Below, one piece after another: positions 1-46,711 of a stretch of DNA of 46,711 nt (the first letter of the stretch is position 1; each line of letters opens with the position of its first letter). The notes under the pieces were generated by a model. The model saw only the letters and a list, made by a program, of their open reading frames with translations, ran no database searches and was not told where the DNA came from. The stretch lies in NCBI GenBank assembly GCA_031292555.1, contig JARLGV010000064.1, positions 1-46,711 on the forward strand, in the 5' to 3' direction. The position numbers and the translations under genes are program-made. This DNA is from Fimbriimonas sp. GTDB taxonomy: Bacteria; Armatimonadota; Fimbriimonadia; Fimbriimonadales; Fimbriimonadaceae.

Positions 1-1522
1 AGTAATAGGTCGTACCGTTCACGAGGCCAGTACTGGTATAAGCTGTCGCGTTTCCAACCTGGGTCGAGGTCCACGGCCCGTCGGCCGATGTGCTCTGAAG
101 GACCGTGTAGCTGGTGGCGCCAGACGAGGCAATCCATGTGAGAGTTACTAGAGCGTTGCCTGGAGTAGCAGTGAGGTTCGTCGGCGCGGGAGGAGCGGCA
201 GCTTCGGGAGTTGCGTTTGCCGAGTTGCTGTACCCACTGGTGCCTCCCGCGTTCGTAGCTGTCACGTAATACCAGTAGGTCTGACCGTTGGTCAGGCCCA
301 TACTTGTGAAACTCGTCGTGCTTAGCCCCTGTGGCGAAACTGCCGTGTACGTGCCGTTCTGCGACGTGCTTTGAAGAACCGTATAGCTTGTAGCGCCCGG
401 CGAAGCCGTCCAAGAGAGCGTTACCTGGCTGATTCCTGGAGTGGCGGTTAAGTTGGTTGGAGGGTTCGGAGCGAGCGTCGCCGCAACGGGATTCGAGTAA
501 GCACTCGTTCCGTATGCGTTCGAGGCAGTGACGACGTAATAATAGGTCGAGCCGTTCTGCGCGGTGGAGTCCACATATGCGGGAGCGGTCGGACTACCCG
601 ACAAGGGGGAATACGGCCCGCCGTTTTGGCTCCCGCGATACACGGTATAGCTGGTGGCCCCAATGCTCGCATTCCATGCCAACGACACCTGGTTGTTTCC
701 AGGCGTGGCAGTGAGACCGGACGGTACGGGCGGACCGGAGGCCCCAACTGTGATTTGAGCTTGATTGCTGTAGCCGCTCCAACCGTAGTTGTTTCCCGCA
801 ATGACGACGTAATAGTAAGTCGCGCCGATCGTGACGTTGGTGTCCGTAAACGTCGTAGCCGAAAGCACCCCGCTGATCAATGAGTAAGGTCCTCCCGAGA
901 AGGATCCGCGCAAAACCATGTACCATGTCGCTCCTTGGGACGGGCTCCAATTGAGCAATACCTGGCTGCCGTTTAGCCCGGTAAGCGTGGCAACCAATCC
1001 CGTCGGTGGAGGCGGGCCCAAATGGCCAGGCGGAACGACGTTGAATACCGCGCTTGCAGAGCCAGTCGAACGACTGGATGGCTCCAACGAAGCGTTTGAC
1101 AGATCAATGGAACCGAATTCAGACAGAGCATCGGGGTTGTCATCGCTCCGAAGCGAGGGCGGAGGTAGGTTTATCGTGCTGTACCGAACGGTGTAACCCA
1201 CCGCCACGATTGCGTTCGAAGGAGCACCAACCAAGAAGATCTTGGAGGCCGAATTGTACGAGACAAACCAACCATTCGGCACTGACGAGTTCGCAATGCT
1301 CGCACTTGAGGGGTTGAGGATGTCCCATGTATAGCCAGGCGGAGGACTCAGCTGTCCGGTCGATGGAAATTCGTTGGTACCACCAACGGGAACTTGGGCT
1401 TGCCCGTAGGCGCTCGACACCACCGTGACGGTGGCAAGTAAGAGGCATATAATCCGCACCCAGCAGTACGAGTGAGACAAGCGCGAGAGAAATGACGAGA
1501 AGTCGCGGCGCCTTTCAGACAT
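1..1522 (-). CDS. Fibronectin type III repeat surface protein (C-terminus outside window)
   Basis: This minus-strand frame stays open from an ATG at 1522 to the window edge, about 507 codons, so the C-terminus is missing. GGAG lies about 7 bases before the ATG. Residues 1-42 form a basic N-terminus and a hydrophobic stretch (IICLLLATVTVV) ending near AYGQA, which looks like a signal peptide. A Ser/Pro-rich segment of about 120 residues follows, then at least four Fn3 domains of about 90 residues. Each carries LTATPGN-x-QV-x-L-x-W near its start, GATSYTV in the middle and TYYYVVTA-x-N near its end. Role is unknown; the Fn3 array suggests an extracellular adhesive or carbohydrate-associated protein. 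The domains are similar at DNA level, suggesting internal duplication. Confidence 0.85.
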   Translation of the reverse strand, partial: MSERRRDFSSFLSRLSHSYCWVRIICLLLATVTVVSSAYGQAQVPVGGTNEFPSTGQLSPPPGYTWDILNPSSASIANSSVPNGWFVSYNSASKIFLVGAPSNAIVAVGYTVRYSTINLPPPSLRSDDNPDALSEFGSIDLSNASLEPSSRSTGSASAVFNVVPPGHLGPPPPTGLVATLTGLNGSQVLLNWSPSQGATWYMVLRGSFSGGPYSLISGVLSATTFTDTNVTIGATYYYVVIAGNNYGWSGYSNQAQITVGASGPPVPSGLTATPGNNQVSLAWNASIGATSYTVYRGSQNGGPYSPLSGSPTAPAYVDSTAQNGSTYYYVVTASNAYGTSAYSNPVAATLAPNPPTNLTATPGISQVTLSWTASPGATSYTVLQSTSQNGTYTAVSPQGLSTTSFTSMGLTNGQTYWYYVTATNAGGTSGYSNSANATPEAAAPPAPTNLTATPGNALVTLTWIASSGATSYTVLQSTSADGPWTSTQVGNATAYTSTGLVNGTTYY

Positions 1523-1959
1523 AGTGTTCTCCGTCCTGACCTTTACAAGCACTCGGTAATTCATGGCGATTGCCGAGCCAGGCAAGATGGAGTGCATATT
1601 ACTATGCTATTGCTTACCGTGCAAAGTATTTTTCATAAAATACTTTTTTGGGGCAACAAGTCCAGATGCGCTCACAATCCTGAAGGCACAGAGATGGATG
1701 AAACACGAGTGTATATCGCCCAACAATTGTGGACGTGGAGATCCGGAGATACTTTGGCATGAATACCTAAAGCCTATCCCCAGGACAGATGCAACGGGAC
1801 CCGTGCTTACTCTTGCGGACCCATCCAGCAACAGGGCTAATTCTCACTACCCGCATCTACTCACCGGACTGCCACTGTGAGTTCGCACGTGAACCGTAGA
1901 ACTGTGTATGCGAGGCACGCAACCTCGTGCTACGGAGGGCCGTGCCTTGGCAGGCGTTT
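1523..1959. other. Intergenic region, no gene supported
   Basis: About 437 bases between the divergent side of the Fn3 gene and the fucosidase stop. A 105-codon plus-strand frame (1563-1880) has no recognisable domain, no good ribosome binding site and Cys/His-rich atypical composition, so I do not call it. An AT-rich stretch around 1620-1660 may hold the promoter of the Fn3 gene, but no clear -35/-10 pair could be assigned. Confidence 0.5.
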
Positions 1960-3738
1960 CTAGTTCAGGGTCAGCTTCACCGATCGTAGGTTCATGACGG
2001 CGTAGCCGGCGAGGGACGTTGCTTGGACGGTCAGAGTGGTCTTTCCCAGTGTGTCCAACTTCAGCGTTCCCAAGTCCAGACTCACGAACTTCTCCCACCC
2101 TCCGGTGCCGGGAACGGTGCCGCTTACCTTCTGATTGTTGACGGTCACGTCGAACTTGGATCCCTTCGAGACGTCTTCGCAAGCGACTTCGACCCGGACA
2201 TGGAAGAACCCGGCTTTCTTAAGGTCAAAGGACCAACTGACAGTGTCTTCCTGCTTCGTCCAGAAGCCGATGGCGTTCTTTGCTGCCTCGAACTGGGCGT
2301 TCGAGCCGCTAACGTCGGCGTCGACTGCGTTGAGAACCAGTGAGCCGTCACGCGCTTGCTGCTGAAGCACAGGATTGACCACCGGCTTGCCCTTGATCTC
2401 TATGACCAACACGGTCGAAGCTTCGTCCGGCATGGCAGGGAGCTTTACGTGAATTCCCGTGTCGTCCATCGTGAACGACACCGGCGTCTTGCCCGGGTCT
2501 CCGAGCAAGTAAAGGGCCTTGACATCCGCCTTAAGGCCCGGCAGGTCGATCGAACTCACGGTGTGATCGAAGACGTGCAGATAGAGCTTGCCCGGTTTCT
2601 GGGTGACCTTGCCCCAGGCAAGCGCCTTGGGGAACGGACCAGCCGAAGTTCCGTACACCGACTCCGAATACTTATGCATCCAGGCGCCGACCTCGGCCAA
2701 CCGTTCGATGCTAGCGTCGGGGATTTCTCCGAGCGAGGTCGGACCAACGTTGAGCAGGTAGTTGCCCCCTTTCGAGGCGCAATCGATCAGGTTTCGAATA
2801 AGGGTGGTGCTCGACTTCCAGTTATGGTCATGGGCACTAAAGCCCCAGGTGTCGTTCATCGTCATGCACGACTCCCAATCCTGGCCCGGAATGCCGTTGG
2901 CAGGAATCGTCTGCTCCGGCGTCCCGTAATCGCCCACAAAATCTTCCGACTTCGCAGTGCCGCCGCCCTCAGACCTACCGGTATCGACCCGGTTGTTGAC
3001 GATGATGTTCGGCTGCAGGCTGCGGATGTAGTTGTACAAGTCCTTTCCGCGTTCGTGAGTCCAAGTGTCCTCCCACTGCCCGTCGAACCACAGGATGCCG
3101 ATTGGACCGTAGCCCGTGAGGAGTTCCTTGAGCTGCCCCTTCATATACTGAACGTAGCGGTCCATGTCGGCATGGCTCGCGTCGCGCGTGTCCCAAGATC
3201 GCCGAGGTAGATAGTCTGGTTCGTGCCAATCCATGATCGAGTGGTAGAAGCACAGCCTGATTCCCCCTTCCTTGCAAGCGGCCGCCAACTCCTTGAGCGG
3301 GTCGCGGTGGAACTGGGTGTGGCCGATGTTCCACGTTCCCAGTTTCGATGGCCACATACCGAATCCCTCGTGGTGCTTGGAGGTGATGACGATGTACTTC
3401 ATTCCCGCGTCTTTCGCGATCTGAACCCACTTCTTGGCATCGAAGTTCACCGGGTTGAACTGCTGCTGGAGCGGCTCGTAATCTTCCGGCTTTACCTGAG
3501 CGGTGTATTGCAGCCATTCCGCGGCGCCGGGCACCTCTTTGCCGTTCCAATATCCGGCCGGAACCGAGTACAGCCCCCAGTGGATGAACATTCCGAAGCG
3601 GGCATCTCGGAACCAAGACATCCGCTTGTCGTGCTGGGCCTTCGTGTCCATCTTCGGCGCGGCCTTGGGCACAGACGCCGTCGCCTGCGGCTTCGGCCCC
3701 GTGGCCAGAACTAGGCTCATCAAAATGGTAGCAATCAT
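1960..3738 (-). CDS. Alpha-L-fucosidase, GH29
   Basis: 592 residues from the ATG at 3738. A longer frame to 3885 would overlap the desaturase gene and lacks a signal peptide, whereas M-IATILMSLVLATG looks like a short signal sequence. Near the N-terminus is RDARFGMFIHWG (45-54), then SKHHEGFGMW (120-129) and GILWFDGQWE (214-223). D219 fits the GH29 catalytic nucleophile. RNLIDCASKGGNYLLNVGP (about 315-333) is also typical of the family. After the barrel come a beta-rich segment and, from about residue 455, a carbohydrate-binding-like C-terminal domain. The enzyme should release L-fucose from glycans, probably outside the cytoplasm. It lies about 100 bp behind the desaturase on the same strand, with no obvious functional link. 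Confidence 0.95.
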   Translation of the reverse strand: MIATILMSLVLATGPKPQATASVPKAAPKMDTKAQHDKRMSWFRDARFGMFIHWGLYSVPAGYWNGKEVPGAAEWLQYTAQVKPEDYEPLQQQFNPVNFDAKKWVQIAKDAGMKYIVITSKHHEGFGMWPSKLGTWNIGHTQFHRDPLKELAAACKEGGIRLCFYHSIMDWHEPDYLPRRSWDTRDASHADMDRYVQYMKGQLKELLTGYGPIGILWFDGQWEDTWTHERGKDLYNYIRSLQPNIIVNNRVDTGRSEGGGTAKSEDFVGDYGTPEQTIPANGIPGQDWESCMTMNDTWGFSAHDHNWKSSTTLIRNLIDCASKGGNYLLNVGPTSLGEIPDASIERLAEVGAWMHKYSESVYGTSAGPFPKALAWGKVTQKPGKLYLHVFDHTVSSIDLPGLKADVKALYLLGDPGKTPVSFTMDDTGIHVKLPAMPDEASTVLVIEIKGKPVVNPVLQQQARDGSLVLNAVDADVSGSNAQFEAAKNAIGFWTKQEDTVSWSFDLKKAGFFHVRVEVACEDVSKGSKFDVTVNNQKVSGTVPGTGGWEKFVSLDLGTLKLDTLGKTTLTVQATSLAGYAVMNLRSVKLTLN

Positions 3739-3838
3739 CGGCAAGACACCGTCCGGTTGGCTGAGTTCATTCCCAGACGATACCTGCCTGCGGTTTTGAA
3801 GAGGACGAGGGCTAGCCTGGCAAGGTGCTATCCAAACG

Positions 3839-4918
3839 CTAGGAGCCCTTGCGGGAAGCCTTCTTCTTTGAATGATCCAGACCATGGCCCAGGGTTCCGG
3901 AACGGATCTCGCGATGGGGATCCACCAGCACGGTCTTGTCCTCGTAGACCCACGGAGTCTTCCACAACAGCTTCAGCGCCGTCGTGATCGGCATCGTATG
4001 GAAGCGATCCGGCCAGAGTTCGGCGACTTTGGCTTCGATCTGCCTCGCGTACTTTCCGGGCGCGGCAGGAAACAGGTGATGGGCTACGTGAGCGCCGAAG
4101 TGCTGATGCCAGGGGTCCAGCCACCTCAGCGGCTTGGGAAGCGTCACGCTGAGGGACGTGGCAAGCACATCCCGGTCATCGGCGAGCGGGTTCAGGAAGT
4201 GGTTCGTCGCGATGTACGAAATCGCCACCGCGTTGCCAATCAGCAGGGGAACGAAGTAACCCCACCAAAACACTTGAGTGCCCAGATAGAGCGAACCGCT
4301 AACCCAGAGTGTCAACGGCACGAGGAACTGGGCGACGAGGAGGACCCGCTGGCCCGAGGTCGTCTTGCTGCTCCGCAGGTACGTAATCACCATTCGGATC
4401 ATCTGCTGGTCCATCCGATAGCTGAACGAACTAAAGATGATCAGGTTACGGGCAAGCGGAGAGATCCGGTATAGCCAACGCAGAATCGGGTTGTTCTTGT
4501 AGTCCTCTATCGTAAAGAGGTGATCGGGATCCACTCCCTCCACCTGCGTGTTATTGTGGTGGTCCGCGTTATGCCATCGCCGCCACAGATACGGGCCGAT
4601 TGCCAGGGGCGAGAACCCAAGCCCGGCCAGCAGGTCGCGGATCCACAGCTTCTTGACCGTTCCGCCATGGCAGATGTCGTGAGCCAGGAAGCCCATGCAC
4701 GCGAAAGTATGGCCGACGACCAAAGAAATCAGCGGCGCACTCCACCAGGAAAAATGAGCCTTGAGCACGAAGTAAGCCGCAGCTATGATCGCTCCGTGAA
4801 CCACAAACCAGCCGAGGTTGGAGTAGTCCGGCTCGAGAATCTTGGCCGGCAACGCCTTCTTCACCTGGTTCCGGTAGTTGGGAATTTGAGAGGAGGGGTC
4901 TCGGGTAACGGTAGCCAT
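3839..4918 (-). CDS. Membrane fatty acid desaturase
   Basis: 359 residues from the ATG at 4918; an upstream in-frame GTG at 4969 would add 17 residues without hydrophobic or conserved content. Three His clusters typical of membrane di-iron desaturases are visible: HDICH (80-84), HNADHH (116-121) and HVAHH (277-281). Hydrophobic helices surround them at about 38-55, 62-80, 193-225 and 225-240. The family uses O2 and electrons to place a double bond in acyl chains in the cytoplasmic membrane. The basic C-terminal tail (HSKKKASRKGS) is unusual but short. Regiospecificity cannot be read from sequence. Confidence 0.92.
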   Translation of the reverse strand: MATVTRDPSSQIPNYRNQVKKALPAKILEPDYSNLGWFVVHGAIIAAAYFVLKAHFSWWSAPLISLVVGHTFACMGFLAHDICHGGTVKKLWIRDLLAGLGFSPLAIGPYLWRRWHNADHHNNTQVEGVDPDHLFTIEDYKNNPILRWLYRISPLARNLIIFSSFSYRMDQQMIRMVITYLRSSKTTSGQRVLLVAQFLVPLTLWVSGSLYLGTQVFWWGYFVPLLIGNAVAISYIATNHFLNPLADDRDVLATSLSVTLPKPLRWLDPWHQHFGAHVAHHLFPAAPGKYARQIEAKVAELWPDRFHTMPITTALKLLWKTPWVYEDKTVLVDPHREIRSGTLGHGLDHSKKKASRKGS

Positions 4919-5021
4919 ATTTCGCGTTTTCTGGGGAACCACTATTGTGACGGAATACGCGTCCGTCACGCATTAGGATTCGCGGCACGAAGGTCCGCCG
5001 GCCCCGCGGTATCCTTTGGCG

Positions 5022-6200
5022 ATGCACGATGTGGTGATACTCGCAGGCGCACGAACCCCGATTGGGGCATTCGGCGGAGCCCTCTCTTCCTTCTCCGCCC
5101 CGCAACTTGGGGCCAAAGCGATCACGGAGGCGCTCCAACGCGCCGGCGTATCGCCGGACGAAGTGGATGAGACGATCATGGGCTGCGTGCTCACTGGCGG
5201 CCTTGGGCAAGCCCCCGCTAGACAGGCGGCCAAACTTGCCGGGATCCCCAACCGCGTCCCCGCCCTCACCGTCAACAAGGTTTGCGGTTCGGCGATGAAG
5301 GCGGTCACCCTTGCCGCACAATCGGTAAAGCTTGGAGAGAGCACAGTCGTGGTCGCGGGCGGAATGGAGTCGATGAGCAACGCGCCGTATTTGCTCGACA
5401 AGGCGAGAACCGGCTACCGCCTTGGCAACGGAACACTCATTGATTCGATGATCCACGACGGGCTGTGGGACCCGTACAACAACTGCCACATGGGCAACTG
5501 CGGCGACGCGACGGCAAGAGACCTTGAGTTCTCTCGTGAACTGCTAGACGCCTTTTCTGCCGAGAGCTACCGACGAGCGCTCGCTGCCCAGATTGCCGGC
5601 CGACTCGCCGAAGAGATCGTGCACGTCGAAGTGCCCCAGCGCAAAGGTCCATCTCTGGTTATCGCGCAGGATGAAGAGCCGGAGAAGGGCGACATCGACA
5701 AACTCCCGTCGCTACGGCCCGCGTTCGCCAAGGAGGGCGTTACGACGGCTGGGAACGCAAGTTCGTTGGACGACGGCGCGGCCGCATTGATCGTCACGAG
5801 CATGGAGGAAGCCGAACGGCGCGGGGTTCGCCCGCTCGGAAGACTCGTTGGTTCCATCACCCACGCTCAAGATCCGGAGTGGTTCACGACGGCGCCCGCA
5901 TACGCCGTTCAGAGGCTGCTCGCCAAGCACCAGTTGACCGTCGAAGACATCGACCTGTTCGAGGTCAACGAAGCCTTTGCGGTCGTCGCAATGGCGGTCA
6001 TGAAACTGGCTGGCATCCCACACGAAAAGCTGAACGTCAACGGGGGAGCGGTCGCCCTTGGGCACCCGATTGGGATGACGGGCGCACGGTTGATCCTGAC
6101 TGCGTTGCTCGAGCTTCGCCGCCGCGGCGGCAGGTACGCCGTGGCGACTCCCTGCATCGGAGGCGGTGAGGCAATGGCAGTTTTGCTCGAAGCGATTTAG
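5022..6200 (+). CDS. Acetyl-CoA C-acetyltransferase (thiolase)
   Basis: 392 residues from the ATG at 5022; a TTG two codons upstream is less likely. The thiolase triad is present: nucleophilic Cys88 in NKVCGSAMKA, His348 in GGAVALGHPIGMTGAR and Cys378 in TPCIGGG. The NEAFAVVAMA motif is also intact. Length is normal for a degradative or biosynthetic acetyl-CoA acetyltransferase. It joins two acetyl-CoA to acetoacetyl-CoA, or runs in reverse. It is transcribed alone, divergent from the desaturase and about 130 bp before glgA. Sequence alone cannot separate the PhaA role from the AtoB role. Confidence 0.95.
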   Translation: MHDVVILAGARTPIGAFGGALSSFSAPQLGAKAITEALQRAGVSPDEVDETIMGCVLTGGLGQAPARQAAKLAGIPNRVPALTVNKVCGSAMKAVTLAAQSVKLGESTVVVAGGMESMSNAPYLLDKARTGYRLGNGTLIDSMIHDGLWDPYNNCHMGNCGDATARDLEFSRELLDAFSAESYRRALAAQIAGRLAEEIVHVEVPQRKGPSLVIAQDEEPEKGDIDKLPSLRPAFAKEGVTTAGNASSLDDGAAALIVTSMEEAERRGVRPLGRLVGSITHAQDPEWFTTAPAYAVQRLLAKHQLTVEDIDLFEVNEAFAVVAMAVMKLAGIPHEKLNVNGGAVALGHPIGMTGARLILTALLELRRRGGRYAVATPCIGGGEAMAVLLEAI

Positions 6201-6329
6201 GACACATTCTGGCCATATATTCGGGTAGACCTAAACCTGCAACAATAGAAATGACACTCGATTGAGCCTATATGACAGGCGCCTGACAGCAAGGCGTCGC
6301 TCACGTTCCTCGATCTTCGTAAAGCAAAT

Positions 6330-7769
6330 ATGAAAATCCTCTTTGTTTCGGCCGAAGTCGCTCCCTTTGCAAAAGTCGGCGGACTGGCCGACGTCGCCGC
6401 CGCCCTTCCAAAAGCATTGAGAACCCTTGGTCACGATGCTCGGGTGATCATGCCGTACTACAAGATGATCGAGAACGATCCGCGATGGAACATCGAGACG
6501 CGGATCGAGCACTTCCCGGTCAACCTCGGCTTCCGGGGCGAAAAGCGGGCCTACTATAAGGAAACCAATTTGAATGGTCTTCCGGTCGGATTCGTGGGTA
6601 CCGACGAGTGGTTCACGTCATCGGTAAGCAATCAGTCAATCTATCAGCCAGGCGACATCCAGTTCCTTTTCTTTAGCCGGGCGGTGATCAAGGCAATGGA
6701 ACATCTGGAGTGGATTCCGGATGTAATCCACTGCAACGACTGGCATACCGGTTTTGTCCCCGTCCTGATTCGGGAGCAAGGTCACCCGATATGGGACCGC
6801 ACCGCCGCTGTTTATACGATTCACAACCTCGCCTTTCAGGGTGAGTCCAGCCTGTTTGCTTTGGACGTGATGGGGCTGACTCGCTGGCTATTCAACCCGG
6901 ACCAGGTTGAGGCCCACGGCCACGTGAACTTCCTGAAGTCAGGTTGCGTGTTCTCTGATCGCGTGAACACGGTCAGCAACACGTATGCCCAGGAGATCCA
7001 GACACCCTATTTCGGCCACCGACTCGACGGTCTGATGCGGCACCTAAACGGCATTGGCCGACTTCGCGGCATCTTGAATGGCCTCGACACCGAAATCTAC
7101 AATCCGGCAACCGACCCGAATATTGAAGCTCACTTCTCAGCCAAGCGCTTGGCGGGCAAGGCGAAGTGCCGCGAAAAGCTGCTCGAGCACGTCGGTATGG
7201 ACCCGATGCCGAACACGCCGGTCTTCGGCGTCGTGAGCCGATTGACGAGCCAAAAGGGGATGGACCTGATCCTCCACGCGTCAAAGGAGCTATTCTCGCT
7301 GCCAATTCAGTTGGTCATGCAAGGTACCGGGGACCCGTGGCTCATGGACGCCTTCCACGCGCTTCAAGGCTACTATCCGAACCAATTCCGCTATCGCTCC
7401 CACTTCGATGACCCGGTCAACTACCACATCTATTCCGGGGCAGACGGCTTCCTGATGCCCAGTTCGTTCGAACCGTGTGGCCTGAGCCAAATGATCGCCA
7501 TGCGATACGGAACCGTGCCGGTCGTGCGCAAGACAGGCGGACTTGCGGACACCGTGCAGGAGCCTACTTACGGATTCGACTTCGTCAACCAAGACCCGAT
7601 GGATCTGCTCGCAGCGGTCTCGCGTGCTCGCAACGCTTACCTCGACAAGAAGGCCTGGAAGAAGATTATGCTCCAGGGCATGAATACCGACTTTAGCTGG
7701 ACGAAGAGCGCGGGCGAGTACGTGAAGATGTACGAAGACGCTATCGAGAGTCGCTTGGCTTGGGTCTAG
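6330..7769 (+). CDS. glgA: Glycogen synthase (ADP-glucose type, GT5)
   Basis: 479 residues. The N-terminus MKILFVSAEVAPFAKVGGLADV carries the KVGGL ADP-glucose binding motif of bacterial starch/glycogen synthases. The C-terminal Rossmann half has VSRLTSQKGMDL and PSSFEPCGLSQMIAMRYGTVPVV, whose Glu belongs to the EX7E catalytic signature. It extends alpha-1,4-glucan chains from ADP-glucose in the cytoplasm. No glgB or glgC is adjacent. The last 29 bp overlap the convergent queG gene. Confidence 0.97.
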   Translation: MKILFVSAEVAPFAKVGGLADVAAALPKALRTLGHDARVIMPYYKMIENDPRWNIETRIEHFPVNLGFRGEKRAYYKETNLNGLPVGFVGTDEWFTSSVSNQSIYQPGDIQFLFFSRAVIKAMEHLEWIPDVIHCNDWHTGFVPVLIREQGHPIWDRTAAVYTIHNLAFQGESSLFALDVMGLTRWLFNPDQVEAHGHVNFLKSGCVFSDRVNTVSNTYAQEIQTPYFGHRLDGLMRHLNGIGRLRGILNGLDTEIYNPATDPNIEAHFSAKRLAGKAKCREKLLEHVGMDPMPNTPVFGVVSRLTSQKGMDLILHASKELFSLPIQLVMQGTGDPWLMDAFHALQGYYPNQFRYRSHFDDPVNYHIYSGADGFLMPSSFEPCGLSQMIAMRYGTVPVVRKTGGLADTVQEPTYGFDFVNQDPMDLLAAVSRARNAYLDKKAWKKIMLQGMNTDFSWTKSAGEYVKMYEDAIESRLAWV

Positions 7770-8718
7770 CGCTGCCAGTTATTGCGTTGTGCAGGTTGAT
7801 CCGGGCGTTCCTCCGGATGCCTTCCAGTCCGGCACGCCGGATCGGCGAACCTTGACTTGTACGGTCCCAATCCTCTGAGGGGATCACGGCAAGCTGTTCA
7901 AGTCGGGGCCATTGCCGGAACTTTGTCAAATCTGGATCGGTGGCTTCGGCGGACCTCATCGGCTGACTTGGTCGCGGCTCGTTGAACGGGCAAACATCCT
8001 GGCAAACGTCACATCCGAAGGTCCAGTCACCGATACCGGTCGCCAACTCTGGCTCTATCTCGCCTTTGTGCTCGATCGTCAAGTAGCTGACGCATCGCCG
8101 GGCATCCACTTGCCAGACTCCATCGTGCTGAACGATCGCACCGGTTGGGCAGGCGTCGATACATCGTCGGCACGTCCCACACCCGCCGACCGACGGCGCG
8201 TCGGGCTCAAATTGGACGGTCGTCAGCAACAGACCGATGAAGAACCAGCTTCCCCGCTTGGAGTCGATAAGGCACGTATTCTTGCCGAACCAGCCCAAGC
8301 CGGCAAGTCGCGCATAGTCCCGGTCGAAGATCGGCGCCGAATCAACGCAAGGACGGCACTCTGCGCCGGCGTACTCCGCCTCGATCCAGGTCGCCAAGCG
8401 CTTGAGCTTGCCGCGGATGACGCGATGGTAGTCCCTACCCAGCGCATAGGTCGCGATTCTGGGCAGTCCTGGCGCCGTACGGTTCTCTCGGCGGTAGTTT
8501 AGCGTCACAGCGACGACTGAGCGAACCCCAGGCAGCATGTTCTGGGGCGATTCCTTGAGCGGCAGGTGTCGTTCCAGATATTCCATCGTGCCGTGGAACC
8601 CCCGGTCTAGCCAAGCTCGATACGTCTCCAAGTGCGGTGCGGGCACGGCATCGCATACACCAATTTGGTCGAAGCCGAGCCAGAGGGCCTTCTCTTTCAG
8701 AGCGTGGGCATTGTTCAT
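7741..8718 (-). CDS. queG: Epoxyqueuosine reductase
   Basis: 325 residues. A cobalamin-binding N-terminal region includes YALGRDYHRVI and PCVDSAPIFDRDYARLAGLGWFGKN. Two [4Fe-4S] motifs follow: CGTCRRCIDACP and CDVCQDVCPFN. This is the usual QueG layout, though somewhat short because the C-terminal HEAT region is reduced. The enzyme reduces epoxyqueuosine to queuosine at position 34 of tRNAs with GUN anticodons. It is the last gene of the minus-strand run, 123 bp beyond rsmA, and its 3' end overlaps glgA by 29 bp tail to tail. Confidence 0.96.
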   Translation of the reverse strand: MNNAHALKEKALWLGFDQIGVCDAVPAPHLETYRAWLDRGFHGTMEYLERHLPLKESPQNMLPGVRSVVAVTLNYRRENRTAPGLPRIATYALGRDYHRVIRGKLKRLATWIEAEYAGAECRPCVDSAPIFDRDYARLAGLGWFGKNTCLIDSKRGSWFFIGLLLTTVQFEPDAPSVGGCGTCRRCIDACPTGAIVQHDGVWQVDARRCVSYLTIEHKGEIEPELATGIGDWTFGCDVCQDVCPFNEPRPSQPMRSAEATDPDLTKFRQWPRLEQLAVIPSEDWDRTSQGSPIRRAGLEGIRRNARINLHNAITGSARPKPSDSR

Positions 8719-8841
8719 GCTTCACCGTCGACAATTCACTCTTGGCCCCGCGCTCTGGAAATGGAGCCTTTCCTTGATCGCGCTTTCCAGGGCCCACTAT
8801 TCCCAATGTTACCGGCCCATCCGAAGTCTGACTATCCCCTC

Positions 8842-9681
8842 TTAACCCAATGGCATGCCCTGTAGGGCTGACTGGATCGAGGCCCAATGTTCCTGGGTTA
8901 GGTCATGTGCGCGTATCTTCTCCTCCAATCCGGCAGTCTCCAGGACAGTCAGGATATCTTCGCGAGAACGCCGATAGGCGGCGACCAAGTTGTTGGCAAG
9001 CGTCTTTCTCGGTTGCGCGAAGCCGAATCGAACAAGTGCATAGAAGTCCTGTTCCAGGGAGGGTTCGATCCCGGTCGGCTTGGGGCGAAAGCTAAGCACC
9101 GTACTGTCAACTTTGGGCGGTGGAACGAAGGCTGCCGCTGAGACTTGGGCAATCAGCGAAATCTCGAAACGACTCTGAAGATAAACCGAGAGCGATCCCC
9201 GTTCGCGGTGCCCCGCTGGGGCGGCCACCCGTTGGGCGACTTCCTTCTGCATCATCAGGACCGCGACGGTGAATTTCTCGCAAGCTTCTGCGATCTTAGT
9301 CAGCAGAGGCGCGGTGATGTAGTAAGGGAGATTACTGACGACCCCTCTCGGTTCTGGAAGCTCTTTGAGGATCTCAGCAAGATCGGCATGAAGCACATCC
9401 AATTGCCGGACTTCGGCCTTGGGTGCAGATTCCTGAAGTATGGAAACCATGCGACTGTCGATCTCCAATGCGATCAGTCGATCGCATTGTGCGGAAATCC
9501 GAGACGTGAGGACGCCGGGGCCTGGACCAATCTCGCAAACGCCGGAGCAGCCGGCAAGGGCGTTTGCGATTTTGTCGACGACCTTCTGCGAGCACAGAAA
9601 GTGCTGCCCAAGACCCTTTGACGCCGATATGCCATGGCGTGCAAGAAAGGTCTTGAGCGTCCCCGGATCCGATAAGTTCAA
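8842..9681 (-). CDS. rsmA: 16S rRNA (adenine1518/1519-N6)-dimethyltransferase
   Basis: 279 residues. SAM-dependent methyltransferase motifs are clear: KGLGQHFL near residue 22, EIGPGPGVLT (motif I), LEIDSRM, QLDVLHAD and NLPYYITAP (motif IV, the NLPY of KsgA/Dim1). It dimethylates two adjacent adenosines in helix 45 of 16S rRNA late in 30S assembly. Its ATG overlaps the stop of the upstream 3D-domain gene in an ATGA arrangement (9678-9681), so the two are probably translationally coupled. Confidence 0.96.
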   Translation of the reverse strand: MNLSDPGTLKTFLARHGISASKGLGQHFLCSQKVVDKIANALAGCSGVCEIGPGPGVLTSRISAQCDRLIALEIDSRMVSILQESAPKAEVRQLDVLHADLAEILKELPEPRGVVSNLPYYITAPLLTKIAEACEKFTVAVLMMQKEVAQRVAAPAGHRERGSLSVYLQSRFEISLIAQVSAAAFVPPPKVDSTVLSFRPKPTGIEPSLEQDFYALVRFGFAQPRKTLANNLVAAYRRSREDILTVLETAGLEEKIRAHDLTQEHWASIQSALQGMPLG

Positions 9682-10319
9682 CGGGTGCTTAATACGTGAA
9701 CACGTACGCGATGAGTGCCGAAATCGTTGGCGGCATGGCGGGAATCGTAACAGAGATCGATCCGCTTACCTTTGATGGCTCCGCCGGTGTCCGAGGCGAT
9801 CGCCATACCATACCCTTCGATGAACAAAATCGAGCCGAGAGGAATTACGCGCGGATCTACGGCGGCCTCGCCGAAAGCGGCGCGACGACCCATCCGAGTG
9901 CGGCCTCGGTTGCTCCATCCGTTGCTACGCGGGCTGGGGTCGTACGCAGTCGCAAGCATGTCCATCACCGACTTGCGGGTAAACGAACCACGATCCGACC
10001 GAAAACCCCCACGTCCCATGTAAAAAACGGTGGGCTCAGCTTCTTTTGTCTCTTCCTTCAGTAATTCTTGGCTGACGGCTTTGCCATCAACATATGTAAC
10101 GCGATAGGTTCTCTTGATGGAACCTTCGCTTCCTTCATGAGCTCTAACCAATGCACCTGGTCTCAGGCTACGGCTGAACTCATAACGGATTCCCGCATGA
10201 ATTGACTTCGTGTGGGTTTCCACCTGGATTTCTGTTTGCCTCTTTCCACCTGCGAGCGCCGTTCCGGCGGCCACCGATAAGATCAAGGCGATACTCACTT
10301 TTTGTGAGCAGTTGCGCAT
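9678..10319 (-). CDS. Secreted G5/3D-domain protein (putative peptidoglycan-active)
   Basis: 213 residues from the ATG at 10319, chosen because a perfect AGGAGG lies 6 bases upstream and MRNCSQKVSIALILSVAAG is a good signal peptide. Residues of about 80-115 (RTYRVTYVDGKAVSQELLKEE) resemble a G5 domain. The C-terminal half holds a 3D domain: MLATAYDPS, DPRVIPLGSILFIEGYG and ASDTGGAIKGKRIDLCYDS, including the three conserved Asp residues. Such proteins (YabE/YocH and MltA-like folds) bind or cleave peptidoglycan. It overlaps rsmA by 4 bp, like the yabE-ksgA neighbourhood of Firmicutes. Its upstream region has unusual inverted repeats. Confidence 0.88.
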   Translation of the reverse strand: MRNCSQKVSIALILSVAAGTALAGGKRQTEIQVETHTKSIHAGIRYEFSRSLRPGALVRAHEGSEGSIKRTYRVTYVDGKAVSQELLKEETKEAEPTVFYMGRGGFRSDRGSFTRKSVMDMLATAYDPSPRSNGWSNRGRTRMGRRAAFGEAAVDPRVIPLGSILFIEGYGMAIASDTGGAIKGKRIDLCYDSRHAANDFGTHRVRVHVLSTR

Positions 10320-10325
10320 TTGGAA

Positions 10326-10331
10326 CCTCCT
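10326..10331 (-). promoter_or_regulatory. Strong Shine-Dalgarno of the 3D-domain gene
   Basis: The minus strand reads AGGAGG, 6 bases before the ATG at 10319. It settles the start at 10319 over the longer frame that begins at 10526, whose extra 69 residues are compositionally odd. Confidence 0.8.
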
Positions 10332-10411
10332 CTTGCCTGGCTGCGACGTGTAGTTATACCTTCCTTTCGCAATATCGCTCAATATGGAGTCGCTCCAACA
10401 GTCGTTTTTGA

Positions 10412-10460
10412 CTAAACAAGTATAAGTTTGTGGGGCTAAACATGTATTTTTCTTGTTTAG
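10412..10460. repeat. Three-part inverted repeat upstream of the 3D-domain gene
   Basis: Plus strand shows CTAAACAAG (10412-10420), CTAAACATG (10436-10444) and CTTGTTTAG (10452-10460). The outer pair is a perfect 9-bp inverted repeat. The middle element can pair with the third with one mismatch across a 7-base loop, giving two mutually exclusive hairpins in the 5' region of the 3D-domain transcript. It may be an operator or an RNA switch; no known riboswitch consensus was recognised. Confidence 0.5.
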
Positions 10461-10536
10461 GAATTTTTTACCAAAAGACTTGACAAGCCCGTGCCGGATA
10501 GTGGTTTGCCTTGGGTTTTGAGCCAAGATTGCTCCC

Positions 10537-13466
<2,930 letters not shown>

Positions 13467-13521
13467 TTACCGCCGAGAAGGGCCACGGGCCATCCGATCG
13501 ACAATGTCGCAACTCTAGCGG

Positions 13522-13776
13522 CTACTTTAAGGCGGCCTGGCTTTCCATGACCTTCTTCTTGGCCTCTTCAAACTCCTCGTCCGTCATCTGCCCATTCCGG
13601 TGCATATCGGCAAGACGTTCGAAGGCGGCTGCAATGAAGTCTAGGCGAGCCTCTGAGGGAGCCTCAAGCGACTTGCGCGGGCCTCTAAAGTAGTACCAGG
13701 CAAGAAAGCCGATTGGCCCGACGGTGAAGACCACCATCAGGATCTTCAGGAGATTCATCAGTTGGTCTTGAGGCAT
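13522..13776 (-). CDS. Small membrane protein with SHOCT-like C-terminus
   Basis: 84 residues from the ATG at 13776, with GGAG 8 bases upstream; the longer frame to 13962 lies inside the DUF151 gene. One transmembrane helix (LLKILMVVFTVGPIGFLAWYYF) is followed by a charged helix pair. ERLADMHRNGQMTDEEFEEAKKKVM resembles a SHOCT (short C-terminal oligomerisation) motif. It sits 19 bp behind the DUF151 gene and 64 bp before ligA. No specific role can be given. Confidence 0.78.
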   Translation of the reverse strand: MPQDQLMNLLKILMVVFTVGPIGFLAWYYFRGPRKSLEAPSEARLDFIAAAFERLADMHRNGQMTDEEFEEAKKKVMESQAALK

Positions 13777-13795
13777 AAGTGGTCTCCCGAGCGGC

Positions 13796-14302
13796 TCAAC
13801 CTTCCATGGCAGCTTCAAGGATGCCGTCAGCCACAAAGATAGGGCTATCGAAGCGCATTGCCAGCGCGATTGCATCGGATGGCCGGGCATCGATTTCCAT
13901 CTCTTCCTTTTCGACCCGTATGTTGAGCTTGGCGTAATAGACAGCGTTCCAGAAATCGTCAATCACAACGCGTTCCAAAACGACGTTTGCTCGCATCATG
14001 ATCGTGCGAATCAGATCGTGAGTCAACGGCCGATCGGGCCGCGACCCTTCGTATTCCATAGCGATCGCCTGAGCTTCGAACGCCCCAATAAGAATCGGGA
14101 GTTTGCGTTCGCCGTCCGTCACGACGACAAACCGCGAGATCTGCCCGTTGTTCTCGGCGGCATACACGCCTTCAACATTGACTTCAACCAGTTCGCCGAG
14201 CGAACCGGACTCACGAATCGGCACATCGTCCTCGTACGGAAAGAACGAAGGAGGCTGATCCAGATTTTCCGGGCGATCGGGTTCGTCGTACTCCTCAGGC
14301 AT
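13796..14302 (-). CDS. DUF151 bifunctional nuclease-family protein
   Basis: 168 residues. After an acidic N-terminus of about 30 residues, the BFN/DUF151 core is visible: VYAAENNGQISRFVVVTDGERKLPILIGAFEAQAIAM, a middle beta segment and the diagnostic IDARPSDAIALAMRFDSPIFV near the end. Members have reported RNase/DNase activity, but the cellular role in most bacteria is unclear. It follows rho by 77 bp, with a hairpin between them. Confidence 0.9.
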   Translation of the reverse strand: MPEEYDEPDRPENLDQPPSFFPYEDDVPIRESGSLGELVEVNVEGVYAAENNGQISRFVVVTDGERKLPILIGAFEAQAIAMEYEGSRPDRPLTHDLIRTIMMRANVVLERVVIDDFWNAVYYAKLNIRVEKEEMEIDARPSDAIALAMRFDSPIFVADGILEAAMEG

Positions 14303-14321
14303 TGCTCAGTTGATTCCTATT

Positions 14322-14345
14322 GTCCGAGAGCCTTCGCTCTCGGAC
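14322..14345. terminator. Perfect 10-bp hairpin between rho and the DUF151 gene
   Basis: GTCCGAGAGC and GCTCTCGGAC flank a 4-base loop (CTTC on plus, GAAG on minus). There is no T-run on either side, so it is not a classic intrinsic terminator. It could be a transcript-end stabiliser, an attenuator or an RNA processing site after rho. Confidence 0.55.
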
Positions 14346-14379
14346 GAGACTATTATGTCGGAAATCAGACTCAATGCTA

Positions 14380-15786
14380 TCACGCACCAGCCTTCGTTCG
14401 CGCAATTACGCTTTCCAAGAATGCCGCGTTCGTAGGAGTTCGCTTGAGAAGCTTAATCAGCGATTCGGTCGCTTCCACCGAGTTCGTCTGGTTTGCCAGG
14501 AGGCGATGCAGTTGCACGACGCCGTCAAGGTCGTCCTTCTTGAAGAGAAGTTCCTCATGGCGCGTCGAACTTCGCTTGACGTCGACGGCCGGCCAAAGTC
14601 GGCGCTCGGCAAGGTCGCGATCCAACACGATTTCCATGTTGCCAGTTCCCTTTAATTCTTCGTAGATGGCTTCGTCCATTTTGCTTCCAGTATCGATAAG
14701 CACGCTGGACACGACCGTCAACGAACCGCCCTCTTCAATGTTTCGCGCGGCGCCAAAGAAACGGCGCGGCCGATAGAGCGCGCCCGGATCCAAACCTCCC
14801 GAAAGCGTTCGCCCCGAAGGGTTGATCGTGAGGTTGCTGGCACGCGACATTCGCGTAAGGGAATCGAGAAGAATCACCACGTCCCGGCCAAATTCGACCA
14901 GACGCTTTGCCTGCTCGAGACAAAGCTCGGCGACCCGCATATGGTTCTCGGGCGGTTCGTCGAACGTGGAGGAGATCACCTGGCCGCGCACCGAGCGCCG
15001 CATATCGGTGACTTCTTCCGGCCGCTCATCCACGAGGAGCACTAGAAGGTAAACCTCCGGGTTGTTGGCGGTGATCGCGTTCGCGATCGTCTTGAGCATC
15101 ATCGTCTTGCCCGCTTTCGGAGGCGAAACGATGAGACCGCGTTGTCCCTTACCAATCGGTGAAATAAGGTCGATAATGCGGGACGAGATGTTGTCCGGCA
15201 CCGTCTCCATCTTGAGTTTCTCGTTCGGGTAAAGCGGGGTCAACTCATCGAAGTTTTTGCGCTTCGTCATCTCGGGCGATGCGGTGCCGTAGCCGCTCAC
15301 GCTTTCGACGCGAAGCAGGCCCTGGTACTTCTCACCTTCTTTGGGCAATCGGACCTGACCAAAAACCATGTCTCCGGCGCGAAGGCCGAACTTCTTCACC
15401 TGGGACTGGGAAACGTAGACATCCTGCGGCGACGGCTGATAGTTCTCCCGGCGAAGAAATCCCCAACCGTCCGACATAAGATCCAAGATGCCCCTTGAGT
15501 AGATTGCCTGCTTGTCCTCATTGACGGCGACCAGAAGTTGCTCAATCAGTTCGTGGCGCAAGAGCGCCTTGGGGTCGATCTTGGCGGCCTTGGCTTCCTT
15601 GAGAAGCGCGGCCGGGGTCATCTTGTCGAAATGGTTGTAGTCTATTTCCGGTAAGAGTTCAAGGTCGGTTTGCGGGTCGGTTTTGGGCATACCCTCCCGG
15701 TTGCGGCTGCGTTGGCGTCGCATACCGTTATTGCCGTTTCCGCTGCCGCCTTCCTGCGACTTGCGAGGTCGAAACTGATGGGTCAT
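14380..15786 (-). CDS. rho: Transcription termination factor Rho
   Basis: 468 residues from the ATG at 15786, chosen because AGGAG lies 5 bases before it. A basic, Gly/Asn/Arg-rich N-terminal insert (about 6-33) precedes the Rho N-terminal helices and the cold-shock-like RNA binding domain (YSRGILDLMSDGWGFLRR). The ATPase has Walker A SPPKAGKT (221-228), Walker B VVILLDSLTR and the Q-loop/R-loop region. It is a hexameric RNA helicase that releases transcripts. An N-terminal disordered insert is common in Rho of high-GC phyla. Confidence 0.97.
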   Translation of the reverse strand: MTHQFRPRKSQEGGSGNGNNGMRRQRSRNREGMPKTDPQTDLELLPEIDYNHFDKMTPAALLKEAKAAKIDPKALLRHELIEQLLVAVNEDKQAIYSRGILDLMSDGWGFLRRENYQPSPQDVYVSQSQVKKFGLRAGDMVFGQVRLPKEGEKYQGLLRVESVSGYGTASPEMTKRKNFDELTPLYPNEKLKMETVPDNISSRIIDLISPIGKGQRGLIVSPPKAGKTMMLKTIANAITANNPEVYLLVLLVDERPEEVTDMRRSVRGQVISSTFDEPPENHMRVAELCLEQAKRLVEFGRDVVILLDSLTRMSRASNLTINPSGRTLSGGLDPGALYRPRRFFGAARNIEEGGSLTVVSSVLIDTGSKMDEAIYEELKGTGNMEIVLDRDLAERRLWPAVDVKRSSTRHEELLFKKDDLDGVVQLHRLLANQTNSVEATESLIKLLKRTPTNAAFLESVIARTKAGA

Positions 15787-15854
15787 ATAGCTCCTGAAGC
15801 TGAGTCTCTGGCGCGACAAAGGCAGGTGGTAACAAAGCCTCGGTGGGAGTAGAA

Positions 15855-16382
15855 CTACTCTTCGCGCAGAATCGCGATGTACGGGAGGTTACGATACCTC
15901 TCTGCGTAATCTAGACCATATCCTACCACGAATTCGTTCGGAATTTCGAAACCGATGTACTCTACCGGCGGATATACCGTTCTCGTGCCCGTTTTGGACA
16001 GAAGCGCCACTACCTTTAGAGATTTTGGTTTGCGAGTGGAAAGCAACTCCCGCAGATGGCTCAGGGTAACCCCCGTATCCACGATGTCTTCAACAATAAT
16101 GACGTGCAAACCCTCGATATTGATATCCAAATCTTTGCGAATTTGTACGACGCCCGATGACGACTTGCCGCCATGGTAGCTGCTGGTCTGTAAAAAGTCG
16201 ATTTCGCTGTCCAAAGTGAGGGCACGCCCCAGATCAGACAAGAAGTGAACCGAACCTTTAAGGACCGCAATCAGGAGCACCTGTTGCCCGGCGTAGTCGC
16301 GATCGATCTCAGCTGCCATTTCGGCGACTTTGGCGCGAAGTTCCTCTTCAGAGATGAGAACGTCGAGCCGGGCATTGGACAT
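15855..16382 (-). CDS. hpt: Hypoxanthine phosphoribosyltransferase
   Basis: 175 residues from the ATG at 16382; the upstream extension to 16463 would run into the M48 gene and is not conserved in character. The PRPP-binding motif VIIVEDIVDTGVTL is intact, LIAVLKGSVHFLSDL supplies the PPi loop and SYHGG the flexible loop. It salvages hypoxanthine and guanine to IMP and GMP. It lies between the M48 protease gene (34 bp gap) and rho (68 bp gap). Confidence 0.95.
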   Translation of the reverse strand: MSNARLDVLISEEELRAKVAEMAAEIDRDYAGQQVLLIAVLKGSVHFLSDLGRALTLDSEIDFLQTSSYHGGKSSSGVVQIRKDLDINIEGLHVIIVEDIVDTGVTLSHLRELLSTRKPKSLKVVALLSKTGTRTVYPPVEYIGFEIPNEFVVGYGLDYAERYRNLPYIAILREE

Positions 16383-16416
16383 GGGCAAAATGTACCCCGC
16401 CGGATTTACCGATCGC

Positions 16417-17187
16417 TCAATAGTCGATCGGCACCTGCGCCGGGAAGTTCCTGCCGCTTGCACTTATCTTGTCTTCGATGCGTTTGATCCGATTCTTGTC
16501 GTCTGGGTGATCGCTAAAGAACTCGGGCGGGGCGCCGTCCTTGACGACCTGCCGAAGCATTTCGAATGTATCGGCGAGCCCTTCCGGATTGTAGCCGGCG
16601 GCGATCGACGCATCGAAGCCACCGTCGTCAGCTTCGGTTTCATGCTTCCGGGAAAATGGCAAATCAAACACGACCTCGTTCGTAAGGCCGGCAAGATTGG
16701 CGATGTTGGAATTGGCGCGCACCGCCATCAACAAGACCGTTAGGCCGAGATTCCGTCTTTCGCTATCTGCATAGGCATAGGCCCAGTGCTGCTTGCGCAC
16801 ATGCGTCAACTCGTGCCCCAGGACGCCGGCAAGTTCGTCCTCCGTCTTGATCCGGTCAAGAAGGCCGGTGAAGAAGAACGTGGAGCCGCCTGGCAATGCA
16901 AAAGCATTGACCTCCTTGCTGTCGATAACGTCGAACGAATATTCCCACACCGCGTCCCTTTCATCGAAAGTGGCGAGAATTCGGCGAGCGACCCGTCGAA
17001 GGGTCTTTACTCGGGGATCGGAGGCCGGAAGAACGTGTTCTTGTTTGCGAAGCGCGTCCGCGACTCGCTTTCCGAGCTTGACTTGTTGCTCCGGACTTGG
17101 GCGAAAGGCATCTGCTCCGCAGAATGCCGTAGGGGAAATCGCCGCCGATACAATAATCGACAGGCCCAATTTGGAGATTCGCTTCAT
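16417..17187 (-). CDS. M48-family metalloprotease, secreted
   Basis: 256 residues from the ATG at 17187 (a GTG one codon earlier is possible). Signal-like N-terminus MKRISKLGLSIIVSAAISPTAF. The zinc site is HELTH (inside VLGHELTHVRKQH), with the third ligand in SRKHETEADDGG. The usual downstream region AAGYNPEGLADTFEMLR is present. The layout matches BepA/LoiP-type periplasmic M48 proteases that act in envelope protein quality control. No TPR domain is present, so it is the short form. Confidence 0.93.
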   Translation of the reverse strand: MKRISKLGLSIIVSAAISPTAFCGADAFRPSPEQQVKLGKRVADALRKQEHVLPASDPRVKTLRRVARRILATFDERDAVWEYSFDVIDSKEVNAFALPGGSTFFFTGLLDRIKTEDELAGVLGHELTHVRKQHWAYAYADSERRNLGLTVLLMAVRANSNIANLAGLTNEVVFDLPFSRKHETEADDGGFDASIAAGYNPEGLADTFEMLRQVVKDGAPPEFFSDHPDDKNRIKRIEDKISASGRNFPAQVPIDY

Positions 17188-17241
17188 CACGGTCGGCCGA
17201 CTACTATTCTCCCACGGTTCCTATCCCAGCCATGCGCAGTC

Positions 17242-17826
17242 TTAATAAAAGCGTGAGTAAACCGAGATGTCGTAGGTCTTGATACTCCTCGGTATCGATG
17301 CCTCGAATGCTTCGCGGCTACGCCAGGTCACGATCCCGATGACCTCCTCTTCGAGCGCGTCGTTAGCCCCATAGACTGATCCGAGGCATCCCGGCAGATA
17401 CTGAAGCTCATCGAATATCCGCTCAATCTCATCCAGTAACTCCGGAGAGTAACCAGGATCGGCGATGCGGTGGCTCATGGAGAGATAGGCGGTGCGCACC
17501 GTCGCCGACAGCCGCTCTCCCGTATATCGCTTCACCTGGACCCGCTGAACGTCGGCCGGCCGGAAATCGGCGGCTTGAGTCTCCGCGAGCGCACGGACCT
17601 CGGTTACGGCGGCTAGTCCCCGCTCGGCTGCATCCACATCTTCGTACTCATAGATCACAAGGAACGCCTCGCGGTCGACTTCGTCTCGCCATACGCTGAG
17701 GCCATGACTGCCTTCGACGCTATCCAGACGTTCCTTAACGTCGAAGTAATAGTCCGTAACGACCGGAAGGTCGAAGTCATGGATCCGCACCCTGGCAATA
17801 ACGAGAATCCCGTTCACAACGGACAT
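17242..17826 (-). CDS. Dimeric alpha-beta barrel (ABM-like) protein of unknown function
   Basis: 194 residues from the ATG at 17826. Two halves each look like an antibiotic-biosynthesis-monooxygenase-type ferredoxin fold: the first with GLSVWRDEVDREAFLVIYEYEDVDAAERG, the second with PGCLGSVYGANDALEEEVIGIVTWRSREAFEAS. No cofactor site is evident. It opens the minus-strand run, 54 bp upstream of the M48 gene, and diverges from trpB. Function unknown. Confidence 0.75.
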   Translation of the reverse strand: MSVVNGILVIARVRIHDFDLPVVTDYYFDVKERLDSVEGSHGLSVWRDEVDREAFLVIYEYEDVDAAERGLAAVTEVRALAETQAADFRPADVQRVQVKRYTGERLSATVRTAYLSMSHRIADPGYSPELLDEIERIFDELQYLPGCLGSVYGANDALEEEVIGIVTWRSREAFEASIPRSIKTYDISVYSRFY

Positions 17827-17924
17827 TGTGGCCAATTCGCTCGCTCCGTTGCGCCTTGTACCGTGTGTCGCGTGAGGCGACTGCTATGCGGCATCGAGTG
17901 TCGATACCGTAGAATCTAGAATCC

Positions 17925-19106
17925 ATGCTTATTCGGCCTGACCATCGAGGGCGCTTCGGCGCATTTGGCGGACGCTACGTCCCCGAGACCCTGATTCCTG
18001 CCCTTGAGGAGCTAGATCGCCAGTTTGAAAGGGCGTGGGCCGACTCGCATTTCAGGGAGGAGTACGCACATTATCTGTCCGAGTACGTCGGCCGCCCCTC
18101 CCCTATCACCGAGGCACGCAAGCTCAGTGCCCAAACCGGCCTGCATGTCGTCGTAAAGCGGGAAGATCTGAATCACACGGGCGCCCACAAAATAAACAAT
18201 GCGCTCGGCCAATGTCTTCTTGCGCTGCGTATGGGAAAGAAGCGCATCATCGCAGAGACAGGCGCGGGCCAGCACGGCGTCGCCACCGCCACGGTCTGCG
18301 CGCTGTTCGGCTTGGAATGCGAGGTTTACATGGGCGTCGAGGACATCGCACGCCAGCAACTGAACGTGTTTCGAATGAAACTGCTCGGAGCAAAGGTGAA
18401 CCCGGTGTCCAGCGGCACCAAGACGCTGAAAGACGCCCTCAACGAGGCAATGAGGGACTGGGTCACGAACGTAGGCGACACTCACTACATCATTGGCTCG
18501 GTTGCCGGCCCCCATCCCTATCCTTATATGGTCCGAGAGTTTCAGCGGGTCATCGGAGACGAAGCGCGCGCCCAGTATCTGGATCGGTACGGTCGCCTAC
18601 CGGACGTTGGCATCGCCTGTGTCGGTGGAGGAAGTAACGCCATGGGCCTTTTTTCAGCGTTCGTTCCGGACGCTGACGTTCGCCTGATCGGCGTCGAGGC
18701 AGGCGGCCTTGGCCTGGAAACCGGAAAGCACGCGGCCCCCCTCACCGCCGGCTCGCCGGGCGTCCTTCATGGCAGCTACAGCTACTTGATGCAGGATGAG
18801 GATGGACAGATTCTTGGGACGCACAGCGTCAGTGCGGGACTGGACTATCCCGGCGTCGGCGCCGAACACAGTTACCTAAAAGATATCGGCCGCGTAGAGT
18901 ACATCGCGATCACTGACGACGAGGCACTCGCCGCGTTTAGGTGGGTAGCCCGAGAAGAGGGATTGATCCCCGCTTTTGAGAGCGCCCACGCCTTCGCCCC
19001 CCTCCACGATCGCAAACTCCTACCCGCCGGGACCCGAGTCCTGGTCAATATGAGCGGTCGAGGCGACAAGGACATGGAAACCGCAGCCAGACTTCTCGAC
19101 CTCTAG
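17925..19106 (+). CDS. trpB: Tryptophan synthase beta subunit
   Basis: 393 residues. [18 protein letters not shown]-type N-terminus, PLP-binding Lys89 in HTGAHKIN, the [13 protein letters not shown] loop and the phosphate-binding GGGSNAMG are all present. C-terminal [10 protein letters not shown] is typical. It condenses indole and serine to tryptophan, normally with TrpA. No trpA or other trp gene is next to it. It is the standard TrpB1 type by length and motifs. Confidence 0.97.
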
Positions 19107-19122
19107 CCACACCGGGAAACGT

Positions 19123-19210
19123 GGAGTATTGGAGTATTGGAGTATTGGAGTATTGGAGTATTGGAGTATTGGAGTATTGGAGTATTGGAGTATTGGAGTA
19201 TTGGAGTATT
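19123..19210 (+). repeat. Minisatellite, 11 perfect copies of GGAGTATT
   Basis: Eighty-eight bases consist of exactly 11 head-to-tail copies of the 8-mer GGAGTATT, starting 17 bases after the trpB stop. The unit is not a multiple of three and no gene crosses it. Confidence 0.97.
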
Positions 19211-19228
19211 GCTTTGAGTGAGTCTGCT

Positions 19229-19267
19229 ATCACTCGATCACTCGATCACTCGATCACTCGATCACTC
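19229..19267 (+). repeat. Minisatellite, 4.9 copies of ATCACTCG
   Basis: A second, unrelated 8-bp unit repeats four full times and 7 of 8 bases of a fifth, only 18 bases after the GGAGTATT array. It ends just before the 3' end of the decayed sdpI. Confidence 0.95.
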
Positions 19268-19282
19268 CCCGCCCCCCGCTCG

Positions 19283-19924
19283 TTATGATCCCTCGAGCTT
19301 TCGGTAAAGGGAATAGCTCGCGATTACTGGGTAGAGGACAAGCCCAGGAGAAGAGTCATTGAAGCCGCCACTGGCTAACCCAGTAGGGCGTGCGTGGCGC
19401 CTACGAAGCCGCCGATGAACCACAGCCTTCCTGCCAAGCGGTGAGTGGCGTCCTAGACCTTTTCGCTTGCCACGGTCCAGGGCGTTCGAACTCCCATAAA
19501 GAAGTTCCGTCGCAGCTTTCCCATGACGTTGCCGATCAAATCAAAGAAAACATGAAACACGGTCATCATGCCCCTGCCGAAGTCGATCGGGGTGACAACA
19601 GTAGCCCTCAGAATCAAGATCGACGGCAGAAGCATCAATCCGGAAAAGAGCACCATGGGATCGCCGAACGTCCCGGCAAGACGCTCGATATCGAGATTCG
19701 GGAGGGACATTCTCGGCAATCCACGGTCATCAGGACGCAGGCAATCTGCATGTACCGACCAAAGTGCAACGTGAACCACTTCGAACCATACTGGTCCGGC
19801 CTAACACCAAGGACCCAGCGCGTCGGAACGCGATCCGAGGGAGAACGGAGGCAAAGTTGTGCGCAAGGACGATTCTCAGGGCTAGAATCCCGCGTTGGAT
19901 GGCGAGGCCCGCATTAAGTTTCAT
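19283..19924 (-). pseudogene. sdpI: Decayed sdpI-family membrane protein gene
   Basis: About 642 bp on the minus strand spell a full-length SdpI protein only when frames are joined. ATG at 19924 opens MKLNAGLAIQRGILALR; another frame gives QYGSKWFTLHFG; a third gives NLDIERLAGTF, then LRRNFFMGVRTPWTVASEKV. A TAG at 19453-19455 falls exactly where the family has Trp, and the frame continues DATHRLAGRLWFIGG. A last shift near 19380 leads to YPVIASYSLYRKLEG and a TAA at 19283. SdpI proteins give immunity to Sdp-type toxins. The start overlaps the intact sdpR-like gene by 11 bp, the usual sdpRI arrangement. Confidence 0.85.
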
Positions 19925-20207
19925 CGAAGGTTTCCTGGTGGCCGGGCTTAGCAAATACGTCCAGGATCAACGTCAGTGCGTCCTGGACGACCGTCGTATT
20001 CAGGGAATAAACGATTTGTTGTCCGTCGCGCCTACCCCTTATCAGTTCGGCCGCTTTGAGCACGTTGAAATGGTGCGATATGGAGGGTCCGCTGATGTCG
20101 AAGTCCTGCCCTATCTGCCCCGCTGTCAAGTCACCCTTTGAGAGCATCCTAAGGATGCGTCGCCTCGATGGGTCCGCCAACGCCTTGAATACTTCGTCGA
20201 TAGCCAT
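19914..20207 (-). CDS. sdpR: ArsR-family repressor (SdpR-type)
   Basis: 97 residues. Compact winged helix: VFKALADPSRRRILRMLSKGDLTAGQIGQDFDISGPSISHHFNVLKAAELI, then a wing (RRDGQQIVYSLN) and a C-terminal helix. No Cys metal site of the ArsR/SmtB type is visible, which fits the SdpR autorepressor subgroup. It is intact while its partner sdpI is broken. It likely represses its own promoter through the inverted repeat immediately upstream. Confidence 0.9.
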   Translation of the reverse strand: MAIDEVFKALADPSRRRILRMLSKGDLTAGQIGQDFDISGPSISHHFNVLKAAELIRGRRDGQQIVYSLNTTVVQDALTLILDVFAKPGHQETFDET

Positions 20208-20215
20208 TCGTTCCA

Positions 20216-20238
20216 GATTGGAAGATAATTAGCCAATC
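20216..20238. promoter_or_regulatory. Candidate operator of the sdpR-like gene
   Basis: GATTGG (20216-20221) and CCAATC (20233-20238) form a perfect 6-bp inverted repeat with an 11-base AT-rich spacer, 8 bases before the start codon of the repressor gene. Position and symmetry suit an ArsR-family autoregulatory site. Confidence 0.5.
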
Positions 20239-20300
20239 ATCTAAATATACTGGGTGCGGGAGAAATGGGGTTGCAATTACTTCGTAAAAATCCTTCATGA

Positions 20301-21092
20301 TTGCAACTCGAACGAGCCTCCGGACGTCTCGGGAATACGTCATACATCGACTCAACGAATGAGTTCACGCGAGGCCGACGTCTCTTTCTGGGATGCCTCC
20401 TAACCTGGCTTTTAGGCACCACCGCCCTCGTGTTATGGGCTAACTGGAGCCTTGCCGCCCATCGGGCCGTCATCCTGATGGCGTCCGGGCTAATTCTACT
20501 TTGGGTGGTGGGCTGTGGAAGCGCCATGGTTCGGTATCGCGATCGCATATCGGATTGGGTTCGACAGGCTCCTCTTCCTTGGGGTGTGAAGTTCGTGCTC
20601 GGTTGCACTGTGCTCGCGATGGTCGAAGAAGCGATAACGACAACGATGACGAATCTGGCTCCTGCCTTCGGCGTCCGAGTCGGCGAGGCGTACATCACCG
20701 CATCGGCGAATTACTTCGACGTTGTTGGCCTACACAGCGTCGTTATCTTCGTGTCCCTGTTCGTCGGCTGGGCCGTCATTCTGTCGCGATTCGATTTTTC
20801 GGCCTACTCGGTATTTGTCTTGTTCGGAATCACCGGCACCCTGGCCGAGATGGCCTACGGTGGTCCACAACACGTCCTCGAATTCGGAATGTGGTGCTTC
20901 GTCTATGGATTGATGATCTGGATCCCTGCCCGGGGGCTACCCAACCGGTTAAAAGCCCGAAAGCCCTCGTGGTGGGTGTATCCAATGGCGGTATTCGTAC
21001 CGTTTCTGTTTATCCCTCTTTTTCCTCTCGCTCTTGTGGTTAGGGCATTCTTCCCCCACCATCCCGACATTCATTTCCCGCCGCTACGTTGA
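20301..21092 (+). CDS. Polytopic membrane protein of unknown function
   Basis: Up to 263 residues from a TTG at 20301, immediately after an in-frame stop at 20298. No in-frame ATG exists before residue 60, so the true start is uncertain. About six hydrophobic helices are visible, including LFLGCLLTWLLGTTALVLWA, AVILMASGLILLWVVG, VVIFVSLFVGWAVIL and WWVYPMAVFVPFLFIPLFPLAL. A conserved-looking EE pair (MVEEAITTTMTNLAP) and GGPQHVLEFGMWCF stand out. No family was recognised. A 21-codon ATG frame (20297-20362) overlaps its 5' end. Confidence 0.7.
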   Translation: MQLERASGRLGNTSYIDSTNEFTRGRRLFLGCLLTWLLGTTALVLWANWSLAAHRAVILMASGLILLWVVGCGSAMVRYRDRISDWVRQAPLPWGVKFVLGCTVLAMVEEAITTTMTNLAPAFGVRVGEAYITASANYFDVVGLHSVVIFVSLFVGWAVILSRFDFSAYSVFVLFGITGTLAEMAYGGPQHVLEFGMWCFVYGLMIWIPARGLPNRLKARKPSWWVYPMAVFVPFLFIPLFPLALVVRAFFPHHPDIHFPPLR

Positions 21093-21118
21093 ATGCGAGG
21101 AGTCCATAAAGCCGAGAG

Positions 21119-21607
21119 CTAGCGGTCTGGGTTGGGTTTTCCCTCAGACCTGAGGAGCACATCGAACGAATGCTCGAACACGCGCTTGGTGAGCGCATTC
21201 CACTGGTAGTAGATTTCCGGCAGTTCGTCGATGCGGACAAAGCGTCGGCCGCGCGATTCCTCCTTAATCCCGATCTCGACCAATTGGTCGATTCTGGATG
21301 TATAGCAGTCGGCCCATCGAACTTCGTCGCGCTCGGAGATGTGGTAGCAGCCAATGTACTGCACATCCTTGAGAATCGCCCCAGCCTCCTCCATTGCCTC
21401 ACGTATGACCGCCTCCTTGGAGGTCTCATCGGCTTCGACTCGACCTGAAGGAATGCACCATCCGCGTCCCTTTATATCGGCAAGAAGAACACTTTCATCC
21501 TGCCACGGAAAGACCAAACCAGCAAACGAGTGGATGGGCGCCCTAAACGGCGCCGGGAAGAACTGAAGTGTCTGCCGCCCGAAAATGCCGGTGGGAAAAC
21601 GCTTCAC
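21119..21607 (-). CDS. Nudix hydrolase
   Basis: 162 residues. The Nudix box is complete at about 55-77: G-RVEAD-E-TSKEAVI-REAMEEAGA. The N-terminal FAGLVFPWQDESVLLADIKGRGWCIPSG is typical. Substrate (a nucleoside diphosphate linked to another moiety) cannot be assigned. Its start overlaps the lepB stop by 4 bp, so the two are co-transcribed and probably coupled. Confidence 0.92.
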   Translation of the reverse strand: MKRFPTGIFGRQTLQFFPAPFRAPIHSFAGLVFPWQDESVLLADIKGRGWCIPSGRVEADETSKEAVIREAMEEAGAILKDVQYIGCYHISERDEVRWADCYTSRIDQLVEIGIKEESRGRRFVRIDELPEIYYQWNALTKRVFEHSFDVLLRSEGKPNPDR

Positions 21608-22047
21608 CGATAGACAATCACCTTCCCTACCAGCTTGTCCATCGGCACCGGGCCGAATTTCCTACTGTCCTCGGATACCGGCTTGTTGTCACCCAGTAGA
21701 TATAGCGTTCCGTCAGGGACTAGATAGGGGTGGGCGATATCCATCGGCACTCCATCGGGCCAATTCTCGGGGTCGACCGATTCACCACCCATTTTATAGA
21801 CCCGTTTGATGATATTGCCTGGCCCACCTGGATCCTTCACCACGACGATATCGTGGTCCTTAACCGCGCCGAACAAGAAATAGGCCTTGCTGACGAGAAG
21901 GCGTTGACCGCTCCGAAAGGTCGGATACATGGATGTGCCCGACACCTGGATGGTCGTGAAATCAATGTAAAAGAAGATCGCAAAAAGGAGCATGGCTCCA
22001 AGAAAAATGCCAAATCCGGTCCTTGCTCGTTTCTTGCCTTTTCTCAT
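21604..22047 (-). CDS. lepB: Signal peptidase I
   Basis: 147 residues, short for LepB. One N-terminal transmembrane helix (GIFLGAMLLFAIFFYI), then catalytic Ser39 in VSGTSMYPT, general-base Lys81 in NIIKRVYKMGGE, and the C-terminal LLGDNKPVSEDSRKFGPVP box. It removes signal peptides on the outer face of the membrane. It is divergent from the DUF4446 gene. Confidence 0.93.
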   Translation of the reverse strand: MRKGKKRARTGFGIFLGAMLLFAIFFYIDFTTIQVSGTSMYPTFRSGQRLLVSKAYFLFGAVKDHDIVVVKDPGGPGNIIKRVYKMGGESVDPENWPDGVPMDIAHPYLVPDGTLYLLGDNKPVSEDSRKFGPVPMDKLVGKVIVYR

Positions 22048-22080
22048 CGATTCACTTAACAGTCACGATCCTCAATTGGT

Positions 22081-22111
22081 TTCAAGTGAGCTTTGAGCCG
22101 TCCGCTATAAT
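22081..22111 (+). promoter_or_regulatory. Probable promoter of the DUF4446/sigma operon
   Basis: A consensus TATAAT lies at 22106-22111, 27 bases before the DUF4446 start. The -35 is weak (TTCAAG-like near 22081). Confidence 0.5.
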
Positions 22112-22138
22112 GAAGACCGCCGCCCGGACACATGACCC

Positions 22139-22660
22139 ATGGATGTAGTCCTTAAGATCTTAACCCAACATACTAGCGAGATTCTGCTATTCCTGCTCGT
22201 TGCCGTGCTCGCACTTGCGATCTTGGTGGTCCGCAGCATGCGCCTTCAATCCTCCAGCCAATCTCGATGGCGCAGCCTTCTGCCAGACGGACGGGGGGAA
22301 ACGTTGGAGACGATGCTATACGACCATCTTCGCGAGCGTATGAGAATCGAACAGGAGTTGGAGGCACTGAGAACACGAGCCCAGGACATTGAGGCGCGCT
22401 TGACCGAAAGCAAGCGACATCTCGGCCTGGTTCGCTATGACGCTTTTGACGACGTACGAGGAAATCAGAGCTTTGCGATGGCGATCTACGATGATCAAGG
22501 AAACGGAGCTGTGCTGAACAGCATCGTCGGCCGAGCCGACTGCCGCGTGTACTGCAAGCCGCTCCTCAACGGACGTTCGGAGCGCGATCTGTCGCAAGAA
22601 GAGCAGCGAGCCATCCGTGAAGCTCGGGCAACCGGACCCAAGACGATTATCTCGCTCTGA
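22139..22660 (+). CDS. DUF4446-family membrane-anchored protein
   Basis: 173 residues. One N-terminal transmembrane helix (ILLFLLVAVLALAILVV), a coiled-coil stretch (LRERMRIEQELEALRTRAQDIEARL), then the DUF4446 core: VRYDAFDDVRGNQSFAMAIYDDQGNGAVLNSI and CRVYCKPLLNG. Members often lie near parB or sporulation genes in Firmicutes; the role is unknown. The gene ends 6 bp before an ECF sigma factor. Confidence 0.9.
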   Translation: MDVVLKILTQHTSEILLFLLVAVLALAILVVRSMRLQSSSQSRWRSLLPDGRGETLETMLYDHLRERMRIEQELEALRTRAQDIEARLTESKRHLGLVRYDAFDDVRGNQSFAMAIYDDQGNGAVLNSIVGRADCRVYCKPLLNGRSERDLSQEEQRAIREARATGPKTIISL

Positions 22661-22666
22661 GAAACG

Positions 22667-23260
22667 ATGAGCGAAAGCTATCTCGATGACCATTTGCTTA
22701 TCTCCCGGGCTCAAGGGGGAGACCGTAGCGCATTCAACTCCCTCATCCGGAAACATGAGACTCGGGCGTACCAATACGCCTTCCGGTTGACGAGAAGTCC
22801 GGAAGAGGCAGCGGATGTGGTGGCCGATGCCTTTGTCCGTATCTATAACGCGCTTCACAACTTCAAGGGGCAAAGCGCATTCACTACTTGGATGTATCGC
22901 ATCCTCACCAACTGCTACCTGGACGTAAAGAAGAAGGAGCGAAACAAGCAGACCACGTCGCTGGAATCCGTCTTGCAGACGAGCGACGGCGAAGTAGAGC
23001 GGCAGATCGAAGACGAGGGCCCGTCTCCCTACGAAGATACGGAACGGTCGATGAGAGAGCAGTCCATCGAAATCGCCGTATCGCATCTTCCCGAATACCA
23101 AAGGGCGATGATCGTGATGTATCACGCGGAATCGATGACTTACGAGGAGATTGCTGCCGCCCTCGATCTACCGGTTGGAACGGTCAAGAGCCGGCTCAAT
23201 AGGGCTCGTGTGAGCCTTCGCGAACTCCTCGTCAAGGACGAGGAACTATTTCGACTATAA
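22667..23260 (+). CDS. ECF sigma factor (first of two)
   Basis: 197 residues. Sigma region 2 is RSPEEAADVVADAFVRIYNALHNFKGQSAFTTWMYRILTN. After an acidic linker of about 45 residues comes region 4, MTYEEIAAALDLPVGTVKSRLNRARVSLREL. It directs RNA polymerase to its own promoter set, usually in response to envelope stress. The downstream gene looks like its membrane anti-sigma partner, 63 bp away. Confidence 0.93.
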   Translation: MSESYLDDHLLISRAQGGDRSAFNSLIRKHETRAYQYAFRLTRSPEEAADVVADAFVRIYNALHNFKGQSAFTTWMYRILTNCYLDVKKKERNKQTTSLESVLQTSDGEVERQIEDEGPSPYEDTERSMREQSIEIAVSHLPEYQRAMIVMYHAESMTYEEIAAALDLPVGTVKSRLNRARVSLRELLVKDEELFRL

Positions 23261-23323
23261 GTCAGTCGAACTAACCGTCGGTCCCAAACCGTCCCGGTCC
23301 CCAGCATTCTTAGAGACAAATCG

Positions 23324-24163
23324 ATGAACCAGGATAAAGCGCGAGAATTCTTTTCAGCCTACTACGAGGGCATCCTCGAAGGTGGTCTCAAGCATTCGTT
23401 CGAGCAGAGCCTACGTAGCGATGCAGTACTTCAAGCGGACTTTGCAGCCTTTACTGAAACGATCCGCGAGTTGGATGCACTGAAGGACGAAGAGATCGAA
23501 ATCCCGATCTTCCTGAGCGACCGAATCGCTTCACGCCTTGAGGAAGCCCAAAACAAACAGCGGCGGGGCCTTCCCGTCTGGCTCGGATGGGTCGGCGGTC
23601 TGACCCTCACCGGAGTTGCTGCAGTTCTGATCCTTGTGGCCGCTCCCCGGTTGCGCAGCTCAGCTTCCGTCGATCAGGCAGGCATCACCGGCGCATCCAA
23701 CCTGGATCAGATCCAGTTCAAGGTGGACGGCGCAAGGGTGATCGTACGGTACCAGCCAAGCAGTGCAAAGACGATTGTCGTCTCTGCTCCGTCGACCGGT
23801 AAAGAGATCCAACGATTCAATCTGAGCAACCAACGCTTGGAGAGTCCGATCGAGAATTCCCTGGCCAAGGCGGTCATCTTCAAGATCGAAGCGCTCGGGG
23901 ATAAGTCGGCCAGTCTTATCGCGCTCCCTGGCCGGTCGATAGAAACTGCAAAGTCTGGATCAGGCAGCGTCCAGGATCTCGCCGTGGCGTTGGCCGGGCA
24001 TTACCGAGTGCCCGTTGAGGTCGAGGCTGTCGACGTGACCCACCGGGTTTCTTGGACTTTCGCATCCGCCGATGCCCGTTCCGCGGCCAATCAGGCACTC
24101 GAGTCCGAAGGCTTCTCGGTGGACCAACGCTCGGACGGCCTTATCGAAATCTTGGATCGGTAA
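23324..24163 (+). CDS. Putative anti-sigma factor with STN-like C-terminus
   Basis: 279 residues. The N-terminal 75 residues are helical and charged (LKHSFEQSLRSDAVLQADFAAF), like the cytoplasmic part of anti-sigma factors but with no HxxxCxxC zinc site. One transmembrane helix (LTLTGVAAVLILVAA, about 91-105) follows. The extracytoplasmic part ends in about 70 residues (VQDLAVALAGHYRVPVEVEAVDV to VDQRSDGLIEILDR) resembling the STN domain of secretins and FecR-type regulators. Position after the sigma factor supports an anti-sigma role; the function is inferred. Confidence 0.72.
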   Translation: MNQDKAREFFSAYYEGILEGGLKHSFEQSLRSDAVLQADFAAFTETIRELDALKDEEIEIPIFLSDRIASRLEEAQNKQRRGLPVWLGWVGGLTLTGVAAVLILVAAPRLRSSASVDQAGITGASNLDQIQFKVDGARVIVRYQPSSAKTIVVSAPSTGKEIQRFNLSNQRLESPIENSLAKAVIFKIEALGDKSASLIALPGRSIETAKSGSGSVQDLAVALAGHYRVPVEVEAVDVTHRVSWTFASADARSAANQALESEGFSVDQRSDGLIEILDR

Positions 24164-24188
24164 CATCCCATCTACCTGTGGCTTCATC

Positions 24189-24216
24189 AAGGGACTCGCG
24201 CAAGCGAGTCCCTTTT
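24189..24216 (+). terminator. Intrinsic terminator after the sigma/anti-sigma operon
   Basis: AAGGGACTCGC and GCGAGTCCCTT pair perfectly over 11 bp around a GCAA tetraloop and are followed by TT. It lies 25 bases after the anti-sigma stop. Confidence 0.92.
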
Positions 24217-24363
24217 CCATTACGACAACCCTACGCCGATGCTTGGTCAGAATTGCGAGCAAGACGAAATCAGAATCTCATTAAGAAAATCTAAAATGGT
24301 GTTTAATTTTTCTGATTTGATGTACAATGTTCGTGTCAGGAATTGAGGAGACATCTTAAAGAA

Positions 24364-24921
24364 ATGAATACAAGCCGAGTTTTGGGTTGGGAGTCGCACT
24401 TGATCGTGCGGGCTGCGAATGGCGACAAAATCGCGTTCGAGCTACTCTCCGACATTTACCGGCCGGTGCTAATGAGCCTTGCGATGCGGATGCTGCGGAA
24501 TGCCGATGACGCCAACGACGCGGTCCAGGACACATTGCTGAAAGCATTTCGAGCCATCCACGATTTCGATCCCGAGCGGCCGCTAAAGCCTTGGCTCTGT
24601 CGGATCTGCGCCAATTGTTGCGTCGATGCCGTTCGAGCCCGAAAGCGAGACGGCGATTCGCTCGACCAACATGAATATATGCTCGCCGATTCGTCTGAAG
24701 TCGACGGAACGGCCACGGGCTCCATCCGACAGGGTCAGGTCATCGAAGCGATCGAACGTCTTCCGGAGAAGTATCGCCGAATCATCTTCATGCGGCACTT
24801 CAAGCACATGGACGTCAACGAGATTGCTGCTGCCCTCGACAAGCCGGAAGGAACAATCAAGAGCTGGCTCTTCCGAGCACGAGCGATGCTCAAGAAGGAT
24901 CTCCACCTCGCAATGAACTAA
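24364..24921 (+). CDS. ECF sigma factor (second of two)
   Basis: 185 residues from the ATG at 24364; a TTG at 24343 would add seven residues. Region 2: RMLRNADDANDAVQDTLLKAFRAIHDFDPERPLKPWLCRICAN. Region 4: HMDVNEIAAALDKPEGTIKSWLFRARAMLKKDL. It has its own AT-rich upstream region (TACAAT at about 24322) and a terminator on each side, so it is a separate unit from the first sigma gene. No anti-sigma gene is adjacent. Confidence 0.92.
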   Translation: MNTSRVLGWESHLIVRAANGDKIAFELLSDIYRPVLMSLAMRMLRNADDANDAVQDTLLKAFRAIHDFDPERPLKPWLCRICANCCVDAVRARKRDGDSLDQHEYMLADSSEVDGTATGSIRQGQVIEAIERLPEKYRRIIFMRHFKHMDVNEIAAALDKPEGTIKSWLFRARAMLKKDLHLAMN

Positions 24922-24942
24922 ACGAACTCATATCATCCAGTT

Positions 24943-24972
24943 GGGGCGGGCGCACGAGCGGCCGCCCCTTTT
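24943..24972 (+). terminator. Intrinsic terminator after the second ECF sigma gene
   Basis: GGGGCGG and CCGCCCC form a 7-bp G:C stem around a 12-base loop, followed by TTTT. It lies between the sigma stop (24921) and the mrp start (25004). Confidence 0.8.
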
Positions 24973-25003
24973 CGTTGACAGTGGTGTGGGTACCCTCTTA
25001 GAG

Positions 25004-26080
25004 ATGTCAGTCACCGAAACACAGGTGCTCGATGCGCTCCGAAACGTCATCGACCCCGATCTGCACCGCGATATCGTCACGTTGGGCTTCGTTAAGGACA
25101 TAACGATCGATGGCGCCAGAGTCGGATTCAAGGTACAGCTCACCACCCCCGCCTGCCCGGTGAAGGAGATCCTGGAAGCGGAATGCCGCGAGCGCGTGCT
25201 GGCATTGGACGGCGTTCAAGAGGTCGACGTCGAAATGACGTCGCAAGTGCGGCAACGCGATGCGCCCCACGACGATCTGATCCCGCAGGTACGCCACTGC
25301 ATCGCGATCGCTTCCGGTAAGGGAGGTGTGGGCAAAAGCACTTGCGCCGTCAATCTTGCCATCGCGCTCGCCCAGTCCGGCGCCAAGGTCGGCCTGATGG
25401 ATGCCGACGTCTACGGTCCGTCGATCCCGCTGATGATGGGGGCCCAAGACGAGCGTCCGTTCACGCGTGGCAACAAGATCGTTCCGATTCAGCGTTACGG
25501 CATCCAGATGATGTCGCTCGGATTCCTCCTTGAGGAGGGTCAGGCAGTGCTGTGGCGAGGACCCATGGTGGCAGGCACGGTTCGACAGCTTCTGGCGGAC
25601 GTCGAATGGGGCGATTTGGATTACCTACTGGTCGACCTTCCTCCGGGAACCGGCGACGCGCCGATGTCGCTGGCCCAGTTGGCCCCACTGACCGGCGTCG
25701 TCATCGTGACCACACCCCACCATGTAGCGGCAAACATCGCCGGCAAGTCGGTTCAGTTGTTCCGCAGGTTGAATGCCCCAATCATGGGCGTAATTGAGAA
25801 CATGGCGGGATTCGTCTGCCCGAACTGCAACGCCGTCACCCAGATCTTTGCCGGACTCACGGGCGAAGAACTCGCCTCGCAGCTAAAGGTGCCCTATCTT
25901 GGCTCTGTGCCGCTGGACCCGACGGTCAGCGATGCCGGTGACCGCGGCGTACCTTCGATCATTGCACAACCGGACAGGCTCCAGGCGGGCTCATTCCGCG
26001 AGATCGCTGGGAAGCTTGCGCAACAGGCGTCGATCGCCGGATTCACTCGCAAAAACGACCAATCCGATCAGCCCAGTTAG
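25004..26080 (+). CDS. mrp: Mrp/ApbC-type Fe-S cluster carrier P-loop ATPase
   Basis: 358 residues from the ATG at 25004; upstream codons to 24941 lie inside the terminator. An N-terminal MIP18/DUF59 domain (QVLDALRNVIDPDLHRDIVTLGFVKDI, TTPACPVKEILE) precedes the deviant Walker A SGKGGVGKST. Switch motifs VDLPPGTGD and MDADVYGPS follow, then the Cys pair in GFVCPNCN, which binds the bridging Fe-S cluster in the dimer. It delivers Fe-S clusters to apoproteins. It is a single-gene unit ending in a shared hairpin. Confidence 0.96.
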   Translation: MSVTETQVLDALRNVIDPDLHRDIVTLGFVKDITIDGARVGFKVQLTTPACPVKEILEAECRERVLALDGVQEVDVEMTSQVRQRDAPHDDLIPQVRHCIAIASGKGGVGKSTCAVNLAIALAQSGAKVGLMDADVYGPSIPLMMGAQDERPFTRGNKIVPIQRYGIQMMSLGFLLEEGQAVLWRGPMVAGTVRQLLADVEWGDLDYLLVDLPPGTGDAPMSLAQLAPLTGVVIVTTPHHVAANIAGKSVQLFRRLNAPIMGVIENMAGFVCPNCNAVTQIFAGLTGEELASQLKVPYLGSVPLDPTVSDAGDRGVPSIIAQPDRLQAGSFREIAGKLAQQASIAGFTRKNDQSDQPS

Positions 26081-26089
26081 GTCGATTGG

Positions 26090-26115
26090 GGGGAACCCAC
26101 CAACCTCGGTTCCCC
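26090..26115. terminator. Bidirectional terminator between convergent genes
   Basis: GGGGAACC (26090-26097) and GGTTCCCC (26108-26115) form an 8-bp stem between the mrp stop (26080) and the convergent gene stop (26125). The T-run is weak. Confidence 0.65.
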
Positions 26116-26124
26116 TCAGTTTGC

Positions 26125-26742
26125 TTAGCGAGTCGGAGTCGATTGAACGGCGATGGCGCTCTCAGGTTTGTCTAGCCAGCCCTTCAGGGGACTTTCCTCG
26201 AACTTTCGGAGAAATTCGCCTAAATCTTGGCGTCCACGGATCCATCGCAGTAATCGATGGGGCATCGACATGCGTTCTGCCGTCGTCAGTTCATCTGGCC
26301 AACTCACGCGGTGGTAGGCAACCCTTGGCAAGATGATTTCCGATTCCAACAGGCTGAGTACCAAGGCGTCTTGGGGAATCGCCGCTACGAGGGACTCGGC
26401 CGCCTGCTCGATCATCGAAAGATCGTCCAACTCGGCAATGCCTTGGCGGCGCGACGCCCGCAAGAACTTGCGCGCGCAGTTCTCGCAGATCTGCACGACC
26501 ACTAACTCGGCTTCCGAGACAGACTCGTATAGGTCGGCCGTCGCCTTCAGACCGTGGCTCGCATTCGTTGCGGCAAACGATACCCGGGCGAATCGATCGA
26601 AAAGATCCAAACGCTCTTCGTCTGCGTCGGCCAGCGTGATCTCTAGCGGCCTCTCCCCGTAGTAGTTGGCGAGCGAGGCGATGACCGGCGGAGAGCAACG
26701 GACGCTGCCTGCTCCAAGCACCGTTAACCGAATCGCGTCCAT
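26125..26742 (-). CDS. GH4-like Rossmann-fold protein, short form
   Basis: 205 residues. The N-terminus LTVLGAGSVRCSPPVIASLANYYGERPLEITLADADEERLDLFDRFAR is an NAD-binding Rossmann start resembling family 4 glycosidases and LDH/malate-type enzymes. GH4 enzymes are about 430 residues, so the catalytic C-terminal half is absent here. The protein ends in a basic helical tail. It may be an unrelated NAD(P)-binding protein or a truncated GH4. It diverges from the long DUF5695-like gene. Confidence 0.7.
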   Translation of the reverse strand: MDAIRLTVLGAGSVRCSPPVIASLANYYGERPLEITLADADEERLDLFDRFARVSFAATNASHGLKATADLYESVSEAELVVVQICENCARKFLRASRRQGIAELDDLSMIEQAAESLVAAIPQDALVLSLLESEIILPRVAYHRVSWPDELTTAERMSMPHRLLRWIRGRQDLGEFLRKFEESPLKGWLDKPESAIAVQSTPTR

Positions 26743-26970
26743 AGCTTAGTGTACGCGCTCGCCAGGCCGCGCTCGCCAGGGGCAATTGCCAGTGTCGGCA
26801 AATGACTAACCATCAGTTTGGGGAGGAATCGACTTCGGCGCTTCGACCTGGTCGCGACCATTCCGCGAAGCAATTCCGGGGTCCAGGAAATTGCTGACAA
26901 AGCGTGCTGCCGAAATCCCGTATTTCGCATCGCCAAACAATCGTGCTCGTACGGTAACCTGCCTTTCTTC

Positions 26971-29550
26971 ATGGACGACTTCAGCCTTGACAGGCAAGAG
27001 TTGACGGGCGCGCTCATCTCGATGGAGTTCGGTCAAGGTGGGCGCATTCAGCAGCTTTGGGCCAGCGATCCCACCGCCCCCGACGAGAGCGAAGAGTTCC
27101 AATTCGTTGCACCTCCCCTCATGATGGGCGAAGAGACGACTGAGGACTATTTCCCGGGCACTATTCTTATCGGTGCGCGAGCGCATCCCGATGAGCCTTG
27201 GATCGTCAGCCGCAACGCGCGAGCCGAACCCATGGAAGAGGAAGAGGAAGGGTCCGTCGTAGGCTTCGAGTACGAGTTCACTTTTCTCGACGAGATCCGC
27301 GCGACCGGCAAGTTCTACGAGATCGCGGGTGCGATTCCACAGATTGCATGGGACGTCGAGATCATCAACCAGAGTCGCAGAAGCCTGGAGATTGGCGAAT
27401 TGGGCTTCCCTCTCGCACTCAACAACGTGCTGGAAGGCTTTCCGGCCACCGATCGAGGTGTTCGCGAGCTTTGGAACGACCGAGTCTACGTTCACAAGTT
27501 CATTGGAGGTGCGGCAAGCTACGTCTTTGCTCAGCGGATGACCGCGAGACCACCCGGACTTGCGATCTTTCCCGGCGGCGATACGCGATGGGAGTTCTTC
27601 AACCACGTCCCTGCATCGCTTAACACTTCCCTACGTTGGGAGGGAATTCCGGTCGTCTACGTTCATAGTCAGGCGGCCATCGAGCGGGAGGGCTGGCCGG
27701 AGTGGTTCGGCGGCCACACGTCAGTCGTATTCGAGCCTGGCGAGGGCAGGACTTACCGGATGCGGTTCGCTCCCGCCGACCGGTTCCAATCCGATAACCT
27801 CACGAGTACGCTGATCGCTTGCGAGCGTCCCGCGCTCAAGGTCTTTCCGGCAGCGGTGGCGCCCGTCGATGTCGGCATCGCGGTCGAAGTCAGCGGAACC
27901 ACGCCGACTCGGTTCTTTACTGACTTGGAAATGGAGCTTGAGACAGACGCCGACGAAGACGGCGGCTTTTGCTATATGAAGCCGCCGGTTCCCGGCGCCG
28001 TGAAACTGTCGTTCGAGGACACCGAGGATCGACTCTCGGAAGCGCACTTTCTCTTCACGGAACCGATCGGCGATCTCATCCGAAAGCGGGCTCAGTGGAT
28101 TCTCGAAAATCAGATTTGCCGGGAAGAGGGGATACTCCAGAGTGCAATCCTTGCTGGCGACCTTGCTTCGGCTTCGCCAATCGCCGATCCGGAATCGTTC
28201 ATTGGTCCGTTCGGCATCGAAAGCAGCCTGGCCGATGCACTGTTTCTGGCAGAGAAGAACACGATCTATCCCGAGGTCGAAGAGATCGAGGCGCTTGACG
28301 AATATCTGGATTCGTTCATTCGAAACAGCATCCAGAACCCGGGTGATGCGAGCGTTGGATGCTGCATTCCAGACTTCCGCGCCGTTGCCGGAAGCTTCGG
28401 CCGACCTCAGGTCTATTCTCTCCTGTTCAATCTGTACCACACGATGTCGCGGGTTGCCGCTGGCCCACTTACCACAAGACATGGGCAGTGCGCTTACCTT
28501 AGGGAGGGCGCCCGAACCCTAACGGCGCTGTTCGCCAATTCGGCGCGAGCGTCGATCGGAAACACCGGTATCCCACTGATGTCCTATGCCGTGGACCTGA
28601 TCCGGGATATGAGGGAACAAGGTCTCAAAGCCGAAGCCGACCAATGTGCTAAGTTGCTCGATCGAAGGGAGATCGAGTTGAGCCGCCACAAGTACCCGTT
28701 CCAATCGGAAGGCCAGTGGAACACCGGCGCATACGAAGAAGTGTTCGCGGTTTCGCGGCGGCGCGCCCACGACGAGTTGGAGGAGCGCGCCTTCCGCTGC
28801 GCATATGCCGCCCGGTCGCTGTCACCCGATTGGTGGTGGTACGGAAGCGACAAACGCTGGCTGGAAGAATCGGAATCGACACATCCCGGGGTTTTCGACC
28901 GAGGCGAGTTATGCATGAGCCCGTCGACCATCTCGAACTCGCTGATGTTCTTCAAAACGCTTGATCGCGACTATTCCAGCCTGCCCGAAGCAACCCTTCG
29001 CCTCGCATTCGGAGGCATGATGGGAATCTGGTCGCTGATTCGCCCCGACGGCGCCGCTAGCATGGCGTTCTGTCCCGACGCGGCCTCGAAGCAGTTCGGC
29101 ATGCTTGGGGTGACCGGCGACGTCGGAGTCGGACTCTTCCACTATTTGCGTGGAGTCGGCTCATATGTCTTGCCGAGCCGAACGTCTGGGATCACGACTT
29201 TCGGGTGTCACTTCGAAGTGGAGAACAGCGGGGAGAGAGACTGGTACGTCATTCGCCCCTGGGACGGCGTAGGCAGAAAGGTGGTCGCTCGTCAAATCGG
29301 CTTCGAATTGATCGCGGACGCTGGACAGGTGCAGGAAGTGAGGATCGAGTCCCGCAAACGGGAGGCCGTCGTAGTGATAAAGAACCACGCAGACGCCGAT
29401 CTCGTCGGCCAGGTCCGCATCCGCGGCCTCTGGGGCAACACCTTCATCATCGACGGGCAAGAGGTGTGCAGCGAGAATGGCGAAATCAAAGTAGTCGTTT
29501 CCCTGCCGCCAACGGGTACCGTTCGCACGGAGATCTCGGTAAAGAAATGA
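26971..29550 (+). CDS. Large DUF5695-like protein, putative glycan-active enzyme
   Basis: 859 residues from the ATG at 26971 (MDDFSLDRQELTG); the frame is open to 26818 but the extra 51 residues are Cys/Arg-rich and unlike the rest. The first ~400 residues are beta-rich (NGGR- and WEFFNH-type strands). From about 430 to 750 come helical hairpins typical of an (alpha/alpha)6 barrel (HGQCAYLREGARTLTALF, SPDWWWYGSDKRW, GELCMSPSTISNSLMFFK). A beta C-terminal domain ends the protein. This order fits DUF5695 proteins, whose enzymatic activity I cannot state. No signal peptide is visible. It overlaps the next gene by ATGA. Confidence 0.72.
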   Translation: MDDFSLDRQELTGALISMEFGQGGRIQQLWASDPTAPDESEEFQFVAPPLMMGEETTEDYFPGTILIGARAHPDEPWIVSRNARAEPMEEEEEGSVVGFEYEFTFLDEIRATGKFYEIAGAIPQIAWDVEIINQSRRSLEIGELGFPLALNNVLEGFPATDRGVRELWNDRVYVHKFIGGAASYVFAQRMTARPPGLAIFPGGDTRWEFFNHVPASLNTSLRWEGIPVVYVHSQAAIEREGWPEWFGGHTSVVFEPGEGRTYRMRFAPADRFQSDNLTSTLIACERPALKVFPAAVAPVDVGIAVEVSGTTPTRFFTDLEMELETDADEDGGFCYMKPPVPGAVKLSFEDTEDRLSEAHFLFTEPIGDLIRKRAQWILENQICREEGILQSAILAGDLASASPIADPESFIGPFGIESSLADALFLAEKNTIYPEVEEIEALDEYLDSFIRNSIQNPGDASVGCCIPDFRAVAGSFGRPQVYSLLFNLYHTMSRVAAGPLTTRHGQCAYLREGARTLTALFANSARASIGNTGIPLMSYAVDLIRDMREQGLKAEADQCAKLLDRREIELSRHKYPFQSEGQWNTGAYEEVFAVSRRRAHDELEERAFRCAYAARSLSPDWWWYGSDKRWLEESESTHPGVFDRGELCMSPSTISNSLMFFKTLDRDYSSLPEATLRLAFGGMMGIWSLIRPDGAASMAFCPDAASKQFGMLGVTGDVGVGLFHYLRGVGSYVLPSRTSGITTFGCHFEVENSGERDWYVIRPWDGVGRKVVARQIGFELIADAGQVQEVRIESRKREAVVVIKNHADADLVGQVRIRGLWGNTFIIDGQEVCSENGEIKVVVSLPPTGTVRTEISVKK

Positions 29551-29960
29551 ATAGTGAAATTCCATCGATCTGGCTTATCGTTTCGGGCCTCTTCTTTCTG
29601 CTCGGAATCGTGGTTTTCATTGCGTCGCTCGTCGTCCTCATGAAGATCCTGAAATTGGCAGAGGAGTTGAAGCCGAAAGTTGAGTCGCTTTCCTCGAAGG
29701 TCGAGACTCTCATGGTCAAGATCGATCGAGTCTCTGATCGGGTCGAAGAAGTCGCGGTATCGGCCAAGAGTTCCATCGACGATTTTCGCGGCAGTTCGAA
29801 CGGAATTATGGGCACCGTCGAGCACCTGGCCAAGAGCGTTGCGACGAAGTCCGACATGATCACGCCGATCCTAACCGGTGGATTAGCCGCCTACAAGGTC
29901 TTCATGACGATCCGGGCCGCCCGTCAGAAACCGAAGGCCCTTAAGCGCGGTTCGCGTTAG
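29547..29960 (+). CDS. Small membrane-anchored coiled-coil protein (DUF948-like)
   Basis: 137 residues. Its ATG overlaps the stop of the upstream gene (ATGA at 29547-29550), so translation is probably coupled. One transmembrane helix (WLIVSGLFFLLGIVVFIASLVVLMKIL) is followed by heptad-like sequence (LKPKVESLSSKVETLMVKIDRVSDRVEEVAV) and a basic tail. The layout resembles DUF948 proteins. A link with the large upstream protein is suggested only by coupling. Confidence 0.85.
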   Translation: MNSEIPSIWLIVSGLFFLLGIVVFIASLVVLMKILKLAEELKPKVESLSSKVETLMVKIDRVSDRVEEVAVSAKSSIDDFRGSSNGIMGTVEHLAKSVATKSDMITPILTGGLAAYKVFMTIRAARQKPKALKRGSR

Positions 29961-30019
29961 CTATTGACGGCCGACACAGAAAAACTCTTGGGTACTGCAG
30001 TCAGGATTTGAACCTACCC

Positions 30020-30048
30020 TTGACTTTCACCGGTCAAAGCAGGATAAT
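30020..30048 (+). promoter_or_regulatory. Promoter of initiator tRNA-Met
   Basis: TTGACT (30020-30025) and GATAAT (30043-30048) are separated by 17 bases and end 12 bases before the tRNA. This is a near-consensus housekeeping promoter. Confidence 0.85.
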
Positions 30049-30060
30049 AATTATTTGTAT

Positions 30061-30137
<77 letters not shown>

Positions 30138-30157
30138 AGTATAAGGCAAAAAACAAA

Positions 30158-30187
30158 CCCCAAGTCCTCAGGATCTGGGGCCTTTTT
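30158..30187 (+). terminator. Terminator of initiator tRNA-Met
   Basis: CCCCAAGTCC and GGATCTGGGG form a stem with two internal mismatches around a TCA loop, followed by CC and TTTTT at 30183-30187. It ends the tRNA transcript. Confidence 0.8.
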
Positions 30188-30245
30188 GTATCTGGCGATG
30201 GCATCTGCCAGCACCCAATATGCCAACTCGATAACATGAGCTGCA

Positions 30246-30407
30246 ATGAAACGTAGGGTAGCCATCGCAGCCGGAAGCCTGGCAGTCATTGCGGGGGCAT
30301 CGGCGCTTGGATCTGGCCCACACATCGGAGTCGGGCTCAGCCTCATTCGCGGACTCGCGCTCGGGGTATTGCTCGTAACGGCAATCGGGTACCGACTCAA
30401 ACGCTAG
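30246..30407 (+). CDS. Possible small hydrophobic protein
   Basis: 53 codons from the ATG at 30246: MKRRVAIAAGSLAVIAGAS, then a glycine-rich stretch and a second hydrophobic segment (GLALGVLLVTAIGYRLKR). Basic ends and two hydrophobic stretches suit a small membrane protein. The frame is short and has no recognised homologue, so it is tentative. It converges on the Ig-like protein gene. Confidence 0.45.
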   Translation: MKRRVAIAAGSLAVIAGASALGSGPHIGVGLSLIRGLALGVLLVTAIGYRLKR

Positions 30408-30420
30408 CGGTGCGATTCGA

Positions 30421-31368
30421 TCAGTTTCCGTGCCCACCGGTGCTGCCGGCGATTGGCGGGACGATCGACAAAGGGATCTCCACCATGCCGCCCGTGCCGC
30501 CGGTCGCGATCCGCGCCGTTGTTGCTTCCTTGACCGGCTTCGTAGCGATTGTGAACGTGATCGAGCTCTGACCCGCCGGAACTACAACGAACGCGGGAAC
30601 CTTGGCGAGCGACGAATCGCACGTTACCTTGACGTGGAAACCCTCTTTTGGCGCCGGGCCGTCCAACGTGATCGTGCCGATTGCTGAGGAACCGCCGACC
30701 ACACTCGAGTGATCGACCGTGAACGACTGGAACCGCGCGGCCGTGATGCTGATCGAGCCGACGATTCGACTTCCAGGGATCGAGGCAGTGACGTCGGCGG
30801 AAGTGATACCGACTACCGGCAGCGTCGTTACGACGAACGAACCGCTTGTTGAACCCGCCGCGATCATCACAGACGTGGGACCACCCCAGTAAGGAGTGTT
30901 CGATGCAAGGTTCACCTTCAGGCCGCCTGTCGGCGCCGGCGCGTTAACCTTGACGGTTCCCGTGGATTTCGATCCGCCCTGCACGCCATTCGGATTGAAA
31001 GCGAACTCTGTCAACCGGGGGGACTGAACCACCAGGTTGATCGAAGTCGTGACGCTTCCAACGGTGGCTTTTATGACGACCGTCGTGTCAGCCGCCACCG
31101 TTACCGAAGTGATTGAGAACGGAACTGAACTCTGGCCCACCGCGACGGTGACGGAATTCGGAATCGTGACAATCGGACTTGACGACGAAAGCTCGACAAC
31201 AACCGCCGACTTCCCCGCCTTGTCTGAAAGCTCGATCGTTCCGGACGAAGATGTACTCCCCGTGATCGAATTGGCGGTCAACGAGACCCGAGAGAGCTTT
31301 TGAGCAAAGCAGAGACTTGCTCCACCGGCCACCAGACACGCCACTGCCACACGCACCATTGCCCTCAT
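30421..31368 (-). CDS. Secreted Ig-like repeat protein
   Basis: 315 residues from the ATG at 31368, where MRAMVRVAVACLVAGGASLCFAQ is a good signal peptide; 20 more codons upstream would bury it. The mature part has three to four repeats of about 85 residues. Each begins GGSxSxGTVxL (QGGSKSTGTVKV, VGGSSAIGTITL), has a middle KVxLxSNxP/KVTCDSS and ends with a VxVPAGxSSxxFTITTxPV strand pair. This is a bacterial Ig-like (Calx-beta/invasin style) fold by pattern. Function is unknown, probably surface-associated. Confidence 0.8.
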   Translation of the reverse strand: MRAMVRVAVACLVAGGASLCFAQKLSRVSLTANSITGSTSSSGTIELSDKAGKSAVVVELSSSSPIVTIPNSVTVAVGQSSVPFSITSVTVAADTTVVIKATVGSVTTSINLVVQSPRLTEFAFNPNGVQGGSKSTGTVKVNAPAPTGGLKVNLASNTPYWGGPTSVMIAAGSTSGSFVVTTLPVVGITSADVTASIPGSRIVGSISITAARFQSFTVDHSSVVGGSSAIGTITLDGPAPKEGFHVKVTCDSSLAKVPAFVVVPAGQSSITFTIATKPVKEATTARIATGGTGGMVEIPLSIVPPIAGSTGGHGN

Positions 31369-31542
31369 AACTGAATCATACGCGACATTCGCATAGGATC
31401 GTTTGCCCAGTTTGTTAAAACGCATCAAAGGTGCCTATTGGCCCTCCCGGGCATCGTTGAGCGACGGTAAAGAACCCAGACCGAAGACCACGTGCCGTGT
31501 TCATCACCCGAACTCGCGTAACCCACAGACCGTCGTCCGTTA

Positions 31543-32028
31543 GTGGAGAGGCGCATTCGATTCTTCAGGGTTCTAGTCCATCGTATCAAGACGTTGATGC
31601 TCCCTAGTGGAACTCCACGTAGACCCTTTGTGGGTCAGGATGCGTTTCAGTACCTCCGTTACCAGCGACGAGCTGCCGCAATCGAGCGAATGAGACAACG
31701 TCCCTCGGGTGACCTCGCCCTTGACGACCGAGGGAGACAGATGGCACGAGCCCACGAATATGGAATGGCTTATGCCGACCTAGACCGCATGAGGATCGAT
31801 GAGCGGGCTCGATCGCTTGTTCCCTTGGACACCCTAGTAGAGCATGGACTCGTACCCGTGAAGTTGGTCAATCGCACGATATATGTAGCCAGTTTCAACC
31901 CTGGCGCAAGGGACGGACTCTCCTTGATCGCGGAATTGACCGGCTTGCGAGTCGTTCCGGTGCTTGCACTTGAAGAGGCGGTCAAACAGACTCTGGCCCA
32001 CTGGTCCGAAGCCAATAAGAATCCCTGA
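31543..32028 (+). CDS. Stand-alone MshEN/GspE N-terminal domain protein
   Basis: 161 residues from a GTG at 31543; an ATG at 31597 would give 143. The C-terminal ~70 residues (RSLVPLDTLVEHGLVPVKLVNRTIYVASFNP, then LTGLRVVPVLALEEAVKQTL) match the N-terminal domain of type II secretion and type IV pilus ATPases (T2SSE_N/MshEN). That domain binds c-di-GMP in some members. The ATPase domain is absent and the frame ends normally. It may be a c-di-GMP sensor or adaptor; that role is inferred. Confidence 0.7.
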   Translation: MERRIRFFRVLVHRIKTLMLPSGTPRRPFVGQDAFQYLRYQRRAAAIERMRQRPSGDLALDDRGRQMARAHEYGMAYADLDRMRIDERARSLVPLDTLVEHGLVPVKLVNRTIYVASFNPGARDGLSLIAELTGLRVVPVLALEEAVKQTLAHWSEANKNP

Positions 32029-32133
32029 GTCGGGTCTTTGGCGCGGAGATGCTGGTCTCTTCGACAGCAGGAGACGTAACGACCGCCAAGACTGGAAACA
32101 CGACTCCAGTTATTGATGCCTTCTCGGATACGC

Positions 32134-33348
32134 TCAGGTGGTGTTCTGTGAGGGGCCTGGATCAGGCTGGCTGAGCACTGAGGGCACAAGTGCGGAGGCT
32201 AGGACGCATACTACTCCCGCAATGATGTACGGCGCGGCAGGCTGCCAGTCGAAGAGGGCGCCTCCAAGCACCGGACCGACCACGAATCCAACCGATCGAG
32301 CGCCTTGCATGAGGCCGAACAACTCGCCTTGACGCGAGTCGGGAGTCAAGCGACTGCAGAGGCTGTTGAGGGTCGGGTTTGCGAGACTCGAGCCGACCGA
32401 ATAGAGGGTGCTTGCGATGACCAGCAGAACGAATGGAGGGCCGATCGGCAGCAGGTTCGCCGCGAACGGATTCGCGGCGAGGCCCAGCCCCTGAGCGAGG
32501 TACGAAATGCGGAGGACGTTCGACTCGCGCACCCGAGTGACCACCCAGCCGACCAGAGATGCCTGAATGACAATCCCAAGAAAGGACTCGTAGCCGAAGA
32601 GGAGTCCAAACTGACGCTGATCGTAGGCGTAAAGGTACGAGATGAGCCGCGCAAAGGTGCCCTCCAGCATCGCCAGAGAGAACCAGGCTACCGCCGCGAT
32701 CAACACCAGACTTCGGATCGCCGGCAGTTCTTTGAGGAGACGCAGATCGAAGAGTGCGTGGTGCTCAGGTTCTTCGGTTGGGTGCGGGGGCAGGTTCGGC
32801 AGCGCACGGGCCATCCAGATGGCGCCAATTAGCGAGGCTGATCCTGCTACGAGACCGATAAGGTGGTTCCCTCCCGACGCGGCCAGAAATCCACCCAAAG
32901 GTGGGCCGACGACAAGTCCGGCCGAAATCGCAGCCCCGATCCGTCCGAGCGCGGCCGCTCGGTCGCTTGGATCGGTTCGGTCCGATAGATACGCCTGAAG
33001 GACCGCCACGTTTGCAGCGCCAAGCCCGGATATGATTCGGCTCAGCAGGAGCATTCCGAGGCTTCCCGCCAACCCATAGACCAGCATTGCGACCGCGGAA
33101 AGCACCGTGCAGAGCACGAATACCGGCTTTCGGCCCCTGCGATCGCTAAGGCGGCCCCACCTCGGCGAGGCAAACATCTGGGTTACGAACGTGCTCGCGA
33201 GCAGTCCGCCGATAATCCACCCCGGCCGCCATCCCTTCGGGGCCATCGCCTCGGCTCGAAGCTGGATATCGGCCAACACCATCCCGAACCCCATGAGGTC
33301 CAGAAACACTGCCGCCAGGATCGGAGCCTCAGAATCGCGCAGGGCCAT
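32134..33348 (-). CDS. MFS drug-resistance-type transporter
   Basis: 404 residues with about 12 transmembrane helices. The MFS motif A is visible between helices 2 and 3 (RWGRLSDRRGRKPVF) and motif C-like GAAISAGLVVGPPLGGFL in helix 5, with a second copy (GFVVGPVLGGALF) near the end. This matches the TetA/DHA1 12-helix group. It is transcribed towards the MshEN protein gene and away from the elongator tRNA-Met. Substrate cannot be told. Confidence 0.93.
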   Translation of the reverse strand: MALRDSEAPILAAVFLDLMGFGMVLADIQLRAEAMAPKGWRPGWIIGGLLASTFVTQMFASPRWGRLSDRRGRKPVFVLCTVLSAVAMLVYGLAGSLGMLLLSRIISGLGAANVAVLQAYLSDRTDPSDRAAALGRIGAAISAGLVVGPPLGGFLAASGGNHLIGLVAGSASLIGAIWMARALPNLPPHPTEEPEHHALFDLRLLKELPAIRSLVLIAAVAWFSLAMLEGTFARLISYLYAYDQRQFGLLFGYESFLGIVIQASLVGWVVTRVRESNVLRISYLAQGLGLAANPFAANLLPIGPPFVLLVIASTLYSVGSSLANPTLNSLCSRLTPDSRQGELFGLMQGARSVGFVVGPVLGGALFDWQPAAPYIIAGVVCVLASALVPSVLSQPDPGPSQNTT

Positions 33349-33376
33349 TGGCGAGAGTTTGGCACGGAGCGAGCAA

Positions 33377-33406
33377 TTGACTTCCCCACTCGGTTTCTGC
33401 CTTAAT
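33377..33406 (+). promoter_or_regulatory. Probable promoter of elongator tRNA-Met
   Basis: TTGACT (33377-33382) and CTTAAT (33401-33406) with an 18-base spacer, 32 bases before the tRNA. The -10 is imperfect. Confidence 0.5.
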
Positions 33407-33438
33407 CTCCATGCGGTCCTTACCAGACTCGCCTGATT

Positions 33439-33515
33439 GGCGGCGTAGCTCAGTTGGTTAGAGCGAACGGTTCATACCCGTTAGGTCAACAGTTCAAATC
33501 TGTTCGCCGCTACCA
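33439..33515 (+). tRNA. tRNA-Met (CAU), elongator
   Basis: 77 nt with encoded CCA. Acceptor GGCGGCG pairs with CGCCGCT region, D arm GCTCAGTTGGTTAGAGC, anticodon CAT in the loop TTCATAC, T loop GTTCAAATC. It lacks the initiator features. A CAU tRNA-Ile modified to lysidine is the alternative, but the body looks like elongator Met. It forms the left edge of the accessory island. Confidence 0.95.
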
Positions 33516-33536
33516 AGTCTTGGCTCTACGCCATTA

Positions 33537-33755
33537 ATGGGGAATCCCCTTTCGGCCCCTTCCCCTGCCGTACGAGGCGTCCTTGGCCACTTCACATTGG
33601 GATTCATCCATCCATTCAGAGACGGTAACGGAAGACTCGCCCGATCTCATATGAATGCAATGCCTGCAAGCGAGGGCTATCCATGGGCGGTGAGTCACGT
33701 CGAAATCCGACAGTCATATCTCAAAGCCCTCGAACAGGACTTCGTCGATGGGAAC
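33537..33755 (+). pseudogene. Fic-domain fragment
   Basis: The frame contains VLGHFTLGFIHPFRDGNGRLAR, the complete Fic active-site motif HPFxDGNGR with its preceding helix, then MNAMPASEGYPWAVSHVE and a helix ending EQDFVDGN. Everything upstream of the last third of a Fic protein is missing, and the frame runs into the 33.8-kb direct repeat right after residue 73. It starts 21 bases after the tRNA-Met. It is a leftover of a Fic AMP-transferase gene cut by rearrangement, not a working gene. Confidence 0.75.
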
Positions 33756-33833
33756 TCAAAGGTGTTCGCCCCACATTCGCGGGCTCGATCAAATTGGTCG
33801 AACAGCCAAACTCGACTGATCGCAGCCCGGGCC
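33744..33833 (+). repeat. Direct repeat, left copy
   Basis: Forty bases (33786-33825) are identical to 43404-43443, and weaker similarity extends left to about 33744 (GTCGATGGGAAC against GTCAATGGGAAC) and right through CCGGGCC. Both copies have the same orientation. On the minus strand both encode LRSVEFGCSTNLI. Confidence 0.93.
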
Positions 33834-33908
33834 TGGCAATCGGAGATCCAACTCTTGCCGACACCATTTTGGACCGCCTCGTACACAATGCCCATCGCCT
33901 CGACATAA

Positions 33909-34211
33909 GGTGAGAATCCATGAGAAAAGTCAAAGGACTTTCCCAAACCGACAACTCAACACCGAAAACCTAAAGGGAAAGGCACAGCCAAAGTGTTCGT
34001 TTTCGCCCCACTCATGTTCGGCGATTCCGCCACTGCTGTTCGGAAACGGGAGAATGCGCATGCGCATCGCAAGGGACACACGGGCGAGAAAGATCCACCA
34101 AACACGCACGTTTGATTCGATGAGTGGGCGACAAATCCGCTCGTAATCGAGCACCGCTTCCCTAACGATATTCGGCTCCGTCCCTGCGTGCAATGCATGA
34201 GATGTCAGCGA
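33909..34211. other. Intergenic stretch of the island
   Basis: Just over 300 bases with no supported gene. An 87-codon minus-strand frame (33930-34193, TTG start) has fairly even codon use (REAVLDYERICRPLIES) but no recognisable domain and may be the tail of a lost gene. Confidence 0.4.
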
Positions 34212-34736
34212 TCACCGAAGGTCTGGTGGGCACTCCTTGTCAATCGCCTCGAGCCACCACCAGTTGTACCACAGCAGTTCGTCAGCCCAATCTTCGATGT
34301 CTTCTTCATTCAATCGGCACCAGTCGGAAATCAGCAGCAACACGTCCCCGATCAACTCCTTCTGATCTCTGTTCAAAAGCATGAACAGCTTCTTGCTAGG
34401 TGGGCAACACATGATTTTGAGTGCAAGAAGACACCAGCCATCGTCAGCTTCGTCTTCTGCAGTGGTCCGTCCCACGAGGAATGCAAGGACTGCTGGCAGG
34501 AAGTAGATGAACCTTTTCGGCGTGAGCATGAAGCTGCAGAACATGTAGCTTTGTTTTAGGAAGGTGTCGGGAGGGATATCCGTCCACGCGACGGTCAGCA
34601 ACCTCTCGATGCAGTACTCCTCGTCCAACGACAAGGCGCCTTCAAGCAAGTCCGGATGTAGCAACTCCTCAGGCGGCAAGACGGGTGGGAAGACGAGAAA
34701 AATTCTCTCGGCTAACTCTCGGCTACGTTCTATCAT
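34212..34736 (-). CDS. DUF6714-like protein, putative immunity protein
   Basis: 174 residues. Acidic, soluble and rich in Leu/Trp: an N-terminal PPEELLHPDLLEGALSLDEEYCIERLL, a centre PDTFLKQSYMFCSFMLTPKRFIYFLPAVLAFLV and a C-terminal LLLISDWCRLNEEDIEDWADELLWYNWWWLEA. The central pattern (TPKRFIYFLPAVL) is like DUF6714 proteins, many of which occur beside RHS or other polymorphic toxin genes. Its start is 3 bp after the stop of the Cys-rich putative toxin, the usual toxin-then-immunity order. Immunity is inferred from context. Confidence 0.68.
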   Translation of the reverse strand: MIERSRELAERIFLVFPPVLPPEELLHPDLLEGALSLDEEYCIERLLTVAWTDIPPDTFLKQSYMFCSFMLTPKRFIYFLPAVLAFLVGRTTAEDEADDGWCLLALKIMCCPPSKKLFMLLNRDQKELIGDVLLLISDWCRLNEEDIEDWADELLWYNWWWLEAIDKECPPDLR

Positions 34737-34739
34737 GAG

Positions 34740-35225
34740 CTACTTTGGCCAGAATTGCACCCCAGGCTTGCCGCACTTCAACGCCATTTGCAGGCAGCCT
34801 GCCTTTAGCCCGTCACAGGCGGATTGACTACCGACCGGTGGGTGACAACCCTTACCCTTACTTACGCAGATACATCCCGTCTGATCGGCTTGGCACATCG
34901 TCATCTCGTGTTTACACCAGTTGGTTTCCCAAAACCGGTCAAATTTGTAGTCGCATTCAATAATGACAAGGGATCGAGCCAATGAACAAGCCACGTTTGC
35001 AGCCTCATCAGCGGCCAACCCCGGGCAATCACTGTAAGGTATTTTCCTGCAGCCTCGGGAAGCCGACCGGTCGCATAGGCGATGCACATCGTCATGTAGT
35101 TTATTGCACTTCTCGGTGTCCCTAGGCTTGTAGACTGATCGGGGCGGTGTAAGCGGCTTAGGAGCGTTTACGCTTCCAAAGGCCTGCCCCAGATAGTAAG
35201 GAACCATGAGCGTTGTACTGAACAT
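34740..35225 (-). CDS. Cys-rich putative RHS-associated C-terminal toxin
   Basis: 161 residues with 14 cysteines (40, 51, 59, 67, 80, 91, 104, 111, 118, 120, 127, 137, 144, 151) and no known catalytic motif that I can name. Patterns CNKLHDDVHRLC and ACSLARSLVIIEC recall small Cys-paired toxin tails of RHS proteins. It is in the same frame as the RHS remnant upstream and separated from it by one TAA, so it was probably the tip of an RHS protein. The internal ATG at 35225 may or may not start translation. The immunity-like gene follows 3 bp later. Confidence 0.6.
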   Translation of the reverse strand: MFSTTLMVPYYLGQAFGSVNAPKPLTPPRSVYKPRDTEKCNKLHDDVHRLCDRSASRGCRKIPYSDCPGLAADEAANVACSLARSLVIIECDYKFDRFWETNWCKHEMTMCQADQTGCICVSKGKGCHPPVGSQSACDGLKAGCLQMALKCGKPGVQFWPK

Positions 35226-35246
35226 CCCGCCAAACTGGGGGTCCCG

Positions 35247-35561
35247 TTATGGGCAAGAGGGCGCACCAGGCAGGGAGCCAGAGCCCTCGACACCGGTGTC
35301 TGGATCGGTAACCGTGCCCCCTCCACCAAGCAATTGGCGTCCAGTTGGATCCACATAGACAGTGGGGCATGCATCTACATAAACGTAGGCCCTTTGCGTT
35401 GGCCAGAGTGGGTCGACAGTTGTCCACCCTCCATCGCCACTTGAATGGTGTCTTGCAAGATTGTATTGCTCTGCATGTAGCCGATTGGTCCTTCGCGAAC
35501 CAAGGCTCCCGACCCAGCCATAGATCGACTGCGTCCCAGTAGTCGCCAGGTGAGGAACCAA
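35247..35561 (-). pseudogene. RHS core C-terminus remnant
   Basis: About 104 codons end in the RHS hallmark: GDGGWTTVDPLWP, then AYVYVDACPTVYVDPTGRQ, equivalent to the DPLG...NLYAYVxNxPVxxVDPxG box before variable toxin tips. The RHS beta-barrel (over 1000 residues) is absent upstream, where the ankyrin gene begins instead. The frame continues through a TAA (35247) into the Cys-rich tip. It looks like a displaced, orphan RHS C-terminal cassette. Confidence 0.75.
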
Positions 35562-35692
35562 AGTTACTTAGTCCACATCGAATGAGACGGCGAGCACGAT
35601 CGTACTTCGCAGATTATTCTGGTCGCATCTCTTTGTATGTGAGCGCAGACTCGCCACCTCCAAAGCTGTACTGGTCCTGCGTCGGCTCATTT

Positions 35693-37348
35693 CTAAGTCG
35701 AATTCGATTCCCTCAGCGCTTTGGTCAGGCTTGCTCTAACGGCGCGGCAACCATAAGTGTTGGTTTTGTGGGCGTAGCTCACACTTCCTGAGAAGACATC
35801 GTTGGTCGTGAAGGAAACATAGTATGCGTCACCTTCATTGTTTTCGTATGAAGTGGACGTCCAGTATTCTGACGATTGCATCTCTGGAAAAAACAGAGAT
35901 CTTAACTTCAGCTTACCGAGGTCTTGAGGGACGCCCAAGAGTCGGTTTCGCTGGCTATTGAGCTCACCGAGGGTTTCGCTCAATGAAGCCAATTCGTCCC
36001 TAGATGGCAAACGCCAATCAGAATGCTTGGCAAGCGAAAGGGACTGAGCGAATTCCATCGCTTCCATCCAGTTTCGCTTTTGGGCATCGTCGTTCCTCTG
36101 CCATGTAAGCCCAGTACGGTTGTCTGTCACGGTTTCATCACCATGGTCAGTGAAGCAGTTGACGGCGCGTTTCTGTGCGGCGGCGACAAGCACGGGCTTC
36201 AATTCGTCTGGAGCAATGCTAAGAGCTGAATATCCCTTATCATCGACGAAGCTGACGTCAGCTCCTGCAAGGACTAGCAGCTCTGCACACTCCCAAAAGC
36301 CCTTATGGCAGGCAAACATCAGGGCTGTAGCCCCCGCTCGGTTCCTCGCATCCGAGCTCGCGCCGCTCGCGATTAAGGCGCGTACGCAAGCAGAGTGGCC
36401 CTTTCGTGCGGCCTCCATTAGCGGAGTAACGCCCAATCCAGCAGCAACGTTTACGTTTGCGTTCGCGGCAATAAGGATATCGACACATTCAACTGAGCCG
36501 CTAACTGCCGCTGCCATGATTGCGGAAGCGCCTCCATCACTGCCAGAGCGGCTACTCTCTAGCTTCGCATCTACGTCCACTCCAGCATCAATCAGAATCT
36601 TGACGCAGCCAGCCTTGCAGGCAAACGCCGCAACTGTGAGCGCGGTTAATCCCCTCTCATCCATCATGCTGGCATCCGCGCCAGCTCTGATCAGTGACCT
36701 GACACAACTCTCATGGCCCATTTGAGCGGCAACCATTAGCGCCGTTGTAAGGTCAGGGTCAGTGGCATCCGCGTCCGCGCCAGCAGCGATAAGTGCGTTA
36801 ACGCATTCGATTCTATCCTTGTGACATGCCGCGATGAGCGCCGTTCTCCCTTGGTCATCTTTGGCATCGATGTCAACTCCTGCGAGGACGAGTGCCTCGA
36901 CCTTGGCCAAATTACCCTTCTCCACCGCTCTAGTGAACTCAACAGCACATGCGCGGCACTTGCATCCCCTCATTCTTTGGCTGTTCTTGCGTTCAGTCCC
37001 GCAGATCGCACAAGTCTGGCAATCCTTGGTCCAATCGTGTTCTTGGTCGCGAGTCTTGCCGCACACGGAGCACGTGCATCCTGTCCATGTGTGGTCGCTC
37101 TGGCGGGTCGTGCTGCATATAGCGCACTTCTCGCAGTCCCCACTCCAGTCGTGTTCCTCGTCACGCGTCTTGCCGCATGCGAAGCACTTGCACCCTGTCC
37201 ATGTGTGGTGGCTCTCACGTATTGCGCCGCATACAGCGCACTTCTCGCAGTCTTCGCTCCAATCATGTTGTAGGTCGCGCATCTTACCGCACGCAGTGCA
37301 CTTACAGCCTTCCCAGCTATGTGAACCAACTAGGCACTTTACGTTCAT
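35693..37348 (-). CDS. Zinc-ribbon/ankyrin/DUF1566 protein (paralogue 1)
   Basis: 551 residues. Residues 1-135 are tandem Cys/His modules (CKCTACGKMRDLQHDW, DCEKCAVCG, HTWTGCKCFACGKTRD) with many CxxC pairs and HxW signatures, probably zinc-binding. Residues of about 137-400 are ankyrin repeats of 33 residues (TALIAACHKDRIECVNALIAAGADADA and similar). About 405-545 is a DUF1566/Lcl-type domain (VTDNRTGLTWQRN, WRLPSRDELASL, YWTSTSYENNEGDAYYVSF). No signal peptide. It lies just upstream of the RHS remnant on the same strand; ankyrin proteins can serve as immunity proteins in polymorphic toxin loci, which is the best guess here. Confidence 0.85.
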   Translation of the reverse strand: MNVKCLVGSHSWEGCKCTACGKMRDLQHDWSEDCEKCAVCGAIRESHHTWTGCKCFACGKTRDEEHDWSGDCEKCAICSTTRQSDHTWTGCTCSVCGKTRDQEHDWTKDCQTCAICGTERKNSQRMRGCKCRACAVEFTRAVEKGNLAKVEALVLAGVDIDAKDDQGRTALIAACHKDRIECVNALIAAGADADATDPDLTTALMVAAQMGHESCVRSLIRAGADASMMDERGLTALTVAAFACKAGCVKILIDAGVDVDAKLESSRSGSDGGASAIMAAAVSGSVECVDILIAANANVNVAAGLGVTPLMEAARKGHSACVRALIASGASSDARNRAGATALMFACHKGFWECAELLVLAGADVSFVDDKGYSALSIAPDELKPVLVAAAQKRAVNCFTDHGDETVTDNRTGLTWQRNDDAQKRNWMEAMEFAQSLSLAKHSDWRLPSRDELASLSETLGELNSQRNRLLGVPQDLGKLKLRSLFFPEMQSSEYWTSTSYENNEGDAYYVSFTTNDVFSGSVSYAHKTNTYGCRAVRASLTKALRESNST

Positions 37349-37378
37349 GATCTCTCAGGTCCTCGCCTTATCAGGTCT

Positions 37379-38518
37379 TCACCGAATACGAGTTGACTTT
37401 GTCGCATGACAACGCCAGGTTCGGCGCTGCCCGCGAGACAGGCTGTGCTGGATGATCTTCCAATTTTCCACAGATCTTTCCTGCGCGCCTTGGAGCTTTT
37501 CGGGCGACACGTTCAACGAATCGACCAAGTCTTCGCGGCTTGGCACCCCTCCGTAGGATATTACAACAGTCTGGGATACAAGGCCGAAGACCGATTCATG
37601 CGCAACCGCTACCGCATCATCACCGATCTTGAAGGCCTTACCGCAACCTGAGCAAACGAGCGTTGGAGCCGCTGACGTCTTCGGATTTGACTCCTCAGTG
37701 ATAGCTCCTGCGTCCTTGAGGAGCAAGGCAACTTTGTCGGATTCAGCGAAAGAAAATGAAGTCTTCCCATCGTCAGTCGTCGCATTGACATCTGCTCCTG
37801 CGCTCAAGAGTGCCTTGATGTTCGCTTCTCTTCCTCCAATCGCTGCAAACATAAGTGCCGTAACGCCAATATTGGTCTTTCCGTTGACGTCAGCCCCCAC
37901 TCTTATCAACGCCTCGACATCATCTGCCTCCCAACTATTTGCGGCCAGCATTAGGAGGGTTAAGTCCTCAAACCTCGTGTCTGCGTCCGCTCCCCCTCTG
38001 ATCAACGCAATTACTGAATCAACGTGGCCGCGACTATGCCGATCAGATGCCTTTTGAAGTGCATTGCGGCCTTCGGTAGTCCTGGCGTGGACATCGGCTC
38101 CAGCAGCGATCAGCGTTCTCACGCTATCGACGTTCCCCCGACTCGCAGCCTCAATCAGCGCTGTTACTCCGTCCTTCTGCTTAGAATTGACATCTGCACC
38201 TGCGTCTATGAGGGCTTCGATGCTTGCGGCGTCTCCAGTTGATGCCGCCAGTGACAGCGCTGTCTCACCAGCGCTTGTTCTGGCATGGACATCGGCTCCA
38301 GCGCCGATAAGAACCCTGACGCAATCTGTTTGGCCGTTATTGGCAGCCACCATGAGCGTTGTGAGTTCGTAGCCCAAGCTCGCACCAACATTCGCACCAC
38401 TAGAGATCAGTTTGTGAACAAGATCCACGGGGCCTGTCTTGGCTGCGTCGCGGAGAGCTGCATCTAGTTCTCTTTGCCGTTGTTTGCGCCAGCCGAACAA
38501 TTGGTTCAATGTTCTCAT
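37379..38518 (-). CDS. Ankyrin-repeat protein, frameshifted at both ends (paralogue 2)
   Basis: 379 residues from the ATG at 38518 (a TTG at 38536 is possible). About eight ankyrin repeats (TALIEAASRGNVDSVRTLIAAGADVHA) precede a C-terminal zinc-ribbon-like region (LVCSGCGKAFKIGDDAVAVA, NWKIIQHSLSRGQRRTWRCH) shared with paralogue 3. The last residues are out of register: shifting frame after RRTWRCH gives DKVNSYSVKT, matching paralogue 3. Its expected N-terminal zinc module is on a separate 37-codon frame directly upstream. It may be a pseudogene or a recently split gene. Confidence 0.75.
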   Translation of the reverse strand: MRTLNQLFGWRKQRQRELDAALRDAAKTGPVDLVHKLISSGANVGASLGYELTTLMVAANNGQTDCVRVLIGAGADVHARTSAGETALSLAASTGDAASIEALIDAGADVNSKQKDGVTALIEAASRGNVDSVRTLIAAGADVHARTTEGRNALQKASDRHSRGHVDSVIALIRGGADADTRFEDLTLLMLAANSWEADDVEALIRVGADVNGKTNIGVTALMFAAIGGREANIKALLSAGADVNATTDDGKTSFSFAESDKVALLLKDAGAITEESNPKTSAAPTLVCSGCGKAFKIGDDAVAVAHESVFGLVSQTVVISYGGVPSREDLVDSLNVSPEKLQGAQERSVENWKIIQHSLSRGQRRTWRCHATKSTRIR

Positions 38519-38520
38519 TC

Positions 38521-38634
38521 TCAAGTTTTCTCGCAATCCTTGCCCTTGTACTGCCCCTCATCCCGCGTCTTGCCGCATGCTGAGCATTTGCAGCCGTCCC
38601 AACTATGTGAACCAACAAGGCACTTTACGTTCAT
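38521..38634 (-). pseudogene. Detached N-terminal zinc module of paralogue 2
   Basis: 37 codons, MNVKCLVGSHSWDGCKC then SACGKTRDEGQYKGKDCEKT, nearly the same as the first 37 residues of the 551-residue paralogue. The TGA at 38521-38523 comes exactly where the other copies continue into the next Cys module, and the ankyrin ATG follows 2 bases later. It is most simply the broken-off 5' end of paralogue 2, though a free microprotein cannot be excluded. Confidence 0.7.
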
Positions 38635-38898
38635 GGATTCTCAGGTACTTGACTTCCTATGTCGCCGTATCCACGATGGACCGTCTGTTGCCCTTGCATC
38701 TCCCACCAGTCGCAATCGGAGTCGGACGCAATGGCGCGAGGCCCGTCTTCCATTAGTGCTTGGCGTCCTGCGAAGCAATCCCAAGATCAATTCCCCGCCT
38801 GGAAGCAGTTTGCTCGCATACCAGAATGGCCGACGCAATGGCCTTTGGATTTGCGATGATCATGCCTATTTTTCGCTGCAACCAAACCAATTGATCGC

Positions 38899-39828
38899 CT
38901 AAATATGCCCCCCGTGCAGGCGCAGAATGTCTGCAATCTCTAGCTGCTTATTCGAGATCGCAAGGCTAAGCGGTGTCTTTCCGCTCTTGTCCCTGGCATT
39001 GACTTCTGCGTGATTTGCCAGCAGCAGGCTAACAACCTCCTTCTTGCCGTTGAACGACGCATCATGCAAGGCTGTAGAACCATCCTTCTCTCGCCCATTA
39101 ACAGGCGCTCCGTGCGTCAGAAGGGATTCGACCACAGCTACACTGGCATCGGTAGCCGCCGAGGCTAATATGTCCGAATCTAGCGTGGGATTGGGATGGC
39201 AAGAAAGCAAGAAGTTCACGACGTCCAGATGATCTCCCTCCACTCCTCTGCTAAGAGGCGTCATGCCTTTTTCGTCCTTGTTCCTTACCAAATTGGGATT
39301 GTTTTTGACCATTGCCTCGACACGCCCAAGATCTCCATGGAAGGCCCAGTCTTGAATTGTCAACAGATCTTTGAGGCTCAATAGCTGCGAGGGTTTCAGC
39401 CAGAAGGTTGCCTGCTGATTTGGATCAAACGAGACTTCAACTGGGCCGCACTCTTTCGTCGAGATCACAGCTCTGCCACCATGCTCAGAGAGCTCGGCGG
39501 TAAGTAAATCGACAGGGTGGCCCTCAACCTTCAACCAAGTCACCTTCCCGTTGATACTCTTTAACTTTGCGACAGAGCCATCCGTATCCAGCTTAATAGC
39601 CTTCAGGTCGAAGCGAGCCTCAATGAACAAATTCTGAGGGTCAAGCTGTTCGTAGGCATCCTCCATCGATGACGACGCAGGGACAGGACTCGGTCCAATC
39701 TGGGTTCGCTTACCCTCTCCATCCTTACAGCCAACAGAGCAAACGGATGCTCCAACTAGGAACACAAATCCAAAAGTAATGGCCCTACGAATTCGTACTG
39801 CGATATTGCTTCCTTTCAACTCAACCAC
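38899..39828 (-). CDS. Ankyrin-repeat lipoprotein
   Basis: 309 residues; a start at a downstream codon is possible. A basic N-terminus (VRIRRAITFGFVFLVGASVCSVGCKDG) has a lipobox-like VG-C near residue 34, so it is probably a lipoprotein. A beta-rich domain (about 60-150) is followed by ankyrin repeats (AFHGDLGRVEAMVKNNPN, GSTALHDASFNGKKEVVSLLLANHAEVNA, KTPLSLAISNKQLEIADILRLHG). It sits between zinc/ankyrin paralogues 2 and 3, on the same strand, and lacks their zinc modules. Confidence 0.85.
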   Translation of the reverse strand: MVELKGSNIAVRIRRAITFGFVFLVGASVCSVGCKDGEGKRTQIGPSPVPASSSMEDAYEQLDPQNLFIEARFDLKAIKLDTDGSVAKLKSINGKVTWLKVEGHPVDLLTAELSEHGGRAVISTKECGPVEVSFDPNQQATFWLKPSQLLSLKDLLTIQDWAFHGDLGRVEAMVKNNPNLVRNKDEKGMTPLSRGVEGDHLDVVNFLLSCHPNPTLDSDILASAATDASVAVVESLLTHGAPVNGREKDGSTALHDASFNGKKEVVSLLLANHAEVNARDKSGKTPLSLAISNKQLEIADILRLHGGHI

Positions 39829-39867
39829 ACACTCCCCATGACGTTGCCGCGCTCTTATCCTGCGGCG

Positions 39868-40746
39868 TTACGATTTGACTTGATAGGAGTTGACCTTATC
39901 GCACCCATGACAACGCCAGGTTCGGCGTTGCCCACGTGCCAGGCCCTCTTGAATGATCTTCCAGTTTTGGCGTGCGTTCTCCCGCGAGGTGTCAAGGGCG
40001 ACCGCGGACTTGTTCGAATCACCGAAGAAGTCCACTAGGTCCTCTCGGTCGGGGGAGGGGCCCTCGGAATCGATCACCGACTTACTGATCAAGCCGTAGG
40101 CGAATTCGGGAGCAACTGCTACGGCATCTTCACCGATCCTGTATGTTTTGCCGCATGCCGAACAAGTAAGGGTGGGATGCACTAATCGAGGTGCCTTCCG
40201 CAGAACGGCTGCCACATCGTCTCGCCTGGCCACCATGAGCGCCGTATAGCCGTTGACATTCTTCGCCATGACATCTGCCCCAGCGGCGACGAGGACTTCC
40301 ACGAGCTCCCTATGCCCTCCATATGCTGCCGTTGTAAGGGCGGTATCACTATGCTTGTTCTTAGCATTTACATTTGCACCTGCGGCGATCAGTACTCTTG
40401 CCAGTTCCGTATGGCCATAGACCGCAACTTTAATGAGTGCCGTCTCGCCGTCGCTGCCACTCGCGCTAACATCTACCCCTGAAGCAACCAGCGCCTTGAC
40501 ACGTCCCTCGTCGCCGAGTATGGCGGCGCCTAACAAAGAGTTGATGGCGTCGGTGTTGGTTGCCCCACATCGGGCGCATTTCATGATTCCCTGGCTGAAA
40601 TCGTGGCCCCCGTCGCGAGTCCTTGCACACGCAAAGCACTTCTCGCAGTCCTTGCTCCAGTCATGCGCTTCATCCCGCGTCTTCCCGCAAGCCGTGCATT
40701 TGCAGCCGTTCCATAAGTGCGATCCTACTAGGCACTTTATAGTCAT
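39868..40746 (-). CDS. Zinc-ribbon/ankyrin protein (paralogue 3)
   Basis: 292 residues. N-terminal zinc modules (KCLVGSHLWNGCKCTACGKTRD, DCEKCFACARTRD, MKCARCGA) cover about 1-62. Four ankyrin repeats follow (TALIKVAVYGHTELARVLIAAGANVNA). The C-terminus (LTCSACGKTYRIGEDAVAVA, NWKIIQEGLARGQRRTWRCHGCDKVNSYQVKS) has CxxC pairs of a second zinc ribbon. This is the intact template against which the damage in paralogue 2 is seen. Cytoplasmic by sequence; function unknown. Confidence 0.85.
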   Translation of the reverse strand: MTIKCLVGSHLWNGCKCTACGKTRDEAHDWSKDCEKCFACARTRDGGHDFSQGIMKCARCGATNTDAINSLLGAAILGDEGRVKALVASGVDVSASGSDGETALIKVAVYGHTELARVLIAAGANVNAKNKHSDTALTTAAYGGHRELVEVLVAAGADVMAKNVNGYTALMVARRDDVAAVLRKAPRLVHPTLTCSACGKTYRIGEDAVAVAPEFAYGLISKSVIDSEGPSPDREDLVDFFGDSNKSAVALDTSRENARQNWKIIQEGLARGQRRTWRCHGCDKVNSYQVKS

Positions 40747-41174
40747 GATCTCCCAAGTCCCTCTTCAGCGAAGACACAGCGCTGCTCGATGAAAACTTAT
40801 GAAGCCAATGTAGGTCTCATGCTCTGCAACGTCAAGTCTTTTCTTTTTGACAGCTCGCCGTGAAAGGAGTTCGTGATCGAGGGAAGCGGTGTCGGGCTGT
40901 CGCCGTCCTCTTGACTCAGCCGAACGCGCGGAAGATGCGATGTCTCAAACGCACCGATCGAAAGCAATCAAATTCGCAAGGATCGTTTCTGCGATTTGAT
41001 CGAGCATTTGGTCGAAAGTAACAGGCTTGCCGTGTTGGTCTGTCCACCCACTCATCTAGCCATCACCGCAAAAAATGGATTAGACTCAGTCGGGATGATA
41101 GGCAAATGGCACACATTGAGATGCTACCTTTTGGCGATCTGCCTGTCTGACGAGCACTGGCATTGCAGCGCACA
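40747..41174. other. Intergenic stretch with a possible gene remnant
   Basis: About 430 bases with no supported gene. A 36-codon minus-strand frame (40945-41055, MSGWTDQHGKPVTFDQMLDQIAE) has gene-like composition and could be the start of a lost gene. Nothing else was recognised. Confidence 0.4.
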
Positions 41175-41513
41175 TCAGCTCGCCAGGAAAAGATTCAGAT
41201 CCACTGTCCTAACCAACACGCCCAGAACGAAGATAGAGAATTGATAGTCGCCTGGTTTGTCGAACGTGAGATTGGCCATGTCAACGTCGAAGTCAAACAT
41301 GCTAGGATCGCCCATCCCGCCGACGAGCATCGCCGCATACGTCAAGACTCGAGCCACATGCTTTCCATCTGGATCCACTAGATCGATCCAAATGTCGACT
41401 TGGTCATAGCGATCGGAGTCGGCGACCAGGATCGAACAGCCCAGTGCCATTTTTGGAGCGGTATCCGGAAAGGCACCACAGCGAATCTGTCTGAAGATAC
41501 CGATCAGACTCAT
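41175..41513 (-). CDS. DUF6941-like protein, probably truncated at N-terminus
   Basis: 112 residues from the ATG at 41513 (MSLIGIFRQIRCGAFP). The beta-strand pattern (DIWIDLVDPDGKHVARV, FDVDMANLTFDKPGDYQFSIFVLG) resembles DUF6941 proteins. In those the strand before NGRMSLIGIF is part of the fold; here the in-frame codons upstream (AQTNEPNGR) continue the family pattern but have no ATG/GTG/TTG start, so the 5' end may be frameshifted. Function unknown. Confidence 0.55.
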   Translation of the reverse strand: MSLIGIFRQIRCGAFPDTAPKMALGCSILVADSDRYDQVDIWIDLVDPDGKHVARVLTYAAMLVGGMGDPSMFDFDVDMANLTFDKPGDYQFSIFVLGVLVRTVDLNLFLAS

Positions 41514-41738
41514 TCGGCCGTTCGGCTCGTTGGTCTGCGCACCAACTTGCCTCCAACCCTTCGAAGGGGTTAAGAGGCGGGACGGGAACCCTGCACAAGA
41601 AGCGCTAAACGCTCGCTAGAGCAGTGTCACAAACTTGAGTTTCTGTCCGCTTTCGATTGGAATCACTCACCGTTTTGCGTTGGAATCGGTGTCCGCATTC
41701 CTTGGAATACGCACGCCCAGAAAAGAGCCGCTCGATTA

Positions 41739-41984
41739 CTATGGCTTGCGCCGTTCATCGACAAGCCCCTTAACCGTAAGCCAAATCCCAGGGATCAAGC
41801 ATGCCGCTAGTGGCCAGAGGAAAAAATCCTGTATTTGGCCAAACTGGAAATGGACCGTGTCTCCGTTGAAGTTTGGAAGATGAGACACCATGATTGCAGC
41901 ACTCGTTGCCCAAGCGAGGTAACAGCACACACCAAGTGACAGAAGAACGAGCCCCGTTCTAAGCAATCCGCCCAATGCCACCAC
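41739..41984 (-). CDS. Small two-helix membrane protein
   Basis: 81 residues from a GTG at 41984 (a second GTG follows directly). Two clear transmembrane helices: LLRTGLVLLSLGVCCYLAWAT and FFLWPLAACLIPGIWLTVKGL, separated by about 27 polar residues. The short basic tail DERRKP is cytoplasmic by the positive-inside rule. No family recognised; it could be an immunity protein of the island. Confidence 0.6.
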   Translation of the reverse strand: MVALGGLLRTGLVLLSLGVCCYLAWATSAAIMVSHLPNFNGDTVHFQFGQIQDFFLWPLAACLIPGIWLTVKGLVDERRKP

Positions 41985-42161
41985 CCCCCGTTGGGCCGCA
42001 ACTAGATTCGTATATCGGCGGGACAGTCACTGAGACAAATCCCGGACACCATAGGGTCTGATCTTCCTCTCTGCCGTGGCAACTTCTATGGAATGTCAGA
42101 ATTTGCATCCTTCGCAATATGAAACCCCCGCTGGGCATAACGTCGAGTAGTGTGGTCCCGA

Positions 42162-42428
42162 CTACTTGCAGCGGCATGAGTCAATGTCATATACGATCCG
42201 CGACGCATAGACATTCTCCACGCAGTTGCAGGTAAAGCTGCCACTGACGCCTCCACCGATGCCAATCGATATCACTCCGCCACCATGTATCGAAATGGTC
42301 CCGTTAGCGCTCACCGTGATGCTAACGTTACCCCAAGGATAGTCGGTGCGAATCGGTTTCTTGCCGGATTGACTTAACGGCAAAATTCGTGAAGCTACCG
42401 GTGTCGCAACTACAGGGCGGAGTTGCAC
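42162..42428 (-). CDS. Hypothetical beta-rich small protein
   Basis: 88 residues from a GTG at 42428. The middle is Gly/Ser/Ile-rich beta sequence (NVSITVSANGTISIHGGG, SIGIGGGVSGSFTCNC) and the end has a second Cys pair (DSCRCK). It has no ATG start and no recognised domain. It might be the remains of a toxin tip. Weakly supported. Confidence 0.35.
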   Translation of the reverse strand: MQLRPVVATPVASRILPLSQSGKKPIRTDYPWGNVSITVSANGTISIHGGGVISIGIGGGVSGSFTCNCVENVYASRIVYDIDSCRCK

Positions 42429-42486
42429 GAGAGGCGGGACTTGGCGCAGATGTCGGCGTGTTTGCTGTTAAGATAGCTTTGGTCTT

Positions 42487-43155
42487 ATGCGAGAGAACGA
42501 TAAGAAGGATGTGCATTTGAGCCGTAGAACCACGCTTTGGCTTGAGTTTTGGGTGATCTGTTTAGCGTATATAGCTCCTCCATTGATCACGCAACTAGTG
42601 CCACGACACGCATTTGGGACTGGCGCTATGGCAGAAGTTGCGCGATCGGTGACTTATTTTGGTGAGTGCGCGGTCATTATCTTCATCATATGGCGGTCAG
42701 GTGATGGCCTCTCGCGATTTGGCATTCGATCTGATAACGCATTGCGGTTTGCGTGTACTGCTTGCTTACTGCTAGTCGCGACGTTATCAATGGTGATGTT
42801 CTTTAGGCATCTGCCAAGCTTTCCACTCCCCAGGTTGGGTGCCATTGAACATCGCGGATCATTGGGGATGGCTACCCTATTACTGTCTCTAATTGCTGCG
42901 TCGGCTTCAGAAGAACTCATTTTTAGATGCTATATTATAACCAGACTAGAGGAATTACTCGGTCATCGGTATTATGCTGTAATATGCTCTGCATTGATAT
43001 TCAGTATGGTCCATGCCTTTCGTGGATCAATTGCAATAGTCGGGGCAGGGCTTATGGCCCTCTTATTTGGATTTGTATTTGTCCGTACAAGGTCTATCAG
43101 CCCCATGATCGCGGCGCATTCACTTCATAACATAGTTCTGTCTCTATCCATCTAG
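42487..43155 (+). CDS. CPBP-family intramembrane metalloprotease (CAAX/Abi)
   Basis: 222 residues with about seven hydrophobic helices. CPBP motifs are present: SEELIFRCYI (Glu142, Glu143, Arg147), a His in FSMVHAFRG (His176), and AAHSLHN (His211) near the end. The family includes CAAX prenyl proteases and bacteriocin self-immunity proteins. The gene is A+T-richer than its neighbours, which suggests transfer. Its place in a toxin/immunity island favours a self-immunity role, as inference. Confidence 0.88.
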   Translation: MRENDKKDVHLSRRTTLWLEFWVICLAYIAPPLITQLVPRHAFGTGAMAEVARSVTYFGECAVIIFIIWRSGDGLSRFGIRSDNALRFACTACLLLVATLSMVMFFRHLPSFPLPRLGAIEHRGSLGMATLLLSLIAASASEELIFRCYIITRLEELLGHRYYAVICSALIFSMVHAFRGSIAIVGAGLMALLFGFVFVRTRSISPMIAAHSLHNIVLSLSI

Positions 43156-43541
43156 GCCTTGGCTGTGTACCGAGAGGCCCAAGTTCCTCCCAAAGCACGC
43201 AACCAGGGTCATAGCAGGTCCGCCGAGCGTCCCTTTGCGCTCGCCGTGCGTCGCTGACGAGAACTGCACCAAATGGTCGTGCACCCATCGAGTGGTTGAT
43301 AGATAGCCGGTCAGAACCAGGCTTGCATTTGTGGTGGGGGCCATCTCGAGGTGACCTGGGATTCCGTCAATGGGAACATAGAGGTGTTCGCCGCACTCGT
43401 TGCCGATCAAATTGGTCGAACAGCCAAACTCGACTGATCGCAGACCGGGCCATAGTAGTGCCAGTTGTCGTAGACATAGTTGGTTGCTAGATGTGCGTTC
43501 AATCCAATCGTTGGGCGACGGCAAGAAAGAGGGAATTACTC
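43156..43541. other. Intergenic stretch carrying the right direct repeat
   Basis: A 126-codon minus-strand frame (43144-43524) crosses this stretch and the repeat but overlaps the end of the CPBP gene and has no recognised domain. I do not call it, though it may be a gene remnant that shares LRSVEFGCSTNLI with the 33.8-kb copy. Confidence 0.4.
43366..43451 (+). repeat. Direct repeat, right copy
   Basis: 43404-43443 is identical over 40 bases to 33786-33825, with weaker similarity from about 43366. The two copies are about 9.6 kb apart in the same orientation and enclose the RHS, ankyrin and CPBP genes. Confidence 0.93.
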
Positions 43542-44306
43542 ATGAAGTCTCGTTCCACGATTACGATGTTGGGGTGCTGCCTAGGCTTGGCGCTTATGGC
43601 TAGCTCGATATTCGGCTCCACTCTGACAAGACGTTCGCCGCCTCAGACTGACGACCAAACAACGTTGGCGAAGGTGGCCCTGGACGAACACGAGAAGTCG
43701 GACATCCGGATGACTGCCCTCAAGAAACTTACCGACCAAGCGTTGCTTGGGCAGGTTGCTCTCGAAGGCAACGATTCGCACCTTCGCTCAGTGGCCGTGT
43801 CGAAGCTGACCGATCAAGCATTCCTTGGAAAGGTCGCGGTTGAGGACAAGGATGGGGGGATTCGCGTAGCCGCCACGAGAAAACTGACCGATCAGTACCT
43901 GCTCGGCCAAGTTGCTACACTCGACCTACGTTCCGACATCCGCATAGTTGCGGCAAGGAAGCTGACCGACCAAACTTTGCTTGGCGAGGTGGCAGTGGGC
44001 GACAAGGATGAGCAAATTCGTTCAGTGGCGATTCGGCAGCTCACCGATCAGGCCCTCCTCGGCAAAGTCGCGACCCGTGACTCCAGCTCCCGGCTTAGGT
44101 TCATGGCGGTAAGGAAGTTGACCGATCAGTCCCTTCTCGGAACGGTGGCAGAAAGTGACGCATACTCGAGCATTCGCCTGTATGCAATCGGCAAGCTGAC
44201 CGATCCGTCGATCCTCTCGACGATCGCGGCATCGGGCGCGCCCGACGACATCCGCAAAGCAGCCGGCGCCCGACTAGATGCCTTGCGGCCGGGAAAGCAA
44301 GGCTGA
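43542..44306 (+). CDS. Secreted HEAT-like repeat protein
   Basis: 254 residues from the ATG at 43542, with GAGGG about 10 bases upstream; the longer frame to 43491 lacks support. MKSRSTITMLGCCLGLALMASSIFG is a signal peptide. The rest is eight near-regular repeats of about 26 residues with the core IRxxAxxKLTDQxLLGxVA (KLTDQALLGQVA, KLTDQYLLGQVA, KLTDQTLLGEVA). Each should form two helices of a HEAT or PBS-lyase-type solenoid. Binding partner unknown. Confidence 0.85.
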   Translation: MKSRSTITMLGCCLGLALMASSIFGSTLTRRSPPQTDDQTTLAKVALDEHEKSDIRMTALKKLTDQALLGQVALEGNDSHLRSVAVSKLTDQAFLGKVAVEDKDGGIRVAATRKLTDQYLLGQVATLDLRSDIRIVAARKLTDQTLLGEVAVGDKDEQIRSVAIRQLTDQALLGKVATRDSSSRLRFMAVRKLTDQSLLGTVAESDAYSSIRLYAIGKLTDPSILSTIAASGAPDDIRKAAGARLDALRPGKQG

Positions 44307-44322
44307 TCGTCCAGAACAAAAA

Positions 44323-44350
44323 TGCCTACATTTTCGGTAAAGTGTAGGCA
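44323..44350. promoter_or_regulatory. Palindromic operator of the toxin-antitoxin pair
   Basis: TGCCTACA and TGTAGGCA form a perfect 8-bp inverted repeat with a 12-base spacer. Its last base is the A of the antitoxin ATG, so a bound antitoxin would block transcription and cover the ribosome site. This suits VapB-type autoregulation. Confidence 0.75.
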
Positions 44351-44607
44351 TGAAGCAAAACAAGACCCAATATACGATCCGCGGTATTCCATCCGATGTG
44401 GATCAGGCGTTGCGTCATGTCGCCGAAGCGAGGCGCGTCAGCCTAAACGCCTATCTAGTGCAGGAGTTAAGCAATATCGCCGAGCAGGCAAAGGAATCGG
44501 GCCTGCACCACGATCTAGACTTTGCAATTGGAACGATGACAGACGGCCAGTTGGTCGATGAGGCACTCAAGATGTTCAATCGGGTCGATAGCGAGCTATG
44601 GCAATGA
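44350..44607 (+). CDS. VapB/FitA-type antitoxin
   Basis: 85 residues. The N-terminus (YTIRGIPSDVDQALRHVAEARRVSLNAYLVQELSNIA) is a ribbon-helix-helix DNA-binding fold of the FitA/Phd-like Arc group. The C-terminal half (DFAIGTMTDGQLVDEALKMF) should wrap the toxin. It overlaps the toxin start by 10 bp. Confidence 0.88.
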   Translation: MKQNKTQYTIRGIPSDVDQALRHVAEARRVSLNAYLVQELSNIAEQAKESGLHHDLDFAIGTMTDGQLVDEALKMFNRVDSELWQ

Positions 44608-44993
44608 TGCTTTCCGTCGACGCAAATGCCTACCGAGCCTTTGTCGACAACGATCCGGTTTTCGTGGAGGCCATCCAATCGGCGACTCAGCTTGCTTTCC
44701 CGGTTGTCGTGCTTGGCGAACTTCGAGCTGCATTCAGGCACGGCACTCGTCGAGAACAAAACGAAGAGATCCTTCGGCAGATTCTCGCACGCCGGCGGGT
44801 AACGATCCATGAGATCTCCCAAGCTACGTCGGTTATCTATGCCCAGATTTGGTCAGAGCTACGTGCCATGGGCAGACCCATACCAACGAACGATGTTTGG
44901 ATTGCGGCTCAGTGCATTGAACACGACTTCGCTCTTCTGACACACGACGACCACTTTCGGCATGTGCCGGGTTTTCGCGTTCTTCCTCGTTGA
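44598..44993 (+). CDS. PIN-domain toxin (VapC family)
   Basis: 131 residues; starts at 44604 or 44607 are also possible. PIN acidic residues are present: Asp8 (SVDANAY), Glu41 (VVLGELRAAF), Asp99 (PIPTNDVWIAA) and an Asp near the end (THDDHF). VapC toxins are ribonucleases that often cut tRNA. Co-transcribed with the antitoxin gene upstream. Confidence 0.92.
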   Translation: MAMMLSVDANAYRAFVDNDPVFVEAIQSATQLAFPVVVLGELRAAFRHGTRREQNEEILRQILARRRVTIHEISQATSVIYAQIWSELRAMGRPIPTNDVWIAAQCIEHDFALLTHDDHFRHVPGFRVLPR

Positions 44994-45200
44994 ACGCCTG
45001 GCTCTCCGATGGATCGGCACCCCGTAGCGCAAGGTTCGGTGCCTCGCAGACTCCATCTGCCTAAGTTGCGGAAGCTAAGGTCGAACGCCAACGCCCAGGC
45101 TCATGGCACTGCAATCGGGAGTTGTGAGGCAGGGAACCTCACGCTATGGGGGTTTTGGCTTGTACGTAACGTGGCTCCAATCCCCCGCGTCTCACCAAAT

Positions 45201-46145
45201 ATGAAGTGGGTCCAACTATCATTCGCCACATTCACGACGATGGCGGCGCTTGTCCAAGTTTCTCTGGCACAGATGGGCGGCGGCTCAGTCTATAACGGCC
45301 AGCAGGGCAACCCGGCGGACATCCTGCGCCAACAGAGAGCGCTGACCGACCAGGAAATCCCGCCGACCTTGAACAGCGTGTTCCTAGACGCTTCGGTCCT
45401 GATGAATATTCATGCCGACGCATATGTGGCCTTGTTCGGAATCAGCGAAGAGGGAGTGACACTGGCCGACGCCCGAGCAAAGGTCCATGAGAAGTTGGCC
45501 AAATTCAAGAAGGACCTGATGAGCTTTGGGGAGAGCCCGAAGAACGTGTTCGTCGATTTCGTTGCCCAGAATCGGATCTACGGCTTTCATGTCGACGGCA
45601 CGGTTGCGACCGAGCAGGTCACCGGTTTCGAACTGAAGGAGAACGTCTCGATCAAATGCGGATCGCAGTCTGAGGTGGACTCCCTGATCGCGCTCGCCGC
45701 CAAAGATGGCGTGTTCGACTTGATCAAAGTGGACTACGTCTTGACCAATCTCGATGCTGTCAGATCCAAGCTCGTCGAGGTGGCCTCGCAGGTCATTCAC
45801 CAGAAGAAGAAGGACTACCAGAAGCTGCTTGGCGTTGCATTCCGGTCCTCGCCGCAGTTGTATGTCGACCGCTTCAACGCCTTCTTTCCGACCGAGATGT
45901 ACGCTTCTTATCAGGCGGCCGAAGGCGACAATGTGAATCCTGGCTATGAGTTGAGGAACTATGTCGTTCATGGCGCGCGGAAAATGCGCACGTTCTACTA
46001 CAATCCGCTAACCGGCAAAGGCTTCGACAAGGTGGTGAACCCAATCGTCACCGATCCGGTCGTGCAGTGCACGCTCTATATCAAGCTGAGATTCGAGTCC
46101 GGTAGCGACAGTCGATTGACGACGATGTCGAAATCAATCCGATGA
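45201..46145 (+). CDS. Secreted SIMPL/DUF541-like protein
   Basis: 314 residues from the ATG at 45201, where MKWVQLSFATFTTMAALVQVSLAQ is a signal peptide; the frame open to 45009 is not conserved-looking. After residue 45 the alternating pattern (SVLMNIHADAYVALFGISEEGVTLADARAKVHEKLAKFKKDLMSFG, GFELKENVSIKC, SKLVEVASQVIHQKKKDYQKLLGVAF) resembles the SIMPL (DUF541) fold of periplasmic or surface proteins. Function unknown. Confidence 0.65.
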   Translation: MKWVQLSFATFTTMAALVQVSLAQMGGGSVYNGQQGNPADILRQQRALTDQEIPPTLNSVFLDASVLMNIHADAYVALFGISEEGVTLADARAKVHEKLAKFKKDLMSFGESPKNVFVDFVAQNRIYGFHVDGTVATEQVTGFELKENVSIKCGSQSEVDSLIALAAKDGVFDLIKVDYVLTNLDAVRSKLVEVASQVIHQKKKDYQKLLGVAFRSSPQLYVDRFNAFFPTEMYASYQAAEGDNVNPGYELRNYVVHGARKMRTFYYNPLTGKGFDKVVNPIVTDPVVQCTLYIKLRFESGSDSRLTTMSKSIR

Positions 46146-46179
46146 TGGCATGAGCCAGGGGGGCGCCCAGTTCACGGGT

Positions 46180-46711
46180 TGACATGAGACTTGCACACGG
46201 GTGCCCTCGCCCCCAGCGCAGCGGCGGGGGAGAGGGTTGGGAGAGGGGAAAGCCGTAAGCCGCCGACGCAGTCGGAAGTCCTTGTTCCCGTACGGCCTCG
46301 TTTGTGCCTAGGGTTTTCGGAACAACAAGGAGCCAGAGGCGCGGCTTCGGAAGACCTCCCTCACCCTCCTGGGAAGGAAGGAGAGGGAGCACGACCGTTC
46401 GGCCTCTGGCGAACCTGAAGGTTGGCACGAGACGTGTAGCCGCGTTCCCTCGCCTCCAGCGCAGCGGCGGGGGAGAGGGTTGGGAGAGGGGAAAGCCGTA
46501 TGCCGCCGACGCAGTCGGAAGTCCTTGTTCCCGTACGGCCTCGTTTGTGCCAAGGGTTTTCGGAACAACAAGGAGCCAGAGGCGCGGTTTCGGAAAACCT
46601 CCCTCCTGGGAAGGAACGAGAGGGAGCACGACCGCTCGGCCTCTGGCGAACCTGAAGGTTGGCACGAGACGTGTAGCCGCGTTCCCTCGCCTCCAGCGCA
46701 GCGGCGGGGGA
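46180..46711 (+). repeat. Tandem repeat of about 240 bp, open at the window edge
   Basis: The segment with CAGCGCAGCGGCGGGGGA recurs at 46214, 46457 and 46694, giving periods of 243 and 237 bases. The 6-base difference is one CCTCAC lost near 46600. At least two full units and the start of a third are present. Each unit has purine-rich GGGAGAGGG runs and inverted segments, and no supported gene. Confidence 0.93.

Follow-up and report, generated by a model that had tools for sequence, protein, structure and literature searches.

The window analyzed here, an entire contig (C120; 46,711 nucleotides) of the draft genome of an uncultured Fimbriimonas sp. (6.46 Mb in 140 contigs), carries on its minus strand what is probably an orphan rhs-CT/immunity cassette that has decayed at its RHS end, with a Cys-rich tip that appears to be a strongly diverged relative of the Ntox16 toxins. 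The kinship with Ntox16 is proposed because the immunity gene behind the tip is a remote member of DUF6714, the kind of gene found next to Ntox16-like tips elsewhere in the phylum (Armatimonadota).

Organization and probable decay of the cassette

The RHS end box (35340-35552, minus strand; LATTGTQ...WTTVDPLWP...PTVYVDPTG) represents the final ~71 residues of a B-type RHS module, as indicated by TIGR03696, tblastn and phmmer. It is followed, on the same strand and in the same frame, by a linker (35226-35339) with a single TAA (35247-35249), and then by the Cys-rich tip, a toxin candidate of 161 amino acids with 14 cysteines and an ATG of its own (34740-35225). A gap of 3 bp (34737-34739) separates the tip ORF from that of the immunity candidate (174 amino acids; 34212-34736, minus strand). 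The box-bearing ORF (35247-35561) ends with the TAA. The box and the tip are offset by 336 nt within one minus-strand frame that runs from 35567 to 34740 with this TAA as the sole stop; at the local composition, 275 codons with no more than one stop would arise by chance with a probability of ~7e-5. The initial annotation proved exact on recheck with respect to the ORF coordinates, the single in-frame stop, the 161 codons, the 14 cysteines and the 3-bp gap. Could the TAA or the truncation be an assembly error in a gene that is actually intact? The contig does come from a draft assembly of 140 pieces, but the 5' part is missing altogether rather than merely interrupted, so that two independent errors would be needed, which makes this explanation highly improbable.

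The presence of an RHS end box and the loss of the RHS core, both claimed in the initial annotation, are borne out. The box scores 22.4 bits (E 1.3e-4) against TIGR03696, below the curated cut-off of 32.5, and congeneric RHS proteins align to 35340-35552 in tblastn searches with E values down to 1e-15 and ~47% identity. These searches detect no further RHS sequence in the window, including the spacer located where the RHS module is expected to start (35553-35692, minus strand), and the box module itself lacks its first ~60 residues and a start codon. Just 5' of position 35340, in the frame of the tip, is the sequence PTVYVDPTG, which fits the PxxxxDPxG motif that marks the border of RHS tips (PMC3150448). 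The box has more than 35 relatives among the mini-RHS ORFs of congeners (phmmer). In its own genome, the draft state of which makes the result provisional, there is no second box of the same subfamily, the next match having an E value of 0.2; the five other RHS ends in this genome all belong to other subfamilies.

Upstream of the cassette is an ankyrin-repeat gene with an Lcl_C domain (35693-37348, minus strand), and beyond the immunity candidate, on the plus strand, there is a tRNA-Met gene followed by a truncated Fic-domain fragment (33439-33908). Three ankyrin-repeat genes are located nearby (35693-37348, 37379-38536 and 39868-40746); a repeated Cys motif (W-GCKCxACGKxRD) is shared by two of these at the N-terminus, and the Lcl_C domain lies at the C-terminus of one. 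The region also includes two tRNA-Met (CAT) genes, 30061-30137 and 33439-33515, that are 3.3 kb apart. The Fic-domain fragment (33537-33908) directly follows the second of these and covers only positions 63-91 of the 93 in the profile.

Distribution of the tip-immunity pair

Among the 61 relatives searched, the tip and the immunity candidate each match one other genome, and in the same place, namely contig C28 of G005, a congener represented by an uncultured Armatimonadetes MAG (CAILEM010000028.1). The immunity homologue (4256-4885) is ~29% identical to the window protein (E 8.4e-7). The tip homologue (4889-5167), ~33% identical, consists of the C-terminal ~80 residues only, and the stretch CQA[DE]..CxCVSxG..CxPP is conserved between the two tips. 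The G005 pair is located less than 2 kb from an RHS gene with a different Cys-rich tip. A second DUF6714-like ORF is found beside the pair on the opposite strand (L009:5128-5751, plus strand); it scores 6.3 bits, a value reached by none of 500 shuffles. The description of the window genes as a displaced RHS tip with its immunity gene is supported, in that congeners carry dozens of similar cassettes and the pair recurs in a second species.

No further homologues were detected in the 291 genomes of the order and phylum, and a scan of the genome collection retrieved the G005 locus only. Viral contigs contained no homologue, phages none of the window tip, and plasmids none of the window tip, the Ntox16-like tip of L071 or the immunity protein of L096. 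The one plasmid match of the window immunity protein (E 0.4, to a transporter) and a tip match in G021 (L006), which falls in a lysyl-tRNA synthetase region and in a frame with a stop, are attributed to chance.

These scans also bear on the idea that the tip and the immunity protein now make up a free-standing toxin-antitoxin pair whose expression starts at the ATG of the tip. Both ORFs are intact, start with ATG and are 3 bp apart, and an orphan rhs acting as a toxin-antitoxin pair is claimed for Salmonella (PMC7043789). Nevertheless, a ribosome-binding site at the proper spacing precedes neither the tip ATG nor the immunity ATG, and the order, phylum and collection scans yielded no free-standing family elsewhere, so that such a pair seems improbable.

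The immunity candidate as a remote DUF6714 protein

The initial annotation had labeled the downstream gene DUF6714-like. Pfam does not detect DUF6714 (PF20461) in the immunity candidate at E<=1. Yet, when compared with a lineage profile built from the 17 DUF6714 proteins that Pfam recognizes in the phylum (the window protein being excluded), it scores 25.4 bits (single-comparison E value, 4e-10), whereas none of its 500 shuffles reaches this score and none exceeds 3.8, in agreement with the label. In hhalign comparisons, the result is 80% against a set of five members and look-alikes (A4) and only 2% against the three strict members. The immunity homologue from G005 scores -1.2 on the DUF6714 profile and, taken alone, is not recognizable. 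The window protein shows the features of the family, that is, an N-terminal helix, W-x-D/E-I/V and then the (L/F)TP..F.YFLPA signature, but differs from recognized members in lying under the detection limit of Pfam and being reached by the lineage profile only. The two-sequence AF2 model is all-alpha, with nine helices and a pLDDT of 67, and has no counterpart in the PDB (best E 1.2). At the level of sequence comparison, the assignment of the downstream gene as a remote member of DUF6714 is supported.

Many DUF6714 genes in the phylum (L019, L080, L084, L086, L100 and others) are located away from RHS genes. Either DUF6714 is more than a family of RHS immunity proteins, or the RHS-distant copies are orphan immunity genes. 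DUF6714 is named in no paper within the literature searched.

DUF6714-like genes behind Ntox16-like tips

Ntox16-type tips were identified in two cassettes of the genus, L061 through a match to PF15523 below the cut-off (E 0.012) and L052 by pattern. Searches with PF15523 added L070, L071 and L072, and searches with PF20461 added L101 and L096, whose upstream RHS tips reach E values of 1e-17 and 1.6e-5, respectively, on the five-tip Ntox16-like profile. In six of these seven loci, with the exception of L070, the gene after the Ntox16-like tip scores between 8.4 and 43 bits on the DUF6714 profile, compared with 19 of 19 control genes behind other tips that score below 0. The association between the DUF6714-like gene and the Ntox16-like tip has a Fisher's exact test P value of ~3e-5, or ~5e-4 when L096 and L101, both found through DUF6714, are left out. 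At G004:C48, the Pfam models of Ntox16 (E 0.0125) and DUF6714 (E 0.017) independently match adjacent genes.

In a 2012 survey, Ntox16 is described as an alpha-helical domain with an R and a [DNE]xxH motif that is found on RHS proteins, and no immunity protein is listed for it (PMC3482391); hence the link between DUF6714 and Ntox16, which was tested in this one phylum, is probably new. The linkage suggests a testable role for DUF6714, immunity against Ntox16-type RHS toxins, and provides a candidate immunity protein for a toxin family that had none in the survey.

Proposed relationship of the tip to Ntox16

In agreement with the initial annotation, in which the tip was assigned to no nameable enzyme family, the window tip has no match in Pfam, NCBIfam or the PDB. 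In particular, it does not match Ntox16 (PF15523) at E<=1, and it is absent from the hits of an open search (E<=5) with the five-tip Ntox16-like profile. Pfam matches to DUF2576, MyTH4, MobI and DUF7577 that came up in the analysis are far under the cut-off and are considered chance. Structure prediction for 34740-35225, proposed in the initial annotation, was not informative: the single-sequence AF2 model has a pLDDT of 37 and was discarded as unusable.

Some comparisons hint at a link to Ntox16. Of 36 tips left out of the Ntox16-like profile, the window tip gives the best hhalign alignment to it (single-comparison E value, 0.004). With HMMER, it comes third among these tips, and its score is attained by 35 of 2000 shuffles in which the cysteines stay in place (~0.018), which is a weak sequence test. 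The Ntox16-like pattern, itself weak, is located in residues 40-92 of the tip. Within this region, Cys 51, 59, 67 and 80, Arg 84 and Cys 91 parallel the tip of L096 (VHDLCDRS...C...DC...AC..AR), a locus (G153:C36) in which the RHS end is intact and a DUF6714 gene is adjacent. At the aligned place, the window tip has no [DNE]xxH motif, the histidine of WCKHE having a Trp at -3; the motif is missing from L096 as well. The window tip resembles Ntox16 in being RHS-borne, in having the same immunity family in the phylum and perhaps in the order of cysteines and an arginine in its first half, but differs in the lack of a profile match and of [DNE]xxH and in its longer, different second half. The resemblance, backed by the immunity gene, is a lead toward kinship with Ntox16 and does not make the tip a member of that family.

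The tip may represent a new effector type, as the initial annotation suggested, but its immunity family and Cys/Arg pattern point to a diverged tip of the Ntox16 type, which is already known from RHS proteins. In its strong form, the tip would be a genuinely new domain unrelated to Ntox16 and the DUF6714-like gene a general-purpose immunity scaffold. Consistent with this are the absence of a family match in the libraries searched, the non-significant similarity to Ntox16-like tips in the open search, the distinct conserved C-terminal half (CQA[DE]..CxCVSxG..CxPP) and the occurrence of DUF6714 away from RHS genes. However, among the cassettes tested, DUF6714-like genes are found only behind Ntox16-like tips, and the Cys/Arg order is the same as in L096 (LCDRS...C...C...C..AR), so that a new domain, albeit a serious possibility, is less probable than a diverged tip of the known Ntox16 type. 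As to RHS proteins that carry this tip, the searches gave no close fused homologue, but the tip of L096, next to a DUF6714 gene, is likely a remote one.

Mini-RHS cassettes and split RHS genes in the lineage

The cassette in the window belongs to a large set of cassettes and is damaged in comparison with the others. In congeners, these cassettes are ORFs of 175-400 residues, often in tandem, that combine an RHS box with differing tips, usually Cys-rich, and most of them are followed by a small gene. Tandem arrays of self-starting mini-RHS genes are present in L050, L051, L054 and L061 (G011:C10, G006:C1, G016:C138 and G004:C48, respectively), and short pieces of the 3' end of the core gene are repeated ahead of many array genes. 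The B-type mini-RHS genes of the genus (L050, L051 and L061) and the family (L101) share with the window copy the RHS box, the Cys-rich tip and the small downstream gene; they are complete ORFs with an ATG, whereas in the window copy the initial ~60 residues are missing and a stop precedes the tip. Several of the Cys-rich tips (L009:2097-3077, L050:3356-4309, L050:6087-7052 and L054:3-581) contain a DxxCxxHD motif behind Cys-Gly that recalls phospholipase A2 toxins; those tested have no Pfam phospholipase match.

Many RHS genes of the lineage are split. The fetched loci contain 99 RHS boxes: a separate core ORF ends ahead of 39, 11 are fused with the core end, and 49 have no core end upstream, although a few loci overlap or belong to other RHS subfamilies, so that these are not clean frequencies. 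At the 34 clear split junctions, found in 13 genomes, the core ORF ends with a VWDGxDYLGE-like motif and a stop, and the ATG of the box-tip ORF is 2-8 nt from the first base of that stop, overlapping it in 15 cases (e.g., TAATG). A Shine-Dalgarno-like motif is present in the bases before this ATG in 27 of the 34 junctions, against an expectation of 14%. Complete core frames that end at the split motif (L150-L153 and L157) span 1088-1316 codons, and the second ORF comprises the last ~110 residues of the cage and the tip. Split loci include L009:1-3077, L050, L051, L052, L057, L058, L063, L114, L123, L136, L147, L150-L153 and L157. Programmed frameshifting as the cause of the split is disfavored because the offset between the core and tip frames varies (26, 11 and 2).

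TcB/TcC pairs appear to be the nearest analogy to the split core and tip genes. By this analogy, it is possible, if short of probable, that the lineage has a two-gene RHS system, consisting of a core gene A (~1100-1300 codons) and a self-starting gene B, in which arrays of B and immunity genes might serve as a magazine of tips that one core could load in trans, without recombination; the window would then carry a broken B gene with a diverged Ntox16 tip and, with DUF6714, the first immunity protein for Ntox16. The core/tip split bears on how RHS tips are exchanged.

Likely origin and fate of the cassette

In RHS systems, the cage carries the tip, which is released near the DPxG border and acts in the recipient, and the product of the neighboring gene confers protection. 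By extension of this mechanism, the box and the tip would originally have been parts of a single polypeptide, namely the end of an RHS delivery protein that bears the toxin. The tip would have been carried by the cage and cut off close to the DPxG motif, and in producing cells and their siblings it would have been bound by the downstream protein. With the start of the module gone and a stop acquired in the present genome, the tip would no longer be deliverable unless the cassette recombined onto an intact RHS gene, and no gene with a matching end was detected in the draft genome. The toxicity of the tip, its neutralization by the neighbor and any present use of the locus are predictions of the same kind. 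The intact immunity gene, which plausibly could still protect against neighbors with an intact version of the toxin, is the likeliest part of the cassette to be of use at present.

The initial annotation had placed the cassette among displaced tips kept as spares. This part of the proposal is weak: considering the missing start, the in-frame TAA and the lack, in this genome, of a second box of the same subfamily (next match, E 0.2), a ready spare is less likely than a relic or an immunity gene that has been kept. Taken to the extreme, the box, the tip and the immunity gene might all be non-functional remains in a region near tRNA genes where fragments (of Fic and RHS genes, alongside the ankyrin genes) accumulate. 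The truncated box, the in-frame stop, the truncated Fic fragment next door, the lack of a matching recipient in the genome and the fragmentary state of the G005 tip fit such a plain dead relic; it is still unlikely given that the adjacent frames of 168 and 175 codons remain open, with chance probabilities of 6e-4 and 4e-4, and that the immunity protein retains family features captured by the DUF6714 profile. A cassette that decayed at the RHS end and kept its immunity gene intact remains the preferred reading.

Comparison with known orphan rhs modules

Damage of this kind has a precedent in Yersinia, where the rhs portion kept by an orphan module is interrupted by an in-frame stop (PMC3150448). 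For orphan pairs of Dickeya, toxicity and specific protection have been shown (PMC3150448), and in Salmonella an orphan tip was rescued by recombination (PMC3967940). Enterobacterial orphan tips usually lack initiation signals (PMC3967940), unlike the orphan tip genes in the arrays of the present lineage, which keep their own start. The window genome differs from those with enterobacterial and Dickeya orphans in that, as far as the draft assembly goes, it contains no intact rhs gene whose end matches, and the tip and immunity families in the window differ from those described for these orphans. The architecture is shared: a short rhs end with PxxxxDPxG, a polymorphic tip and an immunity gene behind it, as in the enterobacterial and Dickeya orphan rhs-CT/rhsI modules (PMC3150448, PMC3967940). 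The spare role does not stand, but the filing of the window genes as an orphan rhs-CT/immunity cassette, a known kind, does.
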